Shown: piece by piece, positions 1 to 64,000 of the stretch
How positions within the stretch are numbered: position 1 is the first letter of the stretch
Layout: each line of letters begins with the position of its first letter
Assembly: GCF_001025195.1 (NCBI RefSeq)
Contig: NZ_AP012325.1
Location: forward strand, 930,001-994,000
Direction of reading: 5' to 3'
Length of the DNA stretch: 64,000 nt
From: Bifidobacterium catenulatum DSM 16992 = JCM 1194 = LMG 11043
GTDB lineage: Bacteria > Actinomycetota > Actinomycetes > Actinomycetales > Bifidobacteriaceae
Translations under genes and position numbers: made by a program
Notes under the pieces: model-generated
The model's database searches: none
Seen by the model: only the letters and a program-made list of their open reading frames with translations
Told to the model about the DNA's origin: nothing

Positions 1-267
1 CGCATTCTTGGACCGCATGCTAATGAGCGACGTATCGGCACGGTTGCTTTCGAAATCGAAGGCGTTCACCCGCATGACGTCGGCCAGTTCATCGATGCGC
101 AAGGCATCGCCATCCGTGTCGGTCATCATTGCGCGCAGCCGGTGCACCGCCATTTCGGTGTATATGCATCCAACCGTGCATCCAGTGGCATCTACAACTG
201 CGTCGAAGACGCACAGGCGTTGGTTGAGGCGTTGAAGAAGGTCCGTCCGTTCTTTGGAGTTAAGTAA
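1..267 (+). CDS. sufS: Cysteine desulfurase SufS, C-terminal part (cut by window edge)
   Basis: The reading frame is open from base 1 and ends at TAA 265-267, giving the last 88 residues. It contains RVGHHCAQP, the signature around the catalytic cysteine of group II (SufS) desulfurases, with the Cys codon at 130-132. In the family this PLP enzyme takes sulfur from L-cysteine and hands the persulfide to SufU for Fe-S cluster assembly. sufU follows after 5 bases, as in the usual Gram-positive sufCDSUB-type operon. The PLP lysine lies upstream of the window. Confidence 0.93.
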   Translation, partial: RILGPHANERRIGTVAFEIEGVHPHDVGQFIDAQGIAIRVGHHCAQPVHRHFGVYASNRASSGIYNCVEDAQALVEALKKVRPFFGVK

Positions 268-272
268 CACAT

Positions 273-824
273 ATGAGTGATTTTGCAATGTCTGGCGACG
301 ATCTCGAGCAGATGTACCAAGAGGTCATTCTCGAAGCCTCAAAGAATCCGCATGGCAAGGAGCGTTTCGCTCCAGATCTGGCTTCTGAAAATGCCTTCCA
401 AACGGGAAATGCCACGGTTCAGGCGGTTCACGAGTATTGCACTCCTGGCGAGTCCCATCAGTTCAATCCGACCTGTGGAGACGAGGCCACCGTGCACGTG
501 GAGGTTTCCGACCAGGAGCCGCATGTTATCGAACGACTGGTGTGGGACGGTCATGGTTGTTCCATTTCACAGGCCAGCCTTTCGGTGATGGTCGACCTTG
601 TGGAAGGCAAAACCGTGGATGAGGCCATGAACTTGGCTAATACCTTCCATAAGCTCATGGAATCACGTGGCAAGGGACTGGATGATGAATCCGCGGAAGA
701 ATCCCTTGAGGATGGCATCGTTTTTCAAGGAGTGTCCAAGTATCCGATGCGCATCAAATGCGCATTGCTTGGTTGGGAAGGAATGAAGGATTCCGTAGCT
801 AAGGCGTTGTCTGCGAAAGCGTGA
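273..824 (+). CDS. sufU: Iron-sulfur cluster assembly protein SufU
   Basis: The protein has 183 residues of the NifU-N/SufU fold. The three family cysteines and aspartate are visible: Cys68 and Asp70 in NPTCGD, Cys96 in GHGCSIS, and Cys163 in RIKCALLGW. SufU in Firmicutes and Actinobacteria is a zinc-dependent sulfurtransferase that accepts persulfide from SufS. The SufU-type insertion between the second and third cysteine (about residues 118-150) is present, which separates it from IscU. It lies 5 bases behind sufS, so the two are almost certainly cotranscribed. A 9-bp inverted repeat (846-854 / 881-889) follows the stop. Confidence 0.95.
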   Translation: MSDFAMSGDDLEQMYQEVILEASKNPHGKERFAPDLASENAFQTGNATVQAVHEYCTPGESHQFNPTCGDEATVHVEVSDQEPHVIERLVWDGHGCSISQASLSVMVDLVEGKTVDEAMNLANTFHKLMESRGKGLDDESAEESLEDGIVFQGVSKYPMRIKCALLGWEGMKDSVAKALSAKA

Positions 825-845
825 CAAGCATCTTTCCGCAAGTGG

Positions 846-889
846 GCCGGTGTTGTGTGCGTTATGCCTACAGTGAACGAAACACCGGC
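846..889 (+). repeat. Hairpin between sufU and sufT
   Basis: GCCGGTGTT (846-854) is perfectly complementary to AACACCGGC (881-889). No T-run follows, so it is not a standard intrinsic terminator. It may be a weak attenuator or processing site that lowers sufT expression relative to sufSU. Confidence 0.4.
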
Positions 890-954
890 GACAAACTCCA
901 GCCAACACGATAGGCTACTCAGCGAAATATACTCGAATCAAATATGGAGCAACA

Positions 955-1542
955 ATGAGCGATACCTTGGTACCAGAACCGCAAGCCTCGATTTTCGATT
1001 CCGTTGCCAAGGCATTGGGCAATGACGAGGCCGCTGCGCGTCGCGTCATGCTTAACCCTAATCTCGCCAAAGGATTCAAGGACGGCAAACCAGTGGAAAT
1101 CGAACACGAGAACATCAAGCAAGATGCTTGTGGCTGCGGCAATCAGGCTGGAGTATGCGGCTGTTCCGAGGAGCAGGATGACGGCATCGCATTGAAGGCT
1201 GTCGATGATATCGGACGTGCGACCGCCGCCGATGTGAAGGAAGCGCTGCATCAGGTCATTGATCCGGAACTTGGCATTGACGTGATTGATTTGGGCTTGG
1301 TATATGGCATTGAGATCGATGAGCTTGGCCGTGCCATCATCACGATGACGCTGACCACTCCGGCGTGCCCGCTGACCGATTTGATTGAAGACGAGTGCGC
1401 AAGCACCCTTGCAGGTCTCGTTGAGGAATTCCGTATCGATTGGACATGGCAGCCGCGTTGGAGCATGGAAAAGATCACTCCGGAAGGACGCGAACAGTTG
1501 GCTGCGCTTGGCTTCAACTTCGATAACCTTCCGAAATACTGA
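955..1542 (+). CDS. sufT: SufT/MIP18-family (DUF59) Fe-S assembly factor
   Basis: The protein has 195 residues. The DUF59 domain (about 90-180) has DPELG at 103-107, the DLGLVY strand and the conserved cysteine in TPACPL (Cys138). Members of this family (SufT, Cia2/MIP18) help maturation of Fe-S proteins. Unusually, residues 59-70 form a cysteine cluster CGCGNQAGVCGC outside the core domain, a plausible extra metal-binding segment. The gene is last in the suf run and is followed by a bidirectional terminator shared with the convergent glgC. Confidence 0.85.
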   Translation: MSDTLVPEPQASIFDSVAKALGNDEAAARRVMLNPNLAKGFKDGKPVEIEHENIKQDACGCGNQAGVCGCSEEQDDGIALKAVDDIGRATAADVKEALHQVIDPELGIDVIDLGLVYGIEIDELGRAIITMTLTTPACPLTDLIEDECASTLAGLVEEFRIDWTWQPRWSMEKITPEGREQLAALGFNFDNLPKY

Positions 1543-1569
1543 CAATATAGCGACATAAAACAATATAAA

Positions 1570-1602
1570 AAAGCGTGCTCCCGACGCTGGGAAGCACGCT
1601 TT
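1570..1602. terminator. Bidirectional intrinsic terminator between sufT and glgC
   Basis: AAAGCGTGCTCCC (1570-1582) pairs with GGGAAGCACGCTTT (1589-1602). It has A-tract and T-tract on both sides and serves the two convergent genes. Confidence 0.9.
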
Positions 1603-1623
1603 TGTTCTGTGTGCGGCAGAACG

Positions 1624-2868
1624 TCAGTCGTCGACCACGGTACCCTTCGGCACCACAGTGATGCCTTCCGGCGTGACGGTGAAGCCACGAGCCAGATCAT
1701 GTTCAGTATCGATACCGACGGTCGAATTCTCGGTAAGCACAACATTTTTGTCGAGAATCGCCTTGTAGACGCGTGCTCGACGATTGATGGTCACGCCGTC
1801 AAACAAAATCGAATCGACGACCTGCGACCACGAGTGGATACGCACGTTCGGTGAAAGTACGGAATGGTGCACTTCGCCGCCCGACACGATGACGCCGGGG
1901 GAGACGATCGAATCGGTGGCGTGCCCAAGACGGTCACGACCGGCATGCACGAACTTTGCAGGCGGCAGGTTGCCGGACAACGTGTAAATCGGCCATTCGG
2001 TGTTGTACAGATTGAACTCCGGCACATAGGAAATCAGATCCATATGTGCATCGTAGAACTGCTTCAGAGTACCCACATCGCGCCAGTAGGCATGATCGGT
2101 CGGCGTCGCTCCCGGAATCTCGTTGGAATTGAAGTCGTAGACGCCGGCCTCATTGCGAGCCGCGAAGTACGGGGCGATATCGCCACCCATATCATGCTTG
2201 GTGTCTTCGGCCTTTTCGTCGAGCGCCAAAGCCTCGAACAGGGCGTCCGTGTTGGCAACGTAATTACCCATGGAAGCGAGGATGGAGTTCGGATCATCTG
2301 GCAGGCCAGTCGTGGTCTGCGGCTTTTCCTGGAAGCTTTTGATCATGCCTGGGTGTTCCGGATCAACCTCGATCACGCCAAACTGGTTGGACTGGCTAAT
2401 CGGCTGGCGAATACCCGCCACCGTGAACTCCGCACCGGATTCGATGTGCTGCTGCACCATCTGCTGGAAGTCCATACGGTAGACGTGGTCGGCACCGACG
2501 ATCACCACAATATCCGGCTGCACGTCTTCGATGATGTTGATGGTCTGATAGACGGCGTCGGCCGAGCCGAGATACCAGTGCTTGCCGAGACGCTGCTGGG
2601 CAGGAACAGGGGAGACATAGTTGCCGAGCAACGGCGAGAAACGCCACACTGTGGAAATGTGGCGATCGAGCGAATGGGATTTGTACTGGGTGAGCACCAC
2701 GGTCTGCATGTAGCCAGAATTGACCAAATTGCTCAACGGGAAGTCAATCAGTCGGAACACGCCGCCGAATGGAACGGCCGGTTTTGCTCGGTCCCTGGTC
2801 AAAGGCATCAGACGAGTGCCTTCACCACCTGCAAGAACGATGGAAAGAATTTTCGGATTCTTCGCCAT
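1624..2868 (-). CDS. glgC: Glucose-1-phosphate adenylyltransferase
   Basis: This 414-residue ADP-glucose pyrophosphorylase makes ADP-glucose from ATP and glucose-1-phosphate, the first committed step of glycogen synthesis. The N-terminus carries the nucleotidyltransferase signature [11 protein letters not shown] (residues 14-24), followed by the [10 protein letters not shown] segment. The C-terminal part is the left-handed beta-helix seen as repeating hexads ([12 protein letters not shown]...). Length matches the bacterial family. The ADP-glucose user glgA is 41 kb away. Upstream is an inverted repeat TTGCA-N3-TGCAA (2963-2975) that could bind a LacI-type regulator. Confidence 0.96.
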
Positions 2869-2951
2869 GAGAACTCCTCTCTAGAGCGTCGTTACGACAC
2901 CGCACACATTGGTCGGTCTGCAGCATCGCAAACCGCTTACGCACTCAATAA

Positions 2952-2985
2952 TTGCATATTTTTTGCAACATGCAAGGAGTTTGCA
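2952..2985. promoter_or_regulatory. Repeated TTGCA motifs upstream of glgC
   Basis: TTGCA occurs at 2952-2956, 2963-2967 and 2981-2985. TTGCA ACA TGCAA (2963-2975) forms a short inverted repeat about 95 bp upstream of the glgC start. The site type is typical of small dimeric repressors, but which protein binds is not known. Confidence 0.35.
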
Positions 2986-3014
2986 CCGCGAGTCTTGAAA
3001 ATTTGCTGATTGTT

Positions 3015-3881
3015 TCAGTGAACAGCTGTTGAATAGAAGGCTACGGCGCTCGAAGCGGCGACGTTAAGACTGTCCACTCCGTGGCTCATGGGAATCTTCA
3101 CCGTCAGATCGGCACGGGAAATGGTGTGATGCGACAGGCCGTCGCCCTCAGTGCCGAAAATCAGCGCCAACTTGTCAATATGGTCCTTTTCGTCGTCGGC
3201 ATTGTTCAAGCGGCGAACGAGCTCTTCCAACGAAATGGAGTCGTCTTCAAGAGCCATCGCAACGGTTGTGAATCCAAGATCGTGCAATTCCTGCATGCCG
3301 GTGAACGGCCAGTAATGCCTATCATCTCCGCCGATGCGCGTCCACGGAATCTGAAACACCGTGCCCATCGACACGCGGGCGGCGCGCCGATACAGCGGAT
3401 CGCCGCAAGAAGGCGTCACCAGCACGGCATCGACATCCAATGCAGCCGCGGAGCGCATAAGCGCGCCGACATTGGTGTGGTCGACGATATTTTCCATGAC
3501 CGCGATGCGGCGTGCCCCTCGGCAGACTTCCTCGACGCTGGGCAAAGGCCAACGCTTCATCGCAGCCAATGCGCCTCGGTGCAGCCGATAGCCGGTCAGC
3601 TGCTTGAGCTGTTCGGGGGAGGCCACGTACACGGGAATGTCGGTGCCCCATCGGTTGTCGATGAGCGTGAAGGTTTCAGCCATGCCTTCAATCCACGGTT
3701 CTTCGACCAGCAGCGATATCGGCTCTCGGTTGGCGGCAAGCGCCCTGTCAATGACTTTTGGCGATTCCGCGATGAACAGGCCTTTGCTGGGTTCAAGCTT
3801 GTTGCGAAGCTGGATTTCCGTAAGATTTGTGTATGCCGCCACGCGCTCGTCGTCAATGGAAACAAGATGGATGAACTGCAT
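3015..3881 (-). CDS. SpoU/TrmH-family RNA 2'-O-methyltransferase
   Basis: The protein has 288 residues. The C-terminal SPOUT domain shows the three family motifs: NVGALMRSAAAL (motif 1, conserved N and R), LIFGTEGDGLS (motif 2) and IPMSHGVDSLNVAASSAVAFY (motif 3, which forms the trefoil knot that binds S-adenosylmethionine). The N-terminal third resembles the substrate-binding domain of rRNA 2'-O-ribose methylases. The exact target nucleotide cannot be told from sequence. The gene lies next to tRNA-Leu and rsmE. Confidence 0.88.
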   Translation of the reverse strand: MQFIHLVSIDDERVAAYTNLTEIQLRNKLEPSKGLFIAESPKVIDRALAANREPISLLVEEPWIEGMAETFTLIDNRWGTDIPVYVASPEQLKQLTGYRLHRGALAAMKRWPLPSVEEVCRGARRIAVMENIVDHTNVGALMRSAAALDVDAVLVTPSCGDPLYRRAARVSMGTVFQIPWTRIGGDDRHYWPFTGMQELHDLGFTTVAMALEDDSISLEELVRRLNNADDEKDHIDKLALIFGTEGDGLSHHTISRADLTVKIPMSHGVDSLNVAASSAVAFYSTAVH

Positions 3882-3919
3882 GTGACCGATCTTTCGCCGA
3901 ATAGCCTTTCAGATACAAG

Positions 3920-3945
3920 AAAACCCCTTGTTTCCAAGGGGTTTT
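3920..3945 (-). terminator. Intrinsic terminator of tRNA-Leu
   Basis: AAAACCCCTTG (3920-3930) pairs with CAAGGGGTTTT (3935-3945) around a four-base loop, immediately 3' of the leftward tRNA gene. Confidence 0.8.
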
Positions 3946-3947
3946 GC

Positions 3948-4038
3948 TGGTGTCCGGAGCGGGACTTGAACCCGCACGCCTGTATAAAATAGGCACTAGC
4001 ACCTCAAGCTAGCGCGTCTACCATTCCGCCACCCGGAC
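3948..4038 (-). tRNA. tRNA-Leu (anticodon GAG), CCA encoded
   Basis: Read on the minus strand, the gene begins GTCCGGGTGGCGGAATGG and ends with a matching acceptor strand, discriminator A (3951) and an encoded CCA (3948-3950). The T-arm is GGGTTCAAGTCCC. The anticodon arm is CTAGC-TTGAGGT-GCTAG, giving anticodon GAG for CUC/CUU leucine codons. A long variable arm, typical of tRNA-Leu, accounts for the 88-nt body. Confidence 0.95.
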
Positions 4039-4158
4039 AGGTGCGTTGCTCACCGGCAACGAATAAAAACTATAGCAGATGCTCGGCGTGATGCAAGTCT
4101 CGGCGTGTCGCGTGGAATTTCACCATTAGTATCCGAGGTGCTGGTAGTCTCTGGAGCT

Positions 4159-4956
4159 ATGACTGATGCCCTTTTTCTGCTTGATACGGAACATGATGAT
4201 GTGCCTGTGAACAGCGATGAGCTGAACGCCGGATGGAAATTGACGTTGCCTCAATCGGTACGTCGTCACGCCATTCAGGCCATGCGTCTGAAAGACGGTG
4301 ATGAGTTGCAGCTTTCCGATGGTAGGGGATTGCGCATCCATGCGGTGCTGTGCGACGCGCAGCAGGGAATCGCGCAAGTGTCGAGTTTCAGCAAGGAGCA
4401 GCAACCCGTCACCAAGCTCGCTTTGGTTCAGGCGCTGGCCAAAACAGGGCATGATGAACAGGCCATCGACACGGCAACGCAGATCGGTGTGGACGAGGTA
4501 ATTCCATGGCAGGCCGATCGTTCCATCGCCAAATGGAAGGTGGGGCGTACCGACAAGAAGTGGAGGCAAGTGCTTGAGTCGGCCACCGAACAATCGCGAC
4601 GTTCCTGGACGCCTGAATTGGGGGAGTGCGTGGCCAGCAAGCAGTTGGTCGCCATATGCAAACGTGCCTGCGTGCGCGGCGATATGGTAATCGTGCTGCA
4701 TCAGGATGCCACCAAAACCTGGAACCAGTTGGAGGAATCGATCGCGGCGCTTTCCGACAAGTGCCTGCAGGATGGTCGCCAGCGTACCGTGTACGTGGTG
4801 GTCGGGCCGGAAGGTGGTATCGGCGACGCGGAAATCGAGTCTTTTACCGACGCCGGAGCCGAAGTATGCGTGCTCGGAAGTAACATTCTGCGGGCGTCCA
4901 CGGCCGGTCCGGTCGCATTATCGTTGCTCGCACGGGCGCTGGGACGTTTCGTTTGA
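4159..4956 (+). CDS. rsmE: 16S rRNA m3U1498 methyltransferase RsmE
   Basis: The 265-residue form starts at ATG 4159 (MTDALFLL), behind CTGGAG. An in-frame start at 4105 would add 18 unlikely residues. RsmE methylates N3 of U1498 in 16S rRNA. The SPOUT motifs VVVGPEGGIGDAEIESF and LGSNILRASTAGPVAL near the C-terminus are diagnostic. The N-terminal PUA-like domain (RRHAIQAMRLKDGDELQLSDG) is also present. It is followed 83 bp later by a HIT-family gene. Confidence 0.94.
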   Translation: MTDALFLLDTEHDDVPVNSDELNAGWKLTLPQSVRRHAIQAMRLKDGDELQLSDGRGLRIHAVLCDAQQGIAQVSSFSKEQQPVTKLALVQALAKTGHDEQAIDTATQIGVDEVIPWQADRSIAKWKVGRTDKKWRQVLESATEQSRRSWTPELGECVASKQLVAICKRACVRGDMVIVLHQDATKTWNQLEESIAALSDKCLQDGRQRTVYVVVGPEGGIGDAEIESFTDAGAEVCVLGSNILRASTAGPVALSLLARALGRFV

Positions 4957-5039
4957 TGCCCCATGCTGGCGATTTGCCGTGGATTATCCCGGTTGCGCAA
5001 TAGCATGGTCATGACGGTTTCCCAGCATTAAGGAGCATT

Positions 5040-5375
5040 ATGAGCGACAAGGATTGTCTGTTCTGCAAGATCATCGCAGGAGAGATTCCAAGCGAAAAGG
5101 TGTATGAGGACGATACTACCTACGCGTTCAAGGACATCAATCCGAAAGCCAAAGTCCATGTGCTTGTGGTGCCTCGTGAGCATTATGCGAACGTGGCCGA
5201 GCTCGCGGCGGCCGATCCGCAGCAGCTTGCCCACATGGCTCAAGTTGCGCAGAACATCGCAGATAAGGAATTCCATGGCGCCTTCCGGCTGATCTTCAAC
5301 ACCGGGCTTGATGCAGGGCAGACCGTATTCCATGTGCATGCCCACGTGCTGACCGGTGAAAAGCTCGACGAGTAG
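5040..5375 (+). CDS. HIT-family (HinT-like) nucleotide hydrolase
   Basis: This 111-residue histidine-triad protein starts at ATG 5040 with AAGGAG nine bases upstream. The N-terminal [13 protein letters not shown] and the C-terminal triad HVHAHVL are the family marks. HinT proteins hydrolyse adenosine 5'-phosphoramidates and aminoacyl-adenylates. It sits just upstream of phoH-ybeY-era, a common actinobacterial arrangement. Confidence 0.93.
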
Positions 5376-5413
5376 CTTTCTTTTCCCCATATATCAACGT
5401 TAGAAGAGGTTTT

Positions 5414-6553
5414 GTGGCCACCACTACACGTACCATCGCGATTCCCCAACAGCTTGATCCGGTAACCGTGCTTGGACCGGTCGACGAGGTTCTCCGGGAA
5501 GTGGAACGAGCGTTCCCCGACCTGACCATCATCGTCAGAGGCGACCGTATCGCGATCATGTCACGTTCCAACAAATCTGAATCCCAAGCTGCGCAGGCCG
5601 AACATGTGATTGAAAACATCATTCAAGCCGCATATACGGCTCCGATGGACGCCGACACGGTGCGGCGCATGCTCGACCAAAATGTGTTGAAAACCTCTGT
5701 TCGCGCCACGCGCCCGGGGCATGGGCGTGTAGTGGAAGAACTACGTTTGGCTGATAGGCAGCAGGGGCGTGCCTCACAACGTGAGCATGCCGCAGACCGC
5801 CGCAAGCCGCACGTGCCAGGAGTGATCACCTTTGCGCTTGGTAAGCCGGTTCGCGCGAAAACCGCTGGTCAGGTCGCCTATATCAATGCCATTGAGTCGC
5901 ACACCATCACGTTCGCCATCGGTCCTGCCGGTACAGGTAAGACGTATCTTGCAGTGGCCAAGGCGGTTCGCGCCTTTCAGGATCGGCAGGTGCGGCGCAT
6001 CATCCTGACCAGACCTGCGGTGGAAGCCGGAGAGAACCTCGGTTTCCTGCCGGGCACACTGAACGAAAAAGTCGATCCGTATCTTCGTCCGTTGTACGAC
6101 GCGCTTTCCGACATGCTTGGAGCGGACCAGCTCAAACGCTACATGGATGACGGTACCATTGAAGTCGCGCCGCTTGCGTACATGCGTGGACGCACGCTCA
6201 ACGATGCGTTCGTGATCCTCGACGAAGCGCAGAATACCACCGAACAGCAGATGAAGATGTTCTTGACACGACTGGGTTTCAACACGAAAATGATCATCAC
6301 GGGTGACGTGACGCAGGTTGATCTGACAGTACCGAAATCCGGCCTTGCCACCATCGAACGCATACTTGAAGGCATCGACGATATAGCGTTCGCCCATCTC
6401 AAGCCGGAAGACGTGGTACGACACGCGCTGGTCGGCAAAATCGTCGCAGCCTATGATCGACACGCGGCCATCGCCGGCGACCATAGCCGGCACATCGCAA
6501 GCAAAACCACATCCAAGCAAACGGACGAGCAAATCGAAAGGAACGCTGAATGA
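5414..6553 (+). CDS. phoH: PhoH-like ATPase
   Basis: The protein has 379 residues from a GTG start at 5414. A Walker A motif [11 protein letters not shown] and a Walker [12 protein letters not shown] define the PhoH P-loop ATPase domain (about 145-350). The N-terminal region (about 20-80) resembles the KH-like segment of PhoH/YbeZ. YbeZ works with YbeY in ribosome maturation and RNA quality control, and here the two genes overlap by four bases (ATGA at 6550), so translation is coupled. The C-terminal 40 residues are polar and probably disordered. Confidence 0.94.
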
Positions 6554-7095
6554 GCGTCGAAGTAACCAACGAAACCGTCTGGCAGATCGACGGCAAGGTG
6601 TTCTCCGATCTCGGCATATGGGTGATGGACCAGATGCGCGTCAGCACGCAATCCGACCTGACCATCATGTTTGTCGACCCCGATCCGATCGCCCAATTGC
6701 ACATGCGCTGGATGAACCTTGAAGGACCGACTGACGTAATGAGCTTCCCCATGGACGAACTGCGCCCAGGAGACGGCAGAACCGTGATGGAAGGCGTGCT
6801 TGGGGATATCGTGATCTGCCCATGGGTGGCCGCCCAGCAGGCGCTTGCAGCCGGACACAGCACCATGGAGGAAATGATGCTTCTGACGATCCACGGCATT
6901 CTCCACCTGCTTGGATACGATCACGCGACACCGGAACAGGAGCGCCAGATGTTCGGCCTGCAGCGTCAACTGCTGCTAACCTTCTTTGCTCTCCGCCAAG
7001 GATCGGGAGCGCAGGCGATTCTTCCGTCAGGAGCGCCGGATGCGCTTGCCGAATGGGATCGGGAGCATGGTACCGGGCGGCAGATCGCCAAATAG
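6550..7095 (+). CDS. ybeY: Endoribonuclease YbeY
   Basis: The protein has 181 residues. The zinc-binding motif [11 protein letters not shown] (H-x3-H-x5-H) is intact and is followed by the family's PEQE stretch. YbeY is a metal-dependent endoribonuclease needed for 16S rRNA 3'-end processing and late 30S maturation. The last 30 residues extend beyond the usual family end and are actinobacterial in character. It overlaps phoH and precedes the CorC-like gene and era. Confidence 0.95.
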
Positions 7096-7143
7096 TGATG
7101 ACGTTGCCGGTAGCATATCGTCCGGCATGATGGGGGCTGAATT

Positions 7144-8568
7144 ATGATGCAGGAGACAATGATTGCGGTGATCGCGGTACTTGCCGTGGTAGCGTTGCTG
7201 CTGGTCTGGCTGTCTCTTTCGATGGCTGCCACCGAAGGCGCTGTGGGACGTGTGACCCGGGCGAGCCTGAACAACCTGATTCTTGAGATTCAGACGGATG
7301 CGGAACTTTCGCAGTTCATTCGCGACAAGAAGATCAAGCGCATCCATAAGGTCCAGCGGTTGGTGACCGACCGGTATGCCACTGCAGGATCGTGTGCGTT
7401 CTTCCGTATTTGCTGCAATGTGCTTGACGGTGTGCTTGTAACTGTGATCGCAGGCATGCTGGACGCCCCACTCTGGGCCGAATTACTTGCCGGATTTGTT
7501 TTTGCCATCGTCGTTGCGGTGATTTCGCTGCTGGTGCGTCCGCGTAGTGCTGGAGCATCCAAGCCCGTCGACATCATGCTGCAGCATGCGGATACCGTCT
7601 CCGTTGCGGTGCTGTTGACCCCATTCGCAAAAATCGGCGGGCAAAAGGGCGCGAAGCGCCGTGGCAACGATCTTTCCGACGACGAGGAACTCGAAAAAAT
7701 CCAGATCGAGCAGGGGCGCGCGACCATCGACCGTCTGGTCGAAGCCAACGATTTCGACCCTGAAGTTTCCGAAATGCTGCGCAACGTGCTCACGCTTTCC
7801 GAAACACTGACCCGTGAGGTCATGGTGCCGCGCACCGACATGATCTGTATCGAGCGAGGCGAGACATTGGAAAACATGTTGAAGCTTTGCTCCCGTTCCG
7901 GGTTCTCGCGTGTGCCGGTCATTGGCGACGATGTGGACGATCTGGTCGGCGTGGCCTATCTGAAGGACGCCGTACGAGCGACGGCTTTTAACCATGCGGC
8001 GATGACGCGAGAAGTCGAATCGGTAGTCCGTGATCCGATGCTGGTTCCCGAATCCAAACCAGTTGACGACCTGTTCCATCAAATGCAACGCACACGCCAG
8101 CATGTCGCCATCGTCGTGGACGAATACGGCGGTATCGCAGGTATGGTAACCATTGAAGACGCCATAGAACAAATCGTGGGCGAGCTGGAAGACGAACATG
8201 ATCGTACGCAACATGCTGATCCGGAACAGATCGGTGACAAAAAATGGAGCATGCCAGCCCGCACGCCGATTGCCGATCTGGAAGAGATTTTCGAAATCGA
8301 CATTGACGAGGATGACGTCGACACAGTTTACGGATTGTTGACCAAATTATTGGGACGCGTGCCGATCGTCGGCTCTTCCGCGGTCACCCGAGGATTGCGT
8401 ATGACCGCAGTCGATTCCGCGGGACGACGCAAGAAGGTGTCGACCATTGTGGTGGAACCGGCCCACGTCGAGGGCGTGGACGAAACTGAAACACGTAACG
8501 AAGAACATGCGGATGATGCCGAAGAGGCATCCGACAACGATAAGGATTCCAAAGACAAGCATGACTGA
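7144..8568 (+). CDS. CNNM/CorC-family membrane protein with CBS domains
   Basis: The protein has 474 residues. It has a hydrophobic first helix (about 5-28), further membrane segments at about 90-135, a CBS pair ([13 protein letters not shown] at about 220 and [19 protein letters not shown] at about 325), a CorC_HlyC domain (about 365-440) and an acidic, probably unstructured tail. Family members are implicated in Mg2+/Co2+ homeostasis, and the old name hemolysin C is misleading. The stop overlaps the era start (ATGACTGA, 8561-8568), so the two genes are coupled. Confidence 0.88.
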
Positions 8569-9559
8569 CGCAGCAACGACTGAGACGACTTCCGACCATT
8601 CCGATTCCACTACGCCCGTTCCATATCGTTCCGGTTTCGTTGCCGTGGTAGGACGTCCGAACGTAGGCAAGTCGACGTTGATCAACGCGTTGATCGGCAC
8701 GCAGATCGCCATCGCATCATCTCGCCCGGAAACCACACGTAAGGCCATTCGCGGCATTCTTACCACAGATAATGCGCAGATCGTTTTGGTTGATACGCCT
8801 GGTATCCATCGTCCGCGCACATTGCTGGGGCAGCGCCTGAATGATGTTGTGGACGAGTCTCTTGCCGACGTGGACGCCATCGCCTTCCTGCTGCCTGGTG
8901 ACCAGGAGATCGGTCCCGGCGACAGGCGCATTTTGAGTCGTCTGCGCTCTGATTTCGCAGTGAAGCGCGATGATGGCACGTTCAAATGGAAAGTGCCGCT
9001 GATTGCCATCGTCACCAAAATCGACGAATTAAGCCGTGAAGGACTGATCAACAAGCTTATCGAAATCAACGAGTTCGCCGATTTCACCGATATCGTGCCG
9101 GTCAGCGCACTCAAGCATGACAATCTTGCCGAAGTCAAGAACGTGCTTATCGAAAACATGCCGGAAGGTCCGCAAATGTATCCGGCTGAACAGATCACCG
9201 AAGAACGTCCGGAAGAGACCATAGCGGAACTGGTTCGTGGCGCATTCTTGGAAGAATTGGATGACGAGCTGCCGCACTCGTTGGCCGTGGTCGTGGACTC
9301 CATTGAATATCCGGAAGACAACGATAGCGGAGCGGCTTACGATGGCAAAGCCCACGTCATTGTGTCGATTTATGTGGAGCGTGATTCCCAGAAACCGATT
9401 ATCATCGGCAGGGGAGCGGAACATCTCGTGCGCGTCAAAAAGAAGCTGCGCACGCCGGTCAACCGCATCGTCGGTCAGAAAGCAAAACTCGACTTGCATG
9501 TCAAGGTCGCCAAAGGATGGCAGTCGGATCCGAAACAGCTTGAAAAGCTAGGCTTCTAA
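8561..9559 (+). CDS. era: GTPase Era
   Basis: The protein has 332 residues starting at ATG 8561, which overlaps the previous gene. The longer open frame from 8447 lies inside that gene and is rejected. G motifs are GRPNVGKST (G1), DTPG (G3), TKID (G4) and SAL (G5). A C-terminal KH domain includes IIIGRGAEHL. Era binds the 3' end of 16S rRNA and checks 30S assembly, which fits the upstream phoH-ybeY pair. The last codons are duplicated in the spacer behind the stop. Confidence 0.97.
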   Translation: MTDAATTETTSDHSDSTTPVPYRSGFVAVVGRPNVGKSTLINALIGTQIAIASSRPETTRKAIRGILTTDNAQIVLVDTPGIHRPRTLLGQRLNDVVDESLADVDAIAFLLPGDQEIGPGDRRILSRLRSDFAVKRDDGTFKWKVPLIAIVTKIDELSREGLINKLIEINEFADFTDIVPVSALKHDNLAEVKNVLIENMPEGPQMYPAEQITEERPEETIAELVRGAFLEELDDELPHSLAVVVDSIEYPEDNDSGAAYDGKAHVIVSIYVERDSQKPIIIGRGAEHLVRVKKKLRTPVNRIVGQKAKLDLHVKVAKGWQSDPKQLEKLGF

Positions 9560-9637
9560 GCAGTTTAAGGTTCGTTCGCAGTCAAGCAGCTTGAAAAGCT
9601 AGGTTCTTGATTTGTTTAGGATCCGTTTCGCAACGGG
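9536..9637 (+). repeat. Imperfect 51-bp tandem duplication of the era 3' end
   Basis: CAGCTTGAAAAGCTAGG at 9536 recurs at 9587, and the similarity continues, with substitutions, through the rest of a 51-base unit. The first copy encodes the end of Era. The second lies downstream of the stop and is noncoding. Confidence 0.75.
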
Positions 9638-9640
9638 TTG

Positions 9641-9686
9641 AATAGAATGAGGTCCGGTTCCCGCAGGAACCGGACCTCATTCTATT
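9641..9686. terminator. Strong bidirectional terminator between era and the acyl-CoA ligase
   Basis: A 21-bp perfect stem, from AATAGAATGAGG at 9641 to its complement ending at 9686, surrounds a CGCA tetraloop, with T/A tracts on either side. It separates two convergent genes. Confidence 0.93.
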
Positions 9687-9695
9687 TTCGAAGAA

Positions 9696-11729
9696 TCACT
9701 TCCTCTTAGTATACATCTGCGTGTTCAGCAAAGTGGCGTAACGCTGGATGACCTTCGGACGAATCACCTTCATGGAAGCGGTCATCAAACCGTTCTCCTG
9801 AGTGAATTCCTCCGGCAGAATAATGAACTTGCGTACGGATTCCGCACGGGAAACACCTTCGTTGGCCTGATCGACCCACTTCTGCACTTCGGCGCGGACG
9901 GCCGCGTTATTGGCGGCGTCTTCCATCGACATGTTACGGTCCAGACCCTTGCTTTCCAGCCATGGACGCAGGGATTCCTCGTCGAGTGTGACCAAAGCGG
10001 AAATGAACGGACGCTTGTCGCCGAGAACCAGCGCTTGGGAAATGAACTCGCAACGCTTGATGGCTTCTTCAATCGGACCAGGGGAAACGTTCTTGCCGCC
10101 CGCAGTGATGATGAGATCCTTCTTACGCCCGATAATGTACAGGAATCCATCATCATCGATACGTCCCAAATCGCCGGTACGATACCAACCATCCTCGGTG
10201 AACGAATCCTCAGAAGCCTCTTCGTTCTTGTGGTACTTCGGGAACACTGCCGTACCCTTGACCTGAATCTCCTCATCCTCGGCAATACGAAGCTCGAAAC
10301 CAGGGAAGGCGACACCAACGGAACCCTGATGATATGGCACACCAAGCGGGTTGAACGCGCACGGAGCGGTGGTTTCGGTCAAACCATAACCTTCATATAC
10401 GGGTACACCGGCGCCACGGAAGAACGCCATCAGTTCCGGATCAAGAGGAGCGCCGCCCGCCACAATCCACTGGGCACGTCCTCCGAGTACCTCACGCAGC
10501 GAAGCATAGACCATCGGATCAAACGCCATACGGCGAGCCTTGGTCAGAGCGCTGGCCTTGCCCTTCGCACTGACTTCCTTCATGTAATTCTGAGCTGCCA
10601 CAACCGCCGCAGCGAAAGCCACTCCCTTGGCACCATGTCCGGCCTTTTGCGAAGCCGCGTTGTATACCTTCTCGAGTACACGCGGAACAACGATCATAAC
10701 GGACGGTTTGGCGACCTGCAGATCGGCGATCAGCGTCTTGATACCCTGCGCGATGTAAATATGCAGCTCGCTGGCCACGCAGATGTAGTTGATGGCGCGT
10801 GCGAAGGAGTGTGCCTGAGGAAGGAACAACAGCACGTTCTTCTTCTCGTGCAGCAGCTGCGGCATGTATACCGGAAGATTCAACGCGGTGGTGCAGTAAT
10901 GCTCATGAGTCATTTCCACGCCCTTCGGTGCGGCGGTGGAACCGGAAGTGTATACGATGGAGCATAGGTCGGTTTTCTTGATGGAATCAATGCGCGCATC
11001 GAGTTCCTCGTCGCTTACGCCGGAACCATAGGCCATAATCTCGTCAAGACCGCCGTTTTCGAAGCAGATGATATGTTCCAGCGTTGGGCATTCCTTTTCG
11101 GCGCCGTCGGCTTTGGTACGCATATCGGTGGTTTCGACCACCAGCAGACGTGAATCGGAATTATTGACGATGTTGCGAATCTGCTCCGCGGAATCTGTGT
11201 CATAGATCGTGGCGAGCACGCCGCCGCACGCCATAACGGCAGCGTCGAACACATCCCACTCGTAAGAGGTGCGGCACATGAACGCCACGCCATCGCCCTT
11301 CTTCAGACCGTAATGCATCAGGCCCTTGGCGATCTGGCGAATGTCGGCAAGCACCTCATTGCCGGTTTTGGTTACCCATTCGCTATCTGATTTATAGGTG
11401 TAGAGCGGTTCGTCACCCATACGTTCTGCACGATTGGCGTAGATGTCGTAAATGGTGGTGCCCTCGTCCAGCGGCGGCTGGCCCTCGGTTTTGGTGGTCA
11501 GCAAACCGGTTTCCGGGTCAAGGAACGTGGTGGATGGGAATCCTTCGCCCCACTCGACGGTGTGTGGAAGATCGATATGACCGTCGGGGGAGATGATGTT
11601 GCTCGGATTGTTGTAGTCCGGAGTGTTACCGGAATCGTCGCTGACGGGGTGAACGAAGTCACCGCCCAGACGCAGTGCCTTCTGCGCAAGATTTGCAGCT
11701 CGCTTGTTCAAAGAGGTGATGACGGACAC
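9696..11729 (-). CDS. Long-chain acyl-CoA synthetase (AMP-forming)
   Basis: The protein has 677 residues. The adenylation signature YTSGSTAAPKGVEMTH (about 270), YGLTETT (about 460) and the hinge motif GWYRTGDLGRIDDDGFLYIIGRKKD (about 535-560) place it in the FadD15-like AMP-ligase group. It activates fatty acids with ATP and CoA. Bifidobacteria lack beta-oxidation, so incorporation of exogenous acids into lipids is the likelier use (inference). It is divergent from pntAA across a 238-bp region holding an 11-bp inverted repeat. Confidence 0.92.
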   Translation of the reverse strand: MSVITSLNKRAANLAQKALRLGGDFVHPVSDDSGNTPDYNNPSNIISPDGHIDLPHTVEWGEGFPSTTFLDPETGLLTTKTEGQPPLDEGTTIYDIYANRAERMGDEPLYTYKSDSEWVTKTGNEVLADIRQIAKGLMHYGLKKGDGVAFMCRTSYEWDVFDAAVMACGGVLATIYDTDSAEQIRNIVNNSDSRLLVVETTDMRTKADGAEKECPTLEHIICFENGGLDEIMAYGSGVSDEELDARIDSIKKTDLCSIVYTSGSTAAPKGVEMTHEHYCTTALNLPVYMPQLLHEKKNVLLFLPQAHSFARAINYICVASELHIYIAQGIKTLIADLQVAKPSVMIVVPRVLEKVYNAASQKAGHGAKGVAFAAAVVAAQNYMKEVSAKGKASALTKARRMAFDPMVYASLREVLGGRAQWIVAGGAPLDPELMAFFRGAGVPVYEGYGLTETTAPCAFNPLGVPYHQGSVGVAFPGFELRIAEDEEIQVKGTAVFPKYHKNEEASEDSFTEDGWYRTGDLGRIDDDGFLYIIGRKKDLIITAGGKNVSPGPIEEAIKRCEFISQALVLGDKRPFISALVTLDEESLRPWLESKGLDRNMSMEDAANNAAVRAEVQKWVDQANEGVSRAESVRKFIILPEEFTQENGLMTASMKVIRPKVIQRYATLLNTQMYTKRK

Positions 11730-11838
11730 GTGACTCTCCTACACATCTAAATCCAATATCTGTAGGAATGATAGACCCTTGAACGCGACACGTCACCTTA
11801 CGGTAGCGTAGGAAAAGCGTATGCGCTAATAAAGCGCT

Positions 11839-11891
11839 GCATGAAGAAATCGTCATGGAATGCCATTCAATAGGTGAACTTTTCTTCATGC
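11839..11891. promoter_or_regulatory. Inverted repeat upstream of pntAA
   Basis: GCATGAAGAAA (11839-11849) and TTTCTTCATGC (11881-11891) are exact inverse copies, separated by 31 bases, in the spacer between the divergent acyl-CoA ligase and pntAA genes. Centre-to-centre spacing of 42 bp is four helical turns, which suits a looped or doubly bound regulator. Confidence 0.5.
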
Positions 11892-11967
11892 AAAGGTGCG
11901 ACCTACGTTACACTGGTGCGCTGTATCTGTTCATTTTGATTTCTTTAACGAGGAAGAAAGGGCACCT

Positions 11968-13113
11968 ATGGCTGAAAAAGCTGAAGCCACCGTGGTCTTC
12001 GGAGTTCTTAATGAGACTTCCGAGCACGAGTCTCGCGTTGCTCTGACACCGGATATCGTAGCGAGGTTGCGCAAATCGGGTGTTAACTGCCTGATTGAAA
12101 CCGGTGCGGGAATCGCATCGCATTATGTTGATGAGGATTATATTAAGGCCGGAGCGCAGGTCGTCTCCGCTGATGAAGTGATTGCGCGTGCTGACGCGCT
12201 TGGTTTTGTCGATCGTCCGAGCGGTGCGTTGCTCGCTCGCGTCAAGCAGGGTACTTGGATTATCGGTATGCTTGGCTCGTTCACCGATGCCGGTTATATC
12301 GCTGCGATTGAGAAGGCCGGCTTGGTCGGTGTTGCCATGGAGAAGCTGCCGCGTCAGTTGAGCTCCGCTCAGTCCATGGATGAGATGACCTCCCAGAACT
12401 CCGTGATGGGTTATAAGGCCGCTATTGTGGCAGCCAACGCTTACGATTCGTTCCTGCCGATGATGACCACTGCCGCCGGCACGATCCGCCCGGCCAAGGT
12501 GCTCATTCTTGGCGCCGGTATCGCCGGCCTGCAGGCCATCGGCACCGCCAAGCGTCTTGGTGCGGTCGTCACCGCATACGACGTGCGCCCGGCCTCCAAG
12601 GGTGAAGTCGAATCCTTGGGTGCCAAGTTCCTGGATCTGGGTCTTGATTTCTCCAAGGGTCAGGGTGAGGGTGGCTATGCTCGTGCGCTGAGCGCCGAAG
12701 AGCAGACCCAGCAGCAGGCTGCCGTCGACCAGAAGGCCGCCGGTTTCGACATCGTTATCACCACCGCCAAGGTTCCTGGTCGCAAACCGCCGGTTCTGCT
12801 GACCAAGGCCGGCGTGGCAGGTCTGCACCGCGGTGCCGTGATCGTCGACTGCGCGGCAAGCGACCTCGGCGGTAACGTCGAAGGTTCCACTGTCGGTACT
12901 CAGGTTACCGAGAACGGTGTGACCATCATTGGCGCTCCGTACTTGGCAAGCGGCGTTTCCACCACCGCATCCAACCTGCTGAGCCGCAACGTGGCCGACG
13001 TGCTTGCGCATTTCGTACGTGACGGCAAGCTGGCCATCGATTTGAACGAAGAGCTTGACAGCGCCATGGTCGTGGCTGGCCGCGGCGAGGAAACCAAGAA
13101 GGAAGGGGAGTAA
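11968..13113 (+). CDS. pntAA: NAD(P) transhydrogenase subunit alpha, soluble part (PntAA)
   Basis: The protein has 381 residues from ATG 11968 (MAEKAEATVVFGVLNETSE). The in-frame start at 11896 adds an unlikely leader. This is domain I of the proton-translocating transhydrogenase and binds NAD(H). The Rossmann motif LILGAGIAGLQAIGTAKRLGA is at about 180, and the QTTKVPG-like loop reads TTAKVPGRKPP. In this three-gene form the alpha subunit is split, with the membrane part encoded next. The operon lets NADH reduce NADP+ at the expense of the proton gradient. Confidence 0.95.
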   Translation: MAEKAEATVVFGVLNETSEHESRVALTPDIVARLRKSGVNCLIETGAGIASHYVDEDYIKAGAQVVSADEVIARADALGFVDRPSGALLARVKQGTWIIGMLGSFTDAGYIAAIEKAGLVGVAMEKLPRQLSSAQSMDEMTSQNSVMGYKAAIVAANAYDSFLPMMTTAAGTIRPAKVLILGAGIAGLQAIGTAKRLGAVVTAYDVRPASKGEVESLGAKFLDLGLDFSKGQGEGGYARALSAEEQTQQQAAVDQKAAGFDIVITTAKVPGRKPPVLLTKAGVAGLHRGAVIVDCAASDLGGNVEGSTVGTQVTENGVTIIGAPYLASGVSTTASNLLSRNVADVLAHFVRDGKLAIDLNEELDSAMVVAGRGEETKKEGE

Positions 13114-13116
13114 GCA

Positions 13117-13422
13117 ATGGATATCGTTGTTGCGATCACTCTGTTCGTCCTTGCGCTGCTCATCGGTGTTGAGGTTATCGGCAAGGTGCCGGCCACCTTG
13201 CACACTCCGTTGATGTCGGGCGCGAACTCGATTCATGGCATCGTCATCGCAGGCGTCGTCATCGTCGCCGCGCATGCCACCAGCCCGCTCGCTTGGGTGT
13301 TTATCTTCCTGGCTGCAGTGCTGGGCACGATGAACGTGGTCGGCGGTTACGTCGTCACCGATCGCATGCTGGAAATGTTCAAGTCCGACAAGGGCAAGAA
13401 GAAGGAAGAGGAGGCCAAGTAA
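13117..13422 (+). CDS. pntAB: Transhydrogenase alpha subunit, membrane part (PntAB)
   Basis: The protein has 101 residues with three hydrophobic helices (about 2-24, 38-55 and 62-85) and a lysine/glutamate tail. It corresponds to the four-helix membrane half of PntA that is fused in E. coli but separate in Rhodospirillum-type enzymes. It starts three bases after pntAA and abuts pntB directly. Confidence 0.93.
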   Translation: MDIVVAITLFVLALLIGVEVIGKVPATLHTPLMSGANSIHGIVIAGVVIVAAHATSPLAWVFIFLAAVLGTMNVVGGYVVTDRMLEMFKSDKGKKKEEEAK

Positions 13423-14868
13423 ATGGGTACCATAGCTGAAATGCTGAGCACTCCGCTCGGTGTCGTCGAATGGTTTGTCTATCTGCTGGCCGCCGTGATG
13501 TTCGTTATCGGCCTGCACCTGATGAACTCTCCGAAAACCGCCCGCAAGGGTAATATGGTTTCCGCCATCGGCATGATCCTCGCCGTGGTCATGGCGTTCA
13601 TCGTGCTGTTCGCCGGTGAGATCTCCAATGGTTTCCAGCATGGCGTGGCTGTTGTGCTGCTGATCGCCGGCATCATCATCGGTGCCGTCGCCGGCGTGGT
13701 TTCCGCCAAGAAGGTCAAGATGACCGACATGCCGCAGCTGGTGTCCGTGTTCAACACCGTGGGTGGTGGCGCGGCCGCGCTTGTGGCTTTGAACGACATT
13801 CTGACTTCCGAAGGCACGCCGTCCGTCGTGGTGCTGATCACCGCCGGTTTAGGTATCATGATCGGTTCCGTCACGTTTTCCGGCTCTCTGATCGCAGCTG
13901 GCAAACTGCAGGGCATCAAGTGGGTCAAGAAGCTGAGCCTGCCGGGCAAGGGCTTCTGGAACATTCTGTTCGCCGTGCTGACCGTTGCGTCCTTTATCAT
14001 GCTGTGCGTGCAGCCGGGCCAGCGTCTGCTGTGGTCCGTGCTCACCACCGTATTCGCCCTGTGCTACGGCCTCGTGTTCGTCATCCCGATCGGCGGCGCC
14101 GATATGCCTGTGGTCATTTCCGTGCTCAACGCCTGCACTGGTACTGCAGTGGCCATGTCTGGCTTGGCCATCAACAACATCGCTCTGATCGTGGCCGGCG
14201 CACTGGTTGGCGCCGCTGGCGTGACCCTGTCCATCGCCATGTCCAAGGCTATGAACCGTCCGCTGCTGTCCGTGCTCGCAGGCGGTTTCGGCGGTGCCAA
14301 TGCCGCCGCTGGCGCTGGCGAAGGTCCGGAAGGCACCATGAAAGAAACTTCCGCCGATGATCTGGCCGTGCAGCTTGTGTACGCCGAAAAGGTCATTTTC
14401 GTGCCGGGCTTCGGCTTGGCTCAGGCCCAGGCTCAGCGCGAGCTCGCCGATCTTGGTGTGCTCCTGAAGGACCATGGCGTCGAAGTCTCCTACGCCATCC
14501 ACCCGGTGGCGGGCCGTATGCCTGGCCACATGAACGTGCTGCTCGCCGAAGCCAACGTGCCGTATGAGGAACTCGTCGACTTGGACGACATCAACCCGCA
14601 GTTCCCGCAGGCCAATGTGGCTCTTGTGGTTGGCGCCAACGACGTGACCAATCCGGCTGCACGCAAGCCAGGAACTCCAGTCTCCGGCATGCCGATCCTC
14701 GACGTCGACAAGTCCCAGAACGTGGTGGTCATGAAGCGTGGTCGCGGTACCGGTTACGCTGGTATCCAGAACGAACTGTACTTCGAAGACAACACGCAGA
14801 TGCTCTTCGGCGACGCCAAGTCCAGCCTGCAGGCCGTTATCGCGGCAGTCAAGGAGCTCATCAACTAA
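13423..14868 (+). CDS. pntB: NAD(P) transhydrogenase subunit beta (PntB)
   Basis: The protein has 481 residues. The N-terminal two thirds hold eight or nine membrane helices. The C-terminal domain III binds NADP(H), with VIFVPGFGLAQAQAQREL at about 325 and the VVMKRGRGTGYAG loop near 435. It completes the pntAA-AB-B operon and starts directly after the pntAB stop. A hairpin terminator follows at 14899. Confidence 0.96.
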   Translation: MGTIAEMLSTPLGVVEWFVYLLAAVMFVIGLHLMNSPKTARKGNMVSAIGMILAVVMAFIVLFAGEISNGFQHGVAVVLLIAGIIIGAVAGVVSAKKVKMTDMPQLVSVFNTVGGGAAALVALNDILTSEGTPSVVVLITAGLGIMIGSVTFSGSLIAAGKLQGIKWVKKLSLPGKGFWNILFAVLTVASFIMLCVQPGQRLLWSVLTTVFALCYGLVFVIPIGGADMPVVISVLNACTGTAVAMSGLAINNIALIVAGALVGAAGVTLSIAMSKAMNRPLLSVLAGGFGGANAAAGAGEGPEGTMKETSADDLAVQLVYAEKVIFVPGFGLAQAQAQRELADLGVLLKDHGVEVSYAIHPVAGRMPGHMNVLLAEANVPYEELVDLDDINPQFPQANVALVVGANDVTNPAARKPGTPVSGMPILDVDKSQNVVVMKRGRGTGYAGIQNELYFEDNTQMLFGDAKSSLQAVIAAVKELIN

Positions 14869-14898
14869 CAGCTGAAACGTTGCATTGATGCTTTCCTG

Positions 14899-14932
14899 AA
14901 AGGTCTCTTCCAGTGATGGAAGGGACCTTTTT
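14899..14932 (+). terminator. Intrinsic terminator of the pnt operon
   Basis: AAAGGTC-TCTTCCA (14899-14912) pairs with TGGAAGG-GACCTTT and is followed by a T-run. Confidence 0.85.
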
Positions 14933-14981
14933 GCATATGGTGGTTTTCGTAAGATCAGGTCTGTTGCATGCGAATTGTGAG

Positions 14982-15037
14982 TTATCCACAGTTGTTATTC
15001 GCCTGTGGATATGGGTGGAGTTTTCCACATATCCACA
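14982..15037. promoter_or_regulatory. Cluster of four DnaA-box-like 9-mers
   Basis: TTATCCACA (14982-14990) is a perfect DnaA box. Near-matches with one mismatch are ATATCCACA on the minus strand (15004-15012), TTTTCCACA (15021-15029) and ATATCCACA (15029-15037). All four lie within 56 bp of the noncoding stretch between pntB and the next gene. No dnaA, dnaN or other oriC-associated gene is nearby, so a DnaA-titration or DnaA-responsive promoter site is likelier than oriC. Confidence 0.55.
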
Positions 15038-15112
15038 GATTTCCAAGGTTCGGTGGCGCAAGATGATTTGAATATGAGACAGTAGGTGCACCCTACAACA
15101 AAGGAGTTGCAC

Positions 15113-16480
15113 ATGGCGGAAATAATCACTGGCCCGTTCCATATGGATGAACAGGGATTTTTGGCAACGATCGAAGAACTTATCGAGCGTTTTGATGGAT
15201 ACAGTTCTGGCAAATATTTTGCGGAATTGGGGAAAATCCACGATGAATACGGTGAAATCGGGCCTCTTTCGCTTTTTGACGAAAAAGTCTGTGAACTGGG
15301 GAAAGAATTATTCTGCAGCACATCATGGGTGGCGAATCTGGCGTGGGCCATGATTTCGTTCGATTATGATCTGGTTGAGCATGATGCGAATTTTCTTGAT
15401 GGATGCCGTAACATCGTGCGTAAGTACGGTATGAGCGTTTGGCTCTATGAAATGATCAATGACGCTTCGATGGCGGTGGCTTTGCAAAGGCCCAGCAGCA
15501 GAATGCCATTCCAGATTGGATTGACCTGCACCAAGGATGTGTTTCGGAGAAGCAAGAAAAAGGGCGGAAAATACGTTACTGGCAAAAAGAAGAGACTGGC
15601 CTGCATGGCTGAATATTTGCAGGAAGTATACTGGCTGGCCGCATACAGTCTGCTGCGTTGGGGTGAGGAAGAGCCGCGTGCGGCCGAGGTTGCGTTGATG
15701 GTGCTTGGATATGGCGGTATCGGCATGTGCATGCTGAGGGACGATCCGAAAGTGGTGGATTCCGGATGCGATGAAGACTTCTCCTATCGCAATCTGTGCG
15801 ACCATCTGCGCGATCTTAGAATTCAAGCCGATCTGGACTATGCTTGCAATGCCGACCTTGCCGAATCCATGTTGCTTGAATATCCGGCGTGTATGGATGC
15901 GCGGTATCTGTACGATGCGGGGAAAATCGTGGAAGCGTATCGTGTTTTGTGGAACAAGCAGACTGAATCAGCTTCGCAAATCATGGAGCGCGTTTACCAG
16001 AAGGGCGCATATCAGGTGACGAACATTTGGGAGGATCCGCTGTACCTGCATGATCTTGCCCTGTCGTTGTTGGGGGCAGTGGGCTCGCGGCCCCTTACTG
16101 AAGGGTTCCGGACCCGTGATGACAAGATGTTCCAGCAGGGAGTGGAAAGTCTGAGACGAACGACTGAATCCGTTAAAGGGATGGGGTTGGTGATGACATT
16201 GGGAGGGTATATCTGCTTCCCGGAACCGGAAAGTAGGGATGATGCGCTTTTCGCACCGCGAAAGGAGAAGAAACAATTAATGGACACCTGTAACGGGCTT
16301 AGGGATCTGTCGACAATGGTTGCGCTGTACCGCTTTCCGAGAGATGTCGAATCCCTACGTGCCACGCGTGCGCTTTTAGCTCATGACGCGAAAGAATATA
16401 TCGATCTGATGGATCCATACATGGGAAGCGTGGATGAGACGGGAGGAAACGAGGAGAGGCCGGTTTCAGTCGGCGACTGA
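15113..16480 (+). CDS. Hypothetical protein, 455 residues
   Basis: I do not recognise this protein. It starts at ATG 15113 with AAAGGAG eleven bases upstream; an in-frame ATG at 15086 lacks a ribosome site. It looks soluble and mostly helical, with several Trp/Tyr-rich helices (for example SLLRWGEEEPRAAEVALMVL), a basic stretch RRSKKKGGKYVTGKKKR near 155, and no signal peptide or convincing membrane segment. It stands alone between the pnt operon and a decayed gene, directly downstream of a DnaA-box cluster. Function is unknown. Confidence 0.75.
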   Translation: MAEIITGPFHMDEQGFLATIEELIERFDGYSSGKYFAELGKIHDEYGEIGPLSLFDEKVCELGKELFCSTSWVANLAWAMISFDYDLVEHDANFLDGCRNIVRKYGMSVWLYEMINDASMAVALQRPSSRMPFQIGLTCTKDVFRRSKKKGGKYVTGKKKRLACMAEYLQEVYWLAAYSLLRWGEEEPRAAEVALMVLGYGGIGMCMLRDDPKVVDSGCDEDFSYRNLCDHLRDLRIQADLDYACNADLAESMLLEYPACMDARYLYDAGKIVEAYRVLWNKQTESASQIMERVYQKGAYQVTNIWEDPLYLHDLALSLLGAVGSRPLTEGFRTRDDKMFQQGVESLRRTTESVKGMGLVMTLGGYICFPEPESRDDALFAPRKEKKQLMDTCNGLRDLSTMVALYRFPRDVESLRATRALLAHDAKEYIDLMDPYMGSVDETGGNEERPVSVGD

Positions 16481-16516
16481 TCGGCCTCTTAGATTGCGAA
16501 CGTCAAAGCGTATGTA

Positions 16517-17009
16517 TCATGGTTGCGCCGAGATTGAATGGAGGAACGTTCTGATGAGCTCTGTCTCTTCAATCTCGGTGCATGCTATGCCGTATTGCTC
16601 CAACAATTCGCGAAATGCTTTCACGTATCTATCTGTGGTGAACTTCTGTGTGGATGTCAGTCAGAATTTCTCGTTTACGCAATTCACTTCCACCAGCATG
16701 GGCGTCGGATCCGCATAGGTGTAGCAATTTTGGATATGCCGTGCCAAAGAACCCCGATCGAACATTCCTGTATAACAGATGTCAACCGTTGAACGTCGCA
16801 TGCTGATAACTTGTCTGCACATCTGTTTCTGGGCTTTCCAGATTCGGCAGGCTCTCAAGATAGTGATTCAGCCAAGTGGCTCCGGCCAGCTTGGGAATCA
16901 GTGTTTCAATATCGCACTCGTCTATCTGTTCATGGGATATTTTCATCTTGGTCCGGCAGATGTGGCTCTTGGCGCAATTTAGTGTTGATTTGCCTCGGCT
17001 TCGATACAT
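16517..17009 (-). pseudogene. Decayed gene, family not recognised
   Basis: The minus strand carries a protein-like sequence broken at least twice. One frame runs from 17009 (MKISHEQIDECDIETLI) to a stop at 16782. The sense then continues in a second frame (DICYTGMFDRGSLARHIQN) to an in-frame TGA at 16661, after which the same frame reads on as KFTTDRYVKAFRELLEQYG to 16517. Two lesions in about 490 bases argue for a dead gene. No confident family assignment is possible. Confidence 0.45.
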
Positions 17010-17074
17010 GGATGAAACGCCGCGGACCGCTGAACCAAGCAGTCAAATGACCGCTGCTCGTTCGTCACCCTGCC

Positions 17075-18358
17075 TTACTTGGAAATCGTATCGTCAAGGT
17101 GCGTAAACAGTGGGTGAGCCAGCCATGCCAAGGGTAGTGATGCCAGTGCTGAGATCAGTAGAATAAGCCAAACCGTGCAATGTGCGTGCAGCCATCCGTA
17201 AAGCATTTGCCCGAGTGGCTGGGCGCATATCGTCAACGATGAAATAATGGCCATGACCTTGCCGGTAAACGCGGTTGGCGTCCTCATCTGAATAGATGGC
17301 ACGAGAATGAGGTTCAAGAAATCAACGGAGATTATGACTACCGCAGTGCAGAATACCAGCATGATGAGCTTGGTTTGCGTTGAACATGGAAGCAGGAAAG
17401 CGATGGCCGGCGGAAGCAGCATAAGACTTTCCACGAACAACAACGAAGGGGCGTTTTGTGATTTCAAACGGTTGGCGAAACATCCAGCAATGAATGTTCC
17501 CGCTATGCCGGCAATGCCGATAATGCCATCGCATAGACCATATGTCGCCGCATCGTAGCCTAACGTAGTTCGAATAATGTAAGGAAAGCTTACTGAACTG
17601 AATCCAGTCAGTATCAGATTAATCCATGTGCAAACACCGGCTAATCGTGCTACGGTCGGCTCCTTGCGAAGCAGGAAAGCGGTCGCCGAATGCATATCGC
17701 CAATAATGACGCCGAGCAGGCAGATGCCGGTATCATCTTGATTCGATAGGGGCTTCGCGAGTCTGATGAAGCATTCAACCATGGCTGCCGACATAAGACA
17801 TGCTGCGGTGATGAGCATCATCGGTCGAATGCCAACCAGCCCGTACATCACGCCGCCTAGGAAACTCGGGAGTAATTGGCTGAGCTGCTGCACTTGATTG
17901 ATGATGGCCGTGCCTCGGCGAAGGTCAGTGGAGGACTCTCTTCCGATGATTTGTGGCAGTGCGGATTGTACGACGGGAGTTTCCATCGCATCGAGTACAG
18001 CCAACACTACCTGCATGATGGCGATGACGAGAATGTTGAATCCGGATAGTGCGAAAAACACAGTCGCGAGCAGTGTGACGATTCCTGAGATGATATCGAG
18101 CGCCACCATCATGGCACGTTTGCTTATTCGGTCGGCCATGATACCTCCGAATGGGCTGATAAGTATGGTCGGAATGACGGATATGGTCAGCACGGTGGCG
18201 AAGGTCGTGGATGATGCGGTTTCGTCCAGCACCCACATGGACATGGCAAATCGGAGCATGGTATTGCCGAACAAGGAAATGCCTTGACCGAGTACAAGCA
18301 GGATGAAGTTTGCAGAGCGCAAGCTGGATTGGAGCGTCGTTTCTGACGAGTTTTTCAT
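17075..18358 (-). CDS. MFS transporter (MFS_3-like efflux permease)
   Basis: The protein has 427 residues starting at 18358 (MKNSSETTLQ) behind AAGGAA. The open frame extends to 18490, but that part is the promoter/operator. There are twelve predicted hydrophobic segments; the first loop shows FGGIMADRISKRAMM, the MFS signature between helices 2 and 3. It resembles macrolide- or drug-efflux permeases. A 17-bp palindrome ATACCG-N5-CGGTAT (18372-18388) sits directly upstream and matches one in front of the neighbouring tetR gene, so the regulator probably represses both. Confidence 0.88.
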   Translation of the reverse strand: MKNSSETTLQSSLRSANFILLVLGQGISLFGNTMLRFAMSMWVLDETASSTTFATVLTISVIPTILISPFGGIMADRISKRAMMVALDIISGIVTLLATVFFALSGFNILVIAIMQVVLAVLDAMETPVVQSALPQIIGRESSTDLRRGTAIINQVQQLSQLLPSFLGGVMYGLVGIRPMMLITAACLMSAAMVECFIRLAKPLSNQDDTGICLLGVIIGDMHSATAFLLRKEPTVARLAGVCTWINLILTGFSSVSFPYIIRTTLGYDAATYGLCDGIIGIAGIAGTFIAGCFANRLKSQNAPSLLFVESLMLLPPAIAFLLPCSTQTKLIMLVFCTAVVIISVDFLNLILVPSIQMRTPTAFTGKVMAIISSLTICAQPLGQMLYGWLHAHCTVWLILLISALASLPLAWLAHPLFTHLDDTISK

Positions 18359-18371
18359 GTCATTCCTTTCG

Positions 18372-18388
18372 ATACCGACTGACGGTAT
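18372..18388. promoter_or_regulatory. TetR-type operator upstream of the MFS gene
   Basis: ATACCG ACTGA CGGTAT is a perfect 6+6 bp inverted repeat with a five-base centre, 14 bp upstream of the MFS start. It has the same arms and spacing as the site at 19133-19149. Confidence 0.75.
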
Positions 18389-18431
18389 GAAAAAACGGTA
18401 CAAATAAAGATAGATTGACATTGCCGAGCTT

Positions 18432-19088
18432 TTATTGCGGATTGCTGGCGAGTAGGAAGAAGCCTTCCGCAAGCCGATCTTCCATATCACTGGCGTGATC
18501 GATAAGTGGAACTCCGAGCGAGTCCATAATCAATCCAAGACAGTGGATGCGATGCTTGAATTCACTAAGGGTAGTGATGGGGTAGAAGTTTGGGGCTAGC
18601 CAGTAATTGAACAGCAGTGAAAAAAGTTCCGCGGCTTCTTGAGGGTATTCGGTTGTGATTGAACCGTCCTTTAACCCCTCCTGGATGAAGTCGTATGCGA
18701 TTTTAGTGCTGTCGGTTCGCCAGATGCGAAGATTTTCGGCGAGGATTTTCGGGTCGTTCAGCAGGGGAAATGCATCGCGCATGAGGGTCATATGTTCGGC
18801 GTCGGTAATCTGCAGCATGAGCGAATTGCGTAGTTTTTGCAATCCGTTTCGTGAGTCATCCTCTTGATTTGCTTGGGGAAGAAGTCGTTCGTTGTCGGAA
18901 TCTACTAGCGCATGCAGCATCGCTTCTTTGTTTTTGAAATGATGGTAGATAGCGCCTTTGCTGAGGTCCTCGAGCTCGTCGAGAATATCTTGAATCGTGG
19001 TGCGTTCATACCCCTTTTGCGCAAACAGCTTTTTCGCGGCGTCAAGGATTCGCTGTCGCGTCACCTCAGGGTGTGCATTGCGCGCCAT
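18432..19088 (-). CDS. TetR/AcrR-family transcriptional regulator
   Basis: The protein has 218 residues starting at 19088 (MARNAHPEVTRQRILDAAKKL). The N-terminal TetR helix-turn-helix (about 8-55) includes FAQKGYERTTIQDIL and KGAIYHHFKNKEAML, the family's recognition helix. The remaining residues form the ligand-binding helical domain. A palindrome ATACCG-N5-CGGTAT lies 45 bp upstream, and an identical type lies before the downstream MFS gene. This supports autoregulation and control of efflux. The inducer is unknown. Confidence 0.92.
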   Translation of the reverse strand: MARNAHPEVTRQRILDAAKKLFAQKGYERTTIQDILDELEDLSKGAIYHHFKNKEAMLHALVDSDNERLLPQANQEDDSRNGLQKLRNSLMLQITDAEHMTLMRDAFPLLNDPKILAENLRIWRTDSTKIAYDFIQEGLKDGSITTEYPQEAAELFSLLFNYWLAPNFYPITTLSEFKHRIHCLGLIMDSLGVPLIDHASDMEDRLAEGFFLLASNPQ

Positions 19089-19132
19089 ATGCCTCTCCTT
19101 CAATGGTGGAGTCGAATACACCAACATTATAC

Positions 19133-19149
19133 ATACCGTTGGTCGGTAT
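19133..19149. promoter_or_regulatory. TetR-type operator upstream of the tetR gene
   Basis: ATACCG TTGGT CGGTAT is a perfect inverted repeat with the same half-sites as 18372-18388. Confidence 0.75.
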
Positions 19150-19465
19150 GGTATGTTGGATGCCTCCCAGATCGGTCGAAAAGTGTGCCGAAAGAATCTC
19201 TGCGGATTTCTGCAAAGAAACCTGAATCTGCGTTGCCGGGGTGCGGGATGTCTGTCTTTTCTGCGGTTAGTGCATGATTGGGCGTCCAAGGTCAACTTGA
19301 GTGAGTGACGGCTGGGTTCCCGAAGGAGAATAAGACCCTGGTTCCTATATGCCTTTTATGGCATGGGGCTTTTAGTGAAGAACGATTGCATCCGATGTGA
19401 AAAATCCCACAAATCCGGCCCACGTCCTGCTCTAGAACTTCAAAACTGTTGCCAATGCTGGAAAC

Positions 19466-19513
19466 ACGCCGTATATAGTGTTTGAAAATGTGACGAGACA
19501 CTGTATGTTGTGG
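19466..19513 (+). promoter_or_regulatory. Tandem NrdR boxes upstream of nrdHIEF
   Basis: Two 16-mers, ACGCCGTATATAGTGT (19466-19481) and ACACTGTATGTTGTGG (19498-19513), each match 13 of 16 positions of the known NrdR consensus ACACWATATATWGTGT. They lie exactly 32 bp apart, about three helical turns, the spacing at which NrdR binds cooperatively. The rest of 19150-19465 shows no supported gene. Confidence 0.75.
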
Positions 19514-19586
19514 TCTTGATTTTTATTTTCGTTCGGATAATGTGTGCCACGTACCAACGACGTACGGTCGTGAAAGGACGTGGAAC

Positions 19587-19820
19587 ATGAACATTACGTT
19601 ATACACCAAAGCAAACTGCCCGCAATGCACGGCGACAAAACGCCAATTGGACAAACGAGGCCTTCCGTATACGACTGTCGACATTACGGCCAACGCACGT
19701 ATTTCCGACAGATTGCGGAACGAAGGATGGCGGCAGATGCCAGTCATCATCGCAGACGACGAATCCTGGTCCGGGTATCGTCCCGACAAAATCCACGAGC
19801 TGGAGGCTCGCTGCCGGTGA
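19587..19820 (+). CDS. nrdH: Glutaredoxin-like protein NrdH
   Basis: The protein has 77 residues starting at ATG 19587 behind GAAAGGACG. It has a thioredoxin fold with the redox motif CPQC (Cys11, Cys14). NrdH reduces class Ib ribonucleotide reductase using thioredoxin reductase. The stop overlaps the GTG start of nrdI (GTGA, 19817-19820). Confidence 0.95.
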
Positions 19821-20251
19821 GCGCGCTGGTGTACTTCTCGTCGGCATCGGGCAATACGGCACGCTTCGTTGAGGGATGCCGATTGGATGAATTCGGCATC
19901 CACGTAATGCGCATTCCGCTGCGGCCGGATGAGCCGGAACTGCATGTGGATGAGCCCTATGTCTTGCTGACACCTACATACGGCGGAGGAACAATCGGCA
20001 AAGCAGTGCCCGTGCAAGTCAAACGATTCCTCAATGATGAACGCAACCGCAGTGGCATCATCGGAGTCATCGCATCGGGTAACACCAACTTCGGCGAAGC
20101 CTACGGCATCGCAGGTGACATCATCGCGGCTAAATGCCGCGTACCGCTACTCTACCGGTTCGAACTGATGGGCACTCCGGAAGACACTACGGCCGTGCGC
20201 GAAGGACTGCGCAGATTTTTCGACGAATACACACAACAGGAACAACGATAA
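19817..20251 (+). CDS. nrdI: NrdI flavodoxin-like protein
   Basis: The protein has 144 residues starting with GTG 19817 inside the nrdH stop; the frame upstream of this overlaps nrdH and is noncoding. The start reads [19 protein letters not shown], the NrdI phosphate-binding loop. The TPTYGGGT and [12 protein letters not shown] segments bind FMN. NrdI supplies superoxide that assembles the Mn(III)2-tyrosyl radical in NrdF. Confidence 0.95.
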
Positions 20252-20253
20252 CC

Positions 20254-22437
20254 ATGCCAAAAGATTCAACGACACCACACGTAGCAACCGACGTTATAAC
20301 CTCCTACGATCGCGCCCATGACTGGCACTCTCTTAACGCGATGCTGAATCTCTACGACAAGCAGGGGCGCATCCAATTTGATAAAGACCTTCAAGCCGTA
20401 CGCGAGTACGTCGAAAAGCATGTGCTGCCGAACACCGTCCACTTCAAATCTACGCAAGACAGACTCAGTCGGCTCATCGCAGACGGTTACTACGACGAAT
20501 CCGTATTTGCCCAATATGACACCGAATTCCTTGACAGGTTCTACCGCAACGTGGATGAGTGCGGCTTCGAATTTGATACATTCCTCGGAGCCTTCAAGTT
20601 CCACCGCTCATACGCATTGAAAACTTTCGACGGCAAACAATATCTGGAGAACTTCCCGCAACGCGCAGCCGCCGTTGCGCTCGCGCTTGCCGCCGGCGAC
20701 CATGCGGCTGCCGAATCGTATTTCGAAGAACTTGTATCAGGGCGTTTCCAACCGGCGACGCCCACTTTCCTCAACCTCGGTAAAGCGCAGCGTGGAGAGG
20801 CGGTCAGCTGTTTTCTCATACGTATCGAAGACAACATGGAGTCCATATCGCGTGGCATTAACGCCGCATTGCAGTTGAGTAAGCGAGGTGGAGGCGTCGC
20901 GCTGTTGCTTAGCAATCTGCGTGAGGCCGGCGCGCCCATCAAGCGCATCAAACATCAGTCCAGCGGCATTGTGCCTGTGATGAAACTGCTTGAGGATTCT
21001 TTCAGCTATGCCAACCAGTTGGGCGCTAGACAGGGTGCCGGTGCGGTGTACCTCAGCGCTCATCATCCGGACATCATGCATTTCCTCGATACCAAGCGTG
21101 AGAACGCGGATGAGAAGATCCGTATCAAATCTTTGGCTCTTGGAGTAGTGATCCCCGACATCACATTCGAGCTGGCGAAGAGACACGAACGTATGGCCCT
21201 GTTCAGTCCATATGACGTCGAACGCGTCATGGGCAGACCCTTCGCTGATGTTTCCATCAGTGAAAACTACCGGAACATGGTGGATGATGAACGCATTGGG
21301 AAAACCTATATCGACGCACGAGAGTTCTTTATGACTTTGGCCGAATTGCAATTCGAATCCGGATACCCGTACATGGTGTTCGAAGATACTGTGAACCGAG
21401 CCAACCCGATCGACGGACGAATTGCCATGAGCAACTTGTGCTCGGAGATCCTCCAAGTGCAGGAGCCAAGCACCTATCATGAGGATCTGTCCTACGATCA
21501 CGTGGGACGTGACGTGTCCTGCAATCTTGGATCGCTCAACATCGCCAAAGCGATGGACGGTGATTTGGGACGAACTGTGGAACGTGCGATTCGCGCATTG
21601 ACCTCGGTGTCGGAACGTACGGACATCGCGTGTGTGCCATCCATCCGACGCGCCAACGACGAAGGTCATGCCATCGGCTTGGGACAGATGAACCTCCATG
21701 GATTCCTTGCCAGAGAATCAATCATGTACGGTTCACCGGAAGCTCTCGACTTCACCGACATGTACTTCATGACCGTTGCATACCATGCCTACCGTGCCTC
21801 GCATGAGCTCGCAGTCGAACGCGGGACACGGTTTGTAGGCTTCGAACGGTCCGCCTATGCGAAGCCTACAGGCGCAGGCAACTATTTCGACAAATACACG
21901 AACGGCGAGCGACCGCTGGCACCGAAGACCGGGAAAGTCGCGTCGCTGTTCGCACGGCGGGGCATCCATATCCCCGACGAGGATGATTGGCGTCGTCTGC
22001 GTGACGACATCATACGTGACGGTATCTTCAACCAATATCTGCAGGCTGTGCCGCCCACTGGGTCAATTTCGTACATCAATCATTCCACGAGCTCCATCCA
22101 TCCTATCGCCTCGAAGATTGAGATTCGCAAGGAAGGCAAGATTGGACGGATCTACTATCCAGCTCCGTATATGACCAACGACAATCTCCAGTATTTCGCG
22201 GATGCGTACGAAATCGGTTGGAAGGCCATTGTTGATACGTATGCCGAGGCAACGCGGCATGTCGATCAGGGCCTGTCGCTGACCTTGTTCTTCCCCGATA
22301 CGGCGACTACCCGAGATTTGAACAAGGCGCAAATTTATGCATGGCGCAAAGGCATCAAAACGCTATATTACATCCGCATTCGTCAGCAGGCGTTGTCTGG
22401 CACCGAAGTGCAAGGCTGCGTCAGTTGCATGTTGTGA
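20254..22437 (+). CDS. nrdE: Class Ib ribonucleoside-diphosphate reductase alpha subunit NrdE
   Basis: The protein has 727 residues from ATG 20254, two bases after nrdI. The open frame extends to 20134 inside nrdI and is not used. The large subunit carries the active site: the first redox cysteine in [13 protein letters not shown], the catalytic NLCSEI segment and [19 protein letters not shown]. The C-terminal tail GCVSCML holds the cysteine pair re-reduced by NrdH. Length and tail are typical of class Ib enzymes. Confidence 0.96.
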
Positions 22438-22468
22438 GACCCGTGATTTGAAAGGAAAGGGAAAAGAC

Positions 22469-23567
<1,099 letters not shown>

Positions 23568-23608
23568 CTGTATCCCAGACAACCCCGAGGAAAGCAGCTA
23601 TGGGAAAC

Positions 23609-23660
23609 CGTCACGGGCGAGTTCGCGTCGGATCATCCACGCAGATATCTGCCCGTGACG
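23609..23660. terminator. Inverted repeat between convergent nrdF and uvrA-like gene
   Basis: CGTCACGGGC (23609-23618) and GCCCGTGACG (23651-23660) are exact inverse copies. They overlap the last codons of the leftward gene. The loop is long (32 nt) and no clear T-run follows, so termination is only a suggestion. Confidence 0.35.
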
Positions 23661-26149
23661 CTGTCAGGACAGGCACGGACCGTTTCCGGTGTTCCCTCGC
23701 ATACGATGCGACCGCCGGCCATGCCTCCGCCCGGACCCATGTCGATGAGATAATCCGCGTTCGCGATTACATCAAGATCATGTTCGATTACTACAACTGT
23801 CGCCCCAGAGGCCACTAACGAGTCGAACACGCGTAGTAATACCAGCACATCCAACGGGTGTAGCCCGATCGTCGGCTCGTCGAACACGAATACCGAACCG
23901 GACTGTCCGCGTCCCATTTCGCTGGCCAGCTTCAGCCGTTGCGCTTCGCCGCCTGATAACGCAGGAGTTGGCTCGCCAAGTGTCAGATACCCCAGGCCAA
24001 GCTCATGCAGTGTGGACAGTTTCGATCGAACGGGGCGTAGGAAATCCAATAGAGGCATCATCTCGTCGACGCTTAGCAACATCAATTCCGGCAGTGAACG
24101 AGCGACGCTGTCCGTGCAAACCAATCGAATGTCATCGGCGGTCTGTGCATACCGTGTCCCATGGCAATCGGGACACGTGACGTCAACATCGGGCAGGAAC
24201 TGCACATCCAACGAAATGGTACCGGTTCCATCGCAAGTGGAGCAGCGCAACTTGCCCGTGTTGTATGAGAATGCGCCAGGTTTGAGATTCTTCTTATGGG
24301 CATCGGAAGTCTTCGCAAACGCACGACGCAGATCATCGTGAACACCGCAATACGTCGCTACGGTCGAACGGATGTTTGCTCCAATGGGCGTGGCATCGAT
24401 CAGTTCCACTTTCGAAATGCCATCCGCGTCAATCAGGCGAATCGAGCTCGGGAAAACGGTACCATCAGCGGCCGAGCGCAACGCAGGGACCAGTGTCTCC
24501 AATACCATCGTCGTCTTACCGGAACCCGACACGCCAGACACCACAGTGAGACGTCCTCGCGGAATGTCCACCAATAACGGATGCACCGTATGCACGGTAT
24601 TCGTCTCCAAATGAATCCGACCCTTGGCGAACATCGCATCTAAGTCAATCTGCGGCCGCGCCCGCTCATGTATTTTGCCACCATCACGCAGAAAAGGAGC
24701 TATCTGAGAACCAGGTGCCGTCATAACATCCGCCACCGCACCCTGAGCGATCACATGACCACCTTCGGCACCGGCCGTTGGACCCATCTCCACCAAATGA
24801 TCCATCGCGGCAAGCACACGGGTATCATGATCGACCACAACCACCGAATTGCCGTCAGCCACCAAATCGCGCATCACGCCCAACAGTCCATCCACATTCG
24901 CCGGATGCAATCCGATAGACGGTTCATCCAGCACATACAGCACGCCTGTAGTGCGGTTACGCACCGAACGGGCCAACTGCACACGTTGGCGCTCGCCGGT
25001 GGACAGTGTCGCACCTGCGCGGTCAAGCGACAAATAGCATAATCCGAGTTCCACGAGCCGCTCGGCCGTATCTTCGAACGATTCGCAGATGGCTGCGGCC
25101 ATCGCACGCATCTCCTGCGGCAATGACTTAGGTACTGAACGCACCCAACGTATCGTTTCGTCAAGTGTCATCGCCGTGGCTTGTGCCAGATCAATACCGA
25201 GAATCTGCGGTTGACGAGCCTGCTGTGAAAGCCTCGTACCGGAACAATCCGGACATGGTTTCTCGCTGAGGAATCTCGACACGCGTTTGATACCCTTCTC
25301 ATCCTTGGCTTTGGCGAGCGCATTCTCCACGGTATATACGGCGTTGAAGTACGTGAAGTCAAGTTCGGCGAAATCATTGCCTTTCTTCGGTTTGTATAGA
25401 ATATGCTTCTTGACGGCCGGGCCGTTGAACACGATGTCCCGCTCGGCGTCGGTCAGCTGGTTGAACGGAATGTTCGTGCGCACTCCCATCGCGCCGCACA
25501 CCTGCTTCATCAGATCCCACATCAACGATCCCCATGGTAATACTGCGCCGTCGTCGATGCTTTTGGTCTCGTCTGGCACTAGGGAAGCACGGTCGACGAT
25601 TCGCACGATGCCTGTTCCGGAGCAGGTCGGGCATGCGCCGGCGGAATTGAACGACAGCTGTTCGGCGGATGGTGGGTGCATGAGTTGGTTGCAGGATGCG
25701 CATCGTATAGGCAACTCGGCCGCCACGTTCATTGTGGGACGGTTGCGTACGCCACAATGCTCGCAGACATGCGAGGCGCAACGGGAGAACAACAGACGTA
25801 GACTGTTGAGCAACTCCGTCATCGTGCCGAACGTGGATCGCACGCCGGGCACTGAAGGTCTTTGATGGAGGGCGAGAGCTGCGGGCACATGACGTATATC
25901 GACTACCTGCGCTCGACTCGCTTGGGTGAGACGTCGCCTGGTATACGTCGACAAAGCCTCCAGATAGCGTCGGGATCCTTCAGCGTATAGCACACCTAAA
26001 GCGAGAGAGCTCTTTCCGGACCCGGAGATGCCGGCGATACCGACTAATTTGTTCAACGGAATGTCGACGTCGACGTTCTTGAGATTATGCACGCAGGCAC
26101 CGCGCACTTCGATGCGGGACGGTGGGAAAGCTCCAGATGATTGTTTCAT
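23633..26149 (-). CDS. UvrA-like excinuclease ATPase paralogue
   Basis: The protein has 838 residues from ATG 26149 (MKQSSGAFPPSRIEVRGACVHNL); a GTG at 26182 would add 11 residues. It has two ABC modules. Module I has GISGSGKSSLA and LSTGERQRVQL; module II has GVSGSGKTTMV and LSGGEAQRLKLASE. Both zinc modules are partly kept (CEHCGVRN...CASC and CSTCDGTG...CPDCHGT). At about 840 residues it is about 100 shorter than canonical UvrA and lacks the full UvrB-binding insertion, so it fits the UvrA2/DrrC-like class linked to drug tolerance rather than the main repair UvrA. Confidence 0.88.
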   Translation of the reverse strand: MKQSSGAFPPSRIEVRGACVHNLKNVDVDIPLNKLVGIAGISGSGKSSLALGVLYAEGSRRYLEALSTYTRRRLTQASRAQVVDIRHVPAALALHQRPSVPGVRSTFGTMTELLNSLRLLFSRCASHVCEHCGVRNRPTMNVAAELPIRCASCNQLMHPPSAEQLSFNSAGACPTCSGTGIVRIVDRASLVPDETKSIDDGAVLPWGSLMWDLMKQVCGAMGVRTNIPFNQLTDAERDIVFNGPAVKKHILYKPKKGNDFAELDFTYFNAVYTVENALAKAKDEKGIKRVSRFLSEKPCPDCSGTRLSQQARQPQILGIDLAQATAMTLDETIRWVRSVPKSLPQEMRAMAAAICESFEDTAERLVELGLCYLSLDRAGATLSTGERQRVQLARSVRNRTTGVLYVLDEPSIGLHPANVDGLLGVMRDLVADGNSVVVVDHDTRVLAAMDHLVEMGPTAGAEGGHVIAQGAVADVMTAPGSQIAPFLRDGGKIHERARPQIDLDAMFAKGRIHLETNTVHTVHPLLVDIPRGRLTVVSGVSGSGKTTMVLETLVPALRSAADGTVFPSSIRLIDADGISKVELIDATPIGANIRSTVATYCGVHDDLRRAFAKTSDAHKKNLKPGAFSYNTGKLRCSTCDGTGTISLDVQFLPDVDVTCPDCHGTRYAQTADDIRLVCTDSVARSLPELMLLSVDEMMPLLDFLRPVRSKLSTLHELGLGYLTLGEPTPALSGGEAQRLKLASEMGRGQSGSVFVFDEPTIGLHPLDVLVLLRVFDSLVASGATVVVIEHDLDVIANADYLIDMGPGGGMAGGRIVCEGTPETVRACPDSVTGRYLRG

Positions 26150-26350
26150 ACCTGCTACAGTACCTGTGTGGCGGAAAAACACGTGGGCAGGGGAGCCTTA
26201 TCCGTCATGGTATTGCGGCATGTGGTATTTGATCCATATATTCGACCGCAACGGAGGGGATGTCATTGTTTCCACGGCTGTCGTCAGTGTGCGTGAATCG
26301 GAAGACGATGCGGTGGAATACGGAGAAATGGATTGGGAAAGGAAGGAATC

Positions 26351-26494
26351 ATGTACATCGTATATATCAATGGGAAGAAGTTTGCCGGGGAACAGGACCG
26401 GAGTCTGTTCCCCGGCGTGGGGCGGGTTGCGGGCGAATGCCCAGAACATCCGTGTAAGGTGTTGATGGGCTCATCCGCCGTGTCAGCGTGTTGA
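26351..26494 (+). CDS. Possible small protein (47 residues)
   Basis: ATG 26351 (MYIVYINGKKFAGEQDR) follows an excellent AAAGGAAGGAATC ribosome site. An overlapping frame starting near 26166 (…WYLIHIFDRNGGDVIV) also looks somewhat protein-like, so this 26.17-26.49 kb stretch may be a frameshifted remnant. A 12-bp perfect hairpin (26384-26395 / 26405-26416) lies inside. No domain is recognised. Confidence 0.3.
   Translation: MYIVYINGKKFAGEQDRSLFPGVGRVAGECPEHPCKVLMGSSAVSAC
26384..26416. repeat. 12-bp perfect inverted repeat
   Basis: GCCGGGGAACAG (26384-26395) and CTGTTCCCCGGC (26405-26416) enclose a nine-base loop. It is a stable hairpin without a T-run. Confidence 0.6.
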
Positions 26495-26512
26495 ACGATG
26501 TGTCATTGCTGT

Positions 26513-27039
26513 TCAGCGTGATGATAAGGCGTTGGCGCTCTTGCCTTTCGTGGCGAGCGTCACGGCGATGATGGATATGAGAGCGACGGCGTACAGTACG
26601 GTGATGATCGGAATCAGCGTGCTGTATCGGTGGGCTGCGTCCGTCGTATGGGAGACGACGAAGGACGCCAGCTGGTTGCCGGACAATCCGGCGAACGCCC
26701 ACGCGCTCAAAGCCAGTCCGTGCACGGTGGACACTGATTTCATACCGAAGTGCTGCTCAAGCAGCACCGGCAGCGTAGAGAAGCCGCCGCCATAGCCGGC
26801 GTTGATAAGGAACAGCATCGTCACAATCAGCCATAGGGTGCCGTTGTCAATCGAATGTGTGAAAATCTGCAGCGCGCACACCGCGATGGACATGATGAAA
26901 ATCACCAGTGCATGACCGGGCTTGCGATGGCCTTGGCCAGACCGAATCCCGCGACGGCGATGCCGGTGGCGAGACCCTTGTTGTCAGCGAACCACAGCAT
27001 CAGGTTTTTCACCGGCGTCAGATACATGAGGAATCTCAT
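26513..27039 (-). pseudogene. Truncated, frameshifted MFS transporter
   Basis: The minus strand from 27039 reads FADNKGLATGIAVAGFGLAK and stops at 26902. The sequence continues one frame over (from 26905: MIFIMSIAVCALQIFTH) through five or so membrane segments to 26513. DNKGLATGIAVAGFGLA is the helix-4/5 region of the oxalate/formate antiporter (OFA)-like MFS group. The first three or four helices are absent, since the alpha/beta hydrolase gene ends at 27066. The gene is both truncated and frameshifted. Confidence 0.75.
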
Positions 27040-27065
27040 GTGAGTCTTGACACAGTTTTCATGGC

Positions 27066-28061
27066 TCACAATTCGAATGCGCGTTTGATGAAGGTGTTGA
27101 CGGTGTTCCAATACAGTTCGGGATCCACGACGGATGCTTCCATATGGCGTGCGTCGGGAATCATGAGCTTTTCTCGATCGATGCTTGAGCACGCTTCGTA
27201 ATTGATCTTGAGGAAACGTGAGCTCACGATGTCGTCCTGTTCGCCATGAATGAACAGCATCGGAATGACGGTATGTCTGAGCGACTGCAGACAGGTGGCT
27301 TCCGAAAAATCGTACCCTGCATAATGTTTGCAGAACAATCCCGCGGCGTCCACGCATACCGCGGCAAGCGGTTTTGGCAGATGCGACGAATGCCGAAGGT
27401 TGTCGATGAACACCATACGTGCAGACGTGTAGCCGCTATCGACAATCGCGGACACCACATTGCGCGGCAGGCGCGGGTCTCCCGTCGTCATCATCACCGT
27501 TGCTGCGCCCATCGAACCGCCATACAGCAGGATGCGGGCGTCGGGGTCACTCGACACGATAAGGTCAATCCAATTCAGTAGATCATTGCGTTCAAGCCAG
27601 CCCATGCCGACGTACCGTCCCTCGCTCAAGTCTTGGGCACGCTGCGACGGAACCAATACGGTGAAGCCCATGCGGGCGTAACGATGTGCCCATTTCGCGG
27701 TTTCCTCCGGTACGCCGGTATACCCATGCATGCAGATTGCGTACAGGTGTGGTTTTGGCGCAGTGCAATCCGGGTCGAACAGCCATCCATGCAGTCGAAG
27801 TCCATCATCGCTGGTAATCGTCACAGGCTGTTTGGCTTGCGAGAACCATTCTCCTGCTTCCTTTGCCTCACCCTGCTGAAGTTTTTCGATACGTTCCGGC
27901 GAAATCAGCGATTGATGGAAAACGGAACGTTTCCATTGCGTATCGATGCAGAAATGGAACAGGTATTTCGCAGTCGCAGCCAACGATGCGATACAGGCAG
28001 CCGTTATGGCTCCCGTGGCGATGCGAATGTCGCGAACGATTGTGTCATTGTCATGCTTCAT
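27066..28061 (-). CDS. Membrane-anchored alpha/beta hydrolase
   Basis: The protein has 331 residues. A hydrophobic segment at about 15-33 is a likely N-terminal anchor. The alpha/beta-hydrolase core shows an oxyanion region CMHGYTG, the nucleophile elbow GGSMGAAT, the acid in FIHGEQDDIV and a final histidine in DARHMEAS. It resembles the cell-surface hydrolases annotated as BAAT/S9-type esterases. The substrate is unknown. Confidence 0.85.
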   Translation of the reverse strand: MKHDNDTIVRDIRIATGAITAACIASLAATAKYLFHFCIDTQWKRSVFHQSLISPERIEKLQQGEAKEAGEWFSQAKQPVTITSDDGLRLHGWLFDPDCTAPKPHLYAICMHGYTGVPEETAKWAHRYARMGFTVLVPSQRAQDLSEGRYVGMGWLERNDLLNWIDLIVSSDPDARILLYGGSMGAATVMMTTGDPRLPRNVVSAIVDSGYTSARMVFIDNLRHSSHLPKPLAAVCVDAAGLFCKHYAGYDFSEATCLQSLRHTVIPMLFIHGEQDDIVSSRFLKINYEACSSIDREKLMIPDARHMEASVVDPELYWNTVNTFIKRAFEL

Positions 28062-28344
28062 TGCTGTCTCGATTCCTTGCGATTGACGGATTGTTCACAA
28101 TTACTATCGATTGTACGTGCGTACGGCGTTTTCGTGGGCTTTGACAGATTTTTGCATTTTTGATGTGTGACGTTTTTCGATGATGTCCGCCCTCGCCGTA
28201 TACTAGTTAACTGTTGTCTTGGCGAGGGAAGCGTATGGCTTCCGTAATCGACTCGGCGTGTGATTGTAGGCTCCTTGTGGGTTGATTCACGGCTCGTTGA
28301 TGCGCCGAAACAGAATGAACGAATAAAACAAGGAGAAATAGCCC
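28062..28344 (+). promoter_or_regulatory. Promoter and leader of rplY (ctc)
   Basis: A TATACT -10 element lies at about 28199-28204, giving an untranslated leader of about 135 nt before the L25 start. The leader contains GCGAGGGAAGCG...CTTCC-type pairings, so structured autoregulation is possible but not shown. No gene is seen in this 283-base gap. Confidence 0.35.
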
Positions 28345-28941
28345 ATGGCTACCACCATTACCCTCGAAGGCGCTGCCCGTACCGAGTTCGGCAAGGGCGC
28401 TGCCCGCCGCATGCGCGTTGCCAACCTTATTCCGGCCACCGTGTACGCAGGCGGCGAAGAGCCGGTCTTCGTGCAGCTGCCGATGAAGGAAACCACCCTG
28501 TCCCTGCGTCACACCAACGCTCTGTTCACCATCAAGTTCGGTGACGAGACCAAGATGGCTGTCGTCAAGGACGTTCAGCGCAACCCGGTGAAGCGCATCG
28601 TCGAGCACGTTGACTTCTACGAGGTCAAGGCCGGCGAGAAGATCGACGTCGAGGTGCCGGTGTTCGTCGAGGGCACCCCGAAGGGCGCTGCCGTCGCATT
28701 CGTCGACATCCAGGAGCTCAAGGTTCGCGCCGATGTCGCCAACCTGCCGGAGAAGATCGTGGTTAACGTTGACGGTCTGACCGACGGTTCCAAGGTCTTC
28801 GCCAAGGATGTCGTGCTGCCGGAAGGCGTTGTGCTCGACGTCGAGGATCCGGAAGAGTCCGTCGTCACCGTCGAGGTGCCGGAAGATGCTGCCGGTGAGG
28901 CTGCTCCGGTCGAAGCCGCTCCGGCTGATGACGCTGAGTGA
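28345..28941 (+). CDS. rplY: 50S ribosomal protein L25/general stress protein Ctc
   Basis: The 198-residue long (TL5/Ctc) form has an N-terminal 5S-rRNA-binding L25 domain (RTEFGKGAARRMRVANLIPA at about 11-30) and a C-terminal beta domain ending in an Ala/Glu/Asp-rich tail. It starts at ATG 28345 behind AAGGAG. It binds 5S rRNA in the central protuberance of the 50S subunit. Two hairpins follow, the second a strong terminator. Confidence 0.96.
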   Translation: MATTITLEGAARTEFGKGAARRMRVANLIPATVYAGGEEPVFVQLPMKETTLSLRHTNALFTIKFGDETKMAVVKDVQRNPVKRIVEHVDFYEVKAGEKIDVEVPVFVEGTPKGAAVAFVDIQELKVRADVANLPEKIVVNVDGLTDGSKVFAKDVVLPEGVVLDVEDPEESVVTVEVPEDAAGEAAPVEAAPADDAE

Positions 28942-28969
28942 GTTCAGCTAGCTTAAGGAAGCAAACTTC

Positions 28970-29039
28970 CATCTTACGGTTTTGAAAAACCGTAAGAGAT
29001 GATAAAAAGCCCATGTGTTCAGACGCACATGGGCTTTTT
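28970..29039 (+). terminator. Hairpin plus intrinsic terminator after rplY
   Basis: A first stem CATCTTACGGTTTT / AAAACCGTAAGAGATG spans 28970-29002. The terminator proper is AAAAAGCCCATGTG (29004-29017) with CACATGGGCTTTTT (29026-29039). Confidence 0.9.
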
Positions 29040-29309
29040 CGTACCCAGGCAACACCTGTTCTGTGAACTGGAAGACATAAGAAACTGACGGCAAATCCTG
29101 CATTCCTTACGCAATATTGATACAACGGGTGGATGCGGACTATACTCACCCATGCGTTCAATGAACCCGTTCGACAATGATCTGACGCAGGATTCCAGTA
29201 AATACGTGACATGCATCAGCATTCCAATCGAATAATGACTAGCATGACTGACGATGCATGGAAACAATGCACGAGAGACGAAGTGAGACGGTGCGGAGGA
29301 GAGGAACAT

Positions 29310-29753
29310 TTGAATAAGCATATTATTCGGCTTGATGTGGTGGCGGTGGTATTCCTTGGCGGATGCATCGGCACGGGACTGCGGTATGCGAGCTCGTCCA
29401 TTGCGGACGTGGGCGGCTTCCATGTCGGTACGTTCGCGGCCAATATGGTGGCCTGCTTCGTATATGCGGCGCTTTCCGCATGGCTGGGATCTTCCAGTCT
29501 GTTGAAAGGCCGTGCAAAAGAATACGTGAATCGTGGATTCGGCATGGGCATGTGCGGAGGCCTTTCCACCATGTCCACGCTCGCATTGGAAGAATTCATG
29601 ATGATTGACGATCACGCGATTCCCGGCGTCCTCACCTATTGTTGCGCAACGTTCATTGTCGGTTTTGCGCTCGCCTACGCCGGTGCCTTATGCGGTTCGT
29701 GGTTGGCGGAACGAAACAAAGACGAACATGCTGACAAGGAGGCGATCCGATGA
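29310..29753 (+). CDS. crcB: Fluoride channel CrcB/FluC, first of a pair
   Basis: I chose TTG 29310 because GGAGGAGAGG precedes it; ATG codons at 29211, 29235 and 29244 lack ribosome sites. The 147-residue protein has four membrane helices with GGCIGTGLRY and the GMCGGLSTMST signature near helix 3. FluC channels are dual-topology dimers that export fluoride. Here two homologues overlap by four bases (ATGA at 29750), the arrangement in which the two chains are thought to insert in opposite orientations and form a heterodimer. No fluoride riboswitch was found upstream. Confidence 0.88.
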   Translation: MNKHIIRLDVVAVVFLGGCIGTGLRYASSSIADVGGFHVGTFAANMVACFVYAALSAWLGSSSLLKGRAKEYVNRGFGMGMCGGLSTMSTLALEEFMMIDDHAIPGVLTYCCATFIVGFALAYAGALCGSWLAERNKDEHADKEAIR

Positions 29754-30118
29754 GCGCAATGCTTGCGATCGGCGTATGCGCATGCGGTGGCGTTGGCGCG
29801 GCCGCGCGCTATATCTGCGATTCGTATATCAAGGTATTGTGGCGCAAAACGTTCCCGCTTTCGACGTTTGCCATCAATGTTGTGGCCGGTCTGCTTGCCG
29901 GCTTGGTGGCGGGATTGTTCGCGGCGAACACCATAAGTCCTGATTGCCGCCTATTGCTTGCAACAGGATTTCTTGGCGGTTTCTCAACGTTCTCAACCAT
30001 GATGAACGAGACGGTTACGCTCCTGCGCAATGGGAAAATCGCTTGTTTCATCGGCTATGCTCTGGCTTCGGTCGTCGTGCCCGTCATGGCCGTTGCGTGC
30101 GGTTACTGGCTGGCCTGA
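29750..30118 (+). CDS. crcB: Fluoride channel CrcB/FluC, second of a pair
   Basis: The protein has 122 residues and four hydrophobic helices. GGVGAAARYICD near the start and TGFLGGFSTFSTMMNET (about 70) are the CrcB signatures, including the phenylalanine/polar track that lines the pore. It is translationally coupled to the previous crcB, and its shorter length and different loop charges fit the paired heterodimeric type. Confidence 0.92.
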   Translation: MSAMLAIGVCACGGVGAAARYICDSYIKVLWRKTFPLSTFAINVVAGLLAGLVAGLFAANTISPDCRLLLATGFLGGFSTFSTMMNETVTLLRNGKIACFIGYALASVVVPVMAVACGYWLA

Positions 30119-30203
30119 GCCAACGTAAACGTGATTTCAAAATCACGTTCAAATATAGAGACTGGCTTCAGTCCGCGCGTAGCATGCAACCACGCTCGGG
30201 ACT

Positions 30204-30617
30204 ATGGGAATCACGTATACCGATAAAAAGAAGTTCACCAAAGAGCGGACGCGGCAACTGTTCCGATCCGTCGGATGGGTGTCAGGCAAATATCCGGAAC
30301 GTTTGCACAAGGCTCTGATGGGATCGTCCACCGTGTTCAGCGCATGGGACGGCGACCGCTTGGTAGGCTTGGTGCGCGTGCTTGATGACACTGAGATGGT
30401 GGCTTACATGCATTACGTGCTGGTCGATCCGGAGTATCAGGGTTATGGCATCGCAGGCCATCTGGTGGTCATGGTCAAAGAGAAATACTGCGACTACCTT
30501 TATATTGAAGTCATGCCGGAAGAAAGCAAGAACGCTACCTTCTACCAGAAGCACGGCTTCTCAATCATGGAAGACGGCGTGGCCATGCAGATCCGCAATC
30601 CGGGAGAACGCCGTTGA
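30204..30617 (+). CDS. GNAT-family N-acetyltransferase
   Basis: The protein has 137 residues. The acetyl-CoA pyrophosphate loop is visible as VDPEYQGYGIAGHLV (Q-x-x-G-x-A/G type) at about 75-90, followed by the beta-bulge strand YLYIEVMPEESKNATFYQKHGF. The substrate is unknown. It stands alone, with the 3' end abutting a decayed toxin gene on the other strand. Confidence 0.88.
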   Translation: MGITYTDKKKFTKERTRQLFRSVGWVSGKYPERLHKALMGSSTVFSAWDGDRLVGLVRVLDDTEMVAYMHYVLVDPEYQGYGIAGHLVVMVKEKYCDYLYIEVMPEESKNATFYQKHGFSIMEDGVAMQIRNPGERR

Positions 30618-30639
30618 AACAGGCAACATGCCGCCGCTT

Positions 30640-30746
30640 GCCGGAATCTCGATTATCTCGAATAGTTTTTCGAGATTCTTATTCTGCTTCTTGTCCAGCG
30701 TCAGATTTTTCTTAAACTGGCTGGTGCACTTTACGTCGTATCTCAT
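30640..30746 (-). pseudogene. Remnant of a YafQ/RelE-type toxin gene
   Basis: MRYDVKCTSQFKKNLTLDKK, starting at 30746, matches the N-terminus of YafQ-family mRNA interferase toxins (K/R-rich first strand and helix). After about 32 residues the similarity ends and the frame runs into unrelated sequence, so only the first third survives. No antitoxin (RelB/DinJ) gene is present. Confidence 0.6.
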
Positions 30747-31183
30747 ACTTCGAGGGCGGATCTAAGGGCGTCCATGCTGGAATAGCTGGGAGAGGAGCGA
30801 GCAGGCTGTATTTCGCTTATATATGGCAGATTTCTGGACGTGTTATGTGATATCTCACTTATATATGGCAGGTTGTGCCGCTGTGCTGTTTCCGGAGCAA
30901 AGGAAGTTGATATGCCATGGCAGTTAACAGCAGTTCCCTAGGCCTCCTGACAGTGCCCAACCCTGGGAGCTCTTTTTAGCCGAACGAAGCTGTGGCGGGT
31001 GCCGACAGTCGTGAGGGCGGCAACTTTTTCGCAGGATGTTTCTTCCTATCTCATATCGCGAACGCTTGTAATCGAAAGAGATTATGATGTGGGAGAGTTA
31101 CTAACCAGAACCGGTGCCACAAGCGCTGGAATACCAACAACCGCGGGCCGCTTTCGGGCGGCTGCAACAAGAAGAAGTAAAGA
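30747..31183. other. Noncoding region upstream of ilvE with direct repeats
   Basis: The 14-mer CTTATATATGGCAG occurs at 30816-30829 and again at 30858-30871, 42 bp apart. A third, diverged TATGCCATGGCAG lies near 30912. No supported gene was found, and no clear -35/-10 pair for ilvE could be fixed. Confidence 0.5.
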
Positions 31184-32311
31184 ATGACTGAACAGAATCA
31201 TCACGATCCGGCAGAGCTCGACAAGCTCACCGAGAAGTTCACCGTGCTCCCGAACGAAAACCCGGCCTCCGACGCCAAACGTGCCGAACTCATCGACAAG
31301 CCGGCATTCGGTCAGGTCTTCTCCGACAATATGGCCCACATGACTTGGACCAAGGGCGAAGGCTGGGGAGACCGCCGCATCGAGCCGTATGCGCCGCTGA
31401 AGATGGACCCGGGCGCATCCGTTCTGCACTACGCTCAGGAATGCTTCGAAGGCCTGAAGGCCTACCGTCACGCCGACGGCTCCACTTGGCTGTTCCGCCC
31501 GGATGCGAACGCCGAGCGTTTCCAGAACTCTGCCAAGCGTCTGTACCTGCCGGAACTGCCGATCGACGATTTCATCGGCTCCGTGGCCGCTCTTGTCAAG
31601 CGTGACGTGAACTGGGTTCCGACCCGCCGCGAGTACACCCTGTATATGCGTCCGTTCATGTTCGCTTCCGAGCCGTTCCTCGGTGTGCGTGCTCCGCAGG
31701 AAGTGGACTACTGCGTGATCGCGTCCCCGTCCGGCCCGTACTTCCCGGGCGGCGTGAAGCCGGTTAGCATCTGGGTTGAAGACAAGTGGTTCCGCACCGG
31801 TCCTGGCGGTACTGGCTTCGCCAAGTGCGGTGGCAACTATGCCGCATCTCTGCTGGGCGAATACACCGGCATCGACCACGGCTGCGAGCAGGTCTGCTTC
31901 GTCGACGCCGCCACCAAGACCTACCTTGAGGAGCTTGGCGGCATGAACATGATGGTCGTGCACAAGGACGGCCATGTGGAGACCCCGTCTCTGACCGGCA
32001 ACATTCTGCCGGGCGTGACCCGCCGCTCCCTGATTCAGCTCATTCAGGACAACGGCCACGACGTGGTCGAAACCATGATCGCCCTGGATCAGCTGCTCGA
32101 AGACATCAAGTCCGGCGAAGTCACTGAGGTGTTCGCTTGCGGTACCGCAGCCATCATCACCCCAATCGGTCGTTTCAAGTCCGAGAAGTTCGATGTGACC
32201 GTTGCCGACGGCAACTCCGGCGAATTCACCGTGAACCTGCGCAACCAGCTGCTGGGCATCCAGCTTGGCGAGATCGAAGATCCGCACAACTGGATGTGGA
32301 AGGTCTGCTGA
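31184..32311 (+). CDS. ilvE: Branched-chain amino acid aminotransferase
   Basis: The protein has 375 residues of the fold-type IV (BCAT) group. The PLP lysine lies in GTGFAKCGGNYAASLL (about 205), and the phosphate-binding segment is EVFACGTAAIITPIG (about 315). It transfers the amino group between glutamate and leucine, isoleucine or valine. Length fits the actinobacterial/eukaryotic-type BCAT rather than the 310-residue E. coli form. The start ATG 31184 follows AAGAAG. Confidence 0.96.
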   Translation: MTEQNHHDPAELDKLTEKFTVLPNENPASDAKRAELIDKPAFGQVFSDNMAHMTWTKGEGWGDRRIEPYAPLKMDPGASVLHYAQECFEGLKAYRHADGSTWLFRPDANAERFQNSAKRLYLPELPIDDFIGSVAALVKRDVNWVPTRREYTLYMRPFMFASEPFLGVRAPQEVDYCVIASPSGPYFPGGVKPVSIWVEDKWFRTGPGGTGFAKCGGNYAASLLGEYTGIDHGCEQVCFVDAATKTYLEELGGMNMMVVHKDGHVETPSLTGNILPGVTRRSLIQLIQDNGHDVVETMIALDQLLEDIKSGEVTEVFACGTAAIITPIGRFKSEKFDVTVADGNSGEFTVNLRNQLLGIQLGEIEDPHNWMWKVC

Positions 32312-32345
32312 TTTTTCTCGACTGACTTTCATGGGTTCTGATCCT

Positions 32346-32432
32346 GCGTGAGGGCGGAACATATGTTGCTCGACACGCTCAAGGTCGTTCGGCCAAGCCT
32401 ACGGTCGGGCAACACATGTTCCGCCCTCACGC
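32346..32432. repeat. Long stem-loop downstream of ilvE
   Basis: Arms of 24 bases (32346-32369 and 32409-32432) are inverse complements with a single mismatch and enclose a 39-base loop that can fold further. It sits 35 bp past the ilvE stop and 54 bp before the next gene. No T-run follows (GCTTTGCTTG), so it may be a Rho-type or processing structure rather than a simple terminator. Confidence 0.7.
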
Positions 32433-32485
32433 TTTGCTTGTGTACGATGGGAAGTCACGAAATCCGAGAGCGAGGGAAGGGAAGC

Positions 32486-33235
32486 ATGCCGGTGGCGTTG
32501 GAGAGTAATGCCTTCTTTTGGGGGATTGAATATTTGGCGACGTTCTGCTGCGGCATGTGCGGCGGACTTGCCGCCGTGCGCAAAGGCTACGACATTTTCG
32601 CGATTCTTGTCACCACATGGCTTACCGCACTGGGGGGAGGCATCATCCGTGACTTGCTGTTAGGTATTTCGCCACCAGTCGGCGTGTCAGACAAGGGTTT
32701 GGTGATCGTCGCGTTGCTCGCTTCTGTGGCTGTAGCGGTGTGCCATCCCGAAATCAATAAGCTCAAATGGTCCATGCTTTCGTTGGATGCTCTGGCATTG
32801 GGATTGTATGCAGTCAACGGTACCAGCAAAGCCATGATGTACCACACTTCAGGCATGACCGCGGTTTTTCTGGGCATGTTCACCGCGCTTGGCGGTGGGC
32901 TGATTCGAGACATGCTCATCAACGAAGTGCCGATGGTGATTCGTGACAAACATTGGTATGCGGTTCCATCCGCCGTGGGATGCGTACTGACGGTGCTTGT
33001 CTGCAAAGGCGTGGACGCTGGAATCGTCAGTTTTCCAGCCGAAGTGGTGCTTGATCTGCTGATTGTCGCATTGATGGTCGGCATGCGATTGGTATCAGTG
33101 ATTTTCGACATTCAGCTTCCGGGAGCGCTGGTGCGTCATAATACATATCTGCCAAGTGAAGCGATATATTTGAAACGGCCGGTCATTCATTCTGATAAGG
33201 ATTCCGAAAAACGCAAGTGTGATAAGCGCAAGTAG
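32486..33235 (+). CDS. TRIC/YicG-type membrane protein (UPF0126)
   Basis: The protein has 249 residues from ATG 32486 (MPVALESNAFFWG) behind GGGAAGGGAAG. The open frame to 32348 runs through the stem-loop and is rejected. It has two tandem UPF0126 repeats of three helices, marked by GGGIIRDLLLGISPPV and GGGLIRDMLINEVPMV. Bacterial members are trimeric cation channels (TRIC) or, for YicG, glycine transporters; which applies here is undecided. The C-terminal tail is basic and cytosolic. Confidence 0.88.
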   Translation: MPVALESNAFFWGIEYLATFCCGMCGGLAAVRKGYDIFAILVTTWLTALGGGIIRDLLLGISPPVGVSDKGLVIVALLASVAVAVCHPEINKLKWSMLSLDALALGLYAVNGTSKAMMYHTSGMTAVFLGMFTALGGGLIRDMLINEVPMVIRDKHWYAVPSAVGCVLTVLVCKGVDAGIVSFPAEVVLDLLIVALMVGMRLVSVIFDIQLPGALVRHNTYLPSEAIYLKRPVIHSDKDSEKRKCDKRK

Positions 33236-33279
33236 CGGCAGTGAGATAGTAATTAAACGTAAAAGATATTTGCGTAACA

Positions 33280-33311
33280 AAAAACCCGCAGGAAAGAACC
33301 TGCGGGTTTTT
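33280..33311. terminator. Bidirectional terminator between the TRIC-like gene and rpsT
   Basis: AAAAACCCGCAGG (33280-33292) pairs with CCTGCGGGTTTTT (33299-33311), flanked by A- and T-tracts. Confidence 0.92.
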
Positions 33312-33333
33312 GTTAGCTGTGAGCTTCTAAAAC

Positions 33334-33594
33334 TCAGAGAGCGTTAATGGCCACGGCAAGACCGGACTTGCGGTTAGCAGCCTGGTTCTTGTGGATTACG
33401 CCAGCGCCAGCAGCCTTGTCGAGCTTCTGAGCTGCGACCTTGTAGGCGGCTTCTGCTGCGGACTTATCGCCGGCGGCGATAGCTTCGCGGGTGGCGCGAA
33501 CGGCAGTCTTCAGGCTGGACTTCACGGCCACGTTGCGCTTGTGGGCCTTCTCGTTGGTGAGAACGCGCTTCTTCTGCGACTTGATGTTTGCCAC
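33334..33594 (-). CDS. rpsT: 30S ribosomal protein S20
   Basis: This is an 86-residue, lysine/alanine-rich helical protein beginning [20 protein letters not shown], the conserved S20 start, and containing [20 protein letters not shown]. It binds 16S rRNA helices 9 and 44 in the body of the 30S subunit. It is divergent from lepA, a common bacterial neighbour. Confidence 0.97.
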
Positions 33595-33750
33595 TATTTC
33601 TCCAAACGACGTTTTCTATAAGGACATACAAACGATGATGATAACATGGCGCGCGGATAAATCGCCAACGGGCTCAGGAGTGTCGCGACTCACCATGCCG
33701 ATACTAGCAGTTAGAATCGTTTGCGTCGAATATTTCAAGAGGAGGATGGC

Positions 33751-35631
33751 GTGGGCCAGCAGCATAACCAGCCCGGTTTCACCGATCAGTCGTTGATTCG
33801 CAATTTCTGCATCATCGCGCATATCGATCACGGCAAGTCTACGGTAGCAGACCGTATTCTGCAGCTCAGCGGCATCGTGCCCGAACGTGAGATGCGTGAT
33901 CGTTTTCTGGACCGCATGGATATTGAGCAGGAGCGTGGCATCACCATCAAATCGCAGGCCGTGCGCGTGCCGTGGACGTTCGACGGCACCGAATACACCC
34001 TCGGCATGATCGACACTCCAGGTCACGTCGACTTCACCTACGAGGTTTCCCGCGCACTCGCCGCATGTGAGGGTGCCGTGCTGCTTGTTGACGCGACGCA
34101 GGGCATCGAAGCGCAGACCCTGTCGAACCTGTATATGGCCATTGACCACGATCTGGCCATCATTCCTGTACTGAACAAAATAGATCTTCCCAGCGCGGAA
34201 CCAGACAAGCATGCCGAAGAAATCGCAGGCCTGATTGGCTGCGATCCTTCCGAAGTGCTGCGTGTGTCCGGTAAAACCGGCGAAGGCGTGTCCGAACTGC
34301 TTGATCGTATCGTTGCCGACGTTCCGGCGCCGACTGGAGATCCGGATGCACCCGCACGTGCGTTGATCTTCGATTCCGTCTACGACTCTTACCGCGGTAT
34401 CGTCACCTACATTCGTATGGTCGATGGCGAGCTACGTTCCCGTGAGAAACTGCACATGATGGGTATCGGCATGACCCATGATCCGATTGAAATCGGCGTG
34501 ATCAGTCCAGACATGATGCCTACGAAGGCGCTTGGCGCGGGCGAAGTCGGCTATGTGATCACCGGCGCGAAGGATGTCAGCCAGTCCAAAGTGGGCGACA
34601 CCATCACGTCTGCGCTCAAGCCCGCAGCCGATCCGCTCGAAGGCTACCGTGACCCACAGCCCATGGTCTACGCGGGTCTGTTCCCGATCGACAACGCACA
34701 GTATCCGGAACTCCGTGAGGCGCTCGATAAGCTCAAGCTCAACGATGCGGCCCTGATTTATGAGCCGGAAACGTCTGTGGCGCTAGGCTTTGGCTTCCGC
34801 TGCGGCTTCCTTGGCCTGCTGCATATGGAGATCGTGACCGAACGACTGAGCCGCGAATTCAATCTTGATCTGATCTCCACCGCGCCGAACGTGCCGTACG
34901 AGGTCACTGCGGAAGACAATTCCGTGTATCGTGTGACTAATCCGAGTGAATTCCCCGACGGCAAGATCAAGCAGATCGTCGAACCGATGGTTGCCGCCGA
35001 CATCATCACTCCGAAGGAATTCATCGGCGCCGTCATGGACTTGTGCCAGGACCATCGTGGCCAAATGGGCACCATGGAGTACATTTCCGCCGACCGTGTG
35101 GAAATGCATTATCGTATTCCATTGGCCGAAATCGTGTTCGACTTCTTCGACCAGTTGAAGAGCCGAACCAAGGGTTACGCGTCGCTTGACTACCATGAGG
35201 ACGGCGAACAGTCCGCCGATCTGGTGAAGGTTGACATTCTCATTCAGGGTGAGAAGGTCGATGCGTTCAGCGCCATCGTGCATAAGGATAAGGCGTATTC
35301 CTACGGTGTGATGATGACGAAGAAGCTGCGTGAGCTCATTCCTCGCCAGCAGTTCGAAATCCCGATTCAGGCCGCCATCGGTTCCCGCATCATCGCACGC
35401 GAGAACATTCGCGCCTTGCGCAAGGACGTGCTTGCTAAGTGTTATGGCGGCGACATTTCCCGTAAGCGCAAGCTGCTCGAAAAGCAGAAGGCCGGCAAGA
35501 AGCGCATGAAGATGCTCGGCCATGTCGAGGTACCGCAGGAGGCGTTCATCGCCGCATTGTCGACCGGAGAGACCGGCAATGACCGTGACACCAAAGACAA
35601 GATTCGTGCGGCTCAGAAGACCGAAGGCTGA
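33751..35631 (+). CDS. lepA: Elongation factor 4 (LepA)
   Basis: The protein has 626 residues starting at GTG 33751, with AGAGGAGG seven bases upstream; a TTG at 33721 is in frame but badly placed. GTPase motifs are AHIDHGKST (G1), DTPGHVDF (G3) and LNKIDLP (G4). The C-terminal LepA-specific domain ends with [15 protein letters not shown]4 binds stalled or initiating ribosomes and helps 30S biogenesis. The stop overlaps the hemW start (TGATG, 35629-35633). Confidence 0.97.
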
Positions 35632-36836
35632 TGTTCGAAGTCTACATTCATGTGCCATTCTGCATGCGTCGCTGCGGTTATTGTGATTTCAACACGTATA
35701 CCGCCGTCGACATGGGGGAGGGCGCATCGCGCGGCAACTACGCCAACATGGTGATTCGCGAGATGTCGATCGTTCGCGATTGGCAGATCGCGCACGGCAT
35801 TGACGAACCGGAAGCGGCCACCGTCTTCTTCGGTGGTGGCACGCCCACGATTCTGAAAGCCTCAGATCTGGTGGCCATGCTGAATGCCGTGCGCGATACG
35901 TGGGGCATTGCCGAGAACGCGGAAATCACCACCGAAGCGAATCCGGACACGGTGAACGCCGATTATGTGAAAGAATTGGCGAACGGCGGATTCAACCGCA
36001 TCTCTTTCGGCATGCAGTCGGCCGTGCCAAGCGTGCTGAAAATATTGGATCGTACGCACACTCCGGCCAATGTGGCGGCAGGAATCGCCGTGGCAAATGC
36101 TGTCGGCATGCGTTCCAGCGTGGATTTGATTTACGGTGCGCCGGGGGAGAGCCTTGATGATTGGCGTGCTTCCGTACGCACGGCGATCGATTTGGGCGTC
36201 AACCATATTTCGGCATATGCGTTGACCGTTGCGCCGAACACGAAAATGGGACGTCAGATCGCGGCAGGAACATTGCCTACGCCCGATGATGACGATGAGG
36301 CGACCAAATATGAGATCGCCGATGATTTGCTGTCTGCGGCTGGTCTTGAATGGTACGAAATCAGCAATTGGGCACGGCCTGGTTATGAATCGCAGCATAA
36401 TCTCGGCTACTGGCGCAATATCGACTGGGCCGGACTTGGACCGGGTGCGCACAGCCACTATGGCAATGTGCTGGATGTCGAACAGTCCACGCCGAAGGAA
36501 AAAACCGAAACAGTCAAAACTTCGGGCTTGCGCAGCTGGGATATCGCACATCCGCGCATGTGGGGCCAGGCTATCAACGCCGGCGATATGCCATGGTCGG
36601 GAAGCGAACGAATCTCCAACGAGGAAAACCTCGAAGAAATCATCATGCTTGGTCTGCGCATACGTGAGGGCCTTGATTTGAGCCTTCTTGGAAACACGGT
36701 TGATATGGCTCGCATCCAACCCATGGAAGACGAAGGTCTCATCGTGATCCGTGACGGACGTGTGATTCCAACCCGAACCGGACGCCTGCTCAACGACACC
36801 GTCATCGAGCGTTTCTTCGACGCATGCTCTTTGTAA
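35631..36836 (+). CDS. hemW: HemW-like radical SAM protein
   Basis: The protein has 401 residues. The 4Fe-4S cluster cysteines are in FCMRRCGYCDF (Cys11, Cys15, Cys18), followed by FFGGGTPTIL and the HemN_C domain. HemW binds heme and inserts it into targets, and often sits next to lepA as here. It lacks the extended N-terminal segment of true coproporphyrinogen oxidase HemN. If the host makes no heme, as expected of bifidobacteria, the role may lie with scavenged heme (inference). Confidence 0.93.
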   Translation: MFEVYIHVPFCMRRCGYCDFNTYTAVDMGEGASRGNYANMVIREMSIVRDWQIAHGIDEPEAATVFFGGGTPTILKASDLVAMLNAVRDTWGIAENAEITTEANPDTVNADYVKELANGGFNRISFGMQSAVPSVLKILDRTHTPANVAAGIAVANAVGMRSSVDLIYGAPGESLDDWRASVRTAIDLGVNHISAYALTVAPNTKMGRQIAAGTLPTPDDDDEATKYEIADDLLSAAGLEWYEISNWARPGYESQHNLGYWRNIDWAGLGPGAHSHYGNVLDVEQSTPKEKTETVKTSGLRSWDIAHPRMWGQAINAGDMPWSGSERISNEENLEEIIMLGLRIREGLDLSLLGNTVDMARIQPMEDEGLIVIRDGRVIPTRTGRLLNDTVIERFFDACSL

Positions 36837-37283
36837 GAAAGTTTTCGACAACAGATTGCGATAACGATAATCCACAATGCCGATAATCGCGATTAATCAT
36901 CTGTTTTTCAATAAGATTTTCCCGATTGGCTGGCATCATGCGGTATTGTGACAGTGCTGGCGAGCACATGCGCGGTGGTGACCCACAGCATGTGATTCAT
37001 TCCACCTAGCTCGCCTATGATGGTAGGAAGCGTGCGTTTCGACGAACGGGACTTCCTCACCCCGCGCAACGGAAAGAACGCGCAATTGGTTGTCATTGCT
37101 TGCATGAGAGGGTACAGAGCCCCGTATGATCGTCTGATTTTCTCTCACGAAAGGGTCTTGACTTTTTTGGGTATTCGTTATATGGACACATGAAACGTGT
37201 TTGATACAGGGGCGCGGTATTCTAAACCACGCATTAAAGAACCGCAAGACTTTTCTTGCCCAAAAACATTGAAGGTGGTTTCG
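36837..37283 (+). promoter_or_regulatory. Noncoding region with probable gltB promoter
   Basis: TTGACT (about 37158) followed by ATATGG about 16 bases on is a plausible -35/-10 pair upstream of gltB. The stretch 36855-36900 has repeated CGATAA motifs. No supported gene was seen. Confidence 0.35.
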
Positions 37284-41855
<4,572 letters not shown>

Positions 41856-41856
41856 C

Positions 41857-43404
41857 ATGGGAGATCCACGTGGATTCCTGAAGGTCCGTACCCGTCGCGA
41901 ACTGGCCGAACGCCCCGTCGAGGAGCGAATCAAGGATTGGTTCGACGTCCACGCCGAATCCGGCCTGCAACCTTGGACCACCGAGCAGGCGGCCCGATGC
42001 ATGGATTGCGGCACGCCGTTCTGTATGAACGGCTGCCCGTTGGGCAACATCATTCCAGAATTCAACGATCTGGTCCGCCAGGAGAAGTGGGAGGACGCGT
42101 ACAACCGCCTGTCCGAGACGAACAACTTCCCTGAGGTCACCGGCCGCATCTGCCCCGCGCTGTGCGAGGCCGCCTGCGTGCTAGGCATCCACCAGCCGCC
42201 GACCATGATCAAGAACGACGAGTGCACGATCATCGATCAGGCATGGGAGCTTGACTACGTCAAGCCGTTGCCTCCACAGCGTCTGACCGACCAGACCGTC
42301 GCCGTGGTCGGCTCCGGTCCGTCCGGTCTAGCATGCGCCCAGCAGCTTACTCGCGCCGGCCACACCGTGGTCGTATACGAGCGTGATGACGCCATCGGCG
42401 GTCTGATGCGCTACGGCATTCCGAACTTCAAACTCGACAAGCGACTCATCGACCGCCGTGTGGAACAGATGGAGGCCGAAGGCACCGTGTTCCGTACCGG
42501 CGTGGAGATCGGCAAAGACATCTCCTGGGACGACCTGCGCTCCCGCTACGATGCCGTGGTCGTCGCCATCGGCTCCACCGTGCCACGCGACATGAAGATT
42601 CCGGGCCGCGAACTCAAAGGCATCCACTTCGCCATGGAGTTCCTGCCTGACGCGACCCGCCGCGTCTACGGCGTTAAGCCAGTCAATGACATCACCGCCG
42701 AAGGCAAGCACGTCGTGATCATCGGCGGCGGCGATACCGGATCCGACTGCTTGGGCACGTCCATCCGTCAAGGTGCCAAGGACGTCACCGTGCTGCAGAT
42801 CATGCCGCAGGAACCAAGCGAACGCCCGGCCAACCAACCGTGGCCGACTTTCGCACGCCTGTACCAGAAGACCTCCTCCATGGAGGAAGGCTTCGAAACC
42901 CAGCGCGCCGAATACGTGTACAGTACGGATTCCGTGAACTTCGTCGGCACCGAAGAGGAACAGGCTAAGGTGAAGGTGGAACACTCCACCGCCACCGAAG
43001 GCTTCGTGGCCGACGAGAACGGACATGTGACCGGCCTCAAGGTCGTGAACGTGGCACCCGGCGAAAACGGCCCGTTCACCCGCCAGCTGGGCACTGAACG
43101 CGTGATTCCGGCCGACCTGGTGCTCATCTCTGTCGGCTTCCTGCATCCGGACACCACCACGCTTGTGGACCAGCTGCCTGTCGACCTCGACGGGCGTGGC
43201 AATGTGGCTCGCAATGACAAGTTCGCCACCAGCCAGGATGGCGTATTCGCCTGCGGCGACGCCGGACGTGGCCAGAGCCTCGTGGTATGGGCCATCTCCG
43301 AAGGCCGCTCTTGCGCGGCTGCCGTGGATGAATACCTTACCGGTGCCACTGAACTGCCGGCACCCATCGTGGCCTCCAAAAGGCCGATGATGCTTCCGCG
43401 CTGA
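41857..43404 (+). CDS. gltD: Glutamate synthase (NADPH) small subunit
   Basis: The protein has 515 residues, one base after gltB. Cys-rich N-terminal 4Fe-4S motifs CMDCGTPFCMNGCPLGN and CPALCEAACV precede the FAD motif VVGSGPSGLACAQQL and the NADPH motif IIGGGDTGSDCLG. It passes electrons from NADPH through FAD and Fe-S clusters to GltB. It ends with a hairpin terminator at 43427. Confidence 0.97.
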   Translation: MGDPRGFLKVRTRRELAERPVEERIKDWFDVHAESGLQPWTTEQAARCMDCGTPFCMNGCPLGNIIPEFNDLVRQEKWEDAYNRLSETNNFPEVTGRICPALCEAACVLGIHQPPTMIKNDECTIIDQAWELDYVKPLPPQRLTDQTVAVVGSGPSGLACAQQLTRAGHTVVVYERDDAIGGLMRYGIPNFKLDKRLIDRRVEQMEAEGTVFRTGVEIGKDISWDDLRSRYDAVVVAIGSTVPRDMKIPGRELKGIHFAMEFLPDATRRVYGVKPVNDITAEGKHVVIIGGGDTGSDCLGTSIRQGAKDVTVLQIMPQEPSERPANQPWPTFARLYQKTSSMEEGFETQRAEYVYSTDSVNFVGTEEEQAKVKVEHSTATEGFVADENGHVTGLKVVNVAPGENGPFTRQLGTERVIPADLVLISVGFLHPDTTTLVDQLPVDLDGRGNVARNDKFATSQDGVFACGDAGRGQSLVVWAISEGRSCAAAVDEYLTGATELPAPIVASKRPMMLPR

Positions 43405-43426
43405 TTCGACGGCGACACCAAGATCC

Positions 43427-43474
43427 AAGTGGTCTTCACCCGTATCCATCGGAATGCGGATGAAGACCACTTTT
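43427..43474 (+). terminator. Intrinsic terminator after gltBD
   Basis: AAGTGGTCTTCA (43428-43439) pairs with TGAAGACCACTT (43461-43472), followed by TT; the loop is 21 nt. Confidence 0.75.
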
Positions 43475-43589
43475 CCTATGGGCAACGTTTTTCTTGAATC
43501 GATATGACTGAAGCGTGGAAAACAGACGGCATACAGGTCTAGCATACGCTAAAGTAGCATGCAGCAACACGTAACAAAGGAGTGCACCA

Positions 43590-44051
43590 ATGCCAAATCG
43601 CGCCGAACGACGTGCCCAAGCCAAGCAGAACCGCAGGGGAGTGCCCCAACAGTACGACCAGACCAGAGGCCGTGGCCGTTCCGGCATGCTTGACGAATAC
43701 CAGCTTCAGGAGAAGTCCCGTCGCCTGCAGGACGGCACCGATGGTCCATGGAAGCCGACCGGCGACAGCGTCGTGGAAAACGAAAACCTGCTGACCACCA
43801 ATCCGGATTATACAAATCCGAAGATGTTCAAAGCGCCGCATTCCATGCGCCAGTGGTTCCGCGTGGCCAGCTGGGCGCTGATCGCATTGTCCGCAATCGC
43901 ATTCCTTGTAGTCATGTGGCTTCCATCGCATCCGATGTGGCTCATTGCAACCGTTTCCATTGTCTTTGCGGTCGGTGTGCTTAGCCTGTTCTTCACGGCG
44001 GGTAACCCGAAGCATAATCCGAACCTCGATCAGAATGGTACGGCCGTTTGA
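43590..44051 (+). CDS. Actinobacterial membrane protein of unknown function
   Basis: The protein has 153 residues starting behind AAAGGAG. A basic, disordered N-terminus (RAERRAQAKQNRRG) is followed by two membrane helices (about 90-110 and 114-135) in a hairpin, with a short polar tail. No enzyme motif is seen. It lies alone between gltD and glgA with its own terminator. Confidence 0.8.
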   Translation: MPNRAERRAQAKQNRRGVPQQYDQTRGRGRSGMLDEYQLQEKSRRLQDGTDGPWKPTGDSVVENENLLTTNPDYTNPKMFKAPHSMRQWFRVASWALIALSAIAFLVVMWLPSHPMWLIATVSIVFAVGVLSLFFTAGNPKHNPNLDQNGTAV

Positions 44052-44069
44052 TAGTAAGTCGATGAACAT

Positions 44070-44110
44070 AAAGCGGGGCTGCGTCCGATGGAAGGATGCA
44101 GCCCCGCTTT
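44070..44110 (+). terminator. Intrinsic terminator
   Basis: AAAGCGGGGCTGC (44070-44082) pairs with GCAGCCCCGCTTT (44098-44110) across a 15-base loop. Confidence 0.9.
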
Positions 44111-44182
44111 CACATGCGAGTCACGAATGACGATGCTATTCATTCTTGGTTTATCAGAAAAGATGCAAAACTTTGTGACACG

Positions 44183-44206
44183 AACGAAACAATCAGGCGT
44201 TTCGTT
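44183..44206. promoter_or_regulatory. Inverted repeat upstream of glgA
   Basis: AACGAAAC (44183-44190) and GTTTCGTT (44199-44206) form an 8+8 bp palindrome, 60 bp upstream of the glgA start. It is a probable operator. It does not match the TTGCA repeat before glgC. Confidence 0.5.
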
Positions 44207-44266
44207 GAAAATTTGCCTTACAGTAGTGATGGAATAACTGCCTGACTCGAAGAGGAGAGCACAGAT

Positions 44267-45523
44267 ATGAAGGTTGAGATCCTTTCCCGTGAATATCCGC
44301 CCAAGGTGTACGGTGGCGCAGGCGTGCACGCGGAGGAGCTTTCCAAAGTTCTGGCGGAACGCGTGGATGTGACGGTCCGTGCGTTTGATGGACCGCGTGC
44401 CGAGAATGAGATTCCCGAGATTCCGGGCGACAATCCCAAAGGTTCGCTCAAGGTCATCGGGTACGACGTTCCCAAGGAACTTCAAGAGGCGAACGGCGCG
44501 TTGAAAACATTTGGCGTCGACTTGCAAATCGCCAACGACGTGGACGCCGACATCATCCACGCCCACACATGGTACACCTGCCTAGCCGGTTACCTCGCCA
44601 AGATGCTGCACGGAACGCCGCTGGTCATCACCGCGCATTCCCTCGAACCGTTCCGCCCATGGAAGCGTGAGCAGTTGGGCGGCGGCTATAACCTGAGCTC
44701 ATGGGCTGAACGTGACGCATACGAGCACGCCGACCGCGTCATCGCCGTATCCGCCGGCATGCGCGAAGACATCCTGTCCGCTTATCCGAATCTCGATCCC
44801 GACAAGGTGGTCGTGGTACACAACGGCATCACTATGAGCCAGTTCGAAACTCCTGCTGACGACGATCCAGGCTGGAAGGTGTTCGAACGCTACAACATCG
44901 ACCGCAATAAGCCCACGCTCCTGTTCGTCGGCCGCATCACCAGACAGAAGGGTTTGCCGTACCTGCTGCAGGCGCTGCATTTCGTCGATCCGGGTATCCA
45001 GGTCGTGCTGTGCGCCGGAGCGCCCGACACTCCGGAAATCATGAACGAGGTCAAAACCGCGTTCGCCAAGCTTGATGAGGAGCGCGGCAACATCATCTGG
45101 ATTGAGGAAATGCTGCCGAAGCCGGAGCTTAACGCGCTCGAACACGGTTGCGACGCGTTCATCTGCCCGTCCATCTACGAGCCGCTCGGCATCGTGAACC
45201 TTGAAGCCATGGTCTGCGGTCTGCCCGTGGTGGCCTCCGCGACCGGCGGCATTCCTGAAGTCGTCGTCGACGGTGAAACCGGTTACCTTGTGCCCGTCGA
45301 CCAGTTGCACGACGGTACTGGTACCCCGACCAATCCAGACAAGTTCGTGCACGATATGGCCGACGCCATCAACCGCATCATGGCCGACCCTGAAAAGGCG
45401 AAGCAGATGGGCCAGGCCGGTTACGAACGCGCACGCGACAACTTCAGCTGGGAGTCGATCGCCGACAAGACCGTCAAGGTTTACGAGAACGTGCTTGCCG
45501 AGCAGGGCAAAGCCGCCGAATAG
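44267..45523 (+). CDS. glgA: Glycogen synthase, actinobacterial GlgA type
   Basis: The protein has 418 residues. The GT-B fold opens with MKVEILSREYPPKVYGGAG, where the KVYGGAG loop binds ADP-glucose. The C-terminal nucleotide-binding half has LFVGRITRQKGLPYLL and the EPLGIVNLEAM motif. It is the short actinobacterial/corynebacterial type of glycogen synthase. With GlgC (1.6 kb) it builds alpha-1,4-glucan. It starts at ATG 44267 behind GAGGAGAG. Confidence 0.93.
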   Translation: MKVEILSREYPPKVYGGAGVHAEELSKVLAERVDVTVRAFDGPRAENEIPEIPGDNPKGSLKVIGYDVPKELQEANGALKTFGVDLQIANDVDADIIHAHTWYTCLAGYLAKMLHGTPLVITAHSLEPFRPWKREQLGGGYNLSSWAERDAYEHADRVIAVSAGMREDILSAYPNLDPDKVVVVHNGITMSQFETPADDDPGWKVFERYNIDRNKPTLLFVGRITRQKGLPYLLQALHFVDPGIQVVLCAGAPDTPEIMNEVKTAFAKLDEERGNIIWIEEMLPKPELNALEHGCDAFICPSIYEPLGIVNLEAMVCGLPVVASATGGIPEVVVDGETGYLVPVDQLHDGTGTPTNPDKFVHDMADAINRIMADPEKAKQMGQAGYERARDNFSWESIADKTVKVYENVLAEQGKAAE

Positions 45524-45548
45524 CCCGTTCGCCACGTAGACGATACGT

Positions 45549-45591
45549 GAACGCCTTCCTCCGGACGCATTATTCTGGCGGAAGGCGTTTT
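45549..45591 (+). terminator. Intrinsic terminator after glgA
   Basis: AACGCCTTCC (45550-45559) pairs with GGAAGGCGTT (45580-45589), followed by TT. Confidence 0.8.
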
Positions 45592-45627
45592 CATGACTGC
45601 AATCTGAACAATGGCAGGGGAGGAAGA

Positions 45628-46479
45628 ATGTCGGAAAAGAACATCGCGCTGAAACTCACTGACGTGGAATTCCGTCGTCGTAAGCGCGTGATTCTCACTA
45701 AGGTCAATTTGGAAATCAACAAAGGTGAGAAATGGGTGCTGTTCGGTCCTAACGGCATCGGCAAATCAAGCCTGGTTCAGATGATGAGTACCAGAGGCTT
45801 CCCGTCGGAAGGTACCGTCGACATTCTTGGCAACCGTCTCGGCAAAGTGGACGTGTTCTCCTACCGTAACCGCATCGGTTTGAGCTCCGCGGAACTGAGC
45901 CGTGCGTTCCCACCTCAGGAAGATCCGCTTGACGCTATCGTGACCGCATTGACCGCGACCACCGGCCGTTGGCGCGACACCTACACCGACGAGGATTATG
46001 CCAAGGCGCGCTCCCTCATGCGCGAATTCGGCATCGAGTACCTCGAAGGCAAGATGATGTTCAAGCTTTCGGAAGGCGAACGCACACGCGTGCTAATCTG
46101 CCGTGCGCTGATGGCCGATCCGGATCTGCTGATTCTGGACGAACCGACCACAGGACTCGACCTGGGCGGTCGTGAGATCGCGCTCCGTGCGTTAAGCCGG
46201 GTCGGCGCCGAACAATCAGACCGTGCCGTGGTATTGGTGACGCATCGTCTTGAGGAGATTCCGCAGGGATTCGACCATGTGGCGATCATGGGTAGAATCA
46301 CCGGCAGCGAAGCCGATGCCTATGCCGACAATGTGGCAGGCAACGATCCGGCCCCCGGAACCATCGTGTATACGGGCGACTTGGAACATGGCTTCACGTC
46401 CGCGCGCTTGAGCGAGGTGTTCGGCCTGAAGCTCGAGGTGACGCACGCGAATGGGCGTTGGAACGCGTACGCGCTGTAA
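45628..46479 (+). CDS. ABC transporter ATP-binding protein
   Basis: The protein has 283 residues from ATG 45628 behind GGGGAGGAAG; the frame opens earlier, through the terminator, and that start is rejected. Walker A is FGPNGIGKSSLV, the signature is LSEGERTRVLICRALM, and Walker B is LLILDEPTTGLDLGG. No permease gene is adjacent. Standalone ATPases of this ModF/YlmA-like type often have unknown partners. Confidence 0.88.
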   Translation: MSEKNIALKLTDVEFRRRKRVILTKVNLEINKGEKWVLFGPNGIGKSSLVQMMSTRGFPSEGTVDILGNRLGKVDVFSYRNRIGLSSAELSRAFPPQEDPLDAIVTALTATTGRWRDTYTDEDYAKARSLMREFGIEYLEGKMMFKLSEGERTRVLICRALMADPDLLILDEPTTGLDLGGREIALRALSRVGAEQSDRAVVLVTHRLEEIPQGFDHVAIMGRITGSEADAYADNVAGNDPAPGTIVYTGDLEHGFTSARLSEVFGLKLEVTHANGRWNAYAL

Positions 46480-46590
46480 CTGACGCTTTGCATCGCAGAA
46501 ACATGCTGTAGCATGAATAGCGCCAGACAGGCGAGTCTTGACCGCGCTGTCGCAATGATGAAATCTATATTGGGAATGAAGGAGCGATTG

Positions 46591-47646
46591 ATGCGTCGAG
46601 GACCGTTGATGGCGGGCGAGAAAGTGCAGTTCACGGATCGCAGATCCAATAAGATCACCGACCAGCTGGTGCCTGGTGGCGTGACGCAGACCTCACATGG
46701 CATCATTCTGCACGACGACGTGATCGGGCAGCTGGAGGGATCCGTGGTGGTGACGGTGAGCGCCAAACGTGAGACCCAGATTAACCAGGACCATCCGGAA
46801 CGCGACGCCAACAAGCCTTGGAAGGGCACGCGCGCCATCGGTGGATGGCAGTTCGCGGTAATGCGTCCGCGGCTGGCCGACTATGTGCTGTCGATGCCTC
46901 GCGGCGCGCAAATCATGTATCCGAAGGACATTGCCCAGGTGATTCAATTGGGTGACATTCGTTCCGGCATGAACGTGCTGGAATCCGGAGCCGGATCTGG
47001 CGCCATGAGCATCAACCTGCTGGACGCGGTGAGTGAGTCCGGCCGTCTGACCACCATCGAGATGCGTTCGGAATTCGCCCGCGTGGCCGAAGCGAACGCT
47101 ACGGTTTATTTCGGAGGCCGCCCTGCTTGGTGGGATTTGAAAACCGGAGATTTCGACTCGGTGGCGGCCGCGTTGCCGGAGCATTCCTTCGACCGCATCA
47201 TGCTTGACATGCTCGACCCTTGGAACCGGCTTGAACAGGCGTATCGAGTGATTGCCCCCGGAGGCGTGCTTGTGGCGTACGTGACCACCACCACGCAGCT
47301 GAGTCGTATGGCGGAGGCGTTGCGCGAAGCCGGCTGCTGGACGGAACCGGACATTCAGGAAACGCTGGAACGTGACTGGAAGGCGCAGGGTTTGGCGATC
47401 CGCCCCGACCATCAGATGATCGGGCACACCGGTTTCCTCATGGTATCCCGTGCGATGGCTCCGGGATTCCAGGCGTTACGCAAACGCGACCGCGCTACGA
47501 AAGACACGACCACAGATATCGATTCCCTGAGCGCCGAAGAACGTGCCGAACAGCTCGAAGACCTTGAACTGCGTGACATTTCAGACCGTAAGCTGCGCAA
47601 AGTGCTGCGCGATCTTGACGCTCAGGTCGAGGCTATCGGCGATTGA
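46591..47646 (+). CDS. trmI: tRNA (adenine-58-N1)-methyltransferase TrmI
   Basis: The protein has 351 residues from ATG 46591, with AAGGAG ten bases upstream. The frame from 46513 is not used. SAM-binding motif VLESGAGSGAMSINLL and the catalytic-region MLDMLDPWNRLEQ are typical. It forms m1A58 in the T-loop of tRNA, as in Mycobacterium and Thermus. A 50-residue C-terminal coil rich in Glu/Arg (ERAEQLEDLELRDISDRKLRK) extends beyond the core. Confidence 0.93.
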   Translation: MRRGPLMAGEKVQFTDRRSNKITDQLVPGGVTQTSHGIILHDDVIGQLEGSVVVTVSAKRETQINQDHPERDANKPWKGTRAIGGWQFAVMRPRLADYVLSMPRGAQIMYPKDIAQVIQLGDIRSGMNVLESGAGSGAMSINLLDAVSESGRLTTIEMRSEFARVAEANATVYFGGRPAWWDLKTGDFDSVAAALPEHSFDRIMLDMLDPWNRLEQAYRVIAPGGVLVAYVTTTTQLSRMAEALREAGCWTEPDIQETLERDWKAQGLAIRPDHQMIGHTGFLMVSRAMAPGFQALRKRDRATKDTTTDIDSLSAEERAEQLEDLELRDISDRKLRKVLRDLDAQVEAIGD

Positions 47647-47734
47647 TACGGTGTTTCTTGCAGTTGTTCTGAGACAATAGTCGTGTGCGTTGCGTTGACG
47701 CGCACCAGATCGTTAAGGATTGGAGCATTCGTCC

Positions 47735-48292
47735 ATGGGAACGAGCCTCAAGAAGGTTGCGAAGAAAGCCAAGGATTACAAATATGTGCTGCTGGTGATG
47801 CGCCACGCCAAGACCGAACCGTTCGGTGACGGCGGCGATGCCGGGCGCGAACTGACCGACAAGGGACGCAAGCAGGCGAAGGCCGTCGCCAAAGGCTTGA
47901 CCGCGCACAAAATGGTGCCGACGCGTATCGCTTGCTCCAGCGCCACCAGAGCAAGGCAGACATGCGATCGCATGCTCAAGGTGTTCGGCGACGATCCGAA
48001 GGTCGACTATCGCCAGAGTCTGTATGAGGGTGGGGTGCAGTCCGTGTTCGACGAGCTCGCCCAGACCAAGGAAAAGCATCGCGAATTGTTGGTGCTCGGC
48101 CATGAGCCCACCGTGTCGATCGCATGCCAGTGGCTGGCGAGCTCCGAATCGAATGCGACGCTGCTCGACTTGCTGAACCTGGGCATGTCGCCGGCTTCGC
48201 TCGCCGTGTTCGGATCGAACGAGCCGTTCAACCAATGGCAGCTGCACAGTGGTGAACTCATCGCATTGCTGACGGCCAAGGATTTTGAATAA
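47735..48292 (+). CDS. SixA-like phosphohistidine phosphatase
   Basis: The protein has 185 residues from ATG 47735, with GGAG nine bases upstream. The histidine-phosphatase (RHG) signature VMRHAKTE holds the catalytic His, and the second His is in LVLGHEPTVS. Small SixA-type enzymes dephosphorylate phosphohistidine or other phosphoesters; the target is unknown. It is the last host gene before the integrated element. Confidence 0.88.
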   Translation: MGTSLKKVAKKAKDYKYVLLVMRHAKTEPFGDGGDAGRELTDKGRKQAKAVAKGLTAHKMVPTRIACSSATRARQTCDRMLKVFGDDPKVDYRQSLYEGGVQSVFDELAQTKEKHRELLVLGHEPTVSIACQWLASSESNATLLDLLNLGMSPASLAVFGSNEPFNQWQLHSGELIALLTAKDFE

Positions 48293-48545
48293 TTCCTTTG
48301 CAATCGACATGATGTTGAGGGACATGAAACGCTGTCGCACCAACTGATATAAACCGTGCTAATACGCGCCACACTATGCCGGTGTGACGCCGAATCGTTG
48401 GAATACCGCGGAAACGTAGACGGCAGTAAGGCTTGTATGGTGTTGTGCGCGCGTGACGCTGATACGAGTTTTCCCGCCGAAAACGGCGTTTTACGCCCGC
48501 TTAGAGTGTGATTTAGAGTGGACTCCCTGACACGGGAGGACAGTC
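48293..48545. other. Host–element junction region (candidate left attachment end)
   Basis: This 253-base stretch between the last core gene and the integrase should contain attL. It holds no gene, but has GCCGAAAACGGC (about 48477) and a tandem TTAGAGTG repeat (about 48501 and 48513) that could be recombinase arm or regulatory sites. No tRNA 3' end is present here, so the target is intergenic or the 3' end of the preceding gene. The core cannot be fixed without the right junction. Confidence 0.4.
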
Positions 48546-49766
48546 ATGGCGGGCAAGACGAAAAACAGGAGGACCGGGGGATCCGGAAGCGTGTTCCAGG
48601 ACTCCAAAGGACGATGGCACTTCCGCAAGGATATGGGAACCGACCCGGCGACCGGACGCAGACGCCCGCCGATCGAAGCCACCGGCATGGTGAAAAGCGA
48701 GGCGCGCGCCCGTTTCCAGGCGAAGATAGCGGAATGGGAACGGGACGGAAGACTGCCCACCAAGGACGGCCCGAAAACCGCGGACTACTTCGAACGGTGG
48801 ATGGAGGAGCACAGGACCGCCGTCAACCCCACCACTTGGCGCAACGAATCCAGCTGGATGCGCACCATGAACGCGATCATCGGGAACATCCGCCTCAACC
48901 GGCTCACCGCCGACGACATCAACGGCATGTGCAGGAGACTGCGCCGCACGCGCAAAAGCAAGACCGTCAACACCTATCTCGCAGTCCTTGGCGCCATGCT
49001 CCGAACCGCGAAACGGGACGGACTCATCGCCGACGACCCGATGGAAAACGTCGGACGAATGCCGGAGGACCGGTACGAACGCCCCATCCTCGACGTCGCC
49101 GACCCAGCGAAGGTCATCGAGGCCGCGCTCGCCGAGCCCGATCCGGCGGTCGCAGTGTTCGACAGTCCGGACGAGCGTGAGAAGTGGGCACTCATGTTCG
49201 AACTTGCCTTCACCACGGGCATGCGGCCGGGGGAGAGGTATGGCCTGATGCCCTACCAGCTGGAACTGCATCATGGGATTCCCGTCATCAACGTGTGCCA
49301 GCAGGCCAAGCCGATACCAGCTGGCGCTACGATTCCGGATTGGATGGAAGCCGAGCATCTGGATGGGGCGATCTGGCTGACCAAACCGAAGACCGCCAAA
49401 GGCGTGCGGACGGTTCCCATTCCGCAGGGGCTTTGGGACCGGCTTTGGGCGCATATCGTCAAATGGGGCGTGCCGTCCCATGGATTGGTGTTCACCAATC
49501 TTTACGGCCGTCCGATCAGGCGGGACAACGAGGAGAAGCGTTGGCGCCGCGCCCTGAAGATGGCGGGACTGCCGTACGTCGACATCTACAGCGCGCGGCA
49601 CTGGCTCGCCACCGAACTCGCGGCTGCCGGCGCGAGCGACGAGGAGCGCACCGCCATCATGGGCCACACCGACATCCACACCACTAGCGTGTACACGCAT
49701 TGGAGGGAACGGCGGCTCGCCAAGACGCTCGACGCCGCCCTGCCAGACCTCCGCGACGGCCAGTGA
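48546..49766 (+). CDS. int: Phage integrase, tyrosine recombinase
   Basis: The protein has 406 residues. An N-terminal arm-binding segment (GGSGSVFQDSKGRWHFR) is followed by the SAM-like core-binding domain (about 75-165) and the catalytic domain. The first catalytic arginine is in TTGMRPGERYGL, the second box reads YSARHWLATELAAAG, and the C-terminal GHTDIHTTSVYTHW carries the tyrosine nucleophile. It is transcribed into the element from the left junction, as expected for an integrase beside attL. Confidence 0.95.
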   Translation: MAGKTKNRRTGGSGSVFQDSKGRWHFRKDMGTDPATGRRRPPIEATGMVKSEARARFQAKIAEWERDGRLPTKDGPKTADYFERWMEEHRTAVNPTTWRNESSWMRTMNAIIGNIRLNRLTADDINGMCRRLRRTRKSKTVNTYLAVLGAMLRTAKRDGLIADDPMENVGRMPEDRYERPILDVADPAKVIEAALAEPDPAVAVFDSPDEREKWALMFELAFTTGMRPGERYGLMPYQLELHHGIPVINVCQQAKPIPAGATIPDWMEAEHLDGAIWLTKPKTAKGVRTVPIPQGLWDRLWAHIVKWGVPSHGLVFTNLYGRPIRRDNEEKRWRRALKMAGLPYVDIYSARHWLATELAAAGASDEERTAIMGHTDIHTTSVYTHWRERRLAKTLDAALPDLRDGQ

Positions 49767-49854
49767 CGGACGTCGACGGCTTTTCCGCAACACGAAAGAG
49801 TATTGACACACCCCGCGCTCGCCGGTAGATTGAGATACGAAACAAGGAGGTGCC

Positions 49855-50478
49855 GTGGACGATGAGCATGAAGACGATGATGAGAATGATGACGATTCCA
49901 GGACTGAGCGGGACGCATCAGCTGGAGAACCGTCGCATGGAGTCGATGAGGAACGCGCAGGCGAACCTGTCACGGCAGACGAGAAGCCGTCTCGTGACGT
50001 CGGCGATCAGCCGGATGAAGGTGGAGAAAGACAAGGCGAGATAACGCAGCCGAACGACGAGGAGCTGGTCCGCGCCATATCCATGCTGGTGCAATCCGGA
50101 ATCTCGGAATCCTACTCGGGCATGCTCCCGCGGCCAAGCGATTTCAACAAGTATCCGGCTGACATCCAGGAACGTATGTGCAGATGGAACGACGCCTTCA
50201 CGGTCGACGAATCGAACCGGCAGAACCAGCTCGTCAAGGCGGAGATAGATCAGAGCCGCAAAGGCATGTGAGTCAGCGCAGGTTTATTCGCGGTCGCATT
50301 GCTGATGAGCTTCATATCGTTCTTGGTCACATCGAGTTCATGGTCGTTTGGTTTCCTGGCGGTTCCGGTGGCGACTATAATCGCCAACCTGTTCGAGCCG
50401 ATCGCGTCAAGAAGTAGCCGCGACAAGGAAAAACGCACCGAACGCGAACCGGGGAAAGAAGACCGACAAAACGCGTGA
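49855..50478 (+). pseudogene. DUF2335-type membrane protein interrupted by an in-frame TGA
   Basis: The frame starts at ATG 49855, with AAGGAGGTGCC upstream. It encodes an acidic disordered N-terminus and the DUF2335-like segment SGMLPRPSDFNKYPADI. It meets TGA at 50269-50271 just before the membrane part. Read on in the same frame, it gives two hydrophobic helices (VSAGLFAVALLMSFISFLV and FLAVPVATIIANL) and ends at TGA 50476. The codon replaced is plausibly a Trp that precedes the helices in the family. Without readthrough only a 138-residue soluble fragment is made. Confidence 0.7.
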
Positions 50479-50502
50479 CGTTCACTTCATGAATGAGACA
50501 GA

Positions 50503-50539
50503 AGACCCCGGCGCTCGCGGTATGCGGGCGCCAGGGTCT
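50503..50539. terminator. Hairpin terminator
   Basis: AGACCCCGGCGC (50503-50514) pairs with GCGCCAGGGTCT (50528-50539) with one mismatch. It lies between the integrase-side genes and the leftward cassette and could serve both. Confidence 0.7.
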
Positions 50540-50557
50540 AGATTTATTTGGGGTATG

Positions 50558-50680
50558 TAAAATTACTGGTTGAAGGTTGTTAAATTGCTGGTTGGAGGTC
50601 GGGAAGAGCATTGGATATCTTCAACCTTGGATTTAACAAACAAATCTATTAGAGATTCAACCCGATATTTAACAAATATG
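50558..50680. repeat. AT-rich direct repeats between terminator and HEPN gene
   Basis: TAAAATTACTGGTTGAAGGT (50558) recurs, diverged, at 50580. TTCAACC..ATTTAACAAA (50620) recurs at 50656. The region overlaps the last codons of the leftward gene ending at 50669. Composition is much more AT-rich than its surroundings. Confidence 0.5.
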
Positions 50681-51376
50681 TTCTCTATTTCGAAGCGGTC
50701 GAAAATCGGTGACGCCAATCCTATCGAACCCCTTTTTGCTCGAGTATTCTCGATTCCTCTCAGGGCATTCCTTCACGAATCTGGCGACGCCTTTCGCCAT
50801 CCGCGATATCAACCCTTCAAGGCTGACGACGCAGTCGTAGGAGCAATTCTCGAGCTGCTCTATCCCGTTCGCCGTATGCCCGAATTGCGCAACGAGCTTG
50901 TCTGCTCCGAACCCTGCGGACACGCCGATGACCCGATAAGGGCTGTAAGCAGAGCCTTTGCCGTCGATAGAGGAAGAACCTGCATGAACGACCGCGCAGC
51001 GAAGCTGGTAGAGATCCGAGGCCGTGAAGATGCCGTTCGATAGAATCTCGTCGAACCCGCGCTCGACATCTGCCTCAGATTTCAAATCATTCCTCTCGTC
51101 GTCCATTCTCTTGCCGTCGTTTTCTAGATGCAAGTACTCCGCCGCCCATGTCCGGTAATCCGTGCCGTCTATGCGGGAGCAGACGTCGGGAACCGTCACT
51201 ACGAGCGTTAAGGCGGCAAGTACCAGCCCGTCGTCGTAAGCCATCTCGCATTCTCTCATGAGGTTCACCGGAGTTCTCGGGACGACGGTCGGCAGACCGA
51301 AGGCGTTCTCTCGGCTTTGGAGCCCAGGAGAAGGTTTCGGGCACCAGCAGTCGATCGCGTCGGCTTCCTCGCTCAT
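50669..51376 (-). CDS. HEPN-like protein with R-x4-H motif (candidate toxin RNase)
   Basis: The protein has 235 residues starting at ATG 51376 behind GGAGG, overlapping the preceding stop by four bases. The middle has LVVTVPDVCSRIDG, then SDLYQLRCAVVHAGSSSI, where RCAVVH is the R-x4-H arrangement of HEPN-superfamily RNases. That motif and the helical context are seen directly; catalytic activity is inferred. Third gene of a leftward cassette with an HsdM-N-like protein and a DUF262 protein, all typical of anti-phage systems. It could instead be a non-catalytic sensor. Confidence 0.6.
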   Translation of the reverse strand: MSEEADAIDCWCPKPSPGLQSRENAFGLPTVVPRTPVNLMRECEMAYDDGLVLAALTLVVTVPDVCSRIDGTDYRTWAAEYLHLENDGKRMDDERNDLKSEADVERGFDEILSNGIFTASDLYQLRCAVVHAGSSSIDGKGSAYSPYRVIGVSAGFGADKLVAQFGHTANGIEQLENCSYDCVVSLEGLISRMAKGVARFVKECPERNREYSSKKGFDRIGVTDFRPLRNREHIC

Positions 51377-51594
51377 TCGAGCACCTCCCCAGTGTCGGCG
51401 TCGTCCCACATGGCGGCCTTCTTGCGGGCGAGCACCTTGTCGCGGGTGGGCTCGAGCGCACACTCGAATCGGCGCAGCACCGCAAAGGGAAGGATGAGCT
51501 TGTTGTAATCGGCGGGGCGGATGACGTCGCGGACGTAGTCGGCTATGGACCAGATGTCGTTGACGTAGTCGAAGGCCTTCTTCTCGGCAGCCAT
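51373..51594 (-). CDS. Stand-alone HsdM N-terminal-like protein
   Basis: The protein has 73 residues from ATG 51594 behind GAAAGG. FDYVNDIWSIADYVRDVI followed by ADYNKLILPFAVLRRFECAL closely follows the N-terminal helical domain (HsdM_N) of type I modification methylases, including the VLRR motif. The methyltransferase domain is absent: the gene ends after DDADTGEVLE and overlaps the next start. Either it is a truncated hsdM captured in the cassette or a purpose-built small domain that could bind DNA or restriction subunits. Its coupling to both neighbours favours function. Confidence 0.75.
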   Translation of the reverse strand: MAAEKKAFDYVNDIWSIADYVRDVIRPADYNKLILPFAVLRRFECALEPTRDKVLARKKAAMWDDADTGEVLE

Positions 51595-51645
51595 GGCGGA
51601 CCTTTCGGTTGGTTGTCTTTCCAACCCACTTATTTTACATACCCT

Positions 51646-52920
51646 TTATTTGGCTATGTTGTGCGCGGTGTAGTATTCGAAAGCGGAGTCGAACGATTCG
51701 GTGAACATGCGTCGTAGAATCTCGATTGCGTCGACGTATGCGGTGCGGGAGGATACGCGAGATGTGCTCCAGAACAAGGCTCGGTACACGCATGCCTTCC
51801 GCGTCTCGAAGTTCTCTTTGTCTAGGGTGTATTCGTCTCCGAAATATTTCGAGAAAGCCACTTGATCGGAGTCGCTGGTGTTGAACGCGGCAAGCTTTGA
51901 CGACAATTCGCAGACGGCCTGCAATCTGGAGAATGCATCTGTTGTGGAGAAGTATCCGGGAGCATGCAGCGCCAATCCAAAGACGAGTTTGAGCATGCGT
52001 TTGGACGATCTGATCTTCTGCACTGCGCCAGGCAGTTGAGAGATCGCGATGATTCCGGAGTTCAGATTGTTGATATGCGCAATCTGGGTTTCGGTGAGGT
52101 CCGGCATGTTCTCTACGAAGGAGATTACAGTTTTGTCACTGGCATTGAGCTGGATCTTGTCGAACCATGCGCCAAGGACGGAATAGTAGATTTTCTCCAG
52201 TTCCGCACGTTTGAAGCTCGAGCATCCCGTCCTCGCAAGGAACGCCTCGGCTGGAATCCGGTCGAAGTATGTGCTCATCGGATTGTCCGGAAGCGCGTTG
52301 ATGATCTCCCCGGCTCGTAGCTTCTCCTGATTCTGCAGGACCTTGAAATAGTTGCGGATCTGTGCGGGGTCAGCGGCTTGCATTGTGTACACGGGAATGT
52401 TGTATGCGTTGAAGTTCATCTGGATGCTGCTTGGCAGGTCGGAGAATGCCAGGCGTTTCGCCCTGTGCATGCGAGCGAGCCCGTCGGGGTCGGAGTCTCC
52501 GACGATGCGGTCGATGATTTCCTTGGCCTGGTCCGATGTCTTTTTGCTGAGCTGGAACCAGTCATCGTAGCTGTCGAGCCATTGTCCGACGTTGCCGCCC
52601 TCCATAAAACGGAAGATGGTGGTGAGGCGTTGCTTGCCATCCACGAGTTCCTGTTTGGCATTGCGCTGGTTAGGCTGGTTGAGGTAGTTGATGACGATGT
52701 TGCCGATTGGGTAGTTCAGGATGATGCTGAGGATGAGCTGGTCCTTGTACTCGTTCGACCAGATGTATCCTCGCTGGTAGTCGGGTGACAGGTCGAGGCC
52801 GTTAGCCCTGACGTTTTTGATGGATGCGATGAGGGAGATGATCGGCATCGATGACGGGGTGATATTCAACTTTTGGAAGACCACGTGCCGTTTGCGGGAA
52901 TTGTAAGGAGTTTCGTTCAT
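51646..52920 (-). CDS. DUF262-domain protein
   Basis: The protein has 424 residues starting at 52920 (MNETPYNSRKR); the frame extends to 53034 but crosses the promoter. The DUF262 core shows LSPDYQRGYIWSNEYKDQL and the nucleotide-binding-type motif ELVDGKQRLTTIF (the D-G-x-Q-R box of ParB/GmrS-like proteins). No HNH (DUF1524) domain follows; the rest is helical. DUF262 proteins occur in GmrSD, SspE-like and other defence nucleases. The start lacks a ribosome site: a TATAGT box lies exactly seven bases before ATG, suggesting a leaderless mRNA. Confidence 0.88.
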   Translation of the reverse strand: MNETPYNSRKRHVVFQKLNITPSSMPIISLIASIKNVRANGLDLSPDYQRGYIWSNEYKDQLILSIILNYPIGNIVINYLNQPNQRNAKQELVDGKQRLTTIFRFMEGGNVGQWLDSYDDWFQLSKKTSDQAKEIIDRIVGDSDPDGLARMHRAKRLAFSDLPSSIQMNFNAYNIPVYTMQAADPAQIRNYFKVLQNQEKLRAGEIINALPDNPMSTYFDRIPAEAFLARTGCSSFKRAELEKIYYSVLGAWFDKIQLNASDKTVISFVENMPDLTETQIAHINNLNSGIIAISQLPGAVQKIRSSKRMLKLVFGLALHAPGYFSTTDAFSRLQAVCELSSKLAAFNTSDSDQVAFSKYFGDEYTLDKENFETRKACVYRALFWSTSRVSSRTAYVDAIEILRRMFTESFDSAFEYYTAHNIAK

Positions 52921-52927
52921 ATTTATG

Positions 52928-52977
52928 ACTATAACACATTGCTTAGAATCTAAGCTATAAAAACTTTTAGATTCTAA
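52928..52977 (-). promoter_or_regulatory. Promoter and paired palindromes of the DUF262 cassette
   Basis: TATAGT (52928-52933, minus strand) is the -10 box. Two 11-bp palindromes of form TTAGAWTCTAA lie at 52943-52953 and 52967-52977, centres 24 bp apart. They cover the expected -35 region, so binding there would block the promoter. Confidence 0.65.
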
Positions 52978-53095
52978 GGATTGATAGCTGGAAACATTGA
53001 AAATACGGCGATAAGGACTACTGTGTGTAAGCACATGAAATATGTAGAATCTCTAACGTTCCGGCATTCGTAATATACGAGTGCCGGGGATTTCT

Positions 53096-53215
53096 TCACT
53101 GCACGCACACGCCGGAATCGTACAATAGCTGCCGGTAGTCGTTCAACACTTGGATGGTGACTCTCAATTCCACTGCCATCATCCACGTGTTGCCCTCGTA
53201 CACCGTTTCGGCCAT
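53096..53215 (-). CDS. Short ORF or remnant (39 residues)
   Basis: MAETVYEGNTWMMAVELRVT and a short tail run from ATG 53215 to TGA 53096. The frame is open and protein-like back to about 53266 (ALALISPVDYG) without an ATG, so this may be the end of a lost gene. GC is higher than in the flanks. The rest of 52978-53338 shows only a hairpin near 53060-53090 (CCGGCATTCG / CGAGTGCCGG). Confidence 0.35.
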   Translation of the reverse strand: MAETVYEGNTWMMAVELRVTIQVLNDYRQLLYDSGVCVQ

Positions 53216-53338
53216 GCCGTAATCCACCGGCGATATCAACGCCAACGCGGTATTCGTAGGCGCGGGCGGCTTTTAAGGTAGAGTCCCGACATTCATTGAG
53301 CTGTACATCGGGACTCGAACTATTTTCAAATGATGCTG

Positions 53339-54427
53339 TTATAGAAGGCGGCGCACCTCTTCGCGAATCTGCTCAGAGTAGGCATAGATACCATTAAGCG
53401 TATTGATAGGCATGCGCTCGCAGTTCTTGTTTTCGTCGAAAACACCGAGATATTTCTGCTTAGTGTTGAAATAAAGACGAACAATTGGCTTACGGTTGTT
53501 ATCGTCGAGGAATATTGCGCAGTATTTCTTTGCATCTCTCATCGTTACACGTTCCGGATCCACATCGCTGCATGCGATGGCTTTGATGATTCGGTAACCG
53601 GCGATTTCCTCCTCGGTGGTGACGATTCCATCGTCGTCGTTGCCATTGGATTCGTCTTCGTCGTTTGTTTCCTCGTTTGCGTCTGGCTCAATTGTATCGA
53701 TCTTGATATCATCCGCGCCGAGTGCCGTCTTGAGTCGATCGTTGACCTGATCTGACAGATACTGCTTCAGCGCCTTCGCCACCAATGGCCTGAACTTCTC
53801 CATGACCGACGCATAGAACGCGCCTTCGTACACGTGCGAGGCGAGCAGCTTCACGAACTCGTCCGACGGCTCTTTGAACTCGTCGCCGACGGCCCTCTTG
53901 AGTGCACCCACGTATTTGAGCTCTTCGGCACTGCTGGCGATGGAATCAAGGTCGAACGCCGGCTTGGTCAGCTTCTGCAACGCCGGGATTATTGTCGGGT
54001 CGATATCCAATAGATCCAGCACCAGGAACGGCTTCGAGTCCATGCGGTTCGGCTCATCGATGTCCATGTAGAAATTCCAAACCTGGCCATTGGTCAGAAC
54101 GCCGATGCGCGCGTTCGTCACCGCGAAATACCGGTACAGCTGGCTTGCGTTCTCCAAGCTGAGCGGTACGCCGATCTTCTTGCATTCGATAAGAATCTGC
54201 ACTTGATCGTCGTGCACGAGCGCGTAATCGACCTTTTCGCCTTTTTTGACTCCAACGTCGGCGGTGAATTCTGGTACGACTTCGGTTGGGTTGAATACGT
54301 CATAACCGAGTACCTGACCGATGAACGGCATGATGAACGCGTTCTTCGTGGCTTCCTCTGTTTCGATGCCCTCTTTGAGGTCGCGTACCTTTGCGGCGAC
54401 CTGGTTAATGCTCTCTTCAAATTCCAT
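53339..54427 (-). CDS. HsdR N-terminal-type restriction endonuclease-like protein
   Basis: The protein has 362 residues starting behind GGAAGGGAG. The N-terminal 150 residues match the HSDR_N_2 type of PD-(D/E)xK nuclease: TKNAFIMPFIGQVLGYD, then KVDYALVHDDQVQILIECKK, with the metal-binding Asp and the E-x-K pair. An acidic linker (about 250-275) separates a C-terminal domain that may bind DNA or protein. It lies 15 bases behind the repressor on the same strand, so it would be made in the lysogen. Related phage genes are annotated type I restriction R-like proteins, and superinfection exclusion is plausible. Confidence 0.8.
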   Translation of the reverse strand: MEFEESINQVAAKVRDLKEGIETEEATKNAFIMPFIGQVLGYDVFNPTEVVPEFTADVGVKKGEKVDYALVHDDQVQILIECKKIGVPLSLENASQLYRYFAVTNARIGVLTNGQVWNFYMDIDEPNRMDSKPFLVLDLLDIDPTIIPALQKLTKPAFDLDSIASSAEELKYVGALKRAVGDEFKEPSDEFVKLLASHVYEGAFYASVMEKFRPLVAKALKQYLSDQVNDRLKTALGADDIKIDTIEPDANEETNDEDESNGNDDDGIVTTEEEIAGYRIIKAIACSDVDPERVTMRDAKKYCAIFLDDNNRKPIVRLYFNTKQKYLGVFDENKNCERMPINTLNGIYAYSEQIREEVRRLL

Positions 54428-54442
54428 TGTTGTTCTCCCTTC

Positions 54443-54790
54443 CTATCTGGTTTTAATGGAATCTTCGGTTCTGATGCGGTCGGCCCACTTATCGATGTCG
54501 ATATTTTCGTGAGATGTCTCAAAATCGCTTATAACTTCTGGGTCTTTGCTGAGTTCATCAGCGTCGGTGATGATTTGCGATAGCGGCATCTTCAAAGCGT
54601 CCGCAATCCGATGCAGTTGCTCGTAATCGGCAACGGTGTTTAAATCAAATATTTTACGAAGCGTGCTGTATGGCACACCTGACTTCGCAGCCAACGCTGG
54701 GCCTTTGATCCCTCGCGTTGCCATTGCTCTCTTGATTGCTATCGATAGCGCCTTTGATTCGATAGTTGGGATTTTCTTTCCTGTTGCCAT
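54443..54790 (-). CDS. Phage repressor (CI-like helix-turn-helix protein)
   Basis: The protein has 115 residues. The HTH_XRE-type domain is at about 14-70: AMATRGIKGPALAAKSGVPY and STLRKIFDLN form the helix-turn-helix. The acidic C-terminal part has no peptidase motif, so RecA-stimulated autocleavage is unlikely. It is divergent from the Cro-like gene across a 91-bp region with palindromic operators. The start has no ribosome site; TAAAGT lies seven bases upstream, fitting a leaderless message. Confidence 0.82.
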   Translation of the reverse strand: MATGKKIPTIESKALSIAIKRAMATRGIKGPALAAKSGVPYSTLRKIFDLNTVADYEQLHRIADALKMPLSQIITDADELSKDPEVISDFETSHENIDIDKWADRIRTEDSIKTR

Positions 54791-54805
54791 AAGTGCAACT
54801 TTAGA

Positions 54806-54887
54806 CCCAATTGGGATATAGATAACTCATATGGGACACGCCGAAGTTGACATGAGTCATGTGTAATATAACATATCCCATATGGGA
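54806..54887. promoter_or_regulatory. Lysogeny switch operators and divergent promoters
   Basis: CCCAATTGGG (54806-54815), ACTCATATGGGA (54825-54836) and TCCCATATGGGA (54876-54887) are related palindromes. A TTGACA box (54847-54852) and TAACAT (54869-54874) form the rightward promoter, with the last operator covering the Cro start codon. Confidence 0.65.
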
Positions 54888-55118
54888 ACAAATAAGCTCA
54901 ATTCACAATATCTGGGAAAAGCTATGAAGTTTGCAATTAAGCAAGCTGGATTCACGCAGGACGAGGCTGGAATCAAAGCTGGTATTCCACGCAACAGTCT
55001 TAACCGCAAACTCAATGGTGGGACGTTCAACTTCGACGAGCTTGTCCGTATCGGTCAAGTCACCGGACGCAAGCTCTCCGACATCATCAAAGACGCCGAA
55101 GCGCTCGCTGACGCATGA
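54882..55118 (+). CDS. Cro-like helix-turn-helix protein
   Basis: The protein has 78 residues. KQAGFTQDEAGIKAGIPRNSLNRK is a classic helix-turn-helix (about 20-45), and the rest is a small dimerisation region. The ATG lies inside the palindrome TCCCATATGGGA and has no ribosome site, and the -10 box is seven bases upstream. Transcription therefore probably begins at the A of ATG. It opens the rightward early operon and should act against the divergent repressor. Confidence 0.82.
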   Translation: MGTNKLNSQYLGKAMKFAIKQAGFTQDEAGIKAGIPRNSLNRKLNGGTFNFDELVRIGQVTGRKLSDIIKDAEALADA

Positions 55119-55135
55119 ATCGAAGGGAGAACCCA

Positions 55136-55381
55136 ATGAACAACGAAATCCAACGATTCGATTTCAAAGACGCATCATTACCTGATGACGGACAAGGACA
55201 AGCCGCGCTCGCCAAGGAACTCGGCATGAGCGAGAAAACCGTCAGCGAACGACTGTGAGGCAAGGGAGCATTCGATACCGAGCAACTCGAAAAGACGGCG
55301 ACGATGCTCGGCATGAACTCCACGCAACTCATCATGCTCCTCATCCAACCGATAGACGGCATCACCAAATTCCACGTCTGA
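55136..55381 (+). pseudogene. Small helix-turn-helix gene interrupted by an in-frame TGA
   Basis: ATG 55136, behind GAAGGGAG, begins a frame with LAKELGMSEKTVSERL, a DNA-recognition helix, then TGA at 55256-55258. It resumes in frame with GKGAFDTEQLEKTATMLGMN to TGA 55379. Both halves together make one 80-residue HTH domain, so this is an interrupted gene rather than two. CGA to TGA or TGG to TGA would explain it. Confidence 0.65.
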
Positions 55382-55399
55382 CACCAAAAAGGAACCACA

Positions 55400-55717
55400 A
55401 TGACAAACCGCATCAATTACAAGACGCGACGAGCCATCGTCAACGCCATCATCAACGAAACAAAAGACCACGGCGACGCCATCCGACCACTCAACTGCGA
55501 ACGATGGGACGACATCACCATAGATGAATACGAGCCGCACTGTCCCGTCATCACCGGTGAAATCATCATCGACCTCTACGACCTCGCGGACCTCATCCTC
55601 GACACCATCGGCAGGGAACCCTCCGACCGGTCCCCGGTCGGAGCCGACTCTCACGTCTCCGAACCGCTAGAACTCCTCACGGACGAAACCGGCATCATCG
55701 CTGCGAACCAGAGGTGA
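55400..55717 (+). CDS. Phage hypothetical protein, 105 residues
   Basis: Unrecognised. It starts behind AAAAGGAACC. It is acidic, with a predicted helical core (ARAIVNAIINETKDHG-like start and IIIDLYDLADLILDTI) and a polar tail. It is part of the rightward early run after the Cro-like gene. Confidence 0.65.
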   Translation: MTNRINYKTRRAIVNAIINETKDHGDAIRPLNCERWDDITIDEYEPHCPVITGEIIIDLYDLADLILDTIGREPSDRSPVGADSHVSEPLELLTDETGIIAANQR

Positions 55718-55762
55718 TTGTGGTGACAATTCTGTTCTACCGAGCCAACAGGTGCATGGTTG

Positions 55763-56443
55763 TCAGTCCTGTTGAGGATTTTCGTCGAGTGTTGGATCTG
55801 CCAACTCCGAGTGTTCCAGGAGAACCTCGTCCACGAAATAATGCACTTCAACGTCTGTGGAACCGTATCCGAGGTCGTCGCTCCACTTCCTCATATATTC
55901 CCAGACAGCGCGTTTTTCCCGGATGTCCAGAAGACGCCGTGCTGGCAATCGATATGGCAGGAGGATGCGTCTGGATACGTGGGACTTCTCCAAACGGGTG
56001 GGTTCCTCTAGATATTCCAGGGTTACACGCACGGATTCCCGAGCAGTTTCGGAGGTCGGAAGAATGATTGCCACAAAAGCCTCTCCGGGTTTTAGCAGGG
56101 CCACGTCTTCCACTACCTCGAATCCCCTCTCGTATTGCGGGCCTTCGAGCATCATGAGGACTTCGCAGGAATCGTCACTCGACAGTTTGATCGCGTGCGC
56201 GGTTCCGTCTCCATCGTTCCGCCAGTCAACGAACAATGTGGGACGTCTAAACCCGCATATCGCGATCAAAGGCACAAGTCGTTTATCGGCATGCCGAAGA
56301 ACGCCTTCTCGCGGATTGATAGCGACTCTTCCGCGAGTATGCCAAGGCCACCAGATGGTAACTCCAGTAAGGATTGCAGACACAATGGCAGCGATAATCG
56401 CGACCACGACACCGGCCCATGTGGCCACGACGGACGAATCCAT
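55763..56443 (-). CDS. Membrane-anchored hypothetical protein (leftward gene in early region)
   Basis: The protein has 226 residues from ATG 56443 (MDSSVVATWAGVVVAIIA); the frame goes back to 56581 over other genes. One strong N-terminal membrane helix (about 5-30) is followed by a soluble beta-rich domain (FVDWRNDGDGTAHAIKL, FVAIILPTSETAR). No known domain. It runs against the early operon, like a lysogenically expressed moron gene; an exclusion role is only a guess. Confidence 0.65.
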   Translation of the reverse strand: MDSSVVATWAGVVVAIIAAIVSAILTGVTIWWPWHTRGRVAINPREGVLRHADKRLVPLIAICGFRRPTLFVDWRNDGDGTAHAIKLSSDDSCEVLMMLEGPQYERGFEVVEDVALLKPGEAFVAIILPTSETARESVRVTLEYLEEPTRLEKSHVSRRILLPYRLPARRLLDIREKRAVWEYMRKWSDDLGYGSTDVEVHYFVDEVLLEHSELADPTLDENPQQD

Positions 56444-56476
56444 AACCCACCAGCTTCCACGACAAAGGGACGACCA

Positions 56477-56932
56477 ATGAGAACAACAGTACAGCAGAAG
56501 CACACCGACGGAACCATCGCGACCCTGCTCAGAACAGCCCTCGCCAACCGGCACGACGGAAACACGAAGGCATACCACCAAACCCTCAACACGCTACGCC
56601 TCGCCATCGAAGCCAACATCCCCAACCCCGAACCGGCACCACCCGAGGAACCGGAGGAACCCGGACTGTACATCACCTCCGGCGCACCATACTTCCTGCT
56701 CTTCCGCACCGCCGGAGGCGACTGGGTGCGGTACACGCTCGAATTCGGCGACGATGACGATCACAGCCACTCAGCCCCACCCATTCGTCAGGACGGGGCA
56801 CACAACGACAACAAGCAAAGGAACCACAATGAAAGTCACCGCACCAAACGAAACCAGACAACAGAAGCTCAAATACCTCACCGACAACGGCTACCTGCAC
56901 AATCTGCGAGGAGAGTTAGGCATGTCTACTAA
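56477..56932 (+). CDS. Phage hypothetical protein, 151 residues
   Basis: Unrecognised. It starts at ATG 56477 behind AAAGGGACG. The first 105 residues look genuine (helical start, then NPEPAPPEEPEEPGLYITSG and a short beta segment FLLFRTAGGDWVRYTL). The last 35 are low-complexity, rich in Asn/Gln/Arg/His, and overlap the next gene by 104 bases in another frame. A lost stop codon near 56800 is likely. Confidence 0.6.
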   Translation: MRTTVQQKHTDGTIATLLRTALANRHDGNTKAYHQTLNTLRLAIEANIPNPEPAPPEEPEEPGLYITSGAPYFLLFRTAGGDWVRYTLEFGDDDDHSHSAPPIRQDGAHNDNKQRNHNESHRTKRNQTTEAQIPHRQRLPAQSARRVRHVY

Positions 56933-57131
56933 AACGCTAAGCCTCCTCACAAAACTGCCAGATGACATGTTCACAGCCCTCATCCCAAATGATGCGAAGA
57001 ACGGAGCTACTGGAAACGTGATTCTTCCAGAAGATTTGGTGAAAGCCATGCGCAGAGGCTCCAAAGAACTCCAAGCCAAATACAACACCACCGACATGAT
57101 CGACATTCTCTACGCGGAGGCAACCAAATGA
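56829..57131 (+). CDS. Phage hypothetical protein, 100 residues
   Basis: It starts at ATG 56829 behind AAAGGAACC. It is soluble and helical: TRQQKLKYLTDNGYLHNLRG, then a middle LSLLTKLPDDMFTALI and a C-terminal YNTTDMIDILYAE. Its stop overlaps the antirepressor start (ATGA, 57128-57131). Function unknown. Confidence 0.65.
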   Translation: MKVTAPNETRQQKLKYLTDNGYLHNLRGELGMSTKTLSLLTKLPDDMFTALIPNDAKNGATGNVILPEDLVKAMRRGSKELQAKYNTTDMIDILYAEATK

Positions 57132-57964
57132 ACGGCGATATCGTCGAAGTCCCATTCAACGGGAGCATGATGATCGCGCAAAGGTTCGATGACGGTGAAA
57201 TCTACGCGGCATTGAAACCGATTTGCGAGAACATCGGCATCGCATACAACGGACAGTGGGAACGGCTCAACAGAACGCCATGGGCAACCGTTCGTATCAT
57301 ACGAACAGTTGGCGCAGACGGTAAACAACGTGACATGGTGGCAATCAGCCGCAAGACGTTGACCATGTGGCTCGCCACCATCGACACGAACCGACTCAGC
57401 GACGAGCAGGCACGCCATAACGTGACCGTCTACCAGAAGGAAGCCGCAGAAGCCCTCGACAAGTACTTCAACGAGGGTGGCGCAATCCGCGTTTCCGATG
57501 CTGATTCGGACGAGGACATCATGGCCCGTGCCGTGCTCGTCGCGCAGAAGACCATCAAACAAAAGAACCAGCAGATCGCTTCGCAGCAGTCGCGCATCGA
57601 CGAACTCCAGCCCAAGGCGTCCGCGTGGGACAACTTCGTCGATATCGACGATGCGCTTTCCGTTCGTGATTCCGCGAAACTGCTCAGCAACCTGGGTAGG
57701 ACTGTCGGGCAGACGGAACTGTTCGAATGGCTTGACCGGCATGACTGGATCTTCCGTGAGAACAAGCATTGGTCCGCGCGTCAGAGCCGTATCAACGCCG
57801 GGCATCTGATGATGGTTCCGTCGAAGTCGCATGGGACGCACAAGGACGGGACTCCGTTCGCGTTCCCGCCGACTGTGAAGGTCACGAGGAAGGGTCTTGC
57901 CCTGATCGCCCGCCGGTTCGGCGAGGAAACGCTCCAGCTCGAATATCCGAAGGCTGGTGCGTGA
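57128..57964 (+). CDS. Phage antirepressor (P22_AR_N plus KilA-C-type)
   Basis: The protein has 278 residues. The N-terminal domain (about 1-115) reads VPFNGSMMIAQRFDDGEIYAAL...ICENIGIAYNGQWERL, the P22_AR_N/BRO-like antirepressor fold. The coiled stretch QKTIKQKNQQIASQQSRIDEL (about 140-160) leads to a KilA-C/ANT domain (about 170-275). Antirepressors bind and inactivate repressors or modulate the lysis decision. Overlaps the gene on each side by four bases or one base. Confidence 0.9.
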   Translation: MNGDIVEVPFNGSMMIAQRFDDGEIYAALKPICENIGIAYNGQWERLNRTPWATVRIIRTVGADGKQRDMVAISRKTLTMWLATIDTNRLSDEQARHNVTVYQKEAAEALDKYFNEGGAIRVSDADSDEDIMARAVLVAQKTIKQKNQQIASQQSRIDELQPKASAWDNFVDIDDALSVRDSAKLLSNLGRTVGQTELFEWLDRHDWIFRENKHWSARQSRINAGHLMMVPSKSHGTHKDGTPFAFPPTVKVTRKGLALIARRFGEETLQLEYPKAGA

Positions 57965-58284
57965 TGCCGGTCGACAACTCTCTTATTCCGTGCCGTATCG
58001 ACAAACCGAATCCGTTCGAGGCGATGTTCGCGCTGATCTACATGGGTGTCGGAGCGTTCTGCCTGATTGCCGGCCTCCGACGGATGGAACGTTGGGAGAT
58101 CCTTTTCGGATTCGCGATGCTGATGATCGCCTCGCAGGCATCCAACAGGTTTCTCGCACGCAAGCGGCTCTACGAGGACTGCTTGGTGTTCTGCAAGCCG
58201 CCGGAAGTCACCCGGGAAGCTGAAGGAAAGATGCCCCGGACGCGACAAGCTGACGGGCACCCTCGGAAAGAAGCGCTGAAATGA
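57964..58284 (+). CDS. Small phage membrane protein
   Basis: The protein has 106 residues and starts at ATG 57964, overlapping the antirepressor stop by one base. It has two hydrophobic helices (FEAMFALIYMGVGAFCLIAG and EILFGFAMLMIASQA) and a basic cytosolic tail. Its 3' end overlaps a convergent gene by 77 bases. Function unknown. Confidence 0.6.
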   Translation: MPVDNSLIPCRIDKPNPFEAMFALIYMGVGAFCLIAGLRRMERWEILFGFAMLMIASQASNRFLARKRLYEDCLVFCKPPEVTREAEGKMPRTRQADGHPRKEALK

Positions 58285-58885
58285 ACGGTTTCGCTATCTT
58301 GCTCTTCAGGTTCTCCCATACAGTGGGCTTCCCGGTCTGTGATTCCGCCATGTACAGCACTCCGAACAGGGCCTGCAGGGAGACCTTCAGGTCGAACTCT
58401 TTCCCGGCCGCGTATTCGTCGAGGTTCCTTCTCGCTTCGGAGATGAGGTCCAGTACGTACACTCGCAGCGATGTCGGCAGACTGTCATCCTCTCGGACCG
58501 CCTTCAACGCCTCGTCCAGGAACTCGGAGATTGTCTTGCGTTCCTCTTCGGCGATGGAGATCGGTAGCGATGGCGACTTGTCGGCGATGATCTCCAATGC
58601 CTGCGCCTCGGCCGCATCCAGAGGGATATCCCGTTGCTGGGAAGTCGAGAAACCGGCCCAGTATCCGGTTCCCGAAGAATTTGTGTATGACTCCCACAGC
58701 TTCTGCCATATCTGCGGCATGACGCTTTTCGTTGTGCCCAACCGTCTGACATTCATCTTGATCAGATTGTCCAAGCACGTTTCGGCGTCATGCATTCTGC
58801 TGAACGATGTGGATATCCCATCGTCGAATCCATCGTCCCTTTCCTCGATCTTGAAGAACTGCAGCATGTACTCGGCTGGGTTCAT
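58208..58885 (-). CDS. Leftward phage gene of unknown function (moron candidate)
   Basis: The protein has 225 residues from ATG 58885 (MNPAEYMLQFFKIEER) with AGGAG upstream. It is soluble and mostly helical; IAEEERKTISEFLDEALKAV and LISEARRNLDEYAAGKEFDL are amphipathic, and the C-terminal SALLSEGARQLVASGASFLQL could touch a membrane. It runs against the early operon with its own start region and overlaps the previous gene at the 3' ends. No domain recognised. Confidence 0.7.
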   Translation of the reverse strand: MNPAEYMLQFFKIEERDDGFDDGISTSFSRMHDAETCLDNLIKMNVRRLGTTKSVMPQIWQKLWESYTNSSGTGYWAGFSTSQQRDIPLDAAEAQALEIIADKSPSLPISIAEEERKTISEFLDEALKAVREDDSLPTSLRVYVLDLISEARRNLDEYAAGKEFDLKVSLQALFGVLYMAESQTGKPTVWENLKSKIAKPFISALLSEGARQLVASGASFLQLPG

Positions 58886-58951
58886 TGATTCTTCTCCTAA
58901 CTGTTCGGCCCGCACGTCGCATATGCGGGATGGCACCGATTTTAGGAGGGG

Positions 58952-58980
58952 GCCGGGCGGTTCTCCTAACGCCGCCCGGC
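58952..58980. terminator. GC-rich hairpin between divergent genes
   Basis: GCCGGGCGG (58952-58960) and CCGCCCGGC (58972-58980) pair perfectly around an 11-base loop. A palindrome CGCATATGCG lies at about 58918. The role could be termination, or regulation of the divergent promoters. Confidence 0.5.
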
Positions 58981-59005
58981 ATCACACACGCAAAGGAGAC
59001 GCGTG

Positions 59006-59239
59006 ATGGTTTTGCAGAACGAGCTCAAGGATGCGAGCCGTATCCCGTTGAAGGACAGGCTCGCATGGACCATCCCGCAGGCCGCGAGCCTGTACGGGAT
59101 CGACTACGACGGCCTCCGACAGGCTGTTAACCAGGGCGACATAGACACGTTTCGTCCGCCAAGCAAACGAGGAACGCCTTCCCGCCGTCACATCAGACGC
59201 GAGGAAATGGACCGATACGTCAAATCGTTGGAGGAGTAA
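59006..59239 (+). CDS. Excisionase/MerR-like DNA-binding protein
   Basis: The protein has 77 residues. ATG 59006 is preferred over GTG 59003 for its spacing from AAAGGAG. WTIPQAASLYGIDYDGLRQAVNQGDI and RRHIRREEMDRYVKSLEE have the HTH_17 winged-helix pattern of excisionases and replication-adaptor proteins. An Xis role is possible, though it lies far from int. Confidence 0.75.
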   Translation: MVLQNELKDASRIPLKDRLAWTIPQAASLYGIDYDGLRQAVNQGDIDTFRPPSKRGTPSRRHIRREEMDRYVKSLEE

Positions 59240-59241
59240 AC

Positions 59242-59466
59242 ATGAACGACATGGTTGACGTCAACACGCTGCGCGACGAAATCCGCGACAGGCGTGCCCG
59301 CAGGAGGCTCGCGCTGCTGTGCGCGTGTTCGTTGATCGTGGGCGTCGGATTGACGTTGGCTTTGACGTGGAGGCCGGACTGGAGCGATTGGCTGAAGCTG
59401 GCCGTGATCGTGCTGCTTCCACTGTCGGGCGGCGTCGCTGGTGGCATGCTGTCCGGCGACCTGTGA
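59242..59466 (+). CDS. Small two-helix membrane protein
   Basis: The protein has 74 residues with a basic N-terminus (EIRDRRARRRLALL), then two membrane helices (about 24-42 and 51-70) separated by a Trp-rich turn. The C-terminal helix is Gly-rich (LLPLSGGVAGGMLSG). It starts two bases after the previous stop. Function unknown. Confidence 0.65.
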   Translation: MNDMVDVNTLRDEIRDRRARRRLALLCACSLIVGVGLTLALTWRPDWSDWLKLAVIVLLPLSGGVAGGMLSGDL

Positions 59467-59582
59467 AAGCCTCCGCCCCGCGAGGGCTGCGACAAGGCCA
59501 AGTCGTCAACACCGAAAAATCAAGCATGGCCGTGCGCGTGAATCCTTCTTCTGCCTAACTCACATCACGCGTATGGCCGCCC

Positions 59583-59653
59583 GCCGTGAATGGCCTGCCG
59601 TCCGCGTCCGGTCGCGGAACGGCCGCGTGGTTCGATTCCACGCCACGGCACGA
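59583..59653 (+). tRNA. tRNA-like element with canonical T-arm but no normal D-arm
   Basis: CGTGG-TTCGATT-CCACG (59626-59642) is a consensus T-arm. Its acceptor 3' strand CCACGGC (59643-59649), discriminator A and CGA follow. GCCGTG at 59583-59588 pairs with CACGGC, giving a six-bp acceptor stem and a 68-nt body. Between them TCCGC / GCGGA forms an anticodon-like stem with an 8-nt loop GTCCGGTC. The usual D-stem is missing or reduced. It lies in a 220-base gene-free gap (59467-59686), so a phage tRNA, degraded tRNA or tRNA mimic is plausible. Confidence 0.45.
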
Positions 59654-59686
59654 AAACACAGCAGGAATCCGAAAGGAAGTGGATCG

Positions 59687-60343
59687 ATGGCCAATTACAG
59701 CTACGAGACGTTGCAACGGATGAGCGCCCACCCATGGGAGGGACTCAAGCCCGGCCAGCGCAAGGCCGTACGCAACTTTAACAGGAAGGAGGGAGCGTCC
59801 GAACCGGACATGCTCGAGGCGGAACGCATCCTTGAGGAGCATCCGAACCTGAGCATGGACGAGGCCCTGAACACGAGCACGAACCCCTCGTACCGCAAGG
59901 CCAAGGCCGACACCGACAGGCGCATCGCGGAGACCCACGGCACCGCCAAGACACCCAAGCCAGCCAAGACGGAAAAGCCGAAGAAGGGCGTGGCGGAACT
60001 GGTCGGCGAGGCGTTGAACGCGAAGCCCGCGGCCACGTCGACCGGTCCCGACTGGCAGTGGATCGACAGCCTGCCCCACGACTGCGCGCCGGTTCCCGAG
60101 CAGGGCGTCTACGCGTCGCTCGCCGCGGCGATGCGCGCCAATCCCGGCATGTGGACCAAGATGCGCGGCTTCGCCCGCTGTGACCTCAAGTGCGCGCGCA
60201 GCCGTGCTCGCGCGCTGGCGAACCGCGTGAACTCCGGAGGCATTACGTCGATGCGTCCGAAGGGCTCCTTCGAGGGCGCGTTCCGCACTTTGGAGGACGG
60301 TTCCGCGGTCTGCTTCGCACGCTACGTGGGAGAGGGGGAGTGA
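59687..60343 (+). CDS. Phage hypothetical protein, 218 residues
   Basis: It starts at ATG 59687 behind GAAAGGAAGTGG; the frame upstream passes through the tRNA-like element and is not used. A helical N-terminus is followed by a Lys/Pro-rich linker ([13 protein letters not shown]) and a C-terminal domain with cysteines ([21 protein letters not shown]), perhaps nucleic-acid binding. It sits directly before SSB (TGATG overlap), so a role in replication or recombination is likely. Confidence 0.6.
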
Positions 60344-60876
60344 TGGCAGGGGAGACCGTCATTACGATCGTCGGCAATCTGACCGCGGATCCGGAGGTCC
60401 GCACGACGTCCGCGGGCGCGCAGGTCGCGTCGTTCACGATCGCCAGCACGCCGCGCTCCTGGAACCGTGGCACGAACCAGTTCGAGGATGGTCAGGCTTT
60501 GTTCCTGCGCTGCAGCGCGTGGCGCGATCTGGCCGAGCATTGCGCCCGCTCCCTCGCCAAGGGCATGCGTGTGATCGCCCAGGGCAGGCTTACGCAACGC
60601 TCCTACGAGGCGAAGGATGGCACGCAGCGCACGGTCGTGGAATTGCAGGTGGATGAGATCGGCCCAAGCCTGCGGTATGCGACGGCGCAGGTGGCCAAGT
60701 CGCAGCGGGGTACGGCTGGAGCGTATGGGAATCCGTCTTCCGCTCCGGCTGGCTATACGGGTGGCACCACCGCAGCTGCGGCTTCGTTGCCGCCTTCCGA
60801 CCCGTGGGGTTCGGTTTCGGGTTCGTCGTCTTCGTTCGGTGATTTCGGCAAGCCGGAATCCGAACCGGATTTCTAA
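60343..60876 (+). CDS. ssb: Single-stranded DNA-binding protein
   Basis: The protein has 177 residues. The OB fold opens with [21 protein letters not shown] and contains [33 protein letters not shown] and [20 protein letters not shown] Gly/Ser/Pro-rich linker ends in the acidic tip EPDF, which resembles the SSB protein-interaction tail (DDDxPF-type). It coats single strands during phage replication and recruits partners. Start overlaps the previous stop. Confidence 0.95.
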
Positions 60877-60885
60877 GGAGAAATC

Positions 60886-61794
60886 ATGAGCATGAAAGCA
60901 TTGGAGTGGGCCATGTACGACGTGCCCGCCGAAATGACCAAAGGAGCGCTTCTCCGCATCCTCCTCGCGCTCGCCGACCATGCCGACACCGAAGGAAACG
61001 GCGCGTTCCCATCCCAGAAACGCTTATGCGCGCTCACCGGGTACAGCCGCCGCACCATCCAGCACGGACTCCACGACCTGGAGGCATCCGGACTGATCGT
61101 CAAAGGCGACCAGAGACTCACCGAACACTACGGACGTCACCGACCGATCGTATGGAACCTCACCATGGAGGATTTCAGGGGCGTAAAAACTGCGCCCCTG
61201 AAAAAGAACGAATCCGAGGCGCAGCATACTACGCCTCAAAACAGCCAAGAGGCGCAATTAGGGGCGCAAAAAACAGTCGTTAGAGGCGCAATTAGGGGCG
61301 CAATACCACTACGCCCAAACCTATATAAGGAAGAAAGTTATATAGAACCTAGAGAGAGTAACGCGCGCGCGAGAAAACAAATCCCAATACCAGCCGACTG
61401 GAAACCCACCGAAGAACACCAGGCGCTCGCCGACAGGCTCGGCATCGACTGCGACGTCGAAGCGGGGAAGTTCAAGGACAGGGCACTCGACACCGGCGCC
61501 ACATCGGCCGACTGGGACGCGAAATTCCGCATCTGGCTCATGCGCGGCCACGAACTCGGATACACCACCGTCAAAAACCAGCAATCAGCGAGGAAGTACA
61601 CGTGGGCGAGCGACGAAGTGAAACGCGTCATCGGCACCGACCTCGAAGGCACCGACGACTACATGGAGCTCGCGTGCAAGGTCGCGGACCTGCTCAACCA
61701 GGGCGTGGACCCGGACATGCTGCGCCGTCAGCTCGCAAACGTGCCCGACACCGCGTGGGTCGAACAATTGTTCGAACAGGAGGCGGCGGCATGA
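60886..61794 (+). CDS. Phage replication initiator (winged-helix)
   Basis: The protein has 302 residues. The N-terminal winged helix (about 18-95) reads GALLRILLALADHADTEGNGA, FPSQKRLCALTGYSRRTIQHGL and HDLEASGLIVKG, a HTH_36-type domain found in lambda-O-like initiators. The central region is low-complexity because the DNA carries repeats: two exact 21-bp copies and several inverted repeats between 61173 and 61350. The C-terminal part is helical and may contact a helicase loader. Like lambda O, the gene seems to contain its own origin. Confidence 0.85.
   Translation: MSMKALEWAMYDVPAEMTKGALLRILLALADHADTEGNGAFPSQKRLCALTGYSRRTIQHGLHDLEASGLIVKGDQRLTEHYGRHRPIVWNLTMEDFRGVKTAPLKKNESEAQHTTPQNSQEAQLGAQKTVVRGAIRGAIPLRPNLYKEESYIEPRESNARARKQIPIPADWKPTEEHQALADRLGIDCDVEAGKFKDRALDTGATSADWDAKFRIWLMRGHELGYTTVKNQQSARKYTWASDEVKRVIGTDLEGTDDYMELACKVADLLNQGVDPDMLRRQLANVPDTAWVEQLFEQEAAA
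61173..61350. other. Candidate phage replication origin inside the initiator gene
   Basis: Inverted repeat TTTCAGGGGCG / CGCCCCTGAAA (61173-61203) comes first, then GAGGCG..CGCCTC (61216-61237). Two identical 21-bp units follow (61249-61269 and 61283-61303, 34 bp apart). Then an AT-rich stretch carries CTATATAA-N9-TTATATAG (61319-61345). Iterons followed by an AT-rich unwinding element is the lambda-type origin layout. Confidence 0.6.
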
Positions 61795-61982
61795 ACGCCA
61801 TGACCATCGCACACATGGCCGGCGTCCTCACCTCGGCCATCCAAGACGCCGACCGATTGGAACTCGACGCGCTCAAAGGCCCAGCGCTCGCCGATATGGA
61901 CCTTGACCGCATCCGCAATATCAAACGCGACTGCTCGACCTGCATCAACCTGCTCGACCAGCTCGGAAGGGAGCGACGATGA
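61791..61982 (+). CDS. Small phage protein, 63 residues
   Basis: It starts at ATG 61791, overlapping the initiator stop, and its own stop overlaps the next gene. It is acidic and helical (AIQDADRLELDALKG), with two cysteines in RDCSTCINLLDQL near the end. No domain recognised. Confidence 0.65.
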   Translation: MNAMTIAHMAGVLTSAIQDADRLELDALKGPALADMDLDRIRNIKRDCSTCINLLDQLGRERR

Positions 61983-62383
61983 GCGACCGGCAATTCCAGG
62001 AATCGAAACGCGTCGCCTTGCAACGTCAGGGTTGGCATTGCATGCGTTGCGGACGCAACCTGCACGACCCGACCGTCTGGCCGGGCAGGAGCGGCCACCA
62101 CCGGCAGTTGCGCCGTCGGGCCGACCCGACCGTGCGTGACCTGCCGTGCAACATCGTCGAACTGTGCGGGTCGGGCACGACCGGCTGTCATGGTTGGGCG
62201 CACGCGCATCCGGCCGAGGCGGAACGGTTCGGCTACATCATCCCGAGTTGGCGTGGTCCGCTCAACGCGCCGATACGCGACTGGAACGGCGACTGGTGGT
62301 GGCTGTTGGATGACGGCACGGCGCAACGGCTCACTCAAATCGAAATCATCGAATGGCAAAGCGATTGGAAGGAAGAATCATGA
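61979..62383 (+). CDS. HNH-like zinc-binding protein
   Basis: The protein has 134 residues. CMRCGRNL, HHRQLRR and NIVELCGSGTTGCHGWAHAH supply the paired cysteines and histidines of an HNH/treble-clef nuclease, and the AHPAEAERFGYIIPSWRGP stretch is typical of phage HNH proteins. It could nick DNA during replication or recombination. Tight overlaps with both neighbours (ATGA). Confidence 0.75.
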   Translation: MSDRQFQESKRVALQRQGWHCMRCGRNLHDPTVWPGRSGHHRQLRRRADPTVRDLPCNIVELCGSGTTGCHGWAHAHPAEAERFGYIIPSWRGPLNAPIRDWNGDWWWLLDDGTAQRLTQIEIIEWQSDWKEES

Positions 62384-62958
62384 GGAAACAGGACGAAGAC
62401 CGGAATGGGAAGCCGGAGGCGCTGCTCTGGCTCGACTTCGAAACGACCGGTACGGACAGGAATGACAGTCTGCCGTTGGAGGTCGGCATGGAATGCACCG
62501 ACGTGCTGGGCGAGCATTCGTATGGATCCCTGCATCGCATCATCAGACCGGACTATCTCGACCTGTTGGACATGAGTCCGATGGCGTTCTCCATGCACAC
62601 GGACAATGGTCTCCTGTTCGAACTGCTGAACGGCTCCGACAGGAACGACTGCGTGGAAGCGGTCGTGAACGCTGTGGAGGAGTATCTCGAATCCCTGTCG
62701 CAACGCTTCACCTTGGTTCCGGCCGGAACGAACGTGGACTTCGACCTCGACTTCCTGAAACGTCTCGACCTGAACCCGGACAGGTGGCTGTCCTACCGCA
62801 AGTTCGACCTGACCACGCTCCGCCGGTATTTGAGGTTCATCGACTGTCCCGAGGATCCGTACGAGGGGCATCGTGGCACGCACAGGGTGCGCGACTGCAT
62901 CCGACGCGACATCAACGACTACATCCGATACCGCAAGCTCCTGAAGGGAGCATGGTGA
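62380..62958 (+). CDS. DEDDh-type 3'-5' exonuclease (DnaQ/oligoribonuclease-like)
   Basis: The protein has 192 residues from ATG 62380 behind GGAAGGAAG. WLDFETTGTD holds the first catalytic Asp and Glu (motif I), PAGTNVDFDLDFL the second Asp, and GTHRVRDCIRRDI the His and last Asp (motif III). It resembles oligoribonuclease more than polymerase epsilon subunits. A phage exonuclease in the replication block. Confidence 0.87.
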   Translation: MRKQDEDRNGKPEALLWLDFETTGTDRNDSLPLEVGMECTDVLGEHSYGSLHRIIRPDYLDLLDMSPMAFSMHTDNGLLFELLNGSDRNDCVEAVVNAVEEYLESLSQRFTLVPAGTNVDFDLDFLKRLDLNPDRWLSYRKFDLTTLRRYLRFIDCPEDPYEGHRGTHRVRDCIRRDINDYIRYRKLLKGAW

Positions 62959-63026
62959 TGACAGCGGTCTCCATGATGCTCCTGTGCGCGGCCGTCCTGG
63001 TCGCTTGGATCGGAGGCCGGCCATGA
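62958..63026 (+). CDS. Predicted 22-residue membrane microprotein
   Basis: MTAVSMMLLCAAVLVAWIGG plus two residues is almost wholly one hydrophobic helix. Its start and stop overlap the flanking genes (TGATG and the next ATG at 63023), so it lies in a coupled chain. Too short for family assignment; the overlaps argue that it is translated. Confidence 0.5.
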   Translation: MTAVSMMLLCAAVLVAWIGGRP

Positions 63027-63274
63027 CGGTCCAGACGCATATGGCGTGGCGGTACCGGAATCCCGCCGACCTGATCGGCCGGCGATGCATCGCGCTCACC
63101 GGCATGGATGTCACGTTGGACGGCCCATTGGATCTGATCCGGTTGAGTCCGGTCCACGCGGTCCTGAAATACCGGGGCATAGGACTGCACGTCATCGACT
63201 GCGACCTACGCCATCACACGAACAAAACCTCGGACGGCATCCGCGCCGTCGTCATCACGGAAAGCAAACCATGA
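63023..63274 (+). CDS. Phage hypothetical protein, 83 residues
   Basis: It starts at ATG 63023, inside the previous stop region. A small beta-rich protein (LIGRRCIALTGMDVTLDGPL, VLKYRGIGLHVIDCDL). No domain recognised. Stop overlaps the next start. Confidence 0.6.
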   Translation: MTVQTHMAWRYRNPADLIGRRCIALTGMDVTLDGPLDLIRLSPVHAVLKYRGIGLHVIDCDLRHHTNKTSDGIRAVVITESKP

Positions 63275-63528
63275 AACACACCACATCGCATGCCAGGAAA
63301 TGGCATAGGACCAGTCCATGCCCATACTGCGGCACGAGGAAACCCGGCATCGAACCCTACGCCCGGATCATCGGAGCCAAGATGCACTGCATCTGGATCG
63401 CCAAATGCCATGGATGTCCGAACGCCGTCTGGATCACCACCCCGGACGACAGCATCAAAACCGCGATCCGCGGATGGAACCGATACGCCAACGGCGGATG
63501 GCGCAAACACCAGGAGGAAACGAAATGA
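63271..63528 (+). CDS. Lar-like restriction alleviation protein
   Basis: The protein has 85 residues. CPYCGTRKPGIEPYARI and KCHGCPNAVWITTPDDSI form two CxxC zinc pairs, followed by AIRGWNRYA, the C-terminal helix typical of the Lar family. Rac prophage Lar modifies type I restriction and boosts methylation, protecting phage DNA. A parallel function here is inferred from the fold and the small size. Confidence 0.75.
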   Translation: MKHTTSHARKWHRTSPCPYCGTRKPGIEPYARIIGAKMHCIWIAKCHGCPNAVWITTPDDSIKTAIRGWNRYANGGWRKHQEETK

Positions 63529-63566
63529 GAAAAACAACACGCATCACACTCAAGGACACAAAATGA
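63525..63566 (+). CDS. 13-codon coupling ORF
   Basis: MRKTTRITLKDTK starts at ATG 63525, behind AGGAGGAAACG and inside the previous stop, and ends inside the next ATG (ATGA, 63563-63566). It may only carry ribosomes to the next gene. Confidence 0.4.
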   Translation: MRKTTRITLKDTK

Positions 63567-63799
63567 GCAATCGAAGTTATTTGGTGCCAAGGCCGCCAGC
63601 GTTCGACCATGAGCATCCCAGACCGAAGGAGGAAGGCGAGGTGCTGTACTGCGGAAATTGCCAAAAATGGTACGTATCATGGTTTCCCCTCACCGAAGTC
63701 AAAACCATATGGGGCCGCCGCCCCGAATGGTGGATACGCATCTTCCACCGCAAACCATACGAGACGATCATCCAGCAAATACGAAGGGAAACGAAATGA
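63563..63799 (+). CDS. Phage hypothetical protein with CxxC motif, 78 residues
   Basis: It starts at ATG 63563 inside the preceding stop. EVLYCGNCQKWYVSWFPL is a zinc-ribbon-like half-site with Trp-rich surroundings, followed by the basic helix RIFHRKPYETIIQQIRR. Function unknown. Confidence 0.6.
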   Translation: MSNRSYLVPRPPAFDHEHPRPKEEGEVLYCGNCQKWYVSWFPLTEVKTIWGRRPEWWIRIFHRKPYETIIQQIRRETK

Positions 63800-63933
63800 A
63801 AGTGAAGAAAACCCTCACGGACATGATCATCAAATGGCATCAGGCCGGATACAGCCTCGATGAGATCGCCCCACTGATGCCACAAGTCCCCAAAGAGGAA
63901 ATCAAAGCCATCATTCAACAACACCACGAATAA
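63796..63933 (+). CDS. Small helix-turn-helix-like protein, 45 residues
   Basis: MIIKWHQAGYSLDEIAPLMP followed by KEEIKAIIQQHHE has the spacing of a resolvase/sigma-type helix-turn-helix, typical of small phage regulators. It is the last gene in view. A hairpin (about 63938-63962, ACCCGACC / GGCCGGGC) follows and may be a terminator or processing site. Confidence 0.6.
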   Translation: MKVKKTLTDMIIKWHQAGYSLDEIAPLMPQVPKEEIKAIIQQHHE

Positions 63934-64000
63934 CAAGAAACCCGACCTTCCGGCCGGGCTCCTGACACCACCAGAAGACTACCACGCCGGAGGGAATCGA

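Follow-up and report, generated by a model that had tools for sequence, protein, structure and literature searches.

A putative replication origin in the linker region of a Bifidobacterium prophage initiator gene, with covariation of recognition helix and iterons

The stretch of Bifidobacterium DNA analysed here (the window, 64 kb) carries a prophage with a replication initiator gene, and the part of this gene that encodes the protein's linker is, judging by its sequence, very probably the replication origin of the prophage. The best reading of this region is an in-gene origin of the lambda/SPP1 type. An origin within the initiator gene, with its elements in the order known from lambda, was the original prediction, and it is supported by the succession of iterons and AT-rich DNA, by the relatives of the gene, and by covariation of the recognition helix with the iterons. 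In-gene origins are textbook knowledge for lambda; to our knowledge, the origin is not annotated in most temperate phages. The coordinates of the features are collected in Table 1.

Table 1. Features of the initiator gene and its neighbours, in positions of the window.
Feature	Position	Strand	Basis
Single-strand DNA-binding protein (SSB) gene, upstream of the initiator gene	60343..60876	+	PF00436 1.3e-26, phrog_44
Initiator gene, 302 aa: wHTH, linker (predicted disordered), C-terminal domain (predicted helical)	60886..61794	+	PF13730, phrog_1032, structure model
Codons of the predicted recognition helix (aa 55-68), with putative specificity residues Arg56 and His60	61048..61089	+	model; H60 and R56 are the top two of 68 columns versus iteron class
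Iteron pair 1, convergent (61179-61185 +, 61191-61197 -)	61173..61203		inverted repeat
Iteron pair 2, convergent (61217-61223 +, 61230-61236 -)	61216..61237		inverted repeat
Tandem iterons of pair 3 (61250-61256, 61262-61268), within the first 22-bp direct repeat	61248..61269	+	
Tandem iterons of pair 4 (61284-61290, 61296-61302), within the second 22-bp direct repeat, whose codon frame differs	61282..61303	+	
Ninth iteron, GGGCGTA	61310..61316	-	motif search
Presumed unwinding element of AT-rich DNA (71% AT), containing the inverted repeat CTATATAA-N9-TTATATAG	61316..61350		
Conserved box AGAGAGAGTAACGCGCGCGC, after the AT-rich stretch	61351..61370	+	pattern match 61352-61367
HNH endonuclease gene, downstream of the initiator gene	61979..62383	+	phrog_740 2.5e-31
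Exonuclease gene, downstream of the initiator gene	62389..62958	+	phrog_192 DNA polymerase exonuclease subunit 3.2e-18

The initiator protein has a full-length profile match to the PHROGs family phrog_1032, "replication initiation protein" (4.8e-36, residues 1-247), and a Pfam match to HTH_36 (PF13730) at residues 23-71 that lies above the cut-off (1.3e-13; 50.9 bits versus 25). Five of six initiator relatives tested also passed PF13730, L056 being without any Pfam match; NCBIfam offered no usable family for the five proteins searched. In the structure model, block-mean pLDDT is 81-92 at residues 1-90 and below 50 at residues 98-145 and 148-161; the linker is predicted to be disordered and the C-terminal domain to be helical. 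Searches by sequence for relatives of solved structure returned only 5zhc (E 0.89) for the whole initiator and only four unrelated-looking chains (E 0.51-0.98) for a profile of the C-terminal domain. The model of the C-terminal domain had no match at E 0.001 or better in a fold search of the PDB (best Z 4.8), and among viral models its best six matches (E 1.1e-3 to 2.6e-2) are to phage proteins of the HTH, DNA-binding, replication or DUF1376 kinds. Since the fold search with the wHTH matched many unrelated wHTH proteins, regulators included, no family was assigned from the fold; the similarity to 5kbj and 4pt7, two among many unrelated wHTH chains, is generic only.

The iteron motif RGGCGYA occurs nine times at 61179-61316, six times forward and three times reverse, out of 43 matches in the whole window; one 500-base bin holds these nine and the next-best bin three. 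Shuffles that kept the protein and its codon use never reached nine copies (0 of 2000; mean 0.9, maximum 5), and the longest exact direct repeat, 22 bp, compares with a mean of 8.2 and a maximum of 15 in 2000 shuffles. The gene thus has the in-gene iteron array that is characteristic of origins of the lambda/SPP1 kind. Apart from the AT-rich one, all of the repeats named in the original prediction consist of RGGCGYA copies. The two inverted repeats are present and are built of convergent iterons: TTTCAGGGGCG/CGCCCCTGAAA at 61173-61183/61193-61203 (11 bp, 100%) and a second at 61216-61224/61229-61237 (9 bp, 89%). The direct repeats, AGAGGCGCAATTAGGGGCGCAA, are tandem pairs, and are identical and 34 bp apart as predicted, although 22 bp long and not 21; the starts of their four iterons lie 12, 22 and 12 bp apart. 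Because 34 is not a multiple of 3, the two 22-mers are read in different codon phases and encode EAQLGAQ and RGAIRGA, which makes the repeat one of DNA and not of peptide. The linker had been described as correspondingly repetitive, which it is not, and this strengthens the conclusion then drawn that the DNA rather than the protein is under selection, a conclusion that the differing frames and the shortfall of the synonymous shuffles bear out.

The most AT-rich 40-mer of the initiator gene starts at 61322 (72.5% AT versus a gene mean of 40.9%), and no 40-mer at 59.0-63.5 kb exceeds it. This peak adjoins the iterons, as does the AT-rich element of lambda/SPP1-type origins, and is presumed to be the site of unwinding; the AT-rich inverted repeat that had been predicted is present at 61321-61345. 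In three relatives (L048, L078, L080), the AT-rich part, which lies at most 40 bases before the box discussed below, is not an inverted repeat but a tandem array of ATCCACTAA repeats or ATTAAGAA-like repeats, as in classical unwinding elements. An origin of the DnaA type was rejected, there being no DnaA-box-like TT[A/G]TNCACA, the sole pattern tried, at 60-62.5 kb.

Sites of this kind could instead be operators, through which a wHTH protein regulates the early operon from inside its own gene while the origin lies elsewhere. The fold is the common wHTH that is found in many regulators, and protein binding inside a gene can block transcription; nevertheless, nine sites with an adjoining AT-rich peak, and a 22-bp phasing in the family, resemble an origin, PHROGs names the family for replication initiation, and lambda and SPP1 provide precedents, so that the operator explanation is improbable. 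It is slightly less probable still that the sites are a secondary binding region comparable to SPP1 oriR, with the primary origin elsewhere. SPP1 does have two such regions, with one protein binding both (PMC6316719), but in a scan that covered the window nine of the 43 RGGCGYA matches fall in one bin and no other bin has more than three, and the SPP1 site that is located inside gene 38 is oriL. An origin of the lambda/SPP1 type within the initiator gene is therefore preferred to both.

Named relatives of the initiator occur in B. merycicum, B. erythrocebi and the Bifidobacterium phages Bbif-1 and PMBT6, which points to a Bifidobacterium host. A protein relative at E 1e-6 was found in 39 of 112 genomes of the genus, the window's own included, and a diverse alignment (A1) matched only 5 of 396 genomes of the phylum at E 1e-10, again with the window's own among them. 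The collection of relatives covered viral contigs and phage records as well as genomes of the genus, and a profile built on the N-terminal domain yielded 115 distinct genes; 67 non-redundant relatives, with wHTH domains at most 95% alike, were taken from 111 genes of at least 130 residues. In 46 of the 67, a blind count of in-gene repeats came out higher than in any of 40 synonymous shuffles, and same-strand copies fall in more than one codon phase in 45 of these 46; the 21 that failed the shuffle test include L047 (5 vs 5), a near relative of the Bbif-1 gene. The first repeat site lies a median of 3.5 residues from the end of the wHTH (range -58 to 41), position having played no part in the search. 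As negative controls, 14 longer genes of Bbif-1 were hand-picked from its 61 features and each cut at 990 bases, and one exceeds its shuffles (5 vs 4); the Bbif-1 initiator itself has 7 repeats against a shuffle maximum of 6, and lambda O, the positive control, has 5 against 4, located at its annotated iterons. Two more distant wHTH genes, L134 and L225, have strong but different linker repeats (CCCGCAGAA, GGAACAGTC), which suggests that origins inside genes are not confined to the GGGG iteron class.

Four-fold degenerate sites were compared between the window gene and ten close relatives. The proportions that differ in the wHTH, the iteron linker and the C-terminal part are 18/45, 2/22 and 11/28 for L052 and 18/44, 1/20 and 11/29 for L051; by Fisher's test of the linker versus the rest (2/22 vs 29/73, p 0.009; 1/20 vs 29/73, p 0.003) the linker is slower in both, which are two related comparisons out of the ten, chosen after the table had been seen. 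The amino acids of the linker are not more conserved, with identities to the window of 82% and 76% in the linker and 92% and 89% in the wHTH. Linker sites are slower, less clearly, in L005, L071, L007, L095 and L055 as well, and are not slower than those of the wHTH in the other three (wHTH versus linker, 20/40 vs 6/11 for L067, and 15/26 vs 6/9 for each of L047 and L041). These data bear on the possibility that the repeats simply result from a protein linker that is itself repetitive or of low complexity. The linker is indeed rich in glycine, alanine, glutamine and arginine, as well as predicted to be disordered, but identical DNA occurs in different frames and on both strands and is not reproduced by synonymous shuffles, and in L052 and L051, the two picked afterwards, four-fold sites are slower where amino acids are not. 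Protein-driven repeats were rejected on the codon frames and the synonymous shuffles, and this explanation is almost certainly wrong.

In sequence comparisons the iteron follows the wHTH and not the C-terminal domain. Bbif-1 (L041) and L014 (the same as L047) have a C-terminal domain with 73% amino acid identity to that of the window, a wHTH with 51%, and GGGGTGCAA iterons, whereas L052 and L051 combine a wHTH and iterons of the window type with another C-terminal domain (46% and 47%). The C-terminal part of L067 is 98% identical in DNA to that of the window, behind a wHTH part that is only 79% identical; hence, the modules recombine. A comparison of repeats among relatives with differing linkers had been proposed along with the prediction, and its outcome is favourable: another wHTH is accompanied by other iterons in the same place.

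Which residues of the wHTH accompany which iteron was assessed in those 48 of the 67 relatives, 38 of them significant, whose iterons have a GGGG core and number five or more. Position 8 of the iteron is C in 12 genes, all of which have Arg at the residue matching His60 of the window protein. Among the 31 non-Arg60 genes this position is A in 29, G in one and without consensus in one; five of the 17 Arg60 proteins lack C there (four A, one T), and the significant ones of these five, L090 and L058, have the iteron GGGGTTCAC, with CA one base earlier. Arg60 goes with GGGGTG[A/T]CA and non-Arg60 with GGGGTGCAA, the non-Arg60 class also having TGAAA and TGAAC iterons. The window initiator, with Arg56, His60 and the iteron GGGGCGCAA (of the C5 class, known from one lineage), fits the non-Arg60 class.

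Viral contigs were then searched by DNA pattern alone, for two copies of GGGGTGTCA, GGGGTGACA or GGGGTGCAA separated by 1-30 bases, at least 120 loci being obtained for each. Among the matches listed, the pair lies inside an ORF of at least 60 residues at 343 of 360 loci, and a wHTH, recognised by a profile built from the 67 relatives, is encoded by 237 of these 343 pair-bearing ORFs versus 6 of the remaining 11,265 ORFs, of 100 residues or more, at the same loci. No wHTH was found in 106 of the 343 among the matches listed; chance may account for 56 of these, in which just two sites occur per 300 bp, and the others may be more distant initiators. Of the 196 distinct wHTH domains, 193 are not contained in the first set, near relatives of that set still being included. 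In these new domains, again among the matches listed, Arg60 accompanies TGTCA in 57/59, TGACA in 83/83 and TGCAA in 0/51; in the same order, Arg56 is present in 26/59, 83/83 and 47/51, and Ser or Ala at residue 56 in 28/59, 0/83 and 0/51. With clustering at 40%, the figures for Arg60 are 36/38, 30/30 and 0/19 among the matches listed. Residue 56 provides only a partial rule, because the combination of Arg56 and Arg60 occurs with both TGACA and TGTCA. When all 68 wHTH columns were ranked by association with iteron class, H60 (z 18.3) and R56 (z 10.4) were followed at a distance by the next column (3.3), for 104 representatives at 50% among the matches listed. Residues 56 and 60 are four apart in the predicted helix 55-68, and so probably lie on one face of it. 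In 226 distinct genes among the matches listed, 361 of 494 same-strand neighbours are spaced by 20-24 bp, with a mode of 22 (177), equal to two helical turns, the search itself having required one pair 10-39 bases apart; the annotated iterons of lambda are likewise 20-24 bp apart. Same-strand iterons stand in more than one codon phase in 173 of the 226 genes, among the matches listed.

Covariation of residues 56 and 60 with the iteron sequence would be expected if the initiator binds the iterons, but the wHTH and the linker are parts of one gene and are inherited together, so the association might reflect nothing but their shared descent; moreover, some of the loci found by DNA pattern belong to related phages, and near relatives of the first set are still among them. 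Against this explanation, which is very improbable, only H60 and R56 stand out of the 68 columns, the association persists at 40% clustering, and the joint states, placed on a tree of the 48 genes from which the helix was left out, need 10 changes, versus a mean of 16.7 and a minimum of 13 in 500 shuffles. Recognition of the iterons by the helix is the preferred explanation. No recognition-helix/iteron code for HTH_36 phage initiators was found in the searches of open-licence papers made here, a coverage outside which most subscription journals lie.

Beyond the AT-rich stretch lies a box of the form GAGAGAGTA(A)CGCGCG, also written AGAGAGAGTA(A)CGCGCG, with a single match in the window (expected number 0.00). 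Across 112 genomes of the host genus the pattern GAGAGAGTAN{1,2}GCGCG was matched 16 times, in 13 genomes, and all 16 matches are inside ORFs homologous to the initiator; the reference set for this assignment included some of the same genes, but 15 of the 16 loci are also in the list of wHTH genes, the last being the window gene. The reversed pattern has three matches in the 112 genomes. In 29 distinct contexts, which are partly related and three of which end at contig ends, the box is read in codon phases 0, 1 and 2 in 5, 22 and 2 cases (ERVRA, RES.., KREYARA), which identifies it as a DNA element. It is present in 11 of the 29 loci of the genus search (L012-L040) and in none of 356 loci (L232-L587) among the matches listed from the pattern search; L064, which the TGACA scan found again, has it. 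A pattern longer by one base has 69 matches in viral contigs, 25 of them inside initiator ORFs and 44 outside; 13 of the latter have the same C or AC spacer, several of them with upstream words that are identical too, and in viral contigs the box is therefore not diagnostic by itself. That a host factor or the helicase/primase docks on it is a guess; if it binds a host protein, it would point to a replication factor or loading step of Bifidobacterium that is so far undescribed. No description of the box was found in the searches of open-licence papers made here, most subscription journals being outside their coverage.

A broader proposal can be put forward tentatively, at somewhat less than even chances: that HTH_36 phage initiators are a large family of self-contained origin modules in which two residues give specificity (Arg60 for C8 of GGGGTGnCA, Ser/Ala56 together with Arg60 for T7, and, less strictly, Arg56 for A7), that origins and wHTH-DNA specificities of many uncharacterised phages may be assigned from sequence, and that the Bifidobacterium box, whatever the iteron type or reading frame, serves a host replication factor as a docking site specific to the genus. 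If two residues predict the iteron, the origins of many phages could be located and tested, the joint movement of wHTH and iterons with exchange of the C-terminal half would be explained, and candidate Bifidobacterium replicons for vectors would become available. Given the association of residues and sites across phages, start sites and matching proteins could be recognised by sequence alone. Every initiator gene apparently comes with binding sites of its own, and thus each sequenced member amounts to a measurement of protein-DNA specificity made by evolution.

The arrangement as such is of a known kind, represented by lambda and SPP1, and covariation of a domain with its origin is known in Vibrio PLE. 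In the lambda-type ori of Stx-phage relatives, iterons are followed by AT-rich DNA inside the initiator gene, and in Stx phage P27 iteron changes that are silent for the O protein abolish plasmid replication (PMC7466680). The initiator gene resembles lambda gene O in having an N-terminal DNA-binding domain, mid-gene iterons and then an AT-rich tract; it differs in its Pfam domain (HTH_36, versus Phage_rep_O, PF04492, in lambda O), in its iteron, a short non-palindromic 9-mer that is paired and in both orientations, in having no P-type loader identified directly downstream among the ORFs searched, and in the extra conserved box beyond the AT-rich DNA. PF04492 is not among the Pfam matches of the window protein at E 0.01 (lambda O itself, 5.7e-36), although the O-like families phrog_678 (4.2e-9) and phrog_391 (1.3e-7) match it weakly. 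SPP1 oriL lies within gene 38 and comprises direct repeats bound by the initiator gp38 and an AT-rich unwinding element, and for oriR a role in halting the fork and triggering the change to concatemer replication is proposed (PMC6316719); direct repeats and an AT-rich element are common to oriL and the window gene, binding in the latter being presumed, whereas the loader gp39, the helicase gp40 and a second origin, as reported for SPP1, were not identified among the ORFs searched here. In RepA_N replicons and Vibrio PLE the N-terminal domain binds iterons (PMC7145576, PMC8263062), and in PLE the C-terminal domain is conserved and the DNA-binding domain covaries with the origin (PMC8263062); the exchange of DNA-binding domain plus origin against C-terminal domain is shared with the initiators, but the origin of PLE is described in a non-coding region. 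In Francisella phage KIRK a putative origin with iterons in the coding sequence of fhv_0043 was proposed by comparison with lambda (PMC7924643), a single case with another protein annotation and, in the available text, no covariation analysis. RepA_N (PF06970) is not among the Pfam matches of the window protein at E 0.01, and the chains relevant to a RepA_N fold, 5kbj and 4pt7, are those to which the wHTH likeness is generic. RepC of repABC plasmids, a plasmid system with the RepA/RepB partition genes, is also a wHTH initiator with the origin inside its own gene, repC; it differs in that no significant family match exists here, PF03428 matching only weakly and below its curated cut-off (0.006 for the window protein, 0.0004 for a Pseudomonas relative).

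The following sequence of events can be proposed. The N-terminal winged helix would bind iterons of the form (G)RGGCGYA, with residues 56 and 60 reading the 3' half of the iteron, as the covariation supports. Several initiators, each with a disordered linker to its C-terminal domain, would line up on about nine sites, and their assembly would strain the adjoining AT-rich inverted repeat until it opens, by analogy with lambda and SPP1 and in view of the spacing. The C-terminal domain, which is predicted to be helical and moves between phages separately from the wHTH, may then bring the replicative helicase, probably that of the host. The box just beyond the AT-rich DNA may be a further element of the origin, common to part of the Bifidobacterium relatives whatever their iterons.

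Among the ORFs searched up to the end of the window at 64000, the HNH endonuclease and the exonuclease are the only downstream genes with PHROGs matches, and no helicase or loader was found in the subset of window ORFs that was searched. The annotated gene names of Bbif-1 include one putative primase and no helicase or loader, which suggests, as far as annotation goes, that the helicase of the host is used. The early region of the prophage also encodes an antirepressor with P22_AR_N and KilAC (ANT) domains (57128-57964, + strand). Upstream of the early region, on the - strand, are defence-like genes with GmrSD_N (PF03235; 51646-53034) and HSDR_N (PF04313; 53339-54427) domains and an 83-aa ORF with HsdM_N (PF12161; 51373-51624), and a Cro/CI-type HTH gene (54443-54790, - strand) adjoins the GmrSD_N and HSDR_N genes. 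The sole tRNA gene that ARAGORN predicts in the window is tRNA-Leu (gag), at 3948-4038 on the - strand.
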